NCBI GenBank assembly: GCA_030265965.1
Contig: JAJDHA010000004.1
Location: forward strand, 1 to 55,823
Source: Odoribacter sp. OttesenSCG-928-L07
GTDB lineage: Bacteria; Bacteroidota; Bacteroidia; Bacteroidales; BM520
Reading direction: 5' to 3'
DNA length: 55,823 bases
Notes under the pieces: generated by a model
What the model saw: the letters and a program-made list of their open reading frames with translations, nothing else
What the model was told of the DNA's origin: nothing
Databases searched by the model: none
Translations under genes and position numbers: made by a program
Part shown: positions 1-55,823 of the stretch, one piece after another
How the letters are laid out: each line of letters begins with the position of its first letter
How positions within the stretch are numbered: position 1 is the stretch's first letter

Positions 1-682
1 CTAATGAATGATTCCATTGTATTGATAAATTATTATTTTCAACTGTTAACCCTCGAATAATAGGCTTGTCTGGTGGATTTGCATCAGTATATTGTGAAAA
101 TTTTTGTGCGGAAAATGAATTATTTGCTTTGTTGATTACTTGATATCCTATTTCTTCATTACATACTCCTATTAAAGTATTGTCTTCAAAAGAAGTGCCG
201 GATTCAACTTTAGGGTTAATTCTGTTAAAATCAGCTTCGTGAGGATATTTTCTGTAAAGATATAATGTGTCTGGCGATTCTAATTGATATTTCGGACATC
301 TGATAGTTGGATGTGGTTGTGTAATACCTCCACCTCCAAGTATTATATATATTGGACTTAATGTATCGGAATAATATGAATTACCATAATTATCTGTAAA
401 ATCTGCGGTAATGAAAAAAGTGTCATCTGCAAGTTGAAGATCAATTGTTGTTGAAGAATTATTAGTAGGATTTTGTATGCTTTTAACAAGACTATATACC
501 GATGAAGTATTATCCATCATATGTATATTCAATGTAATAGGTGTTATTAATGCATTAATATCCCAATTAATCTTTACTGATACATTATCACTTCCTGCTT
601 CAAGAATAATTTTGATATCAGTTTGACAGTATGAGTAAAATGAAAATAATATTGATATTAAAACAATTAATTTCTTAAACAT
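1..682 (-). CDS. Secreted protein of unknown function, 5' part only (cut by window edge)
   Basis: This gene is missing from the ORF track because it runs off the left edge. The reverse strand is open from an ATG at 682 to base 1, giving about 227 residues without a stop. It starts with a signal peptide (MFKKLIVLISILFSFYSYCQ). A beta-rich, Asn/Thr/Ser-rich region follows, and the visible part ends in what looks like the start of a fibronectin type III-like repeat (PPDKPIIRGLTVENNNLSIQW). The ATG lies two bases after the stop of the M14 peptidase gene, so the two are probably co-transcribed and may be translationally coupled. The style resembles large T9SS-exported adhesin-like proteins with CHU_C/type B sorting domains, but the C-terminus that would prove this lies outside the window. 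No specific function is assigned. Confidence 0.75.
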   Translation of the reverse strand, partial: MFKKLIVLISILFSFYSYCQTDIKIILEAGSDNVSVKINWDINALITPITLNIHMMDNTSSVYSLVKSIQNPTNNSSTTIDLQLADDTFFITADFTDNYGNSYYSDTLSPIYIILGGGGITQPHPTIRCPKYQLESPDTLYLYRKYPHEADFNRINPKVESGTSFEDNTLIGVCNEEIGYQVINKANNSFSAQKFSQYTDANPPDKPIIRGLTVENNNLSIQWNHSL

Positions 683-684
683 AT

Positions 685-3246
685 TTAATCATTAATAAGT
701 ATTTTTGTAGAATAACTTGAGTTTTCTAATTGAATATTAATGATATATAATCCGGCAGGAATGTTAGTGATATCTATTATTGTATTAGTATCTTTAATAT
801 TAACTTCATTAACTTTTCTTCCGGCTAAATCGATAATTTCAATCTCTTCTATTAACGTTTCTGCTTGAATATTAATTGCGTCTTTAGCAGGATTAGGATA
901 AATTTTAATATTATTTTCTAAGGTTTTAATTGATAGTGCTACTTGAATATAATCTGTTTTTGTGATAACATCTTCTCCATATTCATTTTTGACTTTCAAT
1001 GTAACATCAAAATTTCCTGCTTGTTGATAGGTTATTGTCGGATTTTGTTCATTACTTGTTTCAGGAGTTCCGCCTTCGAAAGTCCATTCCCATTCTATTG
1101 GATCATTTAATGATTTATCAATGAATGCAATATCGCTATTTGCAACAATAAAGGTATTTTCAGAGGAAAAATCAGCAGTTGGAGCTGTTGTAGATTTGTT
1201 TTCAATAATAGCTTTCCAACCACTACCAGTATCAGCTACATCACTATGAAAAACAAAAGTTAATGCGCCATTATCAGCACTCGAAGTAAATGGTCCGGGA
1301 ATGGTGGATCCACAGAATTTGCCAAGTAATGGGTATGAAATGTCAGAACCATCATAAATTAACAAATAATCATAATTACAAGAACCGTGATATTCAACAT
1401 CAAAATCTGTAAATGTAACAGTCAATGCTTTGTTTTTACTTGTTGGCAAAAAGCTTATAGTATAATTTTCGTTATTAGAGTAGTTTTCATCTTTTCCACC
1501 CGAATCATAGAATGTTGTTTCTTCGTTAATCTCAAAGCTTCCATTTTGCATAATATAATAACTTGAAACTGAGATATAATCTTCTTTCGTGAGAGTTGAA
1601 CTGTTTGTACCGTCACTAATAGTTAAACTAACATAATAACTTCCTTCTTCATCATAAGTAATGATCGGATTTTTATCATTGCTCGTATTTGGGTTACCAC
1701 CTTCAAAAGTCCATGAATACTGAGTTATTGGGTTTAATGAAAATGATTCGTCGGTAAAATTAACTTGATTATTTGCTATTAAATTTACATTTGTATTATT
1801 TGCAGAAAAACTTGCAGTCATACCTGCATAATTGAGCTGAACATCGTGAATTATTTTTTGTTTGTCACTAATTGTAATGATTTGGTTTACCGTTTCATAA
1901 CCTTGTTTAATGTATGATATTGTGTAAGTTCCGGCTTTAATTGGGCGAACATAATATCCTGTTTCCGGATTAGAATATACTTGAGATTCAGTGCGGTCAT
2001 GATTTTCTATTTTAACCTCACACTTAAGAGGAAGTCCGGTATTTGCATCAGTAACAGTTCCATGAATTCCATACAAAGCTTGTTCAATATAATTTAAAAA
2101 AGAACGATAGTTCCAATTCCAAAAATTTGGTAATTGACTTGCTGAAGGAGTTTTATTATTACTTATTTCCAAGCAAAATTCTCTACAATGGTCATAATAA
2201 TTAGCGTAATCTTGTCGAGAGCCTGAAATGCTGTACCAAGAATAACCTCTTGTAATTCCATTATTGAGGTATGTCATATACGATGAGTTGTAAACATGAA
2301 CAGTATCTGCATATTCGCGACAAACATATTGCCACCAACTATCATCTGCTGATAAACTGTTTTTATTGTCCCAAGGATAATTACAAACCTCAGCACCACC
2401 GTGAATATTTACAGATAGATGGAATTTTTGCTCTTCTTGTAAAGCCATGAATGCGACTGTCTCAGGCTGCCATTGAGCACCATCGGGATGATTGCCATAT
2501 ACGTCATCTTTATAATTTCTATTTAAATCTTCATTATTACCATTATATCTTATAGAACCATAAACACTATTATTTCCTGCATAATAAGTACCGTCAGGAT
2601 TAGCATCTGGGCAAATCCAAATTTCAGCATTGTCGATTATGTTTTTTATTCTATTATCTGTAGAATAATTGTTTAATAAGTAGTCAATGAGTCTAAGCAT
2701 CAGCACGTAACCTGTAGTTTCATCACCATGCATTGTCGAACTGTAATGCACTTTTGCTTTTGTTGTTGGGTTGATATTACTTGTTATTTTACAGATTAAA
2801 AGTTTTCTATTATTTACAGTTGTCCCAAATTCAATAGTTTCGCATAAATTTGGAAAATTAGTTTCAAAATCATTCATCATAGCAACATAAGCTTCGTATG
2901 TAGGATACGAGTCCCAATCATAAATTTCTTTTGAATTGTACTGATCAATAGTAAACATCTTATGTTCTTCCAACATTGAAGGAGGAGTTAAAATTGTTGG
3001 CTCTATTCCAAATTCGAGAAATTTGGCGAATGCTTTCTCGTTAGCATATGCGATAATATTACCGTTTTCTTCAATCTTATCAATAGAAATTATATTGGCT
3101 AATTGTTGAATAATGTCTTTATCATCAGTCTTAAAAGAAAAATATGCTTCTCCACGTTTTGAAAAATCAAAATAATTATTTGTGTTTTGGGTAAATGAAG
3201 CGATAGAGAAAATAAATAATGAGAGAAATATTAAATGTTTTTTCAT
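685..3246 (-). CDS. Secreted M14 zinc carboxypeptidase with PKD and CUB domains and T9SS sorting domain
   Basis: 853 residues. Visible order: signal peptide (about 1-19); M14 zinc carboxypeptidase catalytic domain (about 115-395) with the HGDE zinc-ligand motif near residue 173, the NPDG motif, a second zinc histidine in VNIHGGAE and a likely catalytic Glu in CLEISN; a carboxypeptidase regulatory-like beta-sandwich (GIHGTVTDANTGLPL); a PKD domain (YSWTFEGGNP); a CUB-like domain (about 566-685, FTDFDVEYHGSCNYDYL, CGSTIPGPF); a second PKD domain (EWTFEGGTPETS); and a C-terminal type A T9SS sorting domain of about 75 residues (IYPNPAKDAINI ... AGLYIINI). It is predicted to cross the outer membrane by the type IX system and be anchored or released at the surface, where it trims C-terminal residues from peptides. 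It lies 11 bases after nadE in the same operon. Confidence 0.93.
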   Translation of the reverse strand: MKKHLIFLSLFIFSIASFTQNTNNYFDFSKRGEAYFSFKTDDKDIIQQLANIISIDKIEENGNIIAYANEKAFAKFLEFGIEPTILTPPSMLEEHKMFTIDQYNSKEIYDWDSYPTYEAYVAMMNDFETNFPNLCETIEFGTTVNNRKLLICKITSNINPTTKAKVHYSSTMHGDETTGYVLMLRLIDYLLNNYSTDNRIKNIIDNAEIWICPDANPDGTYYAGNNSVYGSIRYNGNNEDLNRNYKDDVYGNHPDGAQWQPETVAFMALQEEQKFHLSVNIHGGAEVCNYPWDNKNSLSADDSWWQYVCREYADTVHVYNSSYMTYLNNGITRGYSWYSISGSRQDYANYYDHCREFCLEISNNKTPSASQLPNFWNWNYRSFLNYIEQALYGIHGTVTDANTGLPLKCEVKIENHDRTESQVYSNPETGYYVRPIKAGTYTISYIKQGYETVNQIITISDKQKIIHDVQLNYAGMTASFSANNTNVNLIANNQVNFTDESFSLNPITQYSWTFEGGNPNTSNDKNPIITYDEEGSYYVSLTISDGTNSSTLTKEDYISVSSYYIMQNGSFEINEETTFYDSGGKDENYSNNENYTISFLPTSKNKALTVTFTDFDVEYHGSCNYDYLLIYDGSDISYPLLGKFCGSTIPGPFTSSADNGALTFVFHSDVADTGSGWKAIIENKSTTAPTADFSSENTFIVANSDIAFIDKSLNDPIEWEWTFEGGTPETSNEQNPTITYQQAGNFDVTLKVKNEYGEDVITKTDYIQVALSIKTLENNIKIYPNPAKDAINIQAETLIEEIEIIDLAGRKVNEVNIKDTNTIIDITNIPAGLYIINIQLENSSYSTKILIND

Positions 3247-3257
3247 TTCAAAATACT

Positions 3258-4043
3258 TTAAAGATTTATTGAAATTTTTGGTGGAACTTGTAAGGATTTG
3301 AAAGAGCTGTTTTTAACTAAAGTGACAATTCTTTCAACAATATTTTTATCAAACCCTTCTTTAACTATTGTTTCAGCATCTTTATGATTATCGATATATG
3401 CTTTTAAAACAGTATCAAGGATATTGTAGTCAGGCAATGAGTCTGTGTCTTTTTGATCTGGTCTTAATTCTGCTGATGGAATTTTATTGATAATATTCTT
3501 TGGAATTATTTCCTTTTCAGAATTAATATAATTAGCGAGTTCAAATACTTCTGTTTTATAAAGATCACCGATTACAGAAATACTTCCGCATAAGTCGCCG
3601 TAAAGTGTACCGTAGCCGACAGATAATTCGCTTTTATTGGATGTGTTTAGAACAAGTCTTCTTTGTTTGTTTGATATTGCCATTAGAAGCAATCCTCTTA
3701 TTCTTGCTTGAATATTCTCTTCCGTTACATCAAAAGGGGCGCCGTTAAAAATGGGTGAAAGACTTTCTAAAATAGAATTGTAAACATTAGTAATATTAAT
3801 TATCTCATATTTCGTTTCTAAATTTTTTGCCATTTCAATAGAGTCATCTACAGAATGTTGTGAAGAATACATTGATGGCATCAACACAGGTAAAACGTTA
3901 TCTTTACCTAAAGCATCAACAGCTAACGCAAATACTACTGCTGAATCTAATCCTCCCGACATTCCCAATGTTGCTTTGCTGAAATTAGCTTTTTTGAAAA
4001 AATCTTGTAATTCTCTAACAAGATAATCTTTAATCTCCTTCAT
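3258..4043 (-). CDS. nadE: NAD+ synthase, ammonia-dependent
   Basis: 261 residues. Catalyses the ATP-dependent amidation of nicotinic acid adenine dinucleotide to NAD+, the last step of NAD biosynthesis, in the cytoplasm. The N-type ATP pyrophosphatase loop SGGLDS is at residues 29-34. The NaAD/ATP-binding segment (NTSNKSELSVGYGTLYGD, SVIGDLYKTEVF) and the C-terminal LRPDQKDTDSLPDY are clear. The protein is the short single-domain form with no N-terminal nitrilase/glutaminase domain, so it should use free ammonia or a separate glutaminase. Its ATG is two bases from the stop of the upstream barrel-protein gene. The nadE/gldB neighbourhood is, to my knowledge, recurrent in Bacteroidota. Confidence 0.96.
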   Translation of the reverse strand: MKEIKDYLVRELQDFFKKANFSKATLGMSGGLDSAVVFALAVDALGKDNVLPVLMPSMYSSQHSVDDSIEMAKNLETKYEIINITNVYNSILESLSPIFNGAPFDVTEENIQARIRGLLLMAISNKQRRLVLNTSNKSELSVGYGTLYGDLCGSISVIGDLYKTEVFELANYINSEKEIIPKNIINKIPSAELRPDQKDTDSLPDYNILDTVLKAYIDNHKDAETIVKEGFDKNIVERIVTLVKNSSFKSLQVPPKISINL

Positions 4044-4045
4044 AA

Positions 4046-4780
4046 TTAAATAATAATTCCTATTGATAACTCGATATTGCTTGCTGTAGCTTTGTTTAAA
4101 GTATTAGTGTAAGTCGTGTTAAATCCGGATAAAATATTTGTAAGTCCGGGATTTAACATTAATGTGCCGTATAATGCAACATTTTTAGATATTTTGTATT
4201 CAACGCCTGCTCCCATAACTAAAGCCAATTTTATTCCAGCTGTTTCATCTGAAATATTAACTTTTTCTCTATACAGCGTTTGATGCTTCATGTCTAAGTC
4301 AATATAAGTAAATGTCTCATCTGATTTTGCTCTATAATTGCAACCGAATTTTAAACCAAGTTGAGCGTTGATACTTAATTTGTTAGAATCTTTTATGATG
4401 TATTTAATTACTGCCGGAATATCAAAATAATTAATTTTACCCTGACGATGTAATGTGCCTGAATAACTCATTTTACCCTGATCAGAAATAACTGTACTGA
4501 ATGGCATAGTATAATCAAGTTTGATACTGTAAAAATCGATACCTGTTTTTATCATAAAATTATCGCTGATGAGGAAATCACTTACAAAGCCAATTCCTAC
4601 ACCAAAACTTTGAGCATTACCTACATAACCTTCTGTTTTGTAGTTAAGCCAATAAAAATTCGGACTAACTTTTACGCCAATTCTAAATAACTTCTCCTCT
4701 TTGTTTTGTGCTGAAAGTGATTGGTTTGAAAAAACAATCAAACTAACAAAAATAGCAACAAGAAAATGTTGAAGTTTCAT
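4046..4780 (-). CDS. Porin-family outer-membrane beta-barrel protein
   Basis: The ORF track starts at 4864, but the first 28 residues contain no signal. The second of two adjacent ATGs (4780) begins a classic signal peptide (MKLQHFLVAIFVSLIVFSNQSLSAQ), giving about 244 residues. A -7 promoter box lies 34 bases upstream of this ATG, inside the longer ORF, which supports the shorter start. The mature protein has alternating aromatic/polar beta strands (KVSPNFYWLNYKT, GVGIGFVSDFLISDNFMIKTGIDFYSIKLDY, GAGVEYKISKNVALYGTLMLNPG) and looks like an 8- to 10-strand barrel of the PorT/outer-membrane beta-barrel group. The family assignment is by pattern only, and no transport substrate can be inferred. 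First gene of the operon leading into nadE and the M14 peptidase. Confidence 0.8.
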   Translation of the reverse strand: MKLQHFLVAIFVSLIVFSNQSLSAQNKEEKLFRIGVKVSPNFYWLNYKTEGYVGNAQSFGVGIGFVSDFLISDNFMIKTGIDFYSIKLDYTMPFSTVISDQGKMSYSGTLHRQGKINYFDIPAVIKYIIKDSNKLSINAQLGLKFGCNYRAKSDETFTYIDLDMKHQTLYREKVNISDETAGIKLALVMGAGVEYKISKNVALYGTLMLNPGLTNILSGFNTTYTNTLNKATASNIELSIGIII

Positions 4781-4814
4781 CATAGATGCAATAATATTAC
4801 ATAATTTCAAGTTA

Positions 4815-4822
4815 CAAAGATA
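4815..4822 (-). promoter_or_regulatory. Bacteroidetes -7 promoter box (TATCTTTG) for the barrel protein-nadE-M14 operon
   Basis: Reverse-strand TATCTTTG matches the Bacteroidetes -7 consensus TAnnTTTG, 34 bases upstream of the ATG at 4780. I see no clean -33 TTTG at the expected spacing. Confidence 0.55.
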
Positions 4823-4872
4823 AATATTTTTATTTAAGAAGAGATTTTTTTTATCATTTAACATTTAAAAAA

Positions 4873-5859
4873 ATGAAGATAAATTTTAAACAGGCTTTTT
4901 TAATATTATTTCCTTTAATGTTTTTTTCATGTTCAAATAATGAATATAAAGTCAATATTAATAATATTAATTTGAATGATTATGATGTGAATAGATATGA
5001 AATTGATTTGCTTAAAATTCCACATGATAATTTTTTAAATGGATTGTTGGATTTATCTGATAAATATGAAGTGTTTCTTGGTGATATTAAGCAAGATACA
5101 AATGGTGTTGGTTTGATATATGATTTTGTTACAGATGATTATGTTTCAAAAGTTTATGATGAATGCATGATTTTTTATGAAAATTTTTCACAACAAGAAA
5201 ATGATTTTGAAAAGTGTTTTAAGCATATAAAGTATTATTATCCGAATTTTATAGCTCCTGATATTTATACATATATTTCCGGCTTTGATTTTGAATATCC
5301 ATGTGTTTATGATGGGGAAAATTTGTTTTTAGCTCTTGATATGTATCTTGGTGAAAATTCAAATTATTATGCGTTGGGAATTCCGGCATATATTGTTAAA
5401 AAATTTAATGAAGATTTCATTGTTAGAGATGCAATAGAACAAATTGCAGCATATAATAATGCTTCTTCTAATTCATATACCCGACTCATTGATTTGATGA
5501 TTTACTATGGAAAAAATTGGGAATTTATTAAATCAATGTCTCCTGATATGCACGATACTATAATTACCGGCTTTACTGCTAATCAATTAAATTGGTGCAA
5601 AAAAAACGAGAAAGATGTATGGAAATATTTGCTTTCCGATAATACTTTATTTACAAATGATTTAAGAGTAATGAAAAAGTTAATCGACGATGCCCCATAC
5701 ACTTCTTTTTTCTCACAAGAATCACCCGGCTCAGTTTGTAAATGGATAGGCTGGCACATCGTTCACTCTTATATGAAAAATAATAAGATTAGCTTAGAAG
5801 AAATGATGGCGATTGCTGATAATGATTTGATCTTGAGTAAATCAGGCTATCGCCCTTGA
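4873..5859 (+). CDS. gldB: GldB-family lipoprotein
   Basis: 328 residues with a lipoprotein signal peptide; the lipobox cysteine is residue 20 (LMFFSC-SNN). The sequence fits the GldB family of Bacteroidota lipoproteins (YEVFLGDI, YPNFIAPDIYTYISGFDF, LFLALDMYLGENSNYYA, IPAYIVKKFNEDFIVRDAIEQI, SPGSVCKWIGWHIV). GldB was found as a gliding-motility protein in Flavobacterium and is also present in non-gliding members of the phylum; it is expected in the cell envelope. It is transcribed divergently from the nadE operon. Its stop codon is the first TGA of an 8-bp tandem repeat. I see no good -7 box in the 90-bp divergent gap for this strand. Confidence 0.85.
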   Translation: MKINFKQAFLILFPLMFFSCSNNEYKVNINNINLNDYDVNRYEIDLLKIPHDNFLNGLLDLSDKYEVFLGDIKQDTNGVGLIYDFVTDDYVSKVYDECMIFYENFSQQENDFEKCFKHIKYYYPNFIAPDIYTYISGFDFEYPCVYDGENLFLALDMYLGENSNYYALGIPAYIVKKFNEDFIVRDAIEQIAAYNNASSNSYTRLIDLMIYYGKNWEFIKSMSPDMHDTIITGFTANQLNWCKKNEKDVWKYLLSDNTLFTNDLRVMKKLIDDAPYTSFFSQESPGSVCKWIGWHIVHSYMKNNKISLEEMMAIADNDLILSKSGYRP

Positions 5860-5923
5860 TTGATGTGTTGATGTGATCATTTGATGATTTGTTGATTTGA
5901 TCATTTTCACCACATCATCACAT
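5860..5923. repeat. Degenerate octamer tandem repeat forming an inverted repeat between convergent genes
   Basis: Consecutive 8-bp units read TTGATGTG, TTGATGTG, ATCATTTG, ATGATTTG, TTGATTTG, ATCATTTT and then CACCACAT, CATCACAT. The first and last units are near reverse complements, so the transcript can fold into a hairpin between the gldB stop and the M23 peptidase stop. The repeat continues into the 3' end of the M23 gene. Confidence 0.75.
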
Positions 5924-7163
5924 CAATTACAGCTTTCTCCCGAAACTCATCCATCAACTCATCCGGTACCGGCTCTACCGGCGGTGACTCCATCTTCAAC
6001 GGATTTATTGCTGTTCCGTTTTTGAAAACTCTAAAATCAAGATGCGGTCCTGTTGATGAGCCTGTGCTTCCAACATATCCGATTACTTGTCCTTGTTTAA
6101 CTCTACTTCCTTTAGTAATATCTTTCCCGAAAGATTTCAAGTGCATGTAAACAGTGGTGTAAACGCTATTGTGTTTAATTTTGACATAATTGCCGCCACC
6201 TTTATTATCCCAACCTTTTGCAATAACAGTTCCGTCGCCGATTGATTGTACCGGAGTTCCTGAAGGAGCCGCGTAGTCAACGCCAAGATGTGGTCGAACT
6301 TGCTTTGTTATCGGATGTTTTCTTGCGTATGAAAATCCTGAGCTAATTCTACTATAACTTAACGGCGCTTTTAGAAATTGGCGTCTCAAACTTTTCCCGT
6401 TTTCATCAAAATAATCGCCTTTGCCATTAACAACAAAATAATATGCTTTATTGTTTTGATTCGAATGTATAAAGTTACTCGCTAATATTTTGCCGAATCC
6501 TACTCGGTCTTCACCAACATATACTTCTTCGTATATCATTTCAAATTTGTCGCCGCTTTGTATTCCGAAAAAATCTATTGTCCATGCGTAAATATCAGAT
6601 AACTTAATTGCCAAAATGGGTGCAGCGCCTAAATCTATCATTGCATTCCATAGCGAAGAATTAATTTCGCCAGAAATTCTTTTGGTTATAGTATCTGTCG
6701 GCAATGTTCCTAAATATGAATAGATGCTGTCTTTCAACGAATAAACACAATAATCGATTGGAGAAATATCATAAATAAAATAATGAGCTTCAGGAACGGA
6801 ATCTTTAGTTTGTAAAACTCGGTATGTTGCGCCGCTGTTGAGTTTCCTTACACTATAAGTATCTTTTGAAACTTTTTCTAATTGATGAATTACTGCAGGA
6901 GAAACCCCATAAGGTCTTAATATTGTAGATAAAACTTCATTTTTCTTAATCGTATTTTCGGAAATATCATAATTATCAACACAAATTCCGTAAAGCATAA
7001 GCGGTTCAGGCTCCACAATTTCTTCATATCCGATTTCTCCATCGTGAGAATCGGAATGTTGTTTTCTTGAACATTTTGTGATTGAAATAATTGTGATGAT
7101 TATTACAATCAAAATAATAATTAAAGATATTAACTTTATGATACTACCACTTAACTTCTTCAT
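5907..7163 (-). CDS. M23-family peptidoglycan endopeptidase, membrane-anchored
   Basis: 418 residues. One N-terminal membrane segment (about 9-30, isoleucine-rich), a middle domain resembling the OapA/LysM-like region of cell-wall endopeptidases, and a C-terminal M23 domain (about 275-395). HxxxD (RPHLGVD, H292/D296) and YMHL are present. The usual HxH is HxD here (GPHLDFRV, H374/D376), so one canonical zinc-ligand histidine is Asp. I believe this variant recurs in Bacteroidota homologues and is compatible with metal binding. Expected role: cutting peptide cross-links in the periplasmic murein. The last residues (VIDVMMW) are encoded by the intergenic octamer repeat. The ATG overlaps the stop of the upstream PatB gene by one base (TAATG), suggesting translational coupling. 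Confidence 0.88.
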   Translation of the reverse strand: MKKLSGSIIKLISLIIILIVIIITIISITKCSRKQHSDSHDGEIGYEEIVEPEPLMLYGICVDNYDISENTIKKNEVLSTILRPYGVSPAVIHQLEKVSKDTYSVRKLNSGATYRVLQTKDSVPEAHYFIYDISPIDYCVYSLKDSIYSYLGTLPTDTITKRISGEINSSLWNAMIDLGAAPILAIKLSDIYAWTIDFFGIQSGDKFEMIYEEVYVGEDRVGFGKILASNFIHSNQNNKAYYFVVNGKGDYFDENGKSLRRQFLKAPLSYSRISSGFSYARKHPITKQVRPHLGVDYAAPSGTPVQSIGDGTVIAKGWDNKGGGNYVKIKHNSVYTTVYMHLKSFGKDITKGSRVKQGQVIGYVGSTGSSTGPHLDFRVFKNGTAINPLKMESPPVEPVPDELMDEFREKAVIDVMMW

Positions 7164-8335
7164 TAATCTAAATTATTTATTGCTGTTTTAATATTGTCTA
7201 ATGCCGTTTTAAGAACTGATAATGGACAACCAATATTCATTCTCATAAAACCTTCATAATCATCACCAAAATCGGTACCGCTATTTAATCCGACTTTAGC
7301 TTCATGTATTAAAAATTTTTTCAGATCATTGTGCGCCATTCCCAAAGCATTAAAGTCAATCCATGCAAGGTACGAAGCTTCAGGAATTATTACCTTTAAC
7401 ATTGGTAAATGATTTTCTGTGAAATTTTTAAGATAATCGCAGTTGTTTTGAAGATATGATGTTAATTGAAAAAGCCAGTTTTCTCCATTTTTGAAAGCGG
7501 CTTCACAAGCAACAAAAGCGAAAATATTACCGTTCGCAATTTCATAACCGTTTAGATATCCGAAAAATTTTTCGCGGATATTATCATTAAAAACGCATGC
7601 AATTGAACTCGATAGCCCAGCAATATTAAAAGTTTTGCTTGGCGCCATAAAAGTTATTGAACAATCTTTAGCTTCTTGAGAAACAGACGCAAAGGAGTGA
7701 TGTTTGTGTTGAGGTAAAATTAAGTCGGCATGAATCTCATCGGAAATAACAAGCACATTGTTTTTATGACAAATGCGTGCAATTCTTTGAAGGTCTTCTT
7801 CCGACCAAGCAGTTCCGCCCGGATTGTGAGGATTACAAAGTATCATCATTTTGCATCCCTTTATTTTTTCTATAAAATCAACAAAATCTATTGCAAATCT
7901 ACCATTTTCGATTTTTAATTTGGATGTAACTAATTGTCTGTTATTGTTTTTCGGAAGATTAATAAAAGGTGGATAAACAGGAGTTTGTATAAGAATTTTA
8001 TCGTCCTCATTAGTAAATGCTTGAATGCAAAATGATATTCCGGCAACAATGCCCGGAATAAAATGAATATTTTCTTTTGTCGCAGGTAAATCATACCTTT
8101 TTTCGAGCCAACTTAGCACAGTTGAGATATAACCATCATAAGCAAAAGTATAACCGAATAATTCATGATTACAACGCTCTTTCAATGCATCCACAATAAA
8201 ATCCGGGGTTCTGAAATCCATATCAGCAACCCACATTGGAATAATATCATTTGTGCCGAAAACCTTCGGTGCTAAGTCGTGTTTAACATTGTGAGTGCCG
8301 CTTCTATCGATTATTTCATCAAAATTGTAACGCAT
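7163..8335 (-). CDS. patB: PatB/MalY-type PLP-dependent cystathionine beta-lyase / C-S lyase
   Basis: A class I/II aminotransferase-fold PLP enzyme. The ATG at 8335 (MRYNFDEIIDRSGT) is preferred because family members begin this way; the ORF track extends six codons further upstream. Motifs: PMWVADMDFRTPDFI near the N-terminus, CNPHNPGGTAW, SDEIHADL, and the Schiff-base lysine in SKTFNIAGL (Lys234 from this start). Family members cleave cystathionine and other cysteine S-conjugates to pyruvate, ammonia and a thiol; some MalY proteins also act as regulators. A -7 promoter box lies 15 bases upstream of this start. Co-transcribed with the downstream M23 peptidase through a one-base overlap, an association with no obvious metabolic logic. 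Confidence 0.9.
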   Translation of the reverse strand: MRYNFDEIIDRSGTHNVKHDLAPKVFGTNDIIPMWVADMDFRTPDFIVDALKERCNHELFGYTFAYDGYISTVLSWLEKRYDLPATKENIHFIPGIVAGISFCIQAFTNEDDKILIQTPVYPPFINLPKNNNRQLVTSKLKIENGRFAIDFVDFIEKIKGCKMMILCNPHNPGGTAWSEEDLQRIARICHKNNVLVISDEIHADLILPQHKHHSFASVSQEAKDCSITFMAPSKTFNIAGLSSSIACVFNDNIREKFFGYLNGYEIANGNIFAFVACEAAFKNGENWLFQLTSYLQNNCDYLKNFTENHLPMLKVIIPEASYLAWIDFNALGMAHNDLKKFLIHEAKVGLNSGTDFGDDYEGFMRMNIGCPLSVLKTALDNIKTAINNLD

Positions 8336-8350
8336 AATTTGAAATTTTTG

Positions 8351-8358
8351 CAAAAATA
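8351..8358 (-). promoter_or_regulatory. -7 promoter box (TATTTTTG) for patB-M23
   Basis: Reverse-strand TATTTTTG, 15 bases upstream of the ATG at 8335. A second match (TATATTTG, 8400-8407) lies at the inner edge of the left inverted repeat of the GxxExxY cassette. Confidence 0.45.
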
Positions 8359-8364
8359 AATAAA

Positions 8365-8400
8365 AGCATTATGACATAATCACAAAATTACATAATTAAC
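8365..8400 (+). repeat. Left 36-bp inverted repeat of the GxxExxY cassette
   Basis: Begins AGCATTATGACA and can be read as degenerate heptamers (ATGACAT, AATCACA, AAATTAC, ATAATTA). It sits between the patB promoter and the 3' end of the GxxExxY gene. Confidence 0.8.
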
Positions 8401-8424
8401 AAATATATTTTCACTTTGGTTTTG

Positions 8425-8802
8425 TTATTTTTTATAAACTCTAAATTTTCGTTTGATTTGAACTTTTGATAATCCGAAATTTATTAATAAACCATCGTCA
8501 ATATTTGTTGCAACCAAATAGTTTACTAATTGTCGTTCATGAGCTAAACTTAAGTTCTCAGATGTTTTTAATTCAATTATTAATCTTTCCTCAACAAATA
8601 TATCTGCAAAGTAATTTCCAATATTTTCATCTTTATAATATATTGCAATTGGAAATTGACGTTCAACAATTAATCCTAGTTCTTTTAGCTCTATCAGTAA
8701 AGCTTTCTCGTATACTTTTTCAAGAAATCCTGCACCTAAATTATTATAAATCTTATATGAAGATTTAATTATTAATTTTATTATATCATTTATATCATCC
8801 AT
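8425..8802 (-). CDS. GxxExxY family protein (PDDEXK_3-type)
   Basis: 125 residues. Carries the signature G-x-x-E-x-x-Y (GAGFLEKVYEKAL), then a PD-(D/E)xK nuclease-like core: YFADIFVEERLIIELKT contains the D ... E-x-K arrangement and is followed by the conserved LVNYL segment and INFG. The family (TIGR04256/PF13366) is uncharacterised biochemically. Genomes that carry it often carry several paralogues, which suggests mobility. The start at 8802 keeps the full conserved N-terminus (DIIKLIIKSSYKIYNNLGAGF). The gene is the only ORF between two 36-bp inverted repeats, and it separates the patB operon from the HhH barrel operon. A nuclease role is inferred from the fold motif only. Confidence 0.85.
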   Translation of the reverse strand: MDDINDIIKLIIKSSYKIYNNLGAGFLEKVYEKALLIELKELGLIVERQFPIAIYYKDENIGNYFADIFVEERLIIELKTSENLSLAHERQLVNYLVATNIDDGLLINFGLSKVQIKRKFRVYKK

Positions 8803-8810
8803 AATAATAT

Positions 8811-8846
8811 GTAAATTTTGTAATTCTGTGATTTTGTCATAATGCT
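8811..8846 (-). repeat. Right 36-bp inverted repeat of the GxxExxY cassette
   Basis: Reverse complement of the left copy with four differences. Ends three bases before the stop codon of the HhH barrel protein gene. Confidence 0.8.
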
Positions 8847-8849
8847 AAA

Positions 8850-10832
8850 CTATAATTTATAGATCAACTGCAAAGTATACCCAAGTCTCCCCGCATTTTC
8901 TCTATCAAATGCTTGCTGAAACGATATTTTCCCCCAAATTGAGATAGCTCTCTTGATTTTATAATTAAACAATAAAAACATCGATACTCCTTGTCCGTAA
9001 TACATTGGTGATGAATATGCATAAAGAACGTCGTTTTCGTAACTGTATATCCTTGTGGAATAATCGTCTGTATCGAAACAACTGATTCTGTATGTAATTG
9101 AATATTTGCTGTTGAAACGATAAGATACGTCTTGATATAACAATATTCCTTTGCTTTTATTGATAAAAACAAATTCGGCTCTTGAACGTAAGTTTAGAAA
9201 AGGGTAGGGACTAAACTCTATTTGAGCGCGTAAATTATGACTGCTTTGCTCTTGGAATGAAGTGATTTTGTTGTCAGGCTCCTTAATGTTAGTGAGTGTG
9301 TATCTGTAATATATGCTTCCTAAAACATATCTTGTTATATTTAGATTTAATTTAGATGAAATTTTTACTATTGGATTTAATGTAGAAATATTTGTTGTAA
9401 ACCATAAAGGCTTAGAAATATCTATATGATTATATAAAGTAAAAGTTTTATTAATATATGCTATATGTTTTATTGATAGAGCGTATTCACCGTTCTTGGA
9501 ACGAAATATATTGTTGAAAAATAAATTAGTATATTTTGGTGATAAATATCGAAGATTAATATCTATTTCCATTAACGAACTTGTATGTAATGTGATACCT
9601 GCTATTGCTGCTGCTGACAAATTATTCATTATTGCAATTTCTCCGTATATTACACTTCTTCGTAAACAAGTTACGAAATCGAAAGTGTATGTAAGATATT
9701 GATTGTTCCTATACTTGAAAATGTTTTCAATATTTTCTTTCGGATAAAATATATGTTCAAATTTTGCATAGTTGCAACTCGCAAATAACCGAAACCTTTT
9801 GATGTCAATTCCTATACCTAAACCGGTATTAATAATAGGTAAATTAAATTTTTTGCTTATTTCATTTGCCGTTCGATGATAACCCATAGTTGCCAATGAT
9901 GTAAAGATATCTTTTCCCAAATCATCATTATAATCTAAACTTGCATCTGCCTTTTTTGATGAAAAATATGTGTATATTGAAACAGCTTTTAGATTGTAGA
10001 AAGCTGCTCCGCCGCGAAAATAATTAGCTTCATCAGATGAAGTTTTTACCTTTATCTTACTTGGGTATTTTATTTGTGAAATCGTCTCAATTCCTGACGA
10101 AAATGCTTGACCTGTCCAAACACCTAATCCTTGTCCGAATTGAACGTAATAATCTCCTGCAAGAATAGAAAAGTTTTTCCCTTTCCATTGAATAAAACCA
10201 GACAAATGTTCTAAGCTTTTATTGGTTTTGTCAATAAATTGCTCACCCGCATCCTTTTCAGTTATTAATGAAATCCTCAATCTGTCTTCAAAGTTGTAGA
10301 GGAATTTATATAAAAACTTCTCGCGACTACCATAATATTTTTCTGAAGGTTTTTCACTAATGTAAGGCGTTTCATTTCCGTATATGCCGCCAATCCTTGC
10401 AATCATCTCGTAATCTGCATGTTTAAAATAATCCTTAAATTTATATTTCTGTCGGTCTTCTTTTGGAGTAAAATCAATAATATTCAAAAGCAAGTCTTGC
10501 ATTTCTGATGAAAAACCATCAATTAACATCAATTCAGCAATTGATAAGATATTTCCGTATTCCTTTCTGTACAATATTAATTGTTCTTTTTGAAATGCAG
10601 ATAGAAATGGAATGTTTAAAATATAATCATCTAATACCGAATTGATTTTAATGTAATTGATGTTCGAAAATTCTATATCGTCAATAATTCCTGAATCTTC
10701 ATTATTTTCTAAAAGATTTTCAATAAAAGATTCTGTGTAATCAAAATCATTTTCAGTGTTTTGAGACAAAATGATATTGTATTTCAATAAAACAATTAAT
10801 AATACAAATATATTTAAAACTTTTCCTCTCAT
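8850..10832 (-). CDS. Helix-hairpin-helix domain outer-membrane barrel protein
   Basis: About 660 residues from the ATG at 10832, which is one base after the stop of the upstream gene and directly precedes a signal peptide (MRGKVLNIFVLLIVLLKYNIILSQ); the track's ATG is four codons earlier. After an acidic linker comes a helix-hairpin-helix region of the ComEA/T2SK type (about 45-115: INSVLDDYILNIPFLSAFQKEQLILYRKEYGNILSIAEL). The remaining 540 residues are beta-rich with many short aromatic strands (GDYYVQFGQGLGVWTGQAFSSGIETI, YGQGVSMFLLFNYKIK) ending in YTLQLIYKL, as expected for a large outer-membrane barrel. HhH motifs often bind DNA non-specifically, but in these Bacteroidota proteins this is not established. 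The gene follows a smaller barrel protein and comM on the same strand. Confidence 0.8.
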   Translation of the reverse strand: MRGKVLNIFVLLIVLLKYNIILSQNTENDFDYTESFIENLLENNEDSGIIDDIEFSNINYIKINSVLDDYILNIPFLSAFQKEQLILYRKEYGNILSIAELMLIDGFSSEMQDLLLNIIDFTPKEDRQKYKFKDYFKHADYEMIARIGGIYGNETPYISEKPSEKYYGSREKFLYKFLYNFEDRLRISLITEKDAGEQFIDKTNKSLEHLSGFIQWKGKNFSILAGDYYVQFGQGLGVWTGQAFSSGIETISQIKYPSKIKVKTSSDEANYFRGGAAFYNLKAVSIYTYFSSKKADASLDYNDDLGKDIFTSLATMGYHRTANEISKKFNLPIINTGLGIGIDIKRFRLFASCNYAKFEHIFYPKENIENIFKYRNNQYLTYTFDFVTCLRRSVIYGEIAIMNNLSAAAIAGITLHTSSLMEIDINLRYLSPKYTNLFFNNIFRSKNGEYALSIKHIAYINKTFTLYNHIDISKPLWFTTNISTLNPIVKISSKLNLNITRYVLGSIYYRYTLTNIKEPDNKITSFQEQSSHNLRAQIEFSPYPFLNLRSRAEFVFINKSKGILLYQDVSYRFNSKYSITYRISCFDTDDYSTRIYSYENDVLYAYSSPMYYGQGVSMFLLFNYKIKRAISIWGKISFQQAFDRENAGRLGYTLQLIYKL

Positions 10833-10833
10833 T

Positions 10834-11625
10834 TTAAAAAGCAATTTGAATTTCAGGAGTTACACCTATTTTGAAATTAACATCAACCATAAGTGCAATA
10901 TTGATGTTTTTGGAATTTATACTTATGCCTGTGCTAATATTTTGGTTCCCTGAGTTGTATGCGATAAATAAAGCAATTTTTTCTACTAAATGACACGCAA
11001 TGCTTGTAATAATTTCTAAATCGGTGTATTGTTGTTTTCTTACTCCGAAATGAATGCTTGCCTTTTCAAATAAATAATAGCTTAAAGCTGTTTCAATTGT
11101 GATATTTTTCCATCTATTTTCAGTTGTATTATGCAATAAATTAGGTATGGAACTAAAAACGCCTAAAGATATCTTTTCATTGATGAAATAAGTTGCTCCA
11201 ATTTCAAAGCCCACATTAAACATATTTTGTGATTCTTTTATTAAATAATAGTTAGTTGTAAATCTTATTCCTGCAGAAAAATATCTTGTGAATTGATGTG
11301 AATATCCTGCTTTCAGTTCAGCATTTATAAAATTTCCTGGACCATGGCATGCTATTGTAATTGGTATTGTTCCGCGTTTTTTTATTTTTGGAATATACGA
11401 CGCAGATATATTCCACAACTCCGGAATAGAATAAGTTTGATTTATGCCAATCATCCAATTTAGATTATCTGTGACAGTTAATCCCGAAATGTTATTGTTA
11501 ATTGCAGTAATTCCTACCTGTGAACACAAAGTTGATTTCCCGAAATTTATTTCTCGAACTTGACAATGGATTGTGTTTGACACAATTGTTAAAAATAGGA
11601 TTAAAATTTGTTTTTCCAATTTCAT
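10834..11625 (-). CDS. Outer-membrane beta-barrel protein of unknown function, partner of the HhH barrel protein
   Basis: 263 residues with a signal peptide (MKLEKQILILFLTIVSNTIHCQ). The rest consists of alternating amphipathic strands (WNISASYIPKIKKRG, AELKAGYSHQFTRYFSAGIRFTTNYYLI, NVGFEIGATYFINEKISLGVFSSIPN, IALMVDVNFKIGVTPEIQIAF) consistent with a FadL/PorV-like or small porin barrel. It has no catalytic motif. The stop is one base from the start of the HhH protein, so the two products are almost certainly made together. It lies 47 bases after comM, separated by an octamer repeat. Confidence 0.72.
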   Translation of the reverse strand: MKLEKQILILFLTIVSNTIHCQVREINFGKSTLCSQVGITAINNNISGLTVTDNLNWMIGINQTYSIPELWNISASYIPKIKKRGTIPITIACHGPGNFINAELKAGYSHQFTRYFSAGIRFTTNYYLIKESQNMFNVGFEIGATYFINEKISLGVFSSIPNLLHNTTENRWKNITIETALSYYLFEKASIHFGVRKQQYTDLEIITSIACHLVEKIALFIAYNSGNQNISTGISINSKNINIALMVDVNFKIGVTPEIQIAF

Positions 11626-11651
11626 AAGAGTATTTTTTATTTATTATAGTA

Positions 11652-11675
11652 ATCATCACATCATCACATCATTCA
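11652..11675. repeat. Octamer tandem repeat at the comM stop codon
   Basis: Three 8-bp units on the plus strand: ATCATCAC, ATCATCAC, ATCATTCA. The last bases include the complement of the comM TGA stop. Same unit family as the repeat at 5860-5923. Confidence 0.7.
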
Positions 11676-13211
11676 ATTTCCCCAATTGTCTCTATCCAAA
11701 TTTCTATAATTTATTGCCTCGGAAACATGTTCTGCGAGAATAATAGGAGAGTTGTCGAGGTCGGCGATTGTGCGAGAAACTTTGATAATTCTGTCGTAAG
11801 CTCGTGCCGACAAATTCAAACGTTCCATTGACTTACGCAATAATTCCATACAATCAGAATCCAAATTGCAATATTGTTTCATCAATTGAGGAGTTAGTCC
11901 TGAATTGGAGTGTATTCCTCTGTGTTTACGATATCTTGCAGTTTGTATTCTTCTTGCTTTTGTAACTCGTTCTCTAATAATTTCACTTGTTTCGCCTGGT
12001 GTTAAGGTGCTTAATTCTCTAAATGGTACCGGCACAACTTCAATTTGAATATCAATCCTATCTAACAGCGGACCTGATATTTTATTCAAATATTTATGTA
12101 CAACTCCCGGTGCACAAGTACAGTTAATATCGGGATGATTATAGTATCCGCAAGGACAAGGATTCATTGCGGTAACCAACATAAAGTTTGCTGGAAAGCA
12201 AATTGACTGGCGTGCGCGAGTAATTGTAACAATATTATCTTCCAAAGGTTGTCGCATAACCTCCAATGCAGTACGTTTAAATTCAGGCAGTTCATCAAGG
12301 AAGAGAACACCATTGTGCGCCAATGAAATTTCTCCCGGTTGTGGGAATGTTCCGCCGCCAACTAATCCGGCATCGCTTATTGTGTGGTGCGGAGAACGAA
12401 ATGGACGAGTTGTTACCAATGAAGTTCCGGGATAAAGTTTGCCGGCAACAGAATGAATTTTTGTTGTTTCCAATGATTCTTCTATGTTTAATGGAGGTAA
12501 AATTGTAGGCAGTCGTTTAGCAAGCATAGTTTTACCACTACCGGGGGATCCAATCATTAAAATATTGTGAGAGCCGGCTGCTGCAACTTCTAAAGCCCTT
12601 TTGATACTTGCTTGTCCTTTTACTTCACTAAAATCGTGAGGATAAATATTGCTCTGGTTTTCAAACTTACTTCTTACATCAATTTTTATTGCTTCTAATT
12701 CGACTCTGCCGCAAAAGAAATCAATAACTTCTCGTATATTTGAAACACCATAAATGTTTATTCCTTCAATTATTGCAGCTTCATCAGCATTTTCCTTTGG
12801 GATAATTATTCCTTTGAAATTTCTTCTTTTAGCTTCTATAACAATTGGGAGAGCGCCTTTAATCGGACAAATACTACCGTCTAAAGACAACTCTCCCATA
12901 ATAACATAATTACTAACTTCACTGTTATCAATCTGTTCTGATGCTGCTAATATTCCAATTGCCAACGTTAAATCATATGCCGAACCAACTTTTTTGATAT
13001 CCGCCGGCGCCATATTAATGGTGATCTTCTTTCCGGGAAGCTTGTATCCAACCTCCCGTAAAGCAGTTTCTATCCTCTGCTGACTTTCTCTAATAGTACT
13101 GTCAGGCAATCCTACCAAAAAGAATTGTATCCCAACTTCAACACTAACTTCAACGGTTATCAAAATAGCATTGATACCAACAACCGCACTTCCATAAACT
13201 TTAACTAACAT
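11673..13211 (-). CDS. comM: YifB/ComM family AAA+ (Mg-chelatase-like) ATPase
   Basis: 512 residues, full length for the family. N-terminal ribosomal-S5/Lon-C-like domain (about 1-170, KVYGSAVVGINAILITVEV, ADIKKVGSAYDLTLAIGIL), Walker A GSPGSGKT at 221-228, the FRSPHHT and VLFLDELPEF (Walker B) segments, the zinc-knuckle-like NPCPCGYYN ... CTCAP, and the C-terminal YRNLDR. In Vibrio, ComM is a hexameric helicase that promotes branch migration of incoming DNA during natural transformation; other YifB proteins are uncharacterised. It is first in the same-strand run leading to the barrel protein and the HhH barrel protein. No convincing -7 box was found upstream. Confidence 0.93.
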   Translation of the reverse strand: MLVKVYGSAVVGINAILITVEVSVEVGIQFFLVGLPDSTIRESQQRIETALREVGYKLPGKKITINMAPADIKKVGSAYDLTLAIGILAASEQIDNSEVSNYVIMGELSLDGSICPIKGALPIVIEAKRRNFKGIIIPKENADEAAIIEGINIYGVSNIREVIDFFCGRVELEAIKIDVRSKFENQSNIYPHDFSEVKGQASIKRALEVAAAGSHNILMIGSPGSGKTMLAKRLPTILPPLNIEESLETTKIHSVAGKLYPGTSLVTTRPFRSPHHTISDAGLVGGGTFPQPGEISLAHNGVLFLDELPEFKRTALEVMRQPLEDNIVTITRARQSICFPANFMLVTAMNPCPCGYYNHPDINCTCAPGVVHKYLNKISGPLLDRIDIQIEVVPVPFRELSTLTPGETSEIIRERVTKARRIQTARYRKHRGIHSNSGLTPQLMKQYCNLDSDCMELLRKSMERLNLSARAYDRIIKVSRTIADLDNSPIILAEHVSEAINYRNLDRDNWGN

Positions 13212-13372
13212 TACATTTTTTATTATTTATCACTAAAAATAAAAAATGCTCTTGTTTTTTAACAAAAATTAAGGTTTAGGCTGAAATTATTTGTGGAAAT
13301 AAAAAAAAATATATATTCAAACCAAAACAAAATAATGGTTATTAAATAATAAAGTTTAGCGAATAATCTGGC

Positions 13373-14536
13373 TTAATAAATAAAGTTTCCATTTTCCGTA
13401 CGAATACTCAACATCTTTTCATTGCTTTTCTCGCAACGCCCAATTATTTGTGTGTCAATATTGTACGATTTGCCAATGTCAATTAGCGTTGATGCGTATT
13501 TCTCAGGTAAGTAAATCTCAAGGCGGTGCCCCATGTTGAAAGTTTTATACATCTCTTTCCATTCAGTGCCGCTTTCTTTTTGGATTAAATTGAATAAAGG
13601 AGGAACTTCAAAGAGATTGTCTTTGACGACGTGAATATTATCAACGAAGTGTAATATTTTAGTTTGTCCGCCACCGCTACAATGAATCATCCCATGAATC
13701 TCATTTCTAAGATCTTTGAGAATCGTATTAACCACAGGAAGATAAGTGCGGGTAGGGGATAATACAAGTTTTCCAATATTCGTATTAACAATAGGTTCTG
13801 TTAATTCTTTTGAACCACAATAAATCAAGTTGTAAGGAACGTTTGAGTCGTAAGATTCAGGATATAATTCGGCGTATTTTTTACAAAAGACATCGTGACG
13901 AGCAGAGGTAAGTCCGTTGCTGCCCATACCGCCGTTGTATTCTTTTTCGTATGAAGCAATTCCGTATGAAGCAAATCCTACTATAACATCACCTTCTCTA
14001 ATTTTATCGTTTGCAATAATATCTGAGCGCTTTGCTCTTGCAGAAACAGTAGAATCAACAATTATTGTTCTTACCAAATCGCCAACATCAGCAGTTTCGC
14101 CACCGGTGGAATAAATATTAACTCCCAAAGTCCGCAATTCTTCAAGAAATTCTTCAGTACCTTCAATAATAGCGCTAATAATTTCGCCCGGAATTAAAGC
14201 TTTGTTTCTTCCAATCGTTGATGATAAAAGAATATTATCGGTAATTCCAACGCACATCAGGTCGTCGGTATTCATAACAACCGCATCTTGTGCAATTCCT
14301 TTCCAAACCGACATGTCGCCGGTTTCTTTCCAATAAAGATATGCTAATGAGGATTTTGTGCCTGCGCCATCTGCATGCATGATATTGCAATATTCATCGT
14401 CATTTGCAAGAATATCAGGAATGATTTTACAGAATGCTTTTGGAAAAATTCCTTTGGAAACATTTTTAATTGCTGCATGTACATCTTCTTTGCTTGAAGA
14501 TACACCGCGTAACTCATATCTCGATTTACCACCCAT
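13373..14536 (-). CDS. purM: Phosphoribosylformylglycinamidine cyclo-ligase (AIR synthase)
   Basis: 387 residues with the PurM/AIR synthase fold: glycine-rich and acidic MHADGAGTKSSLAYLY, AQDAVVMNTDDLMCVG (ATP and Mg site), STGGETADVGDLVRTIIVDST, GSNGLTSARHDVF, and the C-terminal CSGGGQTKILHF and FNMGHRLEIYLP. It closes formylglycinamidine ribonucleotide to AIR, step 5 of purine synthesis. The Bacteroidota type is somewhat longer than the E. coli enzyme (about 345 residues). Its ATG overlaps the stop of the PorE-like gene by one base (TAATG), so it is the distal gene of that operon even though the functions are unrelated. The 160-bp AT-rich stretch beyond its stop holds nothing I can recognise. 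Confidence 0.92.
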   Translation of the reverse strand: MGGKSRYELRGVSSSKEDVHAAIKNVSKGIFPKAFCKIIPDILANDDEYCNIMHADGAGTKSSLAYLYWKETGDMSVWKGIAQDAVVMNTDDLMCVGITDNILLSSTIGRNKALIPGEIISAIIEGTEEFLEELRTLGVNIYSTGGETADVGDLVRTIIVDSTVSARAKRSDIIANDKIREGDVIVGFASYGIASYEKEYNGGMGSNGLTSARHDVFCKKYAELYPESYDSNVPYNLIYCGSKELTEPIVNTNIGKLVLSPTRTYLPVVNTILKDLRNEIHGMIHCSGGGQTKILHFVDNIHVVKDNLFEVPPLFNLIQKESGTEWKEMYKTFNMGHRLEIYLPEKYASTLIDIGKSYNIDTQIIGRCEKSNEKMLSIRTENGNFIY

Positions 14537-17001
14537 TATTCAAAAATAATCAATTTACTTCCTTCATCAAAAATTACCATACCAACTCTATCTAAAGTCT
14601 TTTTGTTTAAAACAAGATCGTATGGTATTTTGCTATTAACTACAACAGGAATATTTTCAATTTCTTTACTGCCAAAGCGCATTGTTTTGATAATAATTTT
14701 CGTACGATCTGCAATGCTTCCTTGTGAGATTGCCCTTGTTGCATCTCCTTCAACATCATCAATTGTTATTACGCCTTTTCTTAAAAAATCGATAGCTTTT
14801 GCTTGCGAAATATAATTGTCTGACATTCTTTCTTCATATTCGAAATTCAAAGTATAACCATTTGCAATACATTTAGATACGGTTTTGTTATCTTTTGTTA
14901 CAACATAATTGATGTAATTTTTATTCGGGTCAATAACAATATTGATAATTCCGCGAACATCATCAATTGATTCATTTTGAAGTGCAATTTCGTCAGAAAC
15001 AAAATCTTTACTGATAATTGAAAATTCTGTTCTACGATTCAATTGGTTAGCTGCATCTTTTGCCGATTGTGTTGATAAACCGTTAATGTAATCTTCAGTT
15101 AACGTTGTTCCTTGTGCAAAGAAATTTCCGTTAATTGTGTAATCTTTGTGAAGAGTTCGTGGCTTACGTTCGCCGTAACCTTTTGCAACGAGTCTTCTCG
15201 AATTTATTCCACGTTGAATTAGATAATCAACAACAGATTCAGCACGTCTTTGAGAAAGAGCATCATTGCTTTCTATTGAGCCTATCATATCTGTATGTGA
15301 TGCTAATTCAATTACGATCGTCGGATTCAAATTCAAGGTTGTAATTAAACCTTGAAGTGAATCTTGATATTGTGGTTTTAAATCCCATTTAGCAAAATCG
15401 TAAAGAATATCTGGCAACACAACAGGTTGATCGGGAATAGGAGAAAGAATAAAGTCTCTTACAAAGTTTTCGCTTGTTGATAAACCAACCGTCGTTTCCT
15501 TTCCGGTGATTGTTAGATAATTATCTTTCTCAATAATGATATCATAAGTTGTTTCCGGTTTTAATTGTGAAGCTGAAAATATATATTCACCATTATTATT
15601 AGTAATAGATTGAATAATACTTCCGTCGGTTCCGGTAATTACAACTTTAGCTCCATGAACATATTGCAATGTTTTTTCATCGGTAATAGTACCTGTTAAT
15701 GTAAATTCTAAAGGAGGAACTACAAATCCGTATATGTCGTCGCCGCCTCTTCCGCCTTTTCTATTAGAACTGAAATATCCTTCATTTTTTTCGGGATGAA
15801 ATAAAATTCCAAAATCGTCACTACTGGAATTTATTGGCGCACCTACATTTATTGGCAAAGATTGCGGAATTTTATTGCGATCTAAATAAACATAGAAAAT
15901 ATCTAAGCCTCCGAGACCCGGATGACCGTCGGATGCGAAATATAATGTGCTGTCATTTCTGAAATGAGGAAACATTTCATTTCCTTTAGTGTTAATTTTA
16001 TTCCCAAGATTAATGGGGGTACCAAAATCAGAATTTGTTGATTCGCGTGTTGCAACATAAAGGTCTTTTCCTCCCAGTCCGCCAATACGTTCAGAAGCAA
16101 AAACAATTGTCAACTCGTCGTCTGTTAAAGCAGGATGTCCTGATACGCAAGTACTGTCACCACCTAACTTAACTTCTTTAGGATCCGAATATGTTTTGCC
16201 GTTACGTCTTGCAACATAAATTCTACATCCTACGTAAATGTCTTTGCTGTCAGGACAATAAGTGTAATACAATCTATTTCCTCTATAATTTGTTGATGGA
16301 GTGCCTTCATTAGCGCTGGTGTTAATAATATTTTCTTCATCAATAGGCACTGGTTGACTCCATTTTCCTTTGACATCATGTGAGGCAACGAATATGTCAC
16401 TAAATTTTTCCCCAGTCCATTCGTCATTTTGTTTTCCTTTGGCAGCTTCTCGTGAAGATGTGAAAATTATTGAGGTATAGCTCAAGTCTCCCCATGTTGG
16501 AGAGAAATCGCTATTTTTTGAATTAATTGTTTTGATGGTAGTTATTTCACATTTATCCGGATTTTTCAGCCATTCAGTTATTTTCTCGCATGACTCAAGT
16601 CCGGCAAGTGCCAAAGGGTCACCGGGAACAATATCAAGATATGCCAAGTACTGTTCTTTAGCTAAATCATACTTTTCATTAAATCTTAATACATTAGCAT
16701 ATTTTAAAATAACAGTAGAATCGCGTTTGTCATATTTCCCACGAATAGCAGCTTTATATTGAGATTCAGCATTTTTTTCTTTGCCGGTTAAACTATAGCA
16801 ATCGCCCAACCTCGAGGCTATTCTCGCTCTTTCAACGCGGTTTTTCTTGGTTTTTGAATATGCTTTCTTGTATTTCTCAATTGCTGTCGAATAATACTCT
16901 TTTTCAAATGCATTATCTGCAGCTTGAACATGTTTATTCTGTGTGAAGCTTAATGTGCTAATTAATAATAATATAGATAGTATTGTTATGCGTTTGATCA
17001 T
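14536..17001 (-). CDS. porE: PorE-like OmpA-family protein with a C-terminal retropepsin-like extension
   Basis: 821 residues from the ATG at 17001 (the track starts at a TTG three codons earlier). Order: signal peptide; TPR repeats (about 25-140); WD40/PD40-type beta-propeller blades (FSPTWGDLSYTSIIFTSSR, FASERIGGLGGKDLYVATR, ASDGHPGLGGLDIF, SSNRKGGRGGDDIYGF); a carboxypeptidase-regulatory-like domain (FTLTGTITDEKTLQYVHGAKV); and an OmpA peptidoglycan-binding domain (about 535-660, ASHTDMIGS ... LSQRRAESVVDYL). This is the architecture of PorE, a T9SS component thought to link the secretion apparatus to peptidoglycan. It carries about 130 further residues resembling a clan AA aspartic protease without the DTG motif (FEYEERMSDNYIS, then GSKEIENIPVVVNS). 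Other TPR-PD40-OmpA paralogues exist in the phylum, so porE is a best guess. Confidence 0.82.
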   Translation of the reverse strand: MIKRITILSILLLISTLSFTQNKHVQAADNAFEKEYYSTAIEKYKKAYSKTKKNRVERARIASRLGDCYSLTGKEKNAESQYKAAIRGKYDKRDSTVILKYANVLRFNEKYDLAKEQYLAYLDIVPGDPLALAGLESCEKITEWLKNPDKCEITTIKTINSKNSDFSPTWGDLSYTSIIFTSSREAAKGKQNDEWTGEKFSDIFVASHDVKGKWSQPVPIDEENIINTSANEGTPSTNYRGNRLYYTYCPDSKDIYVGCRIYVARRNGKTYSDPKEVKLGGDSTCVSGHPALTDDELTIVFASERIGGLGGKDLYVATRESTNSDFGTPINLGNKINTKGNEMFPHFRNDSTLYFASDGHPGLGGLDIFYVYLDRNKIPQSLPINVGAPINSSSDDFGILFHPEKNEGYFSSNRKGGRGGDDIYGFVVPPLEFTLTGTITDEKTLQYVHGAKVVITGTDGSIIQSITNNNGEYIFSASQLKPETTYDIIIEKDNYLTITGKETTVGLSTSENFVRDFILSPIPDQPVVLPDILYDFAKWDLKPQYQDSLQGLITTLNLNPTIVIELASHTDMIGSIESNDALSQRRAESVVDYLIQRGINSRRLVAKGYGERKPRTLHKDYTINGNFFAQGTTLTEDYINGLSTQSAKDAANQLNRRTEFSIISKDFVSDEIALQNESIDDVRGIINIVIDPNKNYINYVVTKDNKTVSKCIANGYTLNFEYEERMSDNYISQAKAIDFLRKGVITIDDVEGDATRAISQGSIADRTKIIIKTMRFGSKEIENIPVVVNSKIPYDLVLNKKTLDRVGMVIFDEGSKLIIFE

Positions 17002-17020
17002 GTTTGTCAAGTTTAATCTA

Positions 17021-17028
17021 CAAAGATA
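17021..17028 (-). promoter_or_regulatory. -7 promoter box (TATCTTTG) for porE-purM
   Basis: Reverse-strand TATCTTTG with 19 bases between it and the ATG at 17001. This supports the ATG rather than the TTG start. Confidence 0.6.
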
Positions 17029-17074
17029 TATAAAGTGATTAATACATTAACGAAATGTGATAAAAAATATTATT

Positions 17075-18019
17075 TTATCCCTTTCGTGATAATCTGATAA
17101 TTGAGAATATCATTACTGCTGCTGCAATCCATTGAACAACAGTCATTGTATTGTTATTTATGAAATAATCTAATAATGCAGCCGTAATCGGAAAAAACAA
17201 TTCTAAAATGCTCGATACAGAGGCTTTAATCTTTTGTAACCCGTAATAATAAAGGAATATTGCTCCGGAACCTGTTGTAAATGCAATTAGTAGAAATATT
17301 ATCCATGTTTTTGTCGGCACAATATGAAATTGCATAATTGCACCGGAAAGCAAACATATTATTAATGCAATTACAGTTGTAAATCCGTATCTAAAAAATG
17401 TAATTGTTGGCGATGAATACTTGTTGAGCAATATTTTAGAAAACACTGTTGATGAACCGAAACAAAAAGCCGCTCCCAATGCATATAATGCTGCTTGAAT
17501 AATATTGCTGCTTTCTGATGAGGGTGGATTAAATCCGAATGTCATTACATAACCCGCAGCTAAGGCTAATGCAGCCCAAAGAAAATATTGTTTTGATAAT
17601 TTTTCTTTAAGAATTATTACGGAAAGAATTATTGCAAATACAGGTTGTAGCTTTTGTAATAACGCAACTATTGTTAAGTTTTGAAAGTTAACAAGAAATA
17701 ATGCCTTTACTATACACATGGTTCCAATCGCACCTCCAAGCAAAGCAACTAAAAACATACACAAAAAATCTTTAAGTGTAAATTGCTTGAGAATTGTGTA
17801 GTATTTATAAAACACGAAGTTCATTAATACAAAAGGAATTAAATGTAGTACAAATACAACAAAACTTGTATTCAGAGCATGACCGGTGTTGTCTAAAAGT
17901 CTTGGAGTTAACAATACACCGTCCACTCCCCACATTATCGCAGCTATAATTACAGCAATGCTTCCTGATATTGAAATTGCTCTTAGCTTATTATTGTTTG
18001 TTTTGATATTAGTTGACAT
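17075..18019 (-). CDS. EamA/DMT-family transporter
   Basis: 314 residues with about ten hydrophobic segments and two EamA repeats. The first contains ALLGGAIGTMCIVKALFL ... VALLQKLQPVFAIILSVIILKEKL. The second contains ALGAAFCFGSSTVFSKILL ... GSGAIFLYYYGLQKIKASVSSILELFFPITAALLDYFI. The glutamate/proline positions in the final helices of each repeat (QPVFA, FFPITAALLD) are typical. Inner-membrane exporter or uptake carrier; the substrate cannot be read from the sequence. The 5' end overlaps the stop of the upstream esterase gene by 11 bases, so they form one transcription unit. Confidence 0.9.
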   Translation of the reverse strand: MSTNIKTNNNKLRAISISGSIAVIIAAIMWGVDGVLLTPRLLDNTGHALNTSFVVFVLHLIPFVLMNFVFYKYYTILKQFTLKDFLCMFLVALLGGAIGTMCIVKALFLVNFQNLTIVALLQKLQPVFAIILSVIILKEKLSKQYFLWAALALAAGYVMTFGFNPPSSESSNIIQAALYALGAAFCFGSSTVFSKILLNKYSSPTITFFRYGFTTVIALIICLLSGAIMQFHIVPTKTWIIFLLIAFTTGSGAIFLYYYGLQKIKASVSSILELFFPITAALLDYFINNNTMTVVQWIAAAVMIFSIIRLSRKG

Positions 18020-19706
18020 AAAGTTTTAACGTTTTATTTGCACCAATGTTGTTTGTAATATGAAATTCATAATATTTTTCACTCACGTTCGAAAACCAAA
18101 TTGTTCTATAATTGTTCCTTTTATCCGTTGTAATACATCCTCCAACAACATTAATGTAATAATCGCTAATTACATCCTTGTTTGGACTAATTTGTATCTG
18201 ATTATTAGTGAAATGTATATTTAAATCTTCCAATGATATATCATTAAGATTTCTTTTGTTTAGTTCGTGAAGAAAAATGGTCATTTCATCTTTGATCATA
18301 AAATAATTCTCATTGAGATTATTTTTGTCATCGTAAATTGGACCATGCCCACCGTCGGGAATAACAATTAATTTTTCAGCAGAATAATTATGTGCATGAG
18401 CCCGTCTATGAATTATCTTAGATCCGCAAAGCTTATTTGTAAGCCATTCTGCAACTTTTCCTACATCTAAAAACGGATTTGCATATTCAATAGGTACAAC
18501 CATATCAGCATCACCATGTATTGATAATAAAGCAACATCTTTATTTGGCGAAATCATTGCCGAATCATGAACAGCTCCCCACATATTTATTACTGCTTTA
18601 ACATCAAATTCTTCTTTTAGTTTGTTTCCACTTTCATCTAATCCGCCCAGTGATGTTTTGAAAAATCCACCATTTGCACTTGCAGGAATAAATTCCTCTT
18701 CCATAAAAGCAAGATTAAGGCTAGTAATAGCTCCTGCGCTGGTTCCGCCAACATAAATCCTCGAAGTATCAATGCCGTACTTATCTGCATGTGCAACTAA
18801 ATAGCGCATAGCAGCCCTTGCATCTTGCAAAGCTTGATATCCAATCCGGTCAATATTTGATTGTGAAGGAATGTATCCTAAACGGTAATCGATTGAAGCA
18901 ACAGTATATCCGCATCTTGCTAAATATGGACACATATCCTGCATAAAATCATTTTTCTTATCACCAATAAAAAATCCTCCGCCATGAATCATCATAATTA
19001 AAGGTCTTTTGTCAATGTAGTCGTTTTCAGGATAATATATATCCATTAATAAACTAAGCTTCTTCTGTGATCTTACTAACTCTTTAGCCCGATTCTTAAT
19101 TATTTCCATGTAATTATCGTCATTGCCGCCACTTGCATAATTTGTCCAATATCCAACAGCAGAACCATATTTTATATCATCAATAACAATATAATTTTCA
19201 AATACTTCGCTTTCATATCTATTCTTAATAAAAAAATCATCATTCGTATTCCTTACAAAAATATGTTCTTTATCTTTTTTCGATTTAAAAAATAATTTTC
19301 TCTTCGATTCGGTAATGTTTACATTATAAGTGCCATCTTCTAATTTATTGATTGAATTAATCTTGTAATTATTTTCTTCATGAAAAATTCTGCCGTAATC
19401 ATCAATAAAAAAAGGAATTAACTTTGTAGAATTAGACTTATCGTTAATAAAAAAATATCCGAAAACTGAACTTCCTTCATTTGCAATGGTTAAATAAAGC
19501 GGACAAGATTTATCTTTTGATTTAAAAAAGTTATCACTGCAAAATTCTTCATTATAATCAAATAAGATATTTCTTTCAAGATTATTTGAAATATCAAAAG
19601 GTATATCGCTTGTAATTATCTTATTCTCTGTTTTGTTTGAACTATTCGAATTACAAGAAATCAATAAGATTGATATGAAAATTAAATTTGAAAAAATACG
19701 TTTCAT
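18009..19706 (-). CDS. Alpha/beta-hydrolase (carboxylesterase-like) lipoprotein
   Basis: 565 residues from the ATG at 19706 (the track begins at an upstream TTG inside the promoter region). Lipoprotein signal with Cys18 (ILLISC-NSN). The N-terminal 170 residues are of unknown fold; the alpha/beta-hydrolase domain follows with the oxyanion motif MIHGGGFF, the nucleophile GGTSAGA, an acid candidate in SIHGDADMVVP and a histidine in GGHGPIY. The C-terminal 70 residues resemble a small beta domain (ISDYYINVVGGCITTDKRNNYRTIWFSN). The hydrolase core is close to the BD-FAE/carboxylesterase group that deacylates sugars or lipids. Anchored to a membrane, probably surface or periplasm. Overlaps the EamA transporter gene by 11 bases. 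Confidence 0.85.
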   Translation of the reverse strand: MKRIFSNLIFISILLISCNSNSSNKTENKIITSDIPFDISNNLERNILFDYNEEFCSDNFFKSKDKSCPLYLTIANEGSSVFGYFFINDKSNSTKLIPFFIDDYGRIFHEENNYKINSINKLEDGTYNVNITESKRKLFFKSKKDKEHIFVRNTNDDFFIKNRYESEVFENYIVIDDIKYGSAVGYWTNYASGGNDDNYMEIIKNRAKELVRSQKKLSLLMDIYYPENDYIDKRPLIMMIHGGGFFIGDKKNDFMQDMCPYLARCGYTVASIDYRLGYIPSQSNIDRIGYQALQDARAAMRYLVAHADKYGIDTSRIYVGGTSAGAITSLNLAFMEEEFIPASANGGFFKTSLGGLDESGNKLKEEFDVKAVINMWGAVHDSAMISPNKDVALLSIHGDADMVVPIEYANPFLDVGKVAEWLTNKLCGSKIIHRRAHAHNYSAEKLIVIPDGGHGPIYDDKNNLNENYFMIKDEMTIFLHELNKRNLNDISLEDLNIHFTNNQIQISPNKDVISDYYINVVGGCITTDKRNNYRTIWFSNVSEKYYEFHITNNIGANKTLKLYVN

Positions 19707-19724
19707 ATTGATAATATTTGTGCG

Positions 19725-19732
19725 CAAAAGTA
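19725..19732 (-). promoter_or_regulatory. -7 promoter box (TACTTTTG) for the esterase operon
   Basis: Reverse-strand TACTTTTG, 18 bases upstream of the ATG at 19706. It overlaps the TTG codon that begins the ORF-track version, arguing against that start. Confidence 0.6.
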
Positions 19733-19822
19733 ATATTTTTATCTGTAATGTTAGTCAACAATACTTTCAAAAAAAGTTTTAATGATTTTACATTTGCTTG
19801 CTGTTATTACAATAAAAATTTA

Positions 19823-19830
19823 TATTTTTG
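19823..19830 (+). promoter_or_regulatory. -7 promoter box (TATTTTTG) for the CCA-type nucleotidyltransferase gene
   Basis: TATTTTTG ends 24 bases before the GTG start at 19855. A TTTG at 19793-19796 lies further upstream than the usual -33 spacing. Confidence 0.55.
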
Positions 19831-19854
19831 CTTTTAGTTTAAAAAAACATTTAG

Positions 19855-21297
19855 GTGATAATTGATTTATTTGATATCAATGATATTTTCCGATATTTAA
19901 ACCAAGCAGCAGAAGCGATGGGGGTTGAAACTTACGTTGTTGGAGGATACGTGCGCGATATTTTCTTGGAAAGAGATTCTAAAGATATCGATGTGGTTTG
20001 TGTTGGTAATGGAATTGAATTAGCCGGAACATTTGCAAAAATAGTAGGTTCTAATGAAGTAAATATATTTAAAAACTTTGGAACTGCTATGGTTAGATGT
20101 ATTTCCGGAGATGAAATAATTGAAGTTGAGTTTGTTGGTGCCCGAAAGGAATCTTATAATAGAAATTCTCGCAAACCTATTGTTGCTCCCGGAACTCTAA
20201 ATGATGACCAGAATAGAAGAGATTTTACTATTAACTCAATGGCTATTTCTCTTAATACATCTTCGTTAGGCGAACTCATTGATCCGTTTTTTGGCATAAT
20301 TGATCTGCATAATAAAATTATTAAAACTCCTTTAGATCCTAATATAACTTATTCTGATGATCCTTTGAGAATGATGAGAGCAATTCGATTCGCTTCGCAA
20401 TTGGATTTCACTATAGAAGAAAACTCCTTTAATGCAATTAAAGCAAATGTAGATAGATTAGAAATAATTTCTAAAGAAAGAATCGCTGAAGAACTCAATA
20501 AAATTCTTTTGTCGCCTAAACCATCAATCGGATTTGTGCTTTTGGAACAATCTGGCTTATTGATGAAAATTTTACCTGAATTTATTAAATTAAAAGGGAT
20601 TGAAGTAGTTAATGGTCAGGCTCATAAAGATGTGTTTTATCATACATTGCAAGTTCTTGATAATGTTGCACAAAAAACAAATAACCTCTGGTTGCTTTGG
20701 GCAGCTTTGCTACATGATATCGCTAAACCTGATACAAAAAAATATATTGAAGGTATTGGTTGGACTTTTCATGGGCATGAAGTTGTGGGCTCTAAGAAGG
20801 TTGCCAAAATATTTGCTCGCCTTAAATTGCCGCAAAATGATAAAATGCGATTTGTACAAAAAATGGTTTACTTGCATTTAAGACCACAATTTTTATCTGA
20901 AGAAGGCGTTACTGATTCTGCGATTCGTCGATTGCTTTTCGAGGCAGGTGAAGATATTGATGAACTTATGTTGCTTTGCGAAGCAGATATCACTTCTTCA
21001 AATAAACATAAAGTAAAAAAATATTTAGAAAATTTTCAGCTTGTAAGACAGCGACTTGTGGAAATTGAAGAGAAGGATTTTCTGAGAACTTGGCAACCAC
21101 CAATTACAGGTGAACATGTTATGGAAACATTTGATATTAAACCTTCACGAGAAGTTGGTGTAATTAAAAATGCAGTAAAAGATGCAATTCTTGATGGTGA
21201 TTGCGAAAATACTTTTGATGCCGCTTTTGAATTTATGTTGGAAAAAGGAAAGTCGCTCGGACTTAAACCGAAAAATAAAAATATTAACTCAAAATAA
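19855..21297 (+). CDS. cca: CCA tRNA nucleotidyltransferase / poly(A) polymerase family, with HD domain
   Basis: 480 residues. N-terminal class II nucleotidyltransferase head with GGYVRD (30-35) and DID metal ligands (Asp44, Asp46), then the RRDFTINSMAI motif, the DDPLRMMRAIRFASQL helix region and KERIAEEL. A C-terminal HD phosphohydrolase-type domain contains HTLQVLDNV ... ALLHDIAKPD ... HGHEVVGS. It should add or repair CCA at tRNA 3' ends, consistent with the rrn tRNA-Ala gene here lacking an encoded CCA; a poly(A) polymerase role cannot be excluded. The start is GTG immediately after an in-frame TAG, so no longer form is possible, and the next ATG (residue 22) would remove conserved sequence. 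Confidence 0.9.
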   Translation: MIIDLFDINDIFRYLNQAAEAMGVETYVVGGYVRDIFLERDSKDIDVVCVGNGIELAGTFAKIVGSNEVNIFKNFGTAMVRCISGDEIIEVEFVGARKESYNRNSRKPIVAPGTLNDDQNRRDFTINSMAISLNTSSLGELIDPFFGIIDLHNKIIKTPLDPNITYSDDPLRMMRAIRFASQLDFTIEENSFNAIKANVDRLEIISKERIAEELNKILLSPKPSIGFVLLEQSGLLMKILPEFIKLKGIEVVNGQAHKDVFYHTLQVLDNVAQKTNNLWLLWAALLHDIAKPDTKKYIEGIGWTFHGHEVVGSKKVAKIFARLKLPQNDKMRFVQKMVYLHLRPQFLSEEGVTDSAIRRLLFEAGEDIDELMLLCEADITSSNKHKVKKYLENFQLVRQRLVEIEEKDFLRTWQPPITGEHVMETFDIKPSREVGVIKNAVKDAILDGDCENTFDAAFEFMLEKGKSLGLKPKNKNINSK

Positions 21298-21317
21298 AAC
21301 AAAAAAATTTTATTGAA

Positions 21318-21893
21318 ATGAAAGCTTATAAAATTCGTATCTGTTCTGAAGAAAATGAAGATTTCTTACGCGAAATAGAAATTTTAGGCGACCAAAACTT
21401 CTTGGATCTTCACGATTTTATTGTTGAAATTTGTGATTTAAACGGAAATGATCTCGCATCATTCTATACCTGTGATAATGACTGGAATAAACAAATGGAA
21501 ATATCACTTTTAGATATGTCTATTGACGAAAAAAATACAAATAAAGATGATGATGAAGAATATTTGTCACTGCCGATGAAAGTTATGGAAGATACATTGA
21601 TTGCTCACATAATTAAATCTGAAGGTCAAAAATTACTTTATGAATATGATTTCTTGTCTCCGGTTACGCTTTTTGTGCAATGTGTTGAAATACAGGAAAC
21701 AGAAAGCGATGAATATCCTATATGTTTGTACGAAGAAGGTGAACTCGAATATAAAGGTGGATTTATTGATGATATTTCATCTGATTATTTCGAAGATCTT
21801 GATGATGACGAAGATAATAACTCGTTAGAAGACGAAATATTTGACGAGTTTAACGAATTTACGAACGATAATTATGATGATGATATGTACTAA
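21318..21893 (+). CDS. Plasmid pRiA4b ORF-3-like / IS1096 passenger TnpR-like family protein
   Basis: 191 residues. The first 110 have the feel of PF07929 (pRiA4b ORF-3-like): an N-terminal strand (KAYKIRI), then LHDFIVEICDLNGNDLASFYTCDNDW and LYEYDFLSPVTLFVQCVEI, the usual position of the family's conserved YDFG.W-type motif. A strongly acidic C-terminal tail (about 150-191, many Asp/Glu) follows. Function is unknown despite the family name, which reflects first sightings on a plasmid and an insertion sequence. The gene overlaps the start of miaA by about 14 bases and follows cca by 20, so it is part of a tRNA-modification operon rather than a mobile element here. Confidence 0.7.
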   Translation: MKAYKIRICSEENEDFLREIEILGDQNFLDLHDFIVEICDLNGNDLASFYTCDNDWNKQMEISLLDMSIDEKNTNKDDDEEYLSLPMKVMEDTLIAHIIKSEGQKLLYEYDFLSPVTLFVQCVEIQETESDEYPICLYEEGELEYKGGFIDDISSDYFEDLDDDEDNNSLEDEIFDEFNEFTNDNYDDDMY

Positions 21894-22794
21894 ACCTACA
21901 TTAATCGTCGTTACCGGTCCTACAGCTTCCGGAAAAACTTCTACCGCAATTAAGCTGGCTAAGGAATTAAATTGTGAAATTATTTCCTCTGACTCGCGAC
22001 AATTTTATAAAGAAATGAAAATAGGTACTGCTGTGCCTTCGGTTGAAGAACTCAATTCGGTCAAACATCATTTCGTTGGTAATTTGTCTATTCATGAAAA
22101 TTATAATGTGTCAAAATATGAAGAAGAAGTATTAGCAACTTTAGATAAATTGTTCGCTAAAAATAATTTTGCTATACTTTGTGGTGGGTCAGGACTTTAT
22201 ATTGATGCTGTGGTTAATGGCGTCGATTATTTTCCTGATCCTGATCCCGAATTAAGAAAAGATTTGAAGGAACTATATGAAAATGATGGGATAAATTCTT
22301 TAAGAGAAAAACTAAAAATTATTGATCCGGAATATTATCTTGAAGTAGATTTGTATAATCCTATTAGAATTATTAGAGCGTTGGAAGTATTTTATTCTAC
22401 TGGAGAAAAGTATTCTGAGTTGAGGAAAAATGAATCTAAAACACGACATTTCAATATTATCAAATTTTATATCGATTATAATCGTGAAACTTTGTACGAT
22501 AGAATTAATAATCGTGTTGATGAAATGATACGTGAAGGTTTGTTGGAAGAAGCCAAAACTTTGTACCAATATAAAAGTTTAACTGCCTTAAAAACAGTAG
22601 GATATAGAGAGCTGTTTGATCATTTTGATGGAAAATATACTTTAGACGAAGCAATAGAGAAAATTAAAACCAACACACGCCGTTATGCAAAACGACAAAT
22701 AACATGGTATAAAAGAGATAAAGACTATATATATGTTTCTCCCCCTGATATTTTGGGAAAAATCATATCAAAATTAAAAGAAAAGTCCAACTAA
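21880..22794 (+). CDS. miaA: tRNA dimethylallyltransferase
   Basis: About 304 residues. Transfers a dimethylallyl group to N6 of A37 in tRNAs reading codons that begin with U. P-loop GPTASGKT, then SDSRQFYKEMKIGTA, CGGSGLYIDAV and the C-terminal tRNA-binding segment TVGYRELFDHFDG ... NTRRYAKRQITWYKRD. The ORF track starts at a TTG (21841) inside the upstream gene; three adjacent ATGs at 21874, 21877 and 21880 are better, and the last places the P-loop closest to the N-terminus as in homologues. The start overlaps the end of the pRiA4b-like gene, so translation is probably coupled. Confidence 0.94.
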   Translation: MICTKPTLIVVTGPTASGKTSTAIKLAKELNCEIISSDSRQFYKEMKIGTAVPSVEELNSVKHHFVGNLSIHENYNVSKYEEEVLATLDKLFAKNNFAILCGGSGLYIDAVVNGVDYFPDPDPELRKDLKELYENDGINSLREKLKIIDPEYYLEVDLYNPIRIIRALEVFYSTGEKYSELRKNESKTRHFNIIKFYIDYNRETLYDRINNRVDEMIREGLLEEAKTLYQYKSLTALKTVGYRELFDHFDGKYTLDEAIEKIKTNTRRYAKRQITWYKRDKDYIYVSPPDILGKIISKLKEKSN

Positions 22795-22806
22795 AATAAT
22801 ACCTCG

Positions 22807-22841
22807 TCACCTGTCACCTGTCACTCGTCACTCATCACTTA
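22807..22841. repeat. Heptamer tandem repeat between miaA and the BadF-type kinase
   Basis: Five consecutive 7-bp units: TCACCTG, TCACCTG, TCACTCG, TCACTCA, TCACTTA. The last unit contains the complement of the TGA stop of the minus-strand kinase gene. Confidence 0.85.
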
Positions 22842-23668
22842 GAATGATATCTAATTAAACCATCCATCGGTATTTGCATTATTTCCTTGATATACAATCC
22901 GTTCTTTTTACCCCAATCAAATAATTGATCTTTAAAATAATATGCAATAGAACCTACAAACGCTAAAGGTTCATTTCCAAAGTCTGTATATTTTGATATT
23001 TGCCATTTGAAATAATCATCAAAGTTTCTCATTATTAAATCATAGCAGTATTTATTATCAATATTCTTTAACAAAAAAGGAGGGAAGGAGGAAAAGAAAT
23101 TATTAGGATTATTTTTTGTATAGATCTCATTAAGAACAGTTTCAAAATTCAAGTTATATTCATTTTCAAAGATTGCTCTAATATCATCAGGAATAGTATA
23201 TCTTAAATAATCAGTTATTAAAAGTTTACCTATATATATACCAGAGCCTTCATCACCAATCATCCAACCAACAGACGGAACATTCTCAACAACAGAAACC
23301 CCGTCATATAAACAAGAATTGGAACCTGTTCCCAAAATACATGCAATTCCGCTCTCATTACCAAATAAAGCACGAGCAGCCGCAAGTAAATCGTGATAAA
23401 CAAAACAAAATGCATTCGGAAAAGATTTTTTTAATGCATTAGTCACTATTTTATAATTTGTTTCAGTAGAACATCCTGAACCATAAAAATATATTGATTT
23501 AATACTTTCCCTTGAAATTGTTTTTGCAACTTCTTCCGCATGCTTTTCTAATAATTCTTGTTTGTTGTAATACGGATTAAATCCGCCCGTATTAATCTGA
23601 GTGACATTTGTGTCTTCAATTATTCTCCAATCTATTTTGGTTGAGCCGCTATCTGCAATAATTATCAT
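22835..23668 (-). CDS. BadF/BadG-type sugar kinase (N-acetylglucosamine kinase-like)
   Basis: 277 residues from the ATG at 23668 (the track starts at an upstream TTG that lies in the -7 box). ASKHA fold: phosphate-1 loop ADSGSTKIDWR near the N-terminus, phosphate-2 loop ACILGTGSNSCLYDG, and SVGWMIGDEGSGIYIGKLLI. The small size fits the BadF/BadG/BcrA/BcrD ATPase family members annotated in Bacteroidota as GlcNAc kinase-like, which would feed cell-wall amino sugars into metabolism. The sugar specificity is inference. It is convergent with miaA and divergent from pepD. Confidence 0.83.
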   Translation of the reverse strand: MIIIADSGSTKIDWRIIEDTNVTQINTGGFNPYYNKQELLEKHAEEVAKTISRESIKSIYFYGSGCSTETNYKIVTNALKKSFPNAFCFVYHDLLAAARALFGNESGIACILGTGSNSCLYDGVSVVENVPSVGWMIGDEGSGIYIGKLLITDYLRYTIPDDIRAIFENEYNLNFETVLNEIYTKNNPNNFFSSFPPFLLKNIDNKYCYDLIMRNFDDYFKWQISKYTDFGNEPLAFVGSIAYYFKDQLFDWGKKNGLYIKEIMQIPMDGLIRYHSK

Positions 23669-23692
23669 GTAAAAAATGTTAAAATTAGATTG

Positions 23693-23700
23693 CAAAAGTA
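23693..23700 (-). promoter_or_regulatory. -7 promoter box (TACTTTTG) for the BadF-type kinase
   Basis: Reverse-strand TACTTTTG, 24 bases upstream of the ATG at 23668. Confidence 0.55.
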
Positions 23701-23742
23701 TTAAAAAAAGTTATATATCGTTATTAATTTGATAATATAAAT

Positions 23743-23750
23743 TATCTTTG
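23743..23750 (+). promoter_or_regulatory. -7 promoter box (TATCTTTG) for pepD
   Basis: TATCTTTG ends 23 bases before the pepD ATG at 23774. TTTG at 23728-23731 is closer than the usual -33 distance. Confidence 0.55.
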
Positions 23751-23773
23751 TTGAAATTTTAATAATTCGTGTT

Positions 23774-25219
23774 ATGCAATTAGATTCCTTATCTCCGAAA
23801 ATCGTTTGGAAGTATTTTGAAGAAATATGTAAAATTCCTCACCCTTCTAAAAAAGAAGGTAAAATGATAAATTACCTTGTAGCTTTTGCGAAAGAAAACA
23901 ATTTAGAACATCAAGTAGATGCTACAGGAAATGTAATAATCAGAAAAGCAGCGGTTAAAGGTTATGAAAATAAACCTTGGGTTTGTTTGCAAAGCCATAT
24001 AGATATGGTGTGTGAGAAAAATAGCAATATTATTCATGATTTTGATAAAGATCCTATTAAACCTATTATCGATGGAGATTGGGTTAAAGCTGATGGAACA
24101 ACCTTAGGTGCAGATGATGGAATAGGTGTTGCTGTACAACTTGCAATTTTGTCGTCAAATGATATTGAACACGGACCCCTTGAATGCCTTTTTACCGTTG
24201 ATGAAGAAACCGGACTTACAGGTGCTTTCGGTTTAAAACCTAATGTGCTTAAATCTAAAATATTACTTAATCTCGATTCTGAAGATGACGGGGAAATCTT
24301 TATCGGCTGTGCAGGTGGCATTGATACAGTAGGTAGAGTTGATTATGATGTTGAACCTGTTGATAAAAATATGTCTGGATATAAAATTATTGTTAGAGGT
24401 TTGAAAGGCGGACATTCCGGAGATGATATAGATAAAGGACTTGGTAACTCTAACAAAATATTAAATAGATTTTTGGTTGACTATGCTCGTAATCGTACAA
24501 TGAGTTTAGCAATATTTGAAGGTGGAAATCTTCGCAACGCAATTCCTCGCGAAGCTTATGCATGGATTGCGGTAAAAACTAAAGATGCTCGTAAAATGGA
24601 ACGTGCAGTTGATGATTACCAAAAAACTTTACGAAAAGAATTAGAATTTACTGACCCGGGCGTTATTGTAGAATTTGAACAAGCAGATGTGCCAAAAAAA
24701 GTTTTGATGAAAAAGGATTTTTTAAACCTTTCTCGTCTTATCTATGCTTTACCTCACGGAGTAATTTCAATGAGCCATAAATTAAAAGGTATTGTTGAAA
24801 CATCAACCAACCTCGCTTCTGTTAAATTTAGAAATAAAAGAGTTGTTATTACAACAAGCCAACGTAGCGATTCAGAAACGCTTAAAATGGATATTGCAAA
24901 TATGGTAGAGCAATGTTTCTTATTGGCAAATGCTAAAGTTACAAGAGGTGATGGATATCCCGGTTGGACACCAAATCCTGATTCGCAAATTTTAAAAATA
25001 GCTATGGATGTTTACAAAGATTTGTTCGGAAAACCTGCAATTTATCGCTCGATACATGCAGGACTCGAATGCGGATTGTTTTCAGTAAAATATCCTGATA
25101 TGGATATGATTTCTTATGGTCCAACACTTCGTGGAGTTCATTCTCCTGATGAAAGAATAGAAATATCAACTGTAGATAAATTTTGGAGGATGACACTTGA
25201 GATACTAAAAAGAGTGTAA
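23774..25219 (+). CDS. pepD: Aminoacyl-histidine dipeptidase (M20C)
   Basis: 481 residues, typical length. Cytosolic di-zinc dipeptidase cleaving Xaa-His and other dipeptides. Metal and catalytic motifs: SHIDMVCEKN (His75, Asp77), LGADDGIGVA (Asp114/115), catalytic and ligand glutamates in VDEETGLTG, LNLDSEDDGEIFIGC, and the late zinc histidine in SIHAGLECG; the lid domain sits in between (GLKGGHSGDDIDKGLGN). Monocistronic or leading the two barrel-protein genes 36 bases downstream. Confidence 0.95.
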   Translation: MQLDSLSPKIVWKYFEEICKIPHPSKKEGKMINYLVAFAKENNLEHQVDATGNVIIRKAAVKGYENKPWVCLQSHIDMVCEKNSNIIHDFDKDPIKPIIDGDWVKADGTTLGADDGIGVAVQLAILSSNDIEHGPLECLFTVDEETGLTGAFGLKPNVLKSKILLNLDSEDDGEIFIGCAGGIDTVGRVDYDVEPVDKNMSGYKIIVRGLKGGHSGDDIDKGLGNSNKILNRFLVDYARNRTMSLAIFEGGNLRNAIPREAYAWIAVKTKDARKMERAVDDYQKTLRKELEFTDPGVIVEFEQADVPKKVLMKKDFLNLSRLIYALPHGVISMSHKLKGIVETSTNLASVKFRNKRVVITTSQRSDSETLKMDIANMVEQCFLLANAKVTRGDGYPGWTPNPDSQILKIAMDVYKDLFGKPAIYRSIHAGLECGLFSVKYPDMDMISYGPTLRGVHSPDERIEISTVDKFWRMTLEILKRV

Positions 25220-25255
25220 TTACGTTATTTTGATGAATATTAACAAATTTTACTT

Positions 25256-25783
25256 ATGAAAAAACTAATTTTGCCTTTAATTTTAATCTTTTTTGTTTCA
25301 TCATATTCATTTTCTCAAGAAACAAATAGTACAATTAAATATTCTAATATTACAGAAGTTGGTTACCTCTTTAATCCTTCATCTTTTAATTGTGAGTTGA
25401 CAACAGTTAGTGGAATTTGCCTTAATAATAGACATGCTTTAGGTGTAGGATTAGGTTTCGGGGTTGGAAATTTTGTTGAGTCTGGAACAATATATTGTCC
25501 GGTTTACCTAAATTATAGGTTTTATTTTCAAAATACTACTCGAAGAATAAAACCTCACCTTAATCTCGCTGTTGGGGCTTTACTTTTAAAAGAACAAACA
25601 GGACTGTATTCAACTTTCACATCAGGATTTAAAGCCGGTGCTTTTACATTATCGGGTGGGTTGTTTTTTTGTATGCATAATGAAATGGTTCGTTACATAG
25701 ATGATTATACTCATCAAGCAATTTTTAGGGAAGAAATGCAATATCCGTTAGGACTTATGATCAAATTGGGTTTAAATTTTTAA
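25256..25783 (+). CDS. Small outer-membrane/secreted beta protein, paralogue A
   Basis: 175 residues with a signal peptide (MKKLILPLILIFFVSSYSFSQ). The rest is Gly- and aromatic-rich beta structure (EVGYLFNPSSFNCELTTVSG, HALGVGLGFGVGNFVESG, CPVYLNYRFYFQN, HLNLAVGALL, FKAGAFTLSGGLFF) ending in LMIKLGLNF, as expected for a small barrel. I do not recognise a named family. The next gene is clearly a paralogue with the same strand order, so the pair arose by tandem duplication. Confidence 0.72.
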   Translation: MKKLILPLILIFFVSSYSFSQETNSTIKYSNITEVGYLFNPSSFNCELTTVSGICLNNRHALGVGLGFGVGNFVESGTIYCPVYLNYRFYFQNTTRRIKPHLNLAVGALLLKEQTGLYSTFTSGFKAGAFTLSGGLFFCMHNEMVRYIDDYTHQAIFREEMQYPLGLMIKLGLNF

Positions 25784-25793
25784 AATTAATGTT

Positions 25794-26285
25794 ATGAATA
25801 AGAAATTTTGGCTCGTAATTGTGATTTTTACGCTTAGCTATTTTGGTGTTTATGCTCAAGAAAATAATAAAACTAAATTTGATTACTCAAATATTACAGA
25901 AATGTCATTTGCTGTCAATCCTTTAAGACCATATCTTTCTTGTGAATTTGTTAGTGTGCATGGAGTAAGCATAAATAAAAACCATGTTATTGGATTAGGA
26001 GGTGGTATTGGTGGAAATTGCTTAGATAATGAAGGAGTCTTATGCCCGTTGTTTTTAAATTACAGATATCGATTTAATGTTGACCAAAAACTCTCCCCAC
26101 ATATAAATATAGCATTAGGCACAGTACTTTATGATGGAGGTGAAGGTTTGTATAGTTCCTTAATAGGAGGTTTTTCTGTTGGCGTATTTTCCTTCTCAGG
26201 TGGTTTCTTCTTTTATGCATATGAAGTAGGTGGTAGTAAAGTTTATCCATTTGGTGTTAATTTTAGAATAGGATTTGATTTCTAA
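25794..26285 (+). CDS. Small outer-membrane/secreted beta protein, paralogue B
   Basis: 163 residues, signal peptide MNKKFWLVIVIFTLSYFGVYAQ. It aligns along its whole length with the preceding protein: YSNITEM versus YSNITEV, HVIGLGGGIGGN versus HALGVGLGFGVGN, CPLFLNYRYRF versus CPVYLNYRFYF, GLYSSLIGGFSVGVFSFSGGFFF versus GLYSTFTSGFKAGAFTLSGGLFF. Ends in VNFRIGFDF. Ten bases separate the two genes. Function unknown. It is the last protein gene before the rrn operon. Confidence 0.72.
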   Translation: MNKKFWLVIVIFTLSYFGVYAQENNKTKFDYSNITEMSFAVNPLRPYLSCEFVSVHGVSINKNHVIGLGGGIGGNCLDNEGVLCPLFLNYRYRFNVDQKLSPHINIALGTVLYDGGEGLYSSLIGGFSVGVFSFSGGFFFYAYEVGGSKVYPFGVNFRIGFDF

Positions 26286-26538
26286 TTGGATTTTAATTTA
26301 TTTTTTTGCATTTTAGGCTTATACCTTATGTAATATTTGTTTTTCTCGATGACAATTTTTTAATATATAGTCTTATCTAAGCGAATTTATATTAAATTGA
26401 GTTTGTTTTTTGTTGTTAATTCTGCAAATTTTGTCATTTTGTCTATCAAAAAACAGATATAACAAAATCCCCCAAGGTTTTAATTCTGTCATTATCAGCG
26501 CCATTAAAAATATTTCAAAAATATTTTACAAAAAAGCA

Positions 26539-26567
26539 TTGCGATAAATAAAAAAGTATTATTTTTG
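26539..26567 (+). promoter_or_regulatory. rrn promoter P1
   Basis: TTG at 26539-26541, an 18-bp spacer and TATTTTTG at 26560-26567 make a good Bacteroidetes -33/-7 pair, about 190 bases upstream of the 16S gene. Confidence 0.65.
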
Positions 26568-26614
26568 CAATCCGTTTCGACAATTTTTGCGATAGCGAGA
26601 ATGAAACGGGCAAC

Positions 26615-26623
26615 GTTCTTTGA
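26615..26623 (+). promoter_or_regulatory. boxA-like antitermination motif in the rrn leader
   Basis: GTTCTTTGA occurs here and again just before the 23S gene (28759-28767), the two places where rRNA antitermination sites are expected. Confidence 0.5.
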
Positions 26624-26691
26624 AACACTGAAGCACAAAAGACCTGTAAAAGACCTGTTTTTTTCTAAGCTGAAAACTGATAATAAATTAG

Positions 26692-26699
26692 TATTTTTG
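26692..26699 (+). promoter_or_regulatory. rrn promoter P2 (-7 box TATTTTTG)
   Basis: A second TATTTTTG followed by GCA, as at P1, 60 bases upstream of the 16S gene. No clear -33 element. Confidence 0.5.
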
Positions 26700-26759
26700 C
26701 ACGAAGGTAAAAAATGGGGTAACTTATTAAACAAGACAATAAAACAAACAAATACATTT

Positions 26760-28289
<1,530 letters not shown>

Positions 28290-28360
28290 GGAGATAAGTT
28301 ACTTACAGGTTTTTTTGTGTTTTATATAGAGGATACAGACCATCCCGGTGCGCTAACACT

Positions 28361-28440
28361 ATTTCAAATTCTATATTCCAAATTTCATATTTGAGAATTG
28401 CAATTAAATTTGAATTTAGAATCTGGAATCTGGGATTTCA
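28361..28440. repeat. Inverted array of degenerate heptamers, 16S to tRNA-Ile spacer
   Basis: Eleven consecutive 7-bp units. The first four (ATTTCAA, ATTCTAT, ATTCCAA, ATTTCAT) share ATTYCAW. The last four (TTGAATT, TAGAATC, TGGAATC, TGGGATT) look like their reverse complement, so the transcript can form a long imperfect hairpin directly before tRNA-Ile. Confidence 0.8.
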
Positions 28441-28441
28441 C

Positions 28442-28519
28442 AGTCCCGTAGCTCAGTTTGGTTAGAGCACTACACTGATAATGTAGGGGTCGGCAGTTCA
28501 AGTCTGCCCGGGACTACCA
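28442..28519 (+). tRNA. tRNA-Ile (GAT)
   Basis: Acceptor stem AGTCCCG pairs with CGGGACT, D-arm GCTCAGTTTGGTTAGAGC, anticodon stem CTACA/TGTAG with loop CTGATAA (anticodon GAT), T-arm GGCAGTTCAAGTCTGCC. Discriminator A at 28516 and an encoded CCA at 28517-28519. Standard position in the 16S-23S spacer. Confidence 0.96.
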
Positions 28520-28537
28520 AATCGCCTACGGCGATTT
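28519..28537. repeat. Hairpin immediately after tRNA-Ile
   Basis: AAATCGCC-TAC-GGCGATTT is a perfect 8-bp stem with a 3-base loop. It begins on the last base of the encoded CCA and could mark the 3' processing site. The stem is not followed by a T-run, so it is not a terminator. Confidence 0.7.
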
Positions 28538-28538
28538 G

Positions 28539-28603
28539 ATTTCAGATTTTAAATTTCAGATTCCATATTAATTTTGGATTTGAGATTTGAAATCTGAGAA
28601 TCA
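28539..28603. repeat. Inverted array of degenerate heptamers, tRNA-Ile to tRNA-Ala spacer
   Basis: Nine 7-bp units: GATTTCA, GATTTTA, AATTTCA, GATTCCA, TATTAAT, TTTGGAT, TTGAGAT, TTGAAAT, CTGAGAA. The first half is close to the reverse complement of the second, giving a hairpin directly upstream of tRNA-Ala. Confidence 0.8.
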
Positions 28604-28606
28604 ATC

Positions 28607-28681
28607 GGGGGATTAGCTCAGTTTGGCTAGAGCGCTTGATTTGCATTCAAGAGGTCATCGGTTCGACTCCGATATTCTCCA
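28607..28681 (+). tRNA. tRNA-Ala (TGC)
   Basis: Acceptor GGGGGAT pairs with ATTCTCC (two G-U pairs), D-arm GCTCAGTTTGGCTAGAGC, anticodon stem CTTGA/TCAAG with loop TTTGCAT (anticodon TGC), T-arm ATCGGTTCGACTCCGAT. The discriminator A is followed by CA, so CCA is not encoded and must be added by the nucleotidyltransferase. Confidence 0.95.
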
Positions 28682-28683
28682 CA

Positions 28684-28752
28684 ATTTGATTCCAAATTTC
28701 AAATTTGAAATTCCAAATTAATTTAGAATCTGGAATTTAGAATCTGGAATCC
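28684..28752. repeat. Inverted array of degenerate heptamers, tRNA-Ala to 23S spacer
   Basis: Units read ATTTGAT, TCCAAAT, TTCAAAT, TTGAAAT, TCCAAAT, TAATTTA, GAATCTG, GAATTTA, GAATCTG, GAATCC. Same family as the two upstream spacer arrays. Confidence 0.8.
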
Positions 28753-28758
28753 AAAAAA

Positions 28759-28768
28759 GTTCTTTGAC
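28759..28768 (+). promoter_or_regulatory. boxA-like motif upstream of 23S
   Basis: GTTCTTTGAC, shared with the leader copy at 26615. Its 3' part also forms the base of the 23S processing stem. Confidence 0.5.
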
Positions 28769-28786
28769 ATATTGAAAGATAATATA
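28766..28786 (+). other. 5' arm of the 23S processing stem
   Basis: GACATATT followed by GAAAGATAATATA is complementary to 31726-31749 downstream of the 23S gene, with one 3-base bulge. This is the usual layout of the pre-23S stem cut by RNase III-type nucleases. Confidence 0.7.
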
Positions 28787-28811
28787 GAAACGAGATCATA
28801 GAATCTCATTG

Positions 28812-31706
<2,895 letters not shown>

Positions 31707-31725
31707 ATTAAGTTAAATTAGTTTT

Positions 31726-31749
31726 TATATTATCTTTCATAAATATGTC
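31726..31749 (+). other. 3' arm of the 23S processing stem
   Basis: TATATTATCTTTC then ATAAATATGTC pairs with 28766-28786. Confidence 0.7.
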
Positions 31750-31784
31750 GAGTCATAAGAGTATATGACTTAAATGAAATATTG

Positions 31785-31889
<105 letters not shown>

Positions 31890-31897
31890 TTTTTTAT

Positions 31898-31930
31898 AAA
31901 GCCTGCATCGCAAGATGTGGGCTTTTTTTT
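31898..31930 (+). terminator. Intrinsic terminator of the rrn operon
   Basis: Stem AAAGCCTGCATC / GATGTGGGCTTT with a GCAA loop, followed by a run of T, directly after the 5S gene. Confidence 0.9.
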
Positions 31931-32000
31931 GCCCCTAAATCCCCTAACGGGGACTTTTGCCAGGTACTATCCCAAAAAGTGTGTATTAATTCCATTATGT

Positions 32001-32272
32001 CACGAATAACTGTCCACTAATGGCACGAATGAACACGAATGTTTTATTGCACGAATAACTGTCCACTAATGGCACGAATGAACACGAATGATTATGACAC
32101 GAATAACTGTCCACTAATGGCACGAATTTACACGAATGTTTTATTGCACGAATAACTGTCCACTAATGACACGAATGAACACTAATGTTTTATTGCACGA
32201 ATAACTGTCCACTAATGACACGAATTTACACGAATGATTATGTCACGAATAACTGTCCACTAACACGAATAA
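32001..32272. repeat. Tandem array of a 48/49-bp unit, about five and a half copies
   Basis: Units start at 32001, 32050, 32098, 32147, 32196 and 32244 (the last partial). Each begins CACGAATAACTGTCCACTAA and contains two further CACGAAT (or close) heptamers before a TTTTATTG or ATTATG tail. Units differ by a few bases. The rest of the gap to truA (32273-32383) has a small hairpin (ATTCCC-GTA-GGGAAT) and no gene. It lies between the rrn terminator and the 3' end of truA. Confidence 0.95.
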
Positions 32273-32383
32273 TATTCCCGTAGGGAATTTCGACCGGTAA
32301 GACGAATGATGTCACAGACACTCCCTGCACGCCGTAGGTGTGCAACGAAAAATATGTTAATTTTGAAAACTATGTAATCCTGT

Positions 32384-33133
32384 CTATAAGAATCCTAAAT
32401 CATATTTTACTTCCGTCAAACACAATCCTTTAGCTGGAACCGAAGCGCCGGCATTTGATCTATTTTTACTTTCAATAATATATCTAAAATCATCAAGAGT
32501 AATTTTGCTCATGCCAATTTCTAACATCGTGCCGCATATTGCTCGAACCATATTTCTAAGAAATCTGTCGGCTGTTATTGTAAAAATGATAATATGTTCT
32601 TGTTGATACCAATGAGCATCCTTTATTACGCAATTGTTAGTTGCAACATCAGTACCGACTTTCGAAAAACAACTGAAATCCAAATATTCTTTCAAAATCT
32701 CGCAAGCTTCATTCATTAAATCAAGATTGAGCTTTGCTGAGAAATGATAGGCAAAATCATTCATAAAAGGATCTTTCTCAGAAATAATTGTGTACTTGTA
32801 AGTCCTTTCAGTTGCTGAAAAACGTGCGTGAATTTCATTATTTTCCGGAATTAATAATTTTTTTATTTTGATATCTTCCGGTAAAATACCATTCAATTTA
32901 TATAAAAAATCATCAGCTTCGTAACTTATCTTTTCATCAATATCAAAATGTAAATAAAAGTCTGATGCATGAACACCTGTATCTGTTCTGCCGCAACCTA
33001 CAACAGGAGTTTCACGTCTCAAAACATACTTTAGCGCTTGTTCTATTTCTGCTTGAACAGTATTAGCATTCGGTTGTATTTGCCAACCATGATATTTTTG
33101 TCCGTTATATTCTAAGTTTAAAAAATATCGCAT
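32384..33133 (-). CDS. truA: tRNA pseudouridine(38-40) synthase
   Basis: 249 residues, usual length. Isomerises uridines 38-40 in the anticodon stem-loop of tRNAs. Motifs: MRYFLNLEYNGQKYHGWQIQPNANTVQ at the N-terminus, the catalytic aspartate in GCGRTDTGVHA (Asp51), HARFSATERTYKY, DRFLRNMVRAICGTMLEIG and the C-terminal GLCLTEVKY. It starts four bases after the stop of a Na/Pi cotransporter gene, so it is the last gene of that operon. Confidence 0.96.
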   Translation of the reverse strand: MRYFLNLEYNGQKYHGWQIQPNANTVQAEIEQALKYVLRRETPVVGCGRTDTGVHASDFYLHFDIDEKISYEADDFLYKLNGILPEDIKIKKLLIPENNEIHARFSATERTYKYTIISEKDPFMNDFAYHFSAKLNLDLMNEACEILKEYLDFSCFSKVGTDVATNNCVIKDAHWYQQEHIIIFTITADRFLRNMVRAICGTMLEIGMSKITLDDFRYIIESKNRSNAGASVPAKGLCLTEVKYDLGFL

Positions 33134-33137
33134 AAAA

Positions 33138-34856
33138 TTACTCTTCAGAAACAGTAGCTATTGATTTGTTAACATTTTGAATGATGTCTCCGATTCTTTC
33201 GTAAGTTGAAAAAATTTCATTTAAGTAATTACTTGCTTGAAATTCGATTTCATTATTTCGAAGCATCTCTGCACTCATTGTTCTCAATTTATCTCGTTTA
33301 TTGTTAATCTTTGCCTCAATTTCATTACCGGGAATAAGATCTATTTTATGATAATCTGCTGATAAGTTGTTTTCCATATTCAAAAATGCTTCTTCAATAT
33401 ATTTCGACATAATTAACAGCTCCTCAGTAACTTCTTCTTTGAAATTAATTTTGTTTTTGTACTTTGATAAAATAACTTTATAAAATTGGTAACATCTGTC
33501 GGCAATACGTTCTATTTCATCAATTATTTTTAACATTGCGATGATTCTGTCTGAAACCGCTGAGCTTATTTCAGATTGCTTTGTGATACTTGCAAGATAT
33601 TTACTTATTTCGAGTAACATTCTGTCGGAAATCTCTTCATACTTTTGCATCTTATCGCCAAATTGAATAAGATGTTTTTCATTATCAACTGTCAATAATT
33701 CAGGTAATATCACGATCATTTTCTTAGTTTGTTGCGCCATAAAAACGATTTCTTTTTTTGCCTGAATTGTTGCCAACTCGCTGGTATTTACTATACCTTG
33801 TGAAATATACTTCAATCGGAATGTCTCGTCGGTATCTTTATCTCTAATAATCCAACTTACAAATTTTGCAATTGAATTAGTGAACCAGATGAGAACAAAG
33901 GTGTTTATGATATTGAATGAAGTATGGAATATTGATAATGCGATTGGAATTGCAAGTCGAACTTCCGGATTGCTCGGATCTCCGAAAGCGGAAACTCCTG
34001 ATGATTTTTCGATAAAGAAATCTATTGCATTAAGGAAAGGGAAGAACAGCAGTAGCATCCATAATACTCCGAAGCAATTGAAGATAAAGTGAGCAAATGC
34101 GGCTCGTTTGGCGGATATGTTTCCTACGAGTGCTGCAATGTTGGCTGTAATTGTTGTTCCGATATTTTCTCCGAGAACCATTGCTGCTCCACACTCAAAA
34201 GGTAAAACGCCATTAAAACATAGTACCAAAGTAAGCGCCATTGTAGCACTTGATGATTGAAGTATTATTGTTAACAGCGAACCAATTAAAACGAAAATAA
34301 TTATTGATAAATAACCTTTGTCGGTCCAATTAGCTAAAAATGCAAAAGTATCAGGATTAGATTGTATGTCAGGTATTGAATCTTTTAAAAATTCAAGTCC
34401 GATAAATAAAAGTCCGAAACCAATTACTAATTCTCCGATTGAACGTTGTTTGTCTTTTTTAGAGAACAAGAAGGGTAGAGCTAATCCCATCAAAGGCAGT
34501 GATATTGTTGCCATTGAGACTTTAAAACCGAGCAATGATATGAGCCAAGCAGTAACTGTTGTTCCGATATTTGCGCCCATAATAACACTTATCGCAGCAG
34601 TCAACGACATTAATCCGGCATTAACAAAACTAATTACCATCACCGTTGATGCAGATGATGATTGAATTACGGTTGTAATAAGAAATCCGGTAAAAATACC
34701 TTTGAATCTATTAGATGTCATTCGGTATAAAATCGAGCGCATTTTACTTCCTGCAACTTTTTGCAACGAGTCGCTCATCATTTTAATACCGAAAAGAAAT
34801 AAACAAAGAGAGCCGGCAAGTTTAAGAATTATGGTTATTATGTCGAAAGTATTCAT
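33138..34856 (-). CDS. Na/Pi cotransporter family protein with PhoU-like C-terminus, copy 1
   Basis: 572 residues. The N-terminal half (about 10-330) has eight or more membrane segments with the two inverted QSSSA repeats of the NptA/PNaS family (VIQSSSASTVMVISFVNAGLM and ILQSSSATMALTLVLCFNG) and GANIGTTVTAW / GENIGTTITANIAALVGN. The C-terminal half (about 345-572) is helical and PhoU-like (ISDRMLLEISKYL, IIDEIERIADRCYQFY, YERIGDIIQNVNKSI). Inner-membrane sodium-coupled phosphate carrier. Closely similar to the gene 13 bases upstream. No pho-box could be judged. Confidence 0.92.
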   Translation of the reverse strand: MNTFDIITIILKLAGSLCLFLFGIKMMSDSLQKVAGSKMRSILYRMTSNRFKGIFTGFLITTVIQSSSASTVMVISFVNAGLMSLTAAISVIMGANIGTTVTAWLISLLGFKVSMATISLPLMGLALPFLFSKKDKQRSIGELVIGFGLLFIGLEFLKDSIPDIQSNPDTFAFLANWTDKGYLSIIIFVLIGSLLTIILQSSSATMALTLVLCFNGVLPFECGAAMVLGENIGTTITANIAALVGNISAKRAAFAHFIFNCFGVLWMLLLFFPFLNAIDFFIEKSSGVSAFGDPSNPEVRLAIPIALSIFHTSFNIINTFVLIWFTNSIAKFVSWIIRDKDTDETFRLKYISQGIVNTSELATIQAKKEIVFMAQQTKKMIVILPELLTVDNEKHLIQFGDKMQKYEEISDRMLLEISKYLASITKQSEISSAVSDRIIAMLKIIDEIERIADRCYQFYKVILSKYKNKINFKEEVTEELLIMSKYIEEAFLNMENNLSADYHKIDLIPGNEIEAKINNKRDKLRTMSAEMLRNNEIEFQASNYLNEIFSTYERIGDIIQNVNKSIATVSEE

Positions 34857-34869
34857 TTATCTCTTTAAT

Positions 34870-36585
34870 TTATTCTTTTACAGTAGCTATTGATTTGTTA
34901 ACATTTTGAATGATATCACCGATTCTTTCGTAAGTAGAAAAAATCTCGTTTAAAGAACTACTTGCTTCAAAGCTGATTTCATTATTGCGAATCATTTCAG
35001 CGTTCATAGTTCTTAAATCATCTCTTTGCTCATTGATTTTCTTTTCAATATTATTTCCGGGTGCAAGATCAATTTTATGATAATCTTCAGATAAATTTTT
35101 CATCATATTGCTGTATGCCTCCTGAGTATATTCAACCATCACCAATAATTCTTTTGTAACAGCTTCATTAAAAGTGATTTTCTTATTAATCTTAGCTGAA
35201 ATTTCTCTGTAGAATTGATAACATCTGTCGGCAATACGTTCAATTTCATCAATAATTTTAAGCATAGCAATGATTCTATCTGCTACAGCCGCACTGACTT
35301 CAGAACTTTTTGTAATGCTTGCAAGATATTTACTTATTTCAAGTAACATTCTATCAGAAATTTCCTCATACTTGTCCATTTTAATTCCTAATGGCTTAAG
35401 GTCTTTTTCATTGTCAGTAGTTAGTAATTGTGGCAACATAACAATCATTTTATTGGTTTGTTGAGCCATAAATACTATTTCTTTTTTAGCTTGAATTGTA
35501 GCTAACTCGCTCGTATTCATCATTCCTTGAGTAATATATTTCAAACGGAAACTTTCGTCGCTGTTTTTATCTTTAATAACCCAAGTTACAAGTTTTGCAA
35601 TTGAATCTGTAAACCAAATAAGAATAAAAGTATTGATAAGATTAAAAGCTGTATGGAATATAGAAAGTGCTATTGGTATTGCAAGTCTAACAGCTTCTAA
35701 ATTAGGATCTCCGAAAGCAGATACTCCTGTTGACTTAACGATGAAATAATCGATTCCGCGTAAGAATGGAAAAAATACTATTAGCATCCATATTACACCT
35801 ATTAAGTTAAATAATGTATGAGCAAATGCGGCTCGTCTTGCTGAAATATTCCCGACAAGTGCTGCAATATTCGCTGTAATTGTTGTTCCGATATTTTCTC
35901 CGAGAACCATTGCAGCTCCACATTCAAAAGGTAAAATGCCATTAAAACAAAGTACCAATGTCAACGCCATCGTTGCACTTGATGATTGCAGAACAATTGT
36001 GAGAATAGTTCCTATCAACACAAAAATTAAAATGGACCAATATCCGTTGTTAGTTAAATTGCCCAAAAAATTAAAAAATTCCGGATTAGATTGAATGTCA
36101 GGGATGGAAGTCTTTAAATATTCCAAACCGATAAACAATATTCCAAAACCGATAATTAATTCACCTATTGAGCGTTGTTTGTCTTTTTTTGAAAATAAGA
36201 ATGGAAGAGCAATCCCCATCAGTGGCAACGATAAAGTAGCCATTGAAACTTTAAATCCTAATAAAGATATGAGCCACGCAGTAACTGTCGTTCCGATGTT
36301 TGCTCCCATTATTACGCCAATTGCCGCTGTTAATGACATCAATCCTGCATTTACAAAGCTGATAACCATTACTGTAGAAGCAGAAGAGGATTGAATGACA
36401 GAAGTGACAAGAATTCCTGTAAAAACACCTTTAAATCTATTTGATGTCATTGAGTATAAAATCGAACGCATTTTACTTCCGGCAACTTTCTGAAGAGAAT
36501 CGCTCATCATTTTTATACCAAACAGAAACATACAGAGTGAGCCTGCAAGTTTGAGAATCAGTGTTATAATTTCAAAAGTGTTCAT
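34870..36585 (-). CDS. Na/Pi cotransporter family protein with PhoU-like C-terminus, copy 2
   Basis: 571 residues, collinear with the downstream copy and highly similar throughout (for example MCLFLFGIKMMSDSLQKVAGSKM-type N-terminus, both QSSSA repeats, PhoU-like tail). Differences concentrate in the last third and in the segment around residue 290. First gene of the three-gene operon with copy 1 and truA. Adjacent near-identical length paralogues indicate tandem duplication followed by divergence. Confidence 0.92.
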   Translation of the reverse strand: MNTFEIITLILKLAGSLCMFLFGIKMMSDSLQKVAGSKMRSILYSMTSNRFKGVFTGILVTSVIQSSSASTVMVISFVNAGLMSLTAAIGVIMGANIGTTVTAWLISLLGFKVSMATLSLPLMGIALPFLFSKKDKQRSIGELIIGFGILFIGLEYLKTSIPDIQSNPEFFNFLGNLTNNGYWSILIFVLIGTILTIVLQSSSATMALTLVLCFNGILPFECGAAMVLGENIGTTITANIAALVGNISARRAAFAHTLFNLIGVIWMLIVFFPFLRGIDYFIVKSTGVSAFGDPNLEAVRLAIPIALSIFHTAFNLINTFILIWFTDSIAKLVTWVIKDKNSDESFRLKYITQGMMNTSELATIQAKKEIVFMAQQTNKMIVMLPQLLTTDNEKDLKPLGIKMDKYEEISDRMLLEISKYLASITKSSEVSAAVADRIIAMLKIIDEIERIADRCYQFYREISAKINKKITFNEAVTKELLVMVEYTQEAYSNMMKNLSEDYHKIDLAPGNNIEKKINEQRDDLRTMNAEMIRNNEISFEASSSLNEIFSTYERIGDIIQNVNKSIATVKE

Positions 36586-36620
36586 TCTTTACGGTTTTCG
36601 TTTAAAAAAAATACCACACG

Positions 36621-36628
36621 CAAAAGTA
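36621..36628 (-). promoter_or_regulatory. -7 promoter box (TACTTTTG) for the Na/Pi-truA operon
   Basis: Reverse-strand TACTTTTG, 35 bases upstream of the ATG at 36585. Confidence 0.55.
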
Positions 36629-36805
36629 ATAAAAAATGATATAAAAATTTCAACTGTTAATAACTTTTGAAAAGTTTATATGACGTTTTGTAACTTGATG
36701 ATAGTGATTAAAATAAAAAAAGTTTGATCTGCTGTTTAGTTTATTTGTTATGGATTACAAAATAATTAAATAATAAATGTCTATTTTTCAATAAAATCTT
36801 TTTCT

Positions 36806-36813
36806 TATATTTG
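36806..36813 (+). promoter_or_regulatory. -7 promoter box (TATATTTG) for the DUF4954 gene
   Basis: TATATTTG ends 21 bases before the ATG at 36835. It overlaps the TTG codon used by the ORF track, which argues for the ATG. Confidence 0.55.
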
Positions 36814-36834
36814 CAAGTTATAAAAGAAAAGAGT

Positions 36835-38820
36835 ATGAATATCTATCGTAAATTAAGTAATGAGGAAATCAAGGATTTAGAAGATAAAGGTTGTCGTTGT
36901 AAAGACTGGTCATTAATATCTGTTGGTGACGGTTTTTCAACAGTAAATATTCGTAACACGAATTTTTCGGGCGAAATTTTTATGGGAAGATTTGATAAAG
37001 AATTTGTTTTACCCGGAAATGTTACTCGACAGTCAGGAATCTCAAATGCAACAATCCATAATTGTAGAATTGGCGATAATGTTTGTATTAATCAAGTTCG
37101 TAGCTATCTTGCAAATTATATTATTGAAGATGATGTGTTGATTGATAATGTGGATATTATGTCTGTTGAAAATGAAACAAGTTTTGGTAACGGAGCATCT
37201 TTATCTGTAATGTGCGAGATGGGTGGTAGAAATGTGAAAATTTTTGATCATTTGTCGGCACAAGTTGCATACGTACTTGCCATGTACAGAGATAGAAATT
37301 CTACGATTGATATCTTAAACCAACTTATTGATGATTATTCTGCATCAGTAACGTCTTCAATTGGAACTATTGGAAAAAGTTCTAAAATAGTGAGTTGTAA
37401 GGTTATTAAGAATGTAAAAATTGGACCTTTTGCTACTATTGATAATGTTTTTAGATTGCAAAACGGTACAGTTAATAGTTGCCAAGATGCACCAACTTAT
37501 GTTGGATTAGGTGTTATTGCTGAGGATTTTATTGTTTCGCGTGGAAGTAAGATTTCCGATAGCGCATTACTTATTAATTGTTTTGTTGGAGAAGCATGTG
37601 TATTGGGTAAACAATATTCTGCAGAGAACTCACTTTTCTTTGCAAATTGCGTGGGTTATCATGGCGAGGCATGTTCTATTTTTGCCGGACCGTTTACTGT
37701 AACACATCATAAAAGTACATTGTTGATTGCAGGTCAATTTTCATTTATGAATGCCGGAAGTGGTTCAAACCAAAGTAATCATTTGTATAAATTAGGTCCT
37801 GTTCATCAAGGTATTTTGGAGAGAGGAGCTAAAACTGCTTCAGATTCATATATTATGTGGCCTGCGAAAATCGGTCCGTTTACTGTTGTAACCGGTAGAC
37901 ATACAAGTAATGCAGATACTTCCGATTTGCCGTTTTCATATCTTTTAGAAAATAATGATGAAAGTATTTTAATACCCGGAATCAACTTAAAAAGTGTTGG
38001 AACCATTAGAGATGCACAGAAATGGCCGCAACGAGATAAACGAACGAAGGCAAATTCTCTCGATTGTATCAACTTCAACCTGTTGAGTCCGTTTACAATC
38101 CATAGAATGTATAAAGCATTAGAAATTCTTGATGATTTGCAAAATATTTCCGGTACAGCCTCTCAATGGTATGCCTATAGAAGTACAAAAATTAAAAATA
38201 CAAGTCTTAATAAAGGAAGAAATCTTTATAAAATTGCAATTATAAAGTTTTTAGGTAACTCTTTAATTAGTCGTATTGAAAATGCTGATATTAAATCAAA
38301 TGAAGATTTAATTAATGTCTTAAAACCTGATACCGAAATTGGTAATGGTGTTTGGATTGATTTGGCTGGATTGATATCTCCAAAAAGTGAAATTCAAAGA
38401 CTTTTAGATGAAATTGAAACCAATAATTTATCTCTTGAAGATATCAATACTAAATTTAAGGAAATTCATAATAATTATTATGTTTTTGAATGGACATGGG
38501 CTCTAAACCGAATTGAGGAGTACTTTGATAAGCATTATTCTGAAATAACTATCAAGGACGTTATTAAGCTTGTGATGGAATGGAAAAAAGCAGTAGTAAG
38601 TCTTGATAATATGATTTATGAAGATGCAAAGAAAGAATTTGATACTTTATCCAAGACAGGTTTTGGCGCTGATGGTGAAGATGATGTATGTGATTTGGAT
38701 TTCGAAAGTGTGAGAGGTAATTTTGAAAGTAACAAATTTGTTAAAGAAGTACTTTGTCACATTGAAAAGAAAACGCAATTAGGTGATAAAATTATTGATA
38801 AACTGCAAAAAATCCATTAA
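36835..38820 (+). CDS. DUF4954 family protein with left-handed beta-helix
   Basis: 661 residues from the ATG at 36835 (the track starts eight codons upstream at a TTG). The first half has hexapeptide-like repeats typical of a left-handed parallel beta-helix (ATIHNCRIGDNVCINQVRSYL, YIIEDDVLIDNVDI, SSKIVSCKVIKNVKIGPFATIDN), as in acyl- and nucleotidyl-transferases. The middle has the conserved IRDAQKWPQRDKR and SPFTIHRMYKALEIL of DUF4954; the C-terminal 200 residues are helical. No signal peptide. Function unknown; the beta-helix suggests sugar-nucleotide or acyl transfer. A GT4 glycosyltransferase starts five bases downstream, so a role in polysaccharide synthesis is plausible but not shown. 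Confidence 0.85.
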   Translation: MNIYRKLSNEEIKDLEDKGCRCKDWSLISVGDGFSTVNIRNTNFSGEIFMGRFDKEFVLPGNVTRQSGISNATIHNCRIGDNVCINQVRSYLANYIIEDDVLIDNVDIMSVENETSFGNGASLSVMCEMGGRNVKIFDHLSAQVAYVLAMYRDRNSTIDILNQLIDDYSASVTSSIGTIGKSSKIVSCKVIKNVKIGPFATIDNVFRLQNGTVNSCQDAPTYVGLGVIAEDFIVSRGSKISDSALLINCFVGEACVLGKQYSAENSLFFANCVGYHGEACSIFAGPFTVTHHKSTLLIAGQFSFMNAGSGSNQSNHLYKLGPVHQGILERGAKTASDSYIMWPAKIGPFTVVTGRHTSNADTSDLPFSYLLENNDESILIPGINLKSVGTIRDAQKWPQRDKRTKANSLDCINFNLLSPFTIHRMYKALEILDDLQNISGTASQWYAYRSTKIKNTSLNKGRNLYKIAIIKFLGNSLISRIENADIKSNEDLINVLKPDTEIGNGVWIDLAGLISPKSEIQRLLDEIETNNLSLEDINTKFKEIHNNYYVFEWTWALNRIEEYFDKHYSEITIKDVIKLVMEWKKAVVSLDNMIYEDAKKEFDTLSKTGFGADGEDDVCDLDFESVRGNFESNKFVKEVLCHIEKKTQLGDKIIDKLQKIH

Positions 38821-38825
38821 CTAAA

Positions 38826-39938
38826 ATGAAAATAGGGTTTGATGCTAAGAGAGCATTTTGTAATAGTAGTGGATTAGGTAATTATAGTAGAAATATAATT
38901 TCAGCTATAAATGAGTTTTATCCTCAGAATGATTATAGTTTGTTTACTCCCAGCATCAAGAAATACAGCGATTTCGCAAAAAATATCAATGCAGAAATTA
39001 TTACGCCGAAATCAATTTGGAATTATTTCCCCTCATTATGGAGGTCGGTTTTTTTAAGCTCAATTATTAAAAAATATGATATTGATATTTTTCACGGATT
39101 AAGTAATGAGCTGCCACCGGGAATTATTAAAGAAAAAAGTAAGAAAGTTGTAACTATCCATGATTTAATTTTCCTTAGACATCCTGAGTTGTTTGGGCCT
39201 ATAAACAGTTTTATTTATAAATATAAAACGAATTATGCTATTACTCACGCAGATGCCATAATCGCAGTTAGCAATCAAACAAAATATGATTTAATGGAAT
39301 TTTTTCATATTCCGGGAAATAAAATCTCAGTAATATATCAACCATGTAATCCATATTTTCTTTCAGAACTTGATGAAAATTACGCTTTAACAGTAAAACA
39401 AAATTATCATCTTCCCGAAAAATTTATTTTATCAGTAGGTAATATTGAAGAACGAAAAAATATTTATTCTGTTTTAAAGGCAATTCATTTGCACAATATT
39501 GATATTCCGTTGTATATAATTGGAAGAAAAACAGATTATGTGAATTTTCTGAAAGGTTATATTAAATTAAATAATATTCAAAATGTTCATTTTTTGCATT
39601 CAGTTAATACAATGGAATTAAAAGTGTTCTATCATTTAGCTGAATTATTAATTTATCCATCTATCTTTGAGGGTTTTGGAATTCCTTTAATAGAAGCTTT
39701 GTCGTGTAACACTCCTGTAATAACAAATAAAGACGGATGTTTTCAAGAAGCTGCCGGAAACGGAGGATATTATGTTGATGTGAAAAATATTGATGAACTT
39801 GCAGATGCAATGACAAAAATGCTTGAAGATAATGCATTGAGAGATAAACTAGTCAAAGAAGGTAAGGAGCATATAAAGAAATTCGACAGACAAGTTATTG
39901 CTTCAAATATTATTGACTTGTATGAAAGTCTGTTATAA
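38826..39938 (+). CDS. Glycosyltransferase family 4 protein
   Basis: 370 residues, GT-B fold. N-terminal domain MKIGFDAKRAFCNSSGLGNYSRNII and KVVTIHDLIFLRHPELFG; acceptor/donor linker AIIAVSNQTKYDLMEFF; donor-binding domain with FILSVGNIEERKN and the retaining-GT4 signature SIFEGFGIPLIEALSCNTPVI followed by EAAGNGGYYVD. Likely transfers a sugar from a nucleotide donor to a glycan or lipid carrier in the cytoplasm; the sugar is unknown. Co-transcribed with the DUF4954 gene. Its last 29 bases overlap the 3' end of the convergent ispH. Confidence 0.92.
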   Translation: MKIGFDAKRAFCNSSGLGNYSRNIISAINEFYPQNDYSLFTPSIKKYSDFAKNINAEIITPKSIWNYFPSLWRSVFLSSIIKKYDIDIFHGLSNELPPGIIKEKSKKVVTIHDLIFLRHPELFGPINSFIYKYKTNYAITHADAIIAVSNQTKYDLMEFFHIPGNKISVIYQPCNPYFLSELDENYALTVKQNYHLPEKFILSVGNIEERKNIYSVLKAIHLHNIDIPLYIIGRKTDYVNFLKGYIKLNNIQNVHFLHSVNTMELKVFYHLAELLIYPSIFEGFGIPLIEALSCNTPVITNKDGCFQEAAGNGGYYVDVKNIDELADAMTKMLEDNALRDKLVKEGKEHIKKFDRQVIASNIIDLYESLL

Positions 39939-40758
39939 ACTTTGCAACTTTTTCTAATTGTTCAATAGGGGTTGATGTAGCTCCTGAAATACCAACGAAA
40001 TCACAGTCTGTAAACCAACTTTTTTGAATATCATTTACAGATGATATTAAATGTGAATTTGGATTTGCTGTCTTGCAAATTGAGAATAACGATTTCCCAT
40101 TAGATGAATTTTCCCCGGAAACAAAAATAACGATTTCTTGTTGTTTGCAAAATTCCTTTAATACATCGATACGTTTATGTACTGATGCACAGATGCTATT
40201 GACAGCATTTACTTTTACACCATTATCTTCAATTTGTTTGATGATATTTTCAAATGCATCAGGAATCATAGTAGTTTGACTGTAAAGAGTAATTTCAGTT
40301 AATTCGTTAATGTTATTGATTTGTTCAATATTATCGAAAACAATAGCGTCATTATTAATGTTTCCAATAATTCCAATTATTTCAGGATGAGTTTTTTTTC
40401 CGTAAATGTAAATTTTTTCACCGTTGTGATAAGAATTGATGACCTTTTGTTGAAGTTGTTTTACAATAGGACAAGTTGCATCAAGAATATCATTATGATT
40501 GTTTTTTGTTATTTTGTATGAAGTTTCAGGTTCGCCATGAGCTCTAAATAAAATAACACTATCGTTTATTATAGGTAAATCATTGTGATGAATGATTTTC
40601 ATTCCATTGTCTTTCAATAGTTTCATTTCTTCATCATTATGCACCAATTCTCCCAAACAAAATAATGTTTCATTTTTCTGTAAATGTTCTTTTGCAGTTT
40701 CTATTGCTTTTGTTACGCCAAAGCAAAATCCGGCATTGTTATCGATTGTGATTTTCAT
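39910..40758 (-). CDS. ispH: 4-hydroxy-3-methylbut-2-enyl diphosphate reductase
   Basis: 282 residues. Last enzyme of the MEP pathway, reducing HMBPP to IPP and DMAPP with a [4Fe-4S] cluster. The three cluster cysteines are visible: NNAGFCFGVTKAIETA (Cys12), DATCPIVKQL and NSICASVHKR; SGENSSNGKSL and the C-terminal SGATSTPIEQLEKV are also conserved. It follows the AlbA_2 gene by ten bases and overlaps the convergent glycosyltransferase gene at the 3' end. Confidence 0.95.
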   Translation of the reverse strand: MKITIDNNAGFCFGVTKAIETAKEHLQKNETLFCLGELVHNDEEMKLLKDNGMKIIHHNDLPIINDSVILFRAHGEPETSYKITKNNHNDILDATCPIVKQLQQKVINSYHNGEKIYIYGKKTHPEIIGIIGNINNDAIVFDNIEQINNINELTEITLYSQTTMIPDAFENIIKQIEDNGVKVNAVNSICASVHKRIDVLKEFCKQQEIVIFVSGENSSNGKSLFSICKTANPNSHLISSVNDIQKSWFTDCDFVGISGATSTPIEQLEKVAKFITDFHTSQ

Positions 40759-40768
40759 TTCTTAATTC

Positions 40769-41422
40769 CTATATTTCTAAATTAACATAATAACATTCCT
40801 TTTCAGTAAATACAATATTTACCAATCTTAGTAAAATAAAGTCGGTTAATAGTTTTTGAGCTTTGTATCTTGAAATATCGCAGATTTTGCAAACTTTACT
40901 TAATGTGATTTTTTTATGTTCATCTAAATACTTCAACAATTTAGCTTCGGTCTCACCATAATTAATTTTTGTTTCAATGTTATTTGCTTTAGCTTTCCAA
41001 ACATCAATCATTACTTTGTTTACAAGAATATTTTGATCGTTAACTCTGATATATGCTAACCATTTTCCATTGTGGCTAAGAGCTTTAATAGGTTTTTTAT
41101 CTGATTTAGGAATTATTATTTCAATTATTGTTTTCCCTTCAATTTTCCATTCCTTTAAAGAAAATGGAACTTCCGGTGTGCAATACATTTTAGCTGCTGC
41201 CTCAGCCATATAAATTTCCTCACCCGTTCTTACACCTGTAATCGAACCATTATCTTTAACACCCAACAAAAGACTTCCTCCATCAGTATTTGCAAATGCT
41301 GCAAAAGATCGCGCAATCTTCTTTGCATCAGAGATTTCAAATTTGAAATCCTGATGCTGATTCTCGCCTAATGCAATTCGTTCAAGAATCTTAGACTTCT
41401 TTATGTTGTACACCTGCATCAT
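40769..41422 (-). CDS. AlbA_2 (Schlafen-type) domain protein with C-terminal winged helix
   Basis: About 217 residues. The track begins at a TTG within a heptamer repeat; two ATGs at 41422 and 41419 are the realistic starts. Residues about 10-115 form an AlbA_2 domain: GENQHQDFKFEISDAKKIARSFAAFANTDGG and LLLGVKDNGSITGV. The C-terminal 60 residues (LLKYLDEHKKITLSKVCKICDISRYKAQKLLTDF) resemble a winged helix. Family members are putative nucleic-acid-binding regulators, some in defence settings; this short, housekeeping-flanked copy has no partner nuclease or helicase. It sits 32 bases after the glycogen fusion gene and ten bases before ispH. Confidence 0.8.
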   Translation of the reverse strand: MMQVYNIKKSKILERIALGENQHQDFKFEISDAKKIARSFAAFANTDGGSLLLGVKDNGSITGVRTGEEIYMAEAAAKMYCTPEVPFSLKEWKIEGKTIIEIIIPKSDKKPIKALSHNGKWLAYIRVNDQNILVNKVMIDVWKAKANNIETKINYGETEAKLLKYLDEHKKITLSKVCKICDISRYKAQKLLTDFILLRLVNIVFTEKECYYVNLEI

Positions 41423-41449
41423 TCTCAATTCTCAATTCTCAATTCTCAA
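41422..41449. repeat. Heptamer tandem repeat (TTCTCAA) x4 between fusion gene and AlbA_2 gene
   Basis: Four perfect copies of TTCTCAA, then TTCAATC, fill the gap between the TGA stop of the synthase-phosphorylase gene (41455-41457) and the ATG of the AlbA_2 gene. In the mRNA this is a run of AATTGAG units directly before the start codon. Confidence 0.95.
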
Positions 41450-41454
41450 TTCAA

Positions 41455-44400
41455 TCAAACCCACCTAACCAACTTTAAGTCTTGAGGGTAAGGCATCATC
41501 TTATTGTCAGGACGAATTCTTATTAATATATCATGAACACCTGATGATAAAATTGTCTCTTTAAAATTAAATTCTACAGAACTACCTGTTTTTTTACCCG
41601 GAGTCATACGAAATAAATTGCGATACGGCTCGGTTCGTTTTGCATCTTTTTTCCCGATAATTACTTCTACTGCAATATCATCGACTGATATATCATTTAG
41701 TTTTAAAGTAACACTTATTTCAAATTCCTCGCCAACCTTATATCGATGTGTTTCAGGTTCAGGGAAGTTAACTGATTTTACTTCGATATGTTCCCAATTT
41801 TGTTTCATTTTTTCTTTCCATGCCGCATATTCAAAAGCAACCTGGTAGTTGCTATCAACAATTCTTTCTGTACGAGTTTGCAACTTGGAATACAACTTAC
41901 TGAAATAATCGTCAGTCATACGTTTCATGGTAAAATTTGGAGATATCTCAGCAAAATTATTTTTAATATATTCTATCCAGTGGTTTGGAATATTTTTTTC
42001 GTTGCGATTATAAAATAGCGGTTTAATTTGACTTTCAAAGATAAGATATAATGTTTCTGAATCTAATGCATCTTGGTAGTTTTGATTCTCGTATGTGCGT
42101 TCTTCTTTTAAAGCCCAGCCGGCATTTTCTTTATAACCTTCTGCCCACCATCCATCTAAGACGGAAAAATTTAAAACGCCGTTCATTATAGCTTTTTCAC
42201 CGCTTGTACCGGAAGCTTCAAGTGGTCGAGTAGGAGTATTCAACCAAACATCAACGCCTTGAACCATCTTCTTTGCAATTTCCATATCGTAATTTTCGAC
42301 AAAAACAATTTTTCCGATAAATTCAGGTTTGCGCGAAACATCAATAATATGGCGAATCAAATCTTGGCCGGCTTTATCTGCAGGATGTGCTTTACCTGAA
42401 AAAATAATTTGCATAGGTTTATCTTCAGAATTAATTATCTCATTTAATCTGTCTAAGTTCTTGAATAGCAGATTTGCGCGTTTATACGTTGCAAATCTAC
42501 GAGCAAAACCAATTGTGAGTTTATTGGGATTTAATTCGTTGATTGTTTGTAGTATTAATGCGGGACTTTCTTGTCTCTCAGTCATTTCCTTTGCAATGCG
42601 TTCTTTCAAGGTAATGATTAGAACTTTCTTCAATTCGTTTCTTAGATTCCAGATTGTCTCGTTATCAACATTATATATCTTTTTCCAATGTTCTGCATTC
42701 GATTGGTCATTTAAAAACTCATTACCAAAAGTTTCAACATGCAGGTTGTGCCATTTCTTTGCAACCCATGTTGGGTAATGTACTCCATTAGTAACGTGAG
42801 TGATAAATAATTCATTACTATAATATCCCGGGAATAAATCCAGGAACATCTCGCGAGAAACTCTTCCGTGTATTTCACTAACTCCGTTTACTTCTTGTGC
42901 GGTATTAATTGCTAAAACACTCATTGAAAATTTTTCGCCACTATCAGGATGTATTTTTCCCATATTCATAAGCTCATTCCAACTAATTTGAAGTCTTTCA
43001 GCATAATGCGGAATATATGTTCTTAGAATATCCTCAGTGAAAAAATCATGACCTGCCGGCACAGGAGTATGAGTTGTGAAAAGGGTAGAGGCTCTTACAA
43101 TTTCTATTGCTTGATTGAAACTCATCCCTTGATTTTGAATAAACTCCCTTAATCTTTCTAATCCGGCAAAAGCAGCATGTCCTTCATTTAAATGGTATAA
43201 TTTCGGATTAATATTAAGACTGCGCAATAATCTTATTCCACCAATACCTAATAGAAGCTCTTGTTTTAAGCGATTTTCATTATCACCGCCATAGAGTTGG
43301 TAAGTAACAGATCTGTCGTTATCCCAATTTTCAGGAATATCTGTATCTAACAAATATAATGATACTCTACCGACACTAACATGCCAAACTTTTGCAGTGA
43401 GATTTCTTGCAGGTAAAGCCACGCTAACCTTTTTCCAATTACCATTTTCATCATAAACTGGAGTAATCGGCAGGTGTGAAAACTTTTGCGGTGTAACTTG
43501 AGTTATTTGTTCACCACTATGATTTAATGTTTGATTGAAATATCCATGCCTATACAATAATCCGATTCCGGTAATATTTTCATTTCTATCACTCATTTCC
43601 TTTAGGTAATCTCCTGCAAGAACACCAAGTCCGCCGGAAAATATTTTTAATGTATTATGTATTCCATATTCCATGCTGAAATATGCAATGCTCACTTTAC
43701 TATCATCCTTATTTTCGCACATGTATTTTTCAAAATTGTCATGCACATTTTTTAATTTATTAATAAATAAAGGATTGCCTTCGAGTGCTTGAAGTTCTTT
43801 TGCTGATAAAGATTCTAAAAGAGAAATAGGATTATGATTTAAAGTTTCCCAACGTTCAGGATTAATACTATTAAAAAGTTCCTCTGCGTCTGAATTCCAG
43901 CACCACCATAAGTTCATACTTAAGTGTTTCAAGCTTTTTAAAGATTCAGGCATATCTTGTTTAACGAAAATTTTTCTCCAAATAGGACCGGATTCTTTGT
44001 CGATATGAACATTCTGTTCATAATCTTGCATTTTATATTTGTAAAGATCTTTTCTTGCTAAACTCAAAATCAATGAGTTTTCGTAAGCTTCGTAATAATA
44101 TTCAATTAGTTTGTTCCATAAAAAATTATCAGATAATTTAAAAGCATTATTTCTGTAATTATCTTGAGAAGAAATATCATTGTTAATGTAATTTTTTATT
44201 AGATTTCGAAGATTATCTTCAGCTTCTTTGTAATTATTGTCATCTCGCTGAAGCACAAAAGCTGAATTATTATCGTTTAAATGTTCTTTTATCCACAAAC
44301 CAAAGCCGGCAAGGTTAGTAGTAACTGTTGGAACAGCAAATGCGATACTTTCGAGAGGAGTATAACCCCATGGTTCATAATAAGATGCAAAAATAGTTAA

Positions 44401-45681
44401 ATCAGCTCCGGGAAGAATATCATAATATTTTAAATTAAAGATTCCATCATCACCATTGAGATAAACGGGAACAAATATTACTTTAATTTTACTATTTATA
44501 TCATTATTAAGATTAAATTTTTTGCATGAATTAAGGATTGGATCATGTTCAGGATTATGGATGTAATGAGTTAAATGTTTTTCAGTTACATCATCAGACT
44601 CATTATTAAAAAGTTTATCATGTAATTCCTTAACAGGAGAAATACTGTTTGCAGGGACAGTAATAAATACCAAAGTTTCTTTTTTAAGATTAGGATTATT
44701 TAAACCTGATAACGATTCCAATAAAATATCTATACCTTTGTTTCTGAACTCATATCTGCCGGAAGTAATAATTATTGGAGTATCATTTGGAAAGTTTTTG
44801 TTGAACATTGCATTAGCAACATTTAGCATACATGTTCTTGCAATTAATCTTTTTTCATTACAAAACTCTATATCCGGCGCCATATTTCTGTCAATGCCGT
44901 TTGGAGTGATTACATCAGCTTCGCGACCGTAAATTGATTTACATTCCTTTGATGTAATTTCACTTACAGTAGTAAAAACATCACAAAGTTTTATTGATAA
45001 TTTTTCCAAAGAATATTTTGACTTTATATTGTATTTCTGGGCAATTTCCGGAGCATTAATATTATTCAATTCATTATATAAAGACATTCCGTTTCCGGCC
45101 ATACATCTTCCGATGATTGTTGCGTGAGTTGTGAATATTGTGCCAATCTGCGGCAGATTATCCTTTAAATATAAAATACCCATTCCTGACATCCATTCAT
45201 GAAACTGAGCAATAATAGTGTCTTTTGCTGAAATATTAAATTTGTAGAAACTTTCAATTACAATTGCTGCAGCGTAACCAAACATAGCAGGTTCAATATA
45301 ATCCCATTGTCCGGAAATAGAATCTAATCCGTATAATTCCCAATATTTTGAGAAAATTGTATTTTTATTCAAAAAATATTGTTTAAAATCAACCAAGATA
45401 ACTATGGGATTTCCGGGAACTTTCCATCTGCCGATTCTAAACAGCAAACCTTCTTCGTGTGCAACACTTGTCCATGATTTGAATAAACTGTCATCAAGTT
45501 CAAAATCAGGTGTTTGTGAGGTTTCCATCCATACATCAGGACCGATATATATATGATTATCTCCAAATTCAGAGTATAAAATATCAGATTTAGTTGATAA
45601 TACAGTGTAGATGCCACCAATTTTATTGCATATTTCCCAACTTACTTCAAAAAGAAAATCGGGTTTATTTTCTCTATTCAT
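41455..45681 (-). CDS. Glycogen synthase (GT3) - alpha-glucan phosphorylase (GT35) fusion protein
   Basis: 1408 residues. Part 1 (about 1-545) is a eukaryote-like GT3 glycogen synthase: FEVSWEICNKIGGIYTVLSTK, AQFHEWMSGMGILYLK, TTHATIIGR, GRYEFRNKGIDILLESL and YYEPWGYTPLES (Glu436/Glu444). A linker leads to part 2 (about 576-1290), an alpha-glucan phosphorylase of the short type: DUF3417-like NLWWCWNSDAEELF, YFSMEYGIHNTLKIFSGGLGVLAGDYLK, HLNEGHAAFAGLERL, and the PLP lysine in EASGTSGEKAIMNG (Lys1163), then LDGWWAEGY. A beta-sandwich (about 1311-1408) ends the protein. One chain would thus hold both glucan-elongating and glucan-degrading activities. No frameshift is visible at the junction. Own promoter at 45704. 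Confidence 0.93.
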   Translation of the reverse strand: MNRENKPDFLFEVSWEICNKIGGIYTVLSTKSDILYSEFGDNHIYIGPDVWMETSQTPDFELDDSLFKSWTSVAHEEGLLFRIGRWKVPGNPIVILVDFKQYFLNKNTIFSKYWELYGLDSISGQWDYIEPAMFGYAAAIVIESFYKFNISAKDTIIAQFHEWMSGMGILYLKDNLPQIGTIFTTHATIIGRCMAGNGMSLYNELNNINAPEIAQKYNIKSKYSLEKLSIKLCDVFTTVSEITSKECKSIYGREADVITPNGIDRNMAPDIEFCNEKRLIARTCMLNVANAMFNKNFPNDTPIIITSGRYEFRNKGIDILLESLSGLNNPNLKKETLVFITVPANSISPVKELHDKLFNNESDDVTEKHLTHYIHNPEHDPILNSCKKFNLNNDINSKIKVIFVPVYLNGDDGIFNLKYYDILPGADLTIFASYYEPWGYTPLESIAFAVPTVTTNLAGFGLWIKEHLNDNNSAFVLQRDDNNYKEAEDNLRNLIKNYINNDISSQDNYRNNAFKLSDNFLWNKLIEYYYEAYENSLILSLARKDLYKYKMQDYEQNVHIDKESGPIWRKIFVKQDMPESLKSLKHLSMNLWWCWNSDAEELFNSINPERWETLNHNPISLLESLSAKELQALEGNPLFINKLKNVHDNFEKYMCENKDDSKVSIAYFSMEYGIHNTLKIFSGGLGVLAGDYLKEMSDRNENITGIGLLYRHGYFNQTLNHSGEQITQVTPQKFSHLPITPVYDENGNWKKVSVALPARNLTAKVWHVSVGRVSLYLLDTDIPENWDNDRSVTYQLYGGDNENRLKQELLLGIGGIRLLRSLNINPKLYHLNEGHAAFAGLERLREFIQNQGMSFNQAIEIVRASTLFTTHTPVPAGHDFFTEDILRTYIPHYAERLQISWNELMNMGKIHPDSGEKFSMSVLAINTAQEVNGVSEIHGRVSREMFLDLFPGYYSNELFITHVTNGVHYPTWVAKKWHNLHVETFGNEFLNDQSNAEHWKKIYNVDNETIWNLRNELKKVLIITLKERIAKEMTERQESPALILQTINELNPNKLTIGFARRFATYKRANLLFKNLDRLNEIINSEDKPMQIIFSGKAHPADKAGQDLIRHIIDVSRKPEFIGKIVFVENYDMEIAKKMVQGVDVWLNTPTRPLEASGTSGEKAIMNGVLNFSVLDGWWAEGYKENAGWALKEERTYENQNYQDALDSETLYLIFESQIKPLFYNRNEKNIPNHWIEYIKNNFAEISPNFTMKRMTDDYFSKLYSKLQTRTERIVDSNYQVAFEYAAWKEKMKQNWEHIEVKSVNFPEPETHRYKVGEEFEISVTLKLNDISVDDIAVEVIIGKKDAKRTEPYRNLFRMTPGKKTGSSVEFNFKETILSSGVHDILIRIRPDNKMMPYPQDLKLVRWV

Positions 45682-45703
45682 AATAAATCATTTTGCTTAT
45701 TTG

Positions 45704-45711
45704 CAAAAGTA
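45704..45711 (-). promoter_or_regulatory. -7 promoter box (TACTTTTG) for the synthase-phosphorylase gene
   Basis: Reverse-strand TACTTTTG, 22 bases upstream of the ATG at 45681. Confidence 0.55.
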
Positions 45712-45746
45712 CGAGTTTTTTCAGAATAGTTTTAATGCTATTTGTT

Positions 45747-45834
45747 AAGAATTTGGAAATTTACGAATTAAGAAATGTAGAAATGAATGAACAATATTTA
45801 CTTCATTTATACATTTCTAAATTCCAAAACTTAT
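45747..45834. repeat. Long imperfect inverted repeat downstream of marC
   Basis: GAAATGTAGAAATGAA pairs with TTCATTTATACATTTC, and outside it AATTTGGAAATTT faces AAATTCCAAAACTT. The arms also read as loose heptamers. It lies 16 bases after the marC stop, where a terminator would be expected, but lacks a T-run. Confidence 0.65.
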
Positions 45835-45850
45835 AAATTGTAGCAGTCGT

Positions 45851-46453
45851 TTATTTTATCGACTGAATCAATATTAACAGATTGTTTGAGAATAGTTTAA
45901 CTGCAATTGCAAGTAAAATAATTCCAAAGAATTTTCTTAGAATATATACACCTGATTTTCCGAAAATTCTTTCTACAAAGGAAACATATTTTAATACAAT
46001 CCAAACATATACCATATTTAGTGCAAGAGCAATAATAATATTAATCATGTGATATTCAGCGCGAAGAGATAATAAAGTGGTGATAGTCCCTGTTCCTGCA
46101 ATTAAAGGAAAAACAAGAGGAACAATTGTTGCGGATTCAGTTGGACCTTGAGTTTTGAATATTTCAACATCAAAAATCATTTCAGTTGCCAAAACAAAAA
46201 TTATTAAGGCACCAGCAACAGCAAAAGAGGAAATATCTACATTAAATAGTTTTAATATTCCTTCTCCTGCAATTAAAAATATAATCAAAACAAAAAATGA
46301 TATTAATGAAACCCTAAGTGGATGTACCTCTTTCCCTTTGTTTTTTATGTTTATTACAATAGGAATTGAGCCTGTAATATCAATAATTGCAAAAAGAACC
46401 ATGAAGGCGCTGAGTATTTGAAGGAAGTCGATTTGATTGAAAAAATTCAGCAT
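45851..46453 (-). CDS. MarC family integral membrane protein
   Basis: 200 residues with about six hydrophobic segments and the MarC/SNG1 pattern: FMVLFAIIDITGSIPIVINI near the N-terminus, SLISFFVLIIFLIAGEGILKLF, AVAGALIIFVLATEMIFD, STAIVPLVFPLIAGTGTITTLLSLR-like loop (here ESATIVPLVFPLIAGTG) and RKFFGIILLAIAVKLFSNNL. MarC is not the multiple-antibiotic-resistance determinant it was once thought to be, and its substrate is unknown. Single gene with its own -7 box. Confidence 0.9.
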   Translation of the reverse strand: MLNFFNQIDFLQILSAFMVLFAIIDITGSIPIVINIKNKGKEVHPLRVSLISFFVLIIFLIAGEGILKLFNVDISSFAVAGALIIFVLATEMIFDVEIFKTQGPTESATIVPLVFPLIAGTGTITTLLSLRAEYHMINIIIALALNMVYVWIVLKYVSFVERIFGKSGVYILRKFFGIILLAIAVKLFSNNLLILIQSIK

Positions 46454-46476
46454 AATATTGTTGTTTTTTGTTGCTG

Positions 46477-46484
46477 CAAAGGTA
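46477..46484 (-). promoter_or_regulatory. -7 promoter box (TACCTTTG) for marC
   Basis: Reverse-strand TACCTTTG, 23 bases upstream of the ATG at 46453. Confidence 0.55.
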
Positions 46485-46490
46485 ATAATA

Positions 46491-46511
46491 AATTGAGAAT
46501 TGTGAGTTATG
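46491..46511. repeat. Short heptamer repeat (AATTGAG-type)
   Basis: AATTGAG, AATTGTG, AGTTATG between marC and the patatin gene. It is the same unit as the complement of the TTCTCAA array at 41422. Confidence 0.5.
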
Positions 46512-46563
46512 CTTCAATTATGCTCAGAGTAGTGTATGACGGATTATTTTAGGTGTAAACGAG

Positions 46564-47385
46564 TTATCTTGATGTTTTCTTTATTCCAATATTCTTATAA
46601 TTTCTCAATACACTTTCATTTTCCTTAATAATCTTAATTGCTTCTACATAACCAATTTCAAATATTTCTTGTTGATATTTTACATCAAAAAGGGAGTAAT
46701 CGCCGAGAGCTTCGGGTTTTATTAAAATATCACATAAAGGTTCGTCATTTTCAGTATTTGCATCAAGAACAAAATGGATACATCTTTCAACTGTTCCCAT
46801 AATTGTTTCGGACGTTTTTTGAAGACTTTTCGGGTTAATATTAATTCCGACAAGAAATTCACATTTGTCGCGAATAGTACTTACCGGAAAATTTTTAAAT
46901 AAACCACCATCTACATACTTCACTTTGTTAATGACAGTAGGAGAGAACACTACCGGAAACGAACACGAGGCAGCAACAGCGGCAATCAATAATCCTTGCG
47001 AAAATTCTACAGTTTTTCCTTCTTCAAAATTAGTTGCAAGAACATGGAGCGGAATACTTAAATCCTCAAAAGTACGAGCTTTAATATGTTCTTTCAAAAA
47101 AGCGCGTAATTTTGTTGTTTTTGATATTCCTTGTCGATTGTTATGAAGCCTGATATCTGTAAATTCTCTGAAAGACATATCTTTGAATTTGTCAAGAATA
47201 TCTGTTGTTTGACAACCATCTGCTATAAATGCGCCAACTAATGATCCGGCACTTACTCCGGAAATAATTTCCGGTTTGATTCCGTATTCCAAAAATGCTT
47301 CATAAACTCCAAGTTCTGCAAAACCTCTTGCTCCGCCACCGCTAAAAGCAAAACCAATCTTATGTTTCTTCTTGTGACTCATCAT
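46564..47385 (-). CDS. Patatin-like phospholipase (RssA-like)
   Basis: 273 residues. Ser-Asp dyad hydrolase: oxyanion SGGGARGF (about 15-22), nucleophile elbow GVSAGS (Ser45) and YVDGGLFKNFP carrying the catalytic Asp. Short cytosolic form without signal peptide or barrel, close to RssA/YchK. Expected to hydrolyse acyl esters of membrane lipids; the physiological role is unknown. Two consecutive ATGs at the start make the first residue uncertain by one. Divergent from the LEA-type lipoprotein. Confidence 0.92.
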   Translation of the reverse strand: MMSHKKKHKIGFAFSGGGARGFAELGVYEAFLEYGIKPEIISGVSAGSLVGAFIADGCQTTDILDKFKDMSFREFTDIRLHNNRQGISKTTKLRAFLKEHIKARTFEDLSIPLHVLATNFEEGKTVEFSQGLLIAAVAASCSFPVVFSPTVINKVKYVDGGLFKNFPVSTIRDKCEFLVGININPKSLQKTSETIMGTVERCIHFVLDANTENDEPLCDILIKPEALGDYSLFDVKYQQEIFEIGYVEAIKIIKENESVLRNYKNIGIKKTSR

Positions 47386-47429
47386 ATTACACTTTGTAAT
47401 TTACAGTAATAATCTTATTAAATATTTTT

Positions 47430-47437
47430 CAAAGATA
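47430..47437 (-). promoter_or_regulatory. -7 promoter box (TATCTTTG) for the patatin gene
   Basis: Reverse-strand TATCTTTG, 44 bases upstream of the ATG. Confidence 0.5.
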
Positions 47438-47480
47438 ATACTTTATTAATTATTAAATTCTACAAAATAAAATTTATATC

Positions 47481-47488
47481 TATCTTTG
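47481..47488 (+). promoter_or_regulatory. -7 promoter box (TATCTTTG) for the LEA-type lipoprotein gene
   Basis: TATCTTTG ends 27 bases before the ATG at 47516 and overlaps the first codon of the ORF-track version. Confidence 0.55.
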
Positions 47489-47515
47489 TCATCTAAAATT
47501 AAATATTATTTGTGT

Positions 47516-48358
47516 ATGAAAAAAATATATTTTATAGCAATTGCCCTTATTATTCTTGGCGGTTGTTCGCAACTCAAACAACTTGTTTCAGAACCAAAAG
47601 TTAAAGCACAATCATTTGAAGTAAGTAAAATTAATTTTGATGATATTGACTTACTTTTTAAGGTAAGAATTGACAATCCGAATAGCTTTACTATCCCTTT
47701 TCCAAATATTGATTGGAATTTAGCAATTAACAATAACGAATTTCTTAAAAATACATTAACAAAGAATACTACCATTGCGGCGAATTCATACACCATTGTT
47801 GATATTCCAGTAAAAATCAATTATAAAAACCTTTACAATGTTATTAAATCTCTTTCAAATACCTCAGAAGCTACATATAAAATGAATGTTGGAATGGCAA
47901 TTCCCTTACCGGTATTAGAAAACAAAAGATATAGCGTTGATTTCACAGGAAATGTGCCAATGCTTAAAGCACCATCAATTTCTTTTAAGGAAATTAAAGT
48001 TAATTCATTAAATTTGAATAATATCAATTTAGATGTTGTCTGTGAAATGGAAAATAAAAATAACTTTTCAATGTTGTTAGATAATTTGAGTTACGATTTG
48101 AATATTAATAATGTTGAATGGGCAAAAGGAACTGTTAAAAGTAATAAAACCATTGGTGCAAATACAAAATCTACTGTTCCTATTAACATTACAGTTAATT
48201 CTTTAAGTATGATTAAAGAAATAACGCAAATTATTACAAACAATAAGGCTGTAAATTATTCTTGTACAGGAAATATAAATATGCAAACTGATAATCAGCT
48301 GTTAAAATCAATAAACTTACCTTTTGAATTAAAAGGCAATACAAATATAAAAAAATAA
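47516..48358 (+). CDS. LEA type 2 (WHy domain) lipoprotein
   Basis: 280 residues from the ATG at 47516, ten codons after the track's start and right before a lipoprotein signal (MKKIYFIAIALIILGGC, Cys17). Two tandem LEA14/WHy-like beta-sandwich domains: VSKINFDDIDLLFKVRIDNPNSFTIPFPNIDWNLAINN (about 35-145) and IKVNSLNLNNINLDVVCEMENKNNFSMLLDNLSYDLNINN (about 160-275), each with the characteristic NPN/NKN turn after the second strand. Role in the envelope unknown. Thirty bases before the SDR gene. Confidence 0.85.
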   Translation: MKKIYFIAIALIILGGCSQLKQLVSEPKVKAQSFEVSKINFDDIDLLFKVRIDNPNSFTIPFPNIDWNLAINNNEFLKNTLTKNTTIAANSYTIVDIPVKINYKNLYNVIKSLSNTSEATYKMNVGMAIPLPVLENKRYSVDFTGNVPMLKAPSISFKEIKVNSLNLNNINLDVVCEMENKNNFSMLLDNLSYDLNINNVEWAKGTVKSNKTIGANTKSTVPINITVNSLSMIKEITQIITNNKAVNYSCTGNINMQTDNQLLKSINLPFELKGNTNIKK

Positions 48359-48388
48359 ATATCTATTTAATAACATAATACATTTGTT

Positions 48389-49195
48389 ATGAAAGATAAA
48401 GTTGTAATTGTTACTGGAGCTTCGTCTGGTATTGGATTAGCTGTTGTAGAATATTTTGCAATAAGAGGTAGTAAGGTTGTTTTAGCAGCGAGAAGTATTG
48501 ATAAATTAAATGTAATTGTTGATAGATTGACTTCTCTCAACTGCGATGTCTTTGCTGTTAGAACAGATGTTTCCGATGAGGAATCATGTAAAAATCTTAT
48601 AGAAAGAACAATTGAAAAATACGGAAAAATTGATATACTTGTTAATAATGCAGGAATTTCAATGAGAGCAAATTTTAATGATTGTGAACTTAAAGTTTTA
48701 CATGAGTTAATGAATGTAAATTTTTGGGGAACTGTCAATTGTACAAAATTTGCTTTGCCTTATATTATTGAAACAAAAGGAACAATAGTAGGAGTTATTT
48801 CCATTGCGGGTTATCAACCATTACCCGGAAGAACAGGTTATAGCGCATCAAAATTTGCCGTTCGTGGTTTTTTAGATACTGTAAGGATTGAAAATAAAGA
48901 TCTTGGAGTTAAAGTTTTAGTTGTTGCTCCGGGATATGTTGCTACTGATATTAGATTTAAAGCTCTTTTATCTGATGGAAGTGAACAAGGATATAGTCCA
49001 CGCAACGAAAATAAAATGCAAGCACCTGAATTAGTTGCAAGAAAAATTTATAATGGAATTAGACGTAATAGGAGAAGTATTATTATGACAACTTTAGGAT
49101 TTGTTACAGTATTTCTACGAAATTTGTGGCCAAAATTTACTGATAGAGAATCGTTCAAAAAAATGAATAGAGAAAAGGCAACTCCAACAAAATAA
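48389..49195 (+). CDS. Short-chain dehydrogenase/reductase
   Basis: 268 residues. Classical SDR: cofactor motif VTGASSGIGLAVVEYF (TGxxxGxG at about 9-16), DVSDEESC, NNAGISMRANF, the catalytic serine in VISIAGYQPLPG and the YSASKFAVRG Tyr/Lys pair, then VVAPGYVATDI. The arginine in ARSIDKL after beta-2 suggests NADP(H) preference. The basic hydrophobic C-terminus (TTLGFVTVFLRNLWPKF) is like the membrane-associated DHRS7B-type group. Substrate unknown. Confidence 0.92.
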   Translation: MKDKVVIVTGASSGIGLAVVEYFAIRGSKVVLAARSIDKLNVIVDRLTSLNCDVFAVRTDVSDEESCKNLIERTIEKYGKIDILVNNAGISMRANFNDCELKVLHELMNVNFWGTVNCTKFALPYIIETKGTIVGVISIAGYQPLPGRTGYSASKFAVRGFLDTVRIENKDLGVKVLVVAPGYVATDIRFKALLSDGSEQGYSPRNENKMQAPELVARKIYNGIRRNRRSIIMTTLGFVTVFLRNLWPKFTDRESFKKMNREKATPTK

Positions 49196-49225
49196 ATTTA
49201 TTTTATTTAATCAATATATTTATTA

Positions 49226-49621
49226 TTATTTCACAAATGTATCATAAGTTCCATCCTTATATAAAATGATTATTTTTTCAATTTCACTTTTGTAACTTAC
49301 TTCTTTTTCCTTTATTGTTTTCTTTTTTGTAGAATTTTCAACATTGTACTCGATTTGTGAATCTTGTTTATCTCTATGTTCTTGCTTAGGGTTAATTGAA
49401 ACATTGTCAAGATTATTGTACATATTACCTAATCCTTTAATTAACCATTCGCTATTAATTTCAGGGTAAGTATTAAGGATTTTGATTATGATATCTAAGC
49501 TTGGTTTATTTCTACCGGTTAAAATATGCGACAATGTAGAACGTTGAATTTCAATTTCATTTGCCAATTGTGTTGCTGAAAGATTCTTGTCTTCCATTAT
49601 TCTAATTATTCTTGAAATCAT
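49226..49621 (-). CDS. XRE-family HTH transcriptional regulator
   Basis: 131 residues. N-terminal Cro/CI-type helix-turn-helix (about 8-60): IMEDKNLSATQLANEIEIQRSTLSHILTGRNKPSLDIIIKILNTYPEINSEWLIKGLGNMY. This layout with WLI.G.G is common in small Bacteroidota regulators. The rest is charged and probably disordered (about 70-108), ending in a short conserved-looking VSYKSEIEKIIILYKDGTYDTF. The upstream gap carries several copies of one palindrome, so autoregulation is likely. No toxin partner is adjacent. The neighbouring SDR and phosphoesterase genes appear unrelated. Confidence 0.9.
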   Translation of the reverse strand: MISRIIRIMEDKNLSATQLANEIEIQRSTLSHILTGRNKPSLDIIIKILNTYPEINSEWLIKGLGNMYNNLDNVSINPKQEHRDKQDSQIEYNVENSTKKKTIKEKEVSYKSEIEKIIILYKDGTYDTFVK

Positions 49622-49638
49622 GTTTATTTAATTTTTTA

Positions 49639-49646
49639 CAAATATA
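49639..49646 (-). promoter_or_regulatory. -7 promoter box (TATATTTG) for the XRE regulator
   Basis: Reverse-strand TATATTTG, 17 bases upstream of the ATG. The expected -33 position falls in the palindrome at 49655-49668. Confidence 0.5.
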
Positions 49647-49654
49647 CAAATTAA

Positions 49655-49668
49655 TTTACAAATGTAAA
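49655..49668. promoter_or_regulatory. Palindromic operator candidate 1 (TTTACAAATGTAAA)
   Basis: 14-bp inverted repeat with arms TTTACA/TGTAAA upstream of the XRE gene. Its reverse strand contains TACATTTG, itself a match to the -7 consensus. Confidence 0.6.
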
Positions 49669-49688
49669 CCAATCTAATTTTACCAATA

Positions 49689-49725
49689 TTACATTTGTAA
49701 ACTTTCAAAGTTTACAAATGTAAAC
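49689..49725. promoter_or_regulatory. Palindromic operator candidates 2 and 3 within a larger perfect palindrome
   Basis: TTACATTTGTAAAC (49689-49702) and GTTTACAAATGTAAAC (49710-49725) repeat the site-1 arms in the same gap. Together they form a 31-bp palindrome at 49691-49721 with perfect 15-bp arms (ACATTTGTAAACTTT) around one central C. Centre-to-centre spacing of sites 2 and 3 is about two helical turns. Confidence 0.65.
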
Positions 49726-49791
49726 ATAAATTATCACTATTTAGATTATATTTGGTTTTGTTATTTACAATATTTTTTAGTTTATTTTCAT

Positions 49792-49799
49792 TATATTTG
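49792..49799 (+). promoter_or_regulatory. -7 promoter box (TATATTTG) for the NrnA-like gene
   Basis: TATATTTG ends 29 bases before the ATG at 49829. Confidence 0.5.
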
Positions 49800-49828
49800 C
49801 ATATTAATTTTATACATAACTCTAATCT

Positions 49829-50833
49829 ATGTTCTCCAAAAATGAAATTGACAAACTAATACATCTAATTCATAATTCAAATCGTATTATTATTTGTTCG
49901 CATCGTTCACCTGACGGTGATGCTATTGGTTCAATTTTAGCGATTTACAATTTTATTACTCTAAATTTCCCTGATAAAGTTGTTTTTCCAATTTTACCGG
50001 ATAGATGTCCTGAATACTTAACATTTCTTCCAAATAGTGATAAGTTTCTTAATCCTGATGAACATATTGAAATAATCAATCAAGCATTTAATACAGCAGA
50101 TATTATTATTGCAGTTGATTTTAATGAATCTAATAGGTTGGGTGCTTTGGAAAATTTATTTTTTATATCTAAAGCTCATAAAATTTTTATTGATCATCAT
50201 CCCTTCACAAATGATACTAATTATGAGTTGTTATTTCATGATGAAAATGCAAGCGCAGCATCAGAATTAGTGTATTATGTGTTGAAAGCAATTGGCTTTG
50301 AATCATTTAATTATGATATTGTTTTACCTATTTATGTTGGAATAATAACAGATACCGGTTCTTTAAGTTTTAATTGCAATCTTCCTCAAACTTATTCTGT
50401 TTTGTCTGAAATAATAAAATATAATATTGATGCAAAAAATATTCATAATTTGATTTATAATAATTTCCCTGTGGAAAGAATGAAATTGTTTGCACATGTG
50501 CTTTATAATAAATTGGTTATTAATGTTGATAAAAAATACTCCTACTATTCATTAACAAAAGAAGAGCTAGAAGAGTTTGGTTATCGTGACGGCTATCTTG
50601 AAGGTGTTGTAAATTATGCCTTAAATATCAGAGGAATAGAAGTTACTGCTGCTTTTGTGGAGTTAAATAACGTAGTGAAAATATCTTTTCGTTCCAAAAA
50701 CAATATTAATGTTAATGAAATTGCAAAAACATATTTTAATGGTGGCGGACATAAAAATGCGGCAGGCGCCAATTATAATAAAAGTATTAATGATGCAATT
50801 GAATTGTTTGTTGAAGTAATAGAAAGTATATGA
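49829..50833 (+). CDS. nrnA: DHH/DHHA1 phosphoesterase, NrnA-like (nanoRNase / pAp phosphatase)
   Basis: 334 residues. DHH domain: IICSHRSPDGDAIGSILAIYNF, IIAVDFNESNRLG, FIDHHPF (the DHH motif) and VGIITDTGSLSF; C-terminal DHHA1 domain with the GGGHKNAAGAN signature and the RSKNNINVNEIAKTYF strand. Members degrade 2-5 nt RNAs and dephosphorylate 3'-phosphoadenosine 5'-phosphate in bacteria without Orn. The stop overlaps the start of the GldI-like gene by four bases (ATGA), so the two are coupled. Confidence 0.92.
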   Translation: MFSKNEIDKLIHLIHNSNRIIICSHRSPDGDAIGSILAIYNFITLNFPDKVVFPILPDRCPEYLTFLPNSDKFLNPDEHIEIINQAFNTADIIIAVDFNESNRLGALENLFFISKAHKIFIDHHPFTNDTNYELLFHDENASAASELVYYVLKAIGFESFNYDIVLPIYVGIITDTGSLSFNCNLPQTYSVLSEIIKYNIDAKNIHNLIYNNFPVERMKLFAHVLYNKLVINVDKKYSYYSLTKEELEEFGYRDGYLEGVVNYALNIRGIEVTAAFVELNNVVKISFRSKNNINVNEIAKTYFNGGGHKNAAGANYNKSINDAIELFVEVIESI

Positions 50834-51357
50834 TTGATTATAAGTATTTAGTATTAGCTTTTGTTTTGTTGTTTTCATTGTCTTCCTGTAGTAATAAGAA
50901 GAATAAACAGATTCCGGAACAGCAAATCATTTCCAAAGAAGCTATCGAATATGCTAATAAAGAAGCTATCAGAAAGGAGAATATTCAAATTGATGATTTT
51001 GTTAGGAGATATAAATGGGATATGCAAACAACAAACACAGGAGTTCGTTATTTTATTTATGAAAAAGGTAGAGGTGTCAAAACTAAAAAAAATGATATTG
51101 TAGTATTAGATTATACCTTAACATTTTTAAATGGAGATACGATTTATTCATCAGAAAATGACGGTATTAAAGAGTTTGTTCTTGGAAAATCAAATGAAGT
51201 TTCAGGTTTGGAAGAAGTTTTATTATTGATGCATAAAGGCGATAAGGCAAAATTGATAGTACCTTCTTTTCGTGCTTATGGTATTACAGGCGATTTTAAT
51301 AAGATATCTGTGAGAAATACTCTTGTATATGATATTCATCTTCAAGATGTTTATTAA
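50830..51357 (+). CDS. gldI: GldI-like FKBP-type peptidyl-prolyl isomerase lipoprotein
   Basis: 175 residues. Lipoprotein signal with Cys20 (LLFSLSSC-SNK), a 45-residue helical linker (KEAIEYANKEAIRKENIQID), then an FKBP domain (about 85-175): KKNDIVVLDYTLTFLNGDTIYSS, FVLGKSNEVSGLEEVLLLMHKGDKAKLIVPSFRAYG and LVYDIHLQDVY. It folds proline-containing proteins in the periplasm. GldI is the gliding-associated member in Flavobacterium, where as I recall a DHH gene is also nearby; other FKBP lipoproteins are similar, so the symbol is tentative. Confidence 0.82.
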   Translation: MIDYKYLVLAFVLLFSLSSCSNKKNKQIPEQQIISKEAIEYANKEAIRKENIQIDDFVRRYKWDMQTTNTGVRYFIYEKGRGVKTKKNDIVVLDYTLTFLNGDTIYSSENDGIKEFVLGKSNEVSGLEEVLLLMHKGDKAKLIVPSFRAYGITGDFNKISVRNTLVYDIHLQDVY

Positions 51358-51436
51358 CATTCTATCTAAAAAGAAATTATTAATAGAACTCAAATTTTAA
51401 AAAATCATAATTAAAATTCATTTTACAAAAAAACAT

Positions 51437-51444
51437 TATCTTTG
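51437..51444 (+). promoter_or_regulatory. -7 promoter box (TATCTTTG) for bamD-rpoZ-DUF4835-recN
   Basis: TATCTTTG ends 19 bases before the bamD ATG. Confidence 0.6.
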
Positions 51445-51463
51445 CAGATTATTATTAAAAAAA

Positions 51464-52258
51464 ATGAAATTATCTAAACAGTTCATAATATTATTCTTAA
51501 CAAGTTGTTTCGTCATTTTGTCGTCATGCTCAAATTATGCTAAGGTTCTAAAATCCGATGACACTAATCTGATTTATTCTGAAGCAATGGTTCAGTATGA
51601 AAAAGGAAATTATATTAATGCTTTACAGTTATTTGATAGAATTTCTGTACTTGTTAAAGGAACAGATAAAGAGGAACCTCTTAATTATTATTACGCGCAA
51701 AGTCATTATTTGCAAGGAGATTATATTTTGGCTAATTATTATTTTAGGAAATACGTAAAACAATATCCCTTGAATCCCAAAGCAGAAGAATGTGCTTTTT
51801 TAGCTGCAATGTGTAAGTATAATCAATCATCAACATATTCTTTAGATCCGACACCGACAACCGATGCTATTGCTGAGTTACAAGCGTATATTAATGCATA
51901 CCCAAATAGCGAAAACCTTGACTTATGTAATATTTATATCGATGAGCTTAGAGCAAAACTTGAAGAAAAAGATTATAAAATTGCTTTAATGTATCTGAGA
52001 ATGGAAGAATACAAAGCCGCAGTAGTTTGTTTTGATAATATTCTTAAAGATTTTCCGGGAACTCAACATAAAGAAGATATTTTTTACTATCTTGTAAAAG
52101 CTAAATACGAATATGCAAAAAATAGCGTTGATAGTAAGAAAAAGGAAAGATTTGATGATGTCTTTAATTCTTATACAAAGTTTATCACAAATTATCCTGA
52201 ATCAAAGTACATTGCAGAAGTTAATGTATATTATAATGCTGCTAAACAATATAAATAA
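51464..52258 (+). CDS. bamD: Outer-membrane protein assembly factor BamD
   Basis: 264 residues. Lipoprotein signal peptide with Cys22 (FVILSSC-SNY), then TPR repeats: YSEAMVQYEKGNYINALQLFDRI, YYYAQSHYLQGDYILANYYFRKYVKQYPLNPKAEEC, ALMYLRMEEYKAAVVCFDNILKDFPGTQHKED and FNSYTKFITNYPESKYIAEV. BamD is the essential lipoprotein partner of BamA in inserting beta-barrels into the outer membrane. First gene of a four-gene run conserved in Bacteroidota. Confidence 0.93.
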   Translation: MKLSKQFIILFLTSCFVILSSCSNYAKVLKSDDTNLIYSEAMVQYEKGNYINALQLFDRISVLVKGTDKEEPLNYYYAQSHYLQGDYILANYYFRKYVKQYPLNPKAEECAFLAAMCKYNQSSTYSLDPTPTTDAIAELQAYINAYPNSENLDLCNIYIDELRAKLEEKDYKIALMYLRMEEYKAAVVCFDNILKDFPGTQHKEDIFYYLVKAKYEYAKNSVDSKKKERFDDVFNSYTKFITNYPESKYIAEVNVYYNAAKQYK

Positions 52259-52281
52259 AATTAAATAAAATAATTTATAAC

Positions 52282-52668
52282 ATGGATTATAAAAAGATCA
52301 GAACAAGTACTGAAGCTGTAACAAGAAATCTCAACGATTTTGATAAAGAAACAGGTAATATTTATGAATCATTAGTAATTCTTTCTAAGAGAGCTAATCA
52401 AGTAAGTCTTGAATTAAAAGAGGAATTACTTAGTAAAATAGAAGAATTTCAAACTCCCAGTGACAGCTTGGAAGAAATATTTGAAAATAGAGAACAAATT
52501 GAATTGGCTAAGTTTTATGAACAATTACCAAAGCCTACATTAATTGCTATCTATGAATTTCTTAATGAGAAATTATCTGCATATTATCCGGAAGAAGAGG
52601 TGCCTATTGCTCCTTTAACTTCTGTTGATGAGGAAAATAAAGAAGTAAAAGAAAAAACGGAGGAATAA
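52282..52668 (+). CDS. rpoZ: RNA polymerase omega subunit, Bacteroidota type
   Basis: 128 residues. DYKKIRTSTEAVTRNLNDF, then the omega/Rpb6 signature GNIYESLVILSKRANQVS (about 28-45), FENREQIELAKFYEQLPKPTLIAIYEFLNEKLSAYYP typical of the phylum, and an acidic tail. Binds the beta-prime C-terminus and aids RNA polymerase assembly. It is 23 bases after bamD and one base before the DUF4835 gene; its final codons (ACG GAG GAA TAA) double as a GGAGGAA sequence in front of that gene. Confidence 0.9.
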   Translation: MDYKKIRTSTEAVTRNLNDFDKETGNIYESLVILSKRANQVSLELKEELLSKIEEFQTPSDSLEEIFENREQIELAKFYEQLPKPTLIAIYEFLNEKLSAYYPEEEVPIAPLTSVDEENKEVKEKTEE

Positions 52669-52669
52669 T

Positions 52670-53575
52670 ATGAAACGCTTGTTTTTTATTTCAGTATTGT
52701 TGGTTTTGTCGATTGTTGTTAGTGCACAACAAGACTTTAGATGTACTTTTTCTGTTACATCTAATACCTCCGACGGTAGTACTGATAGAACAAGATTTCA
52801 AGAAATGCAAAAACAAATTCAAGAATTTATTAATGGTCAAAAATGGTGTAATTACAATATCAGTCAAGAAGAACGTATTGAGTGTACCATGCAACTGATG
52901 ATTAATAATATTGTTTCTGCAGAACAATATGAAGGTAAACTTAATGTGGGATTACGAAGACCGGTTTTTAATTCTACTTACAATACGACACTTTTTAGCT
53001 ATGTTGATCAAAATATTGAGTTTACTTTTGTTGAAACAGATCCTTTAATCTTTAATGAGAATTCCTTTGATAATAACTTAACGAGTGTTATTGCTTTTTA
53101 CATGTATATTATGTTGGGTATTGATTTTGACTCATTTAGTCCGGGTGCTGGTACTCAATATTATGAAAAAGCACAATCGGTAGTTAATGCAGCGCAATCT
53201 GCAAATGAGAAGGGATGGAGGTCGATACAAGGTACACGAAACAGATATTGGTTAATTGAAAATCTACTTAATTCTTCTTATTACGGTGCAAGAGAGTTTT
53301 ATTATATTTATCATCGCAATGGTTTAGATGTTATGGCTGATAATATTGCAATGGGAACATCTGCAGCAACACAAGCAATCGAAAAGTTGAGAAATGTTAA
53401 TCGTCAAAAACCGAATCTTTATATTGTTTACCTCATTTTAGAGGCAAAACGCGATGAGTTTATTAACCTATACTCAGGGGCAAATGATGCGGAGAAAAAT
53501 AAATTCTTGCAAGTAATGCAGGAAATTGATCCGACAAATATGACTCGTTATAATCAAGTTAAAAATACTAATTGA
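52670..53575 (+). CDS. DUF4835 family protein (PorD-type, T9SS-associated)
   Basis: 301 residues, signal peptide MKRLFFISVLLVLSIVVSAQ. Matches the DUF4835 pattern: the early NGQKWCNYNISQEERIECTMQLMI, then RRPVFNSTYNTTLFSYVDQNIEF, LTSVIAFYMYIMLGIDFDSFSPGAG, GWRSIQGTRNRYWLIENLLN and YYIYHRNGLDVMAD. I recall this family being annotated PorD and linked to type IX secretion, but cannot check, so no symbol is given. Periplasmic or outer-membrane associated. An unusually good Shine-Dalgarno-like GGAGG lies six bases before the ATG, though it is also rpoZ coding sequence. The stop overlaps the recN start. Confidence 0.87.
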   Translation: MKRLFFISVLLVLSIVVSAQQDFRCTFSVTSNTSDGSTDRTRFQEMQKQIQEFINGQKWCNYNISQEERIECTMQLMINNIVSAEQYEGKLNVGLRRPVFNSTYNTTLFSYVDQNIEFTFVETDPLIFNENSFDNNLTSVIAFYMYIMLGIDFDSFSPGAGTQYYEKAQSVVNAAQSANEKGWRSIQGTRNRYWLIENLLNSSYYGAREFYYIYHRNGLDVMADNIAMGTSAATQAIEKLRNVNRQKPNLYIVYLILEAKRDEFINLYSGANDAEKNKFLQVMQEIDPTNMTRYNQVKNTN

Positions 53576-55233
53576 TAAAATCCTTATCTATATCGAATTA
53601 TGCCCTTATAGATAATTTGACAATTGATTTTAAGAAGGGGTTTACCTGCTTAACCGGTGAAACAGGAGCAGGAAAATCAATTATTTTAGGTGCCATTTCC
53701 CTTGTGCTCGGCGAAAGAGCTGATACAAAAATCCTATTTGATAAAGATAAAAAATGTGTTGTTGAAGCAGTTTTTCAATTACCAGATAATTTCTCATTTG
53801 CTTTTTTTAATGATAATGATATAGATTATAACATTGATTGTATAATAAGAAGAGAAATTAGTGCTCAAGGAAAATCCAGAATCTTTGTTAATGATACTCC
53901 GGTTGCTTTAAATGTACTAAAATCTTTGGGCAGCTTGTTGATAGATTTACATTCACAATATCAAAAATTCTCATTAAGCGATAATTTACACCAATTACAG
54001 TTTCTCGATAATTTTATTACCGATAAATCTATCCTTGATAATTATAGAATAACATTCGACTCATACACTTTATTGTGCCATAAAAAAGCAGAATTGAAAT
54101 CCATATATGATAAGATTTATCAAGAACAAGATTACCTGTCTTTTCTATACAATGAACTCAACGATGCAAATCTATATCAGAATGAAGATACTTTGATTGA
54201 AAAGGAATTGTCTTTACTTGAAAATTCTGAATTAATAAAAGAAAAATTGAGTCTTGCTATTAATTTATTATCTGAAAATGAGAATAGTAATGTATTAGAT
54301 TTGATGAAAATTATTAATGCAAATTTTGCTACTATCTCTTCCTTTATTGATAATGGAAATGAATTATCCGAAAGACTTACTAATATTGCATTTGAAACTA
54401 AGGATATTTTCAACGATTTTGTGCACATAAATGACTCTGTTTCTTTTGATCCAATTAAAGCTGAAGAGTTTCGTAACAGATTGGATTTTATCAATAAACT
54501 ACTTTATAAACATAAAGTTAATTCCGTAAATGAATTGATTGAGATAAGAGATGATATCAATAACAAATTGAGTAATACCAACGAACTTTATTTTGAAATC
54601 GAAAAAATCAATAAAGAAATTGAGATTCTGCATTCCGATATGAAAGAGAAAGCTCAATTGCTTTCTAATTCGCGAAAATCTTGTGCCAAGATTATGTCGC
54701 AGCAAATATCTGATATACTTAAAGATTTAGGAATTATCAATAATAAATTTGTAATTGATATTTCAGAAAATGAATCATATACGAGTAGTGGAAATGATTT
54801 TGTCGAATTTCTTTTTTCAGCCAATATCGGTTCTCAATTGGCTCCCTTATCATCAGTTGCATCCGGCGGTGAATTGTCGCGCGTTATGTTGGCGTTAAAA
54901 TCAGTAATTGCAATTAAAAATGATATTCCTACAGTAATTTTTGATGAAATTGATAGTGGTATTTCAGGAGTTACTGCTGATTCGGTTGCATTAAAGCTTA
55001 AAGATATCTCACATAATATCCAAGTTATTGCTATTAGCCACCTTCCACAGATTGCTGCAAAAGCCGATGAACAATTTTTAGTTTATAAGGAGGAGTTATT
55101 GGATAGAACTTTTACACGAATTAAATTATTAAATAGTGATGAACGTGTAAACGTTATTGCATCAATGCTTAGTGGAAGTAATATATCACAAGCAGCTATT
55201 GATAATGCAAAAAATCTTTTGGGTATTAATTAA
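53572..55233 (+). CDS. recN: DNA repair protein RecN
   Basis: 553 residues. SMC-like ATPase for double-strand break repair. Walker A GETGAGKS at 29-36, N-terminal IKSLSISNYALIDNLTIDF, REISAQGKSRIFVNDTPV, long coiled-coil arms in the middle (about 160-370), ABC signature VASGGELSRVMLALK, Walker B PTVIFDEIDSGISG and the H-loop AISHLPQIAAKAD. The start codon is TTG, sharing TTGA with the stop of the DUF4835 gene. There is no in-frame ATG before the conserved N-terminus, so TTG is required. Ends before a perfect palindrome shared with rplS. Confidence 0.95.
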   Translation: MIKSLSISNYALIDNLTIDFKKGFTCLTGETGAGKSIILGAISLVLGERADTKILFDKDKKCVVEAVFQLPDNFSFAFFNDNDIDYNIDCIIRREISAQGKSRIFVNDTPVALNVLKSLGSLLIDLHSQYQKFSLSDNLHQLQFLDNFITDKSILDNYRITFDSYTLLCHKKAELKSIYDKIYQEQDYLSFLYNELNDANLYQNEDTLIEKELSLLENSELIKEKLSLAINLLSENENSNVLDLMKIINANFATISSFIDNGNELSERLTNIAFETKDIFNDFVHINDSVSFDPIKAEEFRNRLDFINKLLYKHKVNSVNELIEIRDDINNKLSNTNELYFEIEKINKEIEILHSDMKEKAQLLSNSRKSCAKIMSQQISDILKDLGIINNKFVIDISENESYTSSGNDFVEFLFSANIGSQLAPLSSVASGGELSRVMLALKSVIAIKNDIPTVIFDEIDSGISGVTADSVALKLKDISHNIQVIAISHLPQIAAKADEQFLVYKEELLDRTFTRIKLLNSDERVNVIASMLSGSNISQAAIDNAKNLLGIN

Positions 55234-55247
55234 AGTTTATGCAAAAA

Positions 55248-55273
55248 AAATGCTGTCACATGTGACAGCATTT
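55248..55273. terminator. Bidirectional terminator between recN and rplS
   Basis: AAATGCTGTCACA-TGTGACAGCATTT is a perfect 26-bp palindrome. On the minus strand it is followed by eight T, a strong intrinsic terminator for rplS. On the plus strand the T-run is only three long, so termination of recN would be weaker. Confidence 0.9.
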
Positions 55274-55282
55274 GGTTCTTTA

Positions 55283-55636
55283 TTAATATCTTCTTTCTTT
55301 AATCCTTGCCTTTTTGCCCTTTAATGCCCTTAAGTAGAATATTCTTGCTCTTCTAACTTTTCCACGTTTGTTAACTTCGATACTTTCAATGAAAGGAGAA
55401 GCTATTGGAAAAATTCTTTCAACTCCAATATTATTTGAAATTTTACGAACTGTAAAAGTTTCAGTTGGACCTGAACCTCTACGTTGTAAAACAACTCCTT
55501 GGTATTTTTGGGTTCTTTCTTTATTTCCTTCGATAATTTTATATGTTACTGTAATAGTATCGCCGGCTTGAAATGACGGATAATCTTTAATCTGAGTTAA
55601 ATCGTCAACATACTGTAATAATTCGTGCTTGCCCAT
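55283..55636 (-). CDS. rplS: Ribosomal protein L19
   Basis: 117 residues. Clear bL19: [78 protein letters not shown] and the basic C-terminus [11 protein letters not shown]. Located at the 30S-50S interface near bridge B8. Monocistronic here: own -7 box upstream and terminator downstream, away from the rpsP-rimM-trmD cluster where it is found in many bacteria. Confidence 0.97.
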
Positions 55637-55675
55637 GATATTTTATTTTATCTTTAAATCGTTTAAAAAAGTTTG

Positions 55676-55683
55676 CAAATGTA
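55676..55683 (-). promoter_or_regulatory. -7 promoter box (TACATTTG) for rplS
   Basis: Reverse-strand TACATTTG, 39 bases upstream of the ATG. Confidence 0.5.
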
Positions 55684-55748
55684 CGGAATTTTTTTTAATT
55701 GAAATGATAAATTTATTAAAAAAATATTGTCAGATAGTGTTTGATTAT

Positions 55749-55823
55749 TTATTGCTTTGAGTAGTAGGGGATTACTTTTGTTTTTTTGATTTCGTTTTTT
55801 AAATTTTCATCTGATTTATATTC
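55749..55823 (-). CDS. C-terminal end of a protein gene (cut by window edge)
   Basis: The reverse strand is open from the right edge to a TAA at 55749-55751, encoding 24 residues (ending KKTKVIPYYSKQ). The lysine-rich, low-GC codon use matches the surroundings and the position upstream of rplS on the same strand is reasonable. Too short to identify, and it could be chance. Confidence 0.4.
   Translation of the reverse strand, partial: EYKSDENLKNEIKKTKVIPYYSKQ

Follow-up and report, generated by a model that had tools for sequence, protein, structure and literature searches.

Among described systems, the intervening sequences (IVSs) of 23S rRNA genes, with their S23 gene and heptamer repeats, are the closest in layout to the locus analysed here, and REPIN/RAYT systems are the nearest in behaviour. 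The Coxiella 23S rRNA IVS is bounded by terminal inverted repeats, and its S23 gene is preceded by tandem GACAGAT heptamers (PMC4990558); in REPIN/RAYT systems, one vertically kept gene per genome is accompanied by many gene-free inverted repeat pairs that form hairpins (PMC8049555). The heptanucleotide (STRR-type) repeats of cyanobacteria, including those of the P6b stem of the trnL intron, are degenerate and pair into hairpins (PMC3488679). GxxExxY proteins have been named in the literature in passing, beside a reverse transcriptase gene and in a gene table. Our search of the open-access journal literature found neither a function for these proteins nor a description of repeats flanking their genes; an earlier description of the arrays may exist in subscription journals or preprints.

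The stretch of DNA analysed here (the window; 55,823 nt) belongs to a genome, G000, whose assembly is 74% complete (1.67 Mb, 117 contigs). It holds a unit in which one GxxExxY gene is enclosed by inverted arrays of short repeats. Like the IVS/S23 elements, this unit is short, bears one small obscure gene between terminal inverted repeats, is patchily distributed, and has tandem repeats beside the gene, which are 7-nt repeats in the IVS (PMC4990558). Unlike them, it encodes a nuclease-family protein and not the S23 four-helix bundle, the spacing of its repeat units is 8 to 10 nt rather than 7, and its site is intergenic rather than inside an rRNA gene. As in REPIN/RAYT systems, G000 combines a single kept gene with dispersed gene-free inverted pairs that form hairpins, but the protein is of the PD-(D/E)xK nuclease family, whereas RAYT is a tyrosine (Y1, HUH) transposase, and an array of 8-nt units takes the place of a single palindrome. 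The likeness to STRR-type repeats, compared by description, lies in short degenerate repeats placed to pair into a hairpin, with a step of 7 nt there and 8 to 10 nt here; we know of no link between STRR-type repeats and a gene. Our main reading, to which we give a probability of about 0.6, is that of a small element whose Cas4/lambda-exonuclease-like protein would recognise the units of its own arrays, and which would have gene-free offspring.

The window unit and its protein

The unit lies between patB and another protein gene, outside any rRNA gene, and has the following features:

7163-8353: PatB-type C-S lyase gene, neighbour of the unit
8365..8846, no strand: whole unit, 482 bp, lying between the patB promoter region and the stop of the 664-aa gene
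8365..8404, + strand: left arm, an array of the 8-nt unit ACAnAATT pointing toward the gene; outer end AGCATTATGACA
8425..8802, − strand: GxxExxY protein gene, 125 aa, PD-(D/E)xK nuclease family
8807..8846, − strand: right arm, an inverted copy of the left array pointing toward the gene; match to arm model R1, 54.1 bits
8850-10844: gene for a 664-aa protein, neighbour of the unit; no match in Pfam and NCBIfam searches

The first-pass annotation had described the ends as 36-bp inverted repeats with 32 of 36 matching positions and identical outermost 12 bases; these figures were reproduced, and the arms extend to 40 nt each (35/40 matches, 88% complementary). Matching the left side of the segment to the right in inverted orientation gave a best score of 27.5, whereas 500 dinucleotide shuffles reached at most 15.0. 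The left arm, which matches model R1 at 45.3 bits, was aligned with 13 other arms of the same genome and locus, and the consensus of 15 aligned arms is AGCATTATGACAnAATTACAAAATTACAnAATTAACATATT. The heptamer texture formerly ascribed to the arm gives way in this alignment to a step of 8 nt (ACAnAATT), and TRF reports a period of 16 at 8374-8404. In agreement with the earlier account, GxxExxY is the sole gene enclosed, with no transposase and no other family match between the arms, and an Rfam search over the 482-bp unit returned no known RNA family.

Other origins were considered for the unit. A transposon remnant with a transposase was ruled out, since the ends enclose none; a phage origin was rejected after both a PHROG search and phage records yielded no match, as was a defence system, for which PADLOC shows just weak Cas4-like matches (0.008). 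Plasmid records contain 8 distant matches to the element.

The encoded protein matches the profiles TIGR04256 GxxExxY (5.8e-38, 129.8 bits; cut-off 35) and PF13366 PDDEXK_3 (1.6e-37, 128.9 bits; cut-off 22), and it has both the GxxExxY motif and the D..ExK catalytic residues. Across the family, G25, E28, Y31, E77, K79, Q91, and Y95 are invariant and D67 is nearly so; these residues are those of a PD-(D/E)xK core plus a QxxxY element, and nuclease activity is predicted from them. QxxxY is a hallmark of the RecB/Cas4 group. The AF2 model (mean pLDDT 95.4) has as its nearest solved fold SSO0001 (4ic1; E 3.6e-4, TM 0.61, 18% identity), which we take to be a Cas4, and lambda exonuclease, LHK-Exo, and MGME1 are other close folds. 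The predicted fold and the D..ExK..QxxxY residues are thus those of Cas4, lambda exonuclease, and RecB-type nucleases; unlike these nucleases, however, the protein is a minimal 125-aa domain at 18% identity, has its own flanking arrays, and is encoded between genes for a C-S lyase and a family-less protein.

Inverted arrays around GxxExxY genes

GxxExxY genes are present in 63 of 119 order relatives as well as in several phyla, and to the loci collected from these relatives we added 79 loci in named genomes of several phyla. Inverted arrays (score ≥13) flank 83 of 177 GxxExxY genes, against 1 of 120 control ORFs; by this flank-score measure, about half of the genes are without clear inverted arrays. 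The best inverted match between the 250-bp flanks beat all 40 shuffles in 110 of 185 usable loci, and a left-right score of ≥18 was reached by 64/185 same-locus pairs and 3/185 cross-locus pairs. Close to the gene, repeated 5-mers are most frequent at distances of 9 and 10, where they reach 5.6 and 9.0 times the level of distant flanks, and this 9- to 10-nt spacing peak is seen near the gene only. The units themselves vary (CACAGAG, CACAAAG, ACGCAGATT, ACACTGATT, ACAGGATT, CACAGAC, and CACGAAT among them). Because unit sequence differs from genome to genome, the flanking repeats that the first-pass annotation expected other GxxExxY genes to share are shared in their layout, and among members of a protein clade, but without base-by-base identity.

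At the level of whole genomes, the array pattern CACARAK(n)CRCARAK(n)CRCARAK is present in 12 of 56 genomes that lack the gene and in 32 of 63 that have it (p = 0.001), and at least five CACARAK arrays are found in 18 genomes with the gene and in 0 without; these are raw counts, uncorrected for genome size, and include arrays beside GxxExxY genes. A GxxExxY gene between inverted arrays looks like a member of a widespread, little-described family of mobile elements with dispersed gene-free copies.

We also asked how array and protein vary together. In a Mantel test, flank k-mers and protein identity were weakly but genuinely correlated (rho 0.13; permutation maximum 0.085), with a rho of -0.02 on distant flanks. 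This test was replaced by a unit-class test, in which the base that ends the unit (T, G, or C) defined the class of each array on a protein tree of 82 elements. The class changes 6 times on this tree, against 19 to 26 times with shuffled labels (mean 23.7); far-flank labels are nearly all of one class and hence uninformative as a control. At residue 108, 59 of 62 T-type elements have N, whereas T or S is found there in 20 of the 21 G-type elements, and two exceptions are mislabelled arrays: on rereading, L090 carries CACAGTG units and L040 has no clear array. Seven genomes carry T- and G-type elements together, each with the matching protein clade, and the mean protein likeness of different types in one genome (0.351) is lower than that of the same type across genomes (0.445). 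This co-inheritance of unit and protein is consistent with a protein that recognises its unit; shared descent without recognition is a possible source of the same correlation, because independent class changes are few and the G-type is essentially one clade.

These data bear on the idea that self-spreading repeats enclosed a stable host gene by chance, with a protein unrelated to the arrays. Such a capture would agree with the arm family far outnumbering the gene in G000 and with the gene-free arrays of the 12 genomes lacking a detected GxxExxY gene. It does not sit well with left and right arrays that match within loci and not between them, or with a unit type that tracks protein clade across genomes; we dropped it as the main reading because control ORFs are without such flanks, and we regard it as very improbable.

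Several further arrays were noted. Most of the 43 array matches in one genome, G053, are the identical string CACAGATTACACAGATTTTCACAAAT, the product of a recent burst in which either a single array or some larger element that contains it multiplied. The window itself holds, apart from the element, the following feature:

31994..32263, no strand: gene-free array block, 270 bp, of CACGAAT/CACTAAT units, related to the window element but separate from it

The 23S-5S rRNA genes (31000-31707, 31784-31891) lie on one side of this block and a truA-like gene (32384-33133) on the other, and the block has five other matching places in G000; its unit type is also found around the GxxExxY genes L112, L228, and L230 of other genomes. 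Intergenic tandem repeats at 41421-41452 and 28689-28750 of the window are heptamers and a 14-mer (ATTCTCA x4.6, ATTCCAA x4.4, and AATTTAGAATCTGG x2.2), and a tandem repeat with an 8/16/24-nt step, TTGATTTG-like, lies at 5856-5906, directly downstream of an M23-type peptidase gene.

Empty sites, recurrent blocks and gene-free arms

The gene order 664-aa gene, GxxExxY, patB is common to G000 and the same-genus genome G001 (protein identities of 73%, 62%, and 78%, respectively), and the G001 GxxExxY gene is likewise enclosed by octamer-type arrays. The empty patB junction, which the first-pass annotation had suggested seeking in relatives, was found in three same-genus species (G002, G003, and G004): there, the 664-aa gene and patB adjoin across a short intergenic stretch, the unit is absent, and no GxxExxY gene was found anywhere in these genomes. 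Their junctions are too diverged for a target-site duplication to be read. Between G000 and G001 the gene is under purifying selection (dN/dS 0.15, at a dS of ~1.7 that is near saturation). Because the site is filled in G000 and G001 and empty in G002 to G004, and because of this selection, gain or loss of the window copy took place within the genus, and the gene has long been kept in working order; since G001 has the gene at the same site at such a dS, the copy is old and resident, with no sign of a recent move.

A clean empty site was found in another genus. Two genes with a 4-bp overlap (ATGA) in G119 are separated in G092, a genome of the same genus, by a gap of 531 bp that contains an array, a GxxExxY gene, and an inverted array; the 4-bp overlap suggests that the empty state is the older one. 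No target-site duplication is evident at this site, and the genus of G095, also searched for empty sites, yielded no usable one. Gene and array DNA are alike and outer flanks unrelated in L043/L048/L111 (three families), L105/L106/L108, L202/L221, L095/L118, and L187/L140; in L023/L077 and L084/L098, DNA similarity spans the gene alone. The mobile cassette proposed by the first-pass annotation is thus supported in kind, by its repeats as ends, gene-free copies, empty sites, and blocks in unrelated contexts, though not in its details.

An alternative without mobility is that a housekeeping or defence nuclease binds the units to regulate its own gene and others, with the dispersed copies being regulatory. 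In favour of such operators, each side of the gene has an array no more than tens of bases away, and the gene-free copies are intergenic. Inverted arrays are also found downstream of the gene, however, the unit sequence turns over completely between genomes, and similar gene-plus-array blocks in unrelated contexts and empty and filled sites also count against operators, which we consider quite improbable.

No second GxxExxY gene was found in G000, where further copies may be hidden given an assembly that is 74% complete. A DNA search of the unit against this genome returned many other places, which match the arms alone. Arm model R1, trained on most of the strong G000 arms, identified at least 28 places in G000, two of which are the window arms and 15 of the others exceed 30 bits; it identified at least 2 weak places in G001 and 0 in G002 to G009 among the candidates scored (150 per genome, which makes these numbers minimum values). 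Gene-free inverted pairs with short loops number three or more (C30:91282/91335, C30:82358/82430, and C96:43387/43456), and the gene-free arm pairs fold as perfect long hairpins. One array copy (L006:2726-2763) supplies the last codons and the stop of anmK in G000; the anmK ortholog in G001 has a different end, without the array. The first-pass annotation had counted a repeat widespread without its gene against mobility, and gene-free arms are indeed many in G000. Because gene and arrays are linked across genomes, these array pairs read better as non-autonomous offspring of the gene-bearing element.

The same layout was found around another gene. Among S23 four-helix-bundle genes of order relatives (L234-L263), inverted 7-nt arrays at a score of ≥13 are present in 21 of 30, and the 5-mer spacing of these arrays peaks exactly at 7 and its multiples. 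G000 itself has three S23 genes (C25:21164-21487, C26:8056-8373, and C85:19396-19719), of which the first (L242) is enclosed by inverted AGCTATC/AGCTGTC heptamer arrays.

The main rival to our reading is an RNA-level element like the 23S rRNA IVS, which would spread via reverse transcription or RNA processing with the protein as accessory or passenger. Folded as a transcript, the unit forms a long stem between its arms (-99.3 kcal/mol; shuffled mean -75.4, z -5.0), and the hairpins of the gene-free pairs, the layout of the S23 genes in related genomes, and the inverted ends of the Coxiella IVS, with its GACAGAT heptamers ahead of S23 (PMC4990558), would all agree with such a route. Any inverted repeat folds when single-stranded, however, so that folding does not tell DNA from RNA; moreover, the protein most resembles DNA exonucleases and SSO0001 in fold, the window unit is bordered by protein genes on both sides and lies outside rRNA, and no reverse transcriptase is present between the arms. 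We consider an RNA route unlikely.

Proposed mechanism and significance

For the action of the GxxExxY protein on its own ends, we infer recognition, cleavage, and copying in the following form. The nuclease would bind the units of its own arrays, as duplex or as extruded hairpin DNA, and would nick or trim at the array ends; host repair or recombination would then copy the unit, or the array pair alone, into a new intergenic site. In G000, this would have left one old, vertically kept gene copy beside at least ~15 strong gene-free arms. As a counterpoint, G001 has a GxxExxY gene, yet few strong arm copies. A wider proposal, which we put forward tentatively and hold to be possible rather than probable, is that these elements form a transposase-free class in which a minimal nuclease would read its own array unit, residue 108 corresponding to the last base, and would spread copies with and without the gene; the S23/IVS elements would then be a parallel class with another protein at its core.

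Tying GxxExxY proteins to specific arrays supplies a direct substrate on which they can be tested and explains a large set of otherwise unexplained intergenic repeats. If it is true that the nuclease moves the arrays, it would be a type of mobility enzyme not known for such elements. The link also gives the 23S intervening sequences, long a matter of debate, a place within a broader family of array-gene-array elements.
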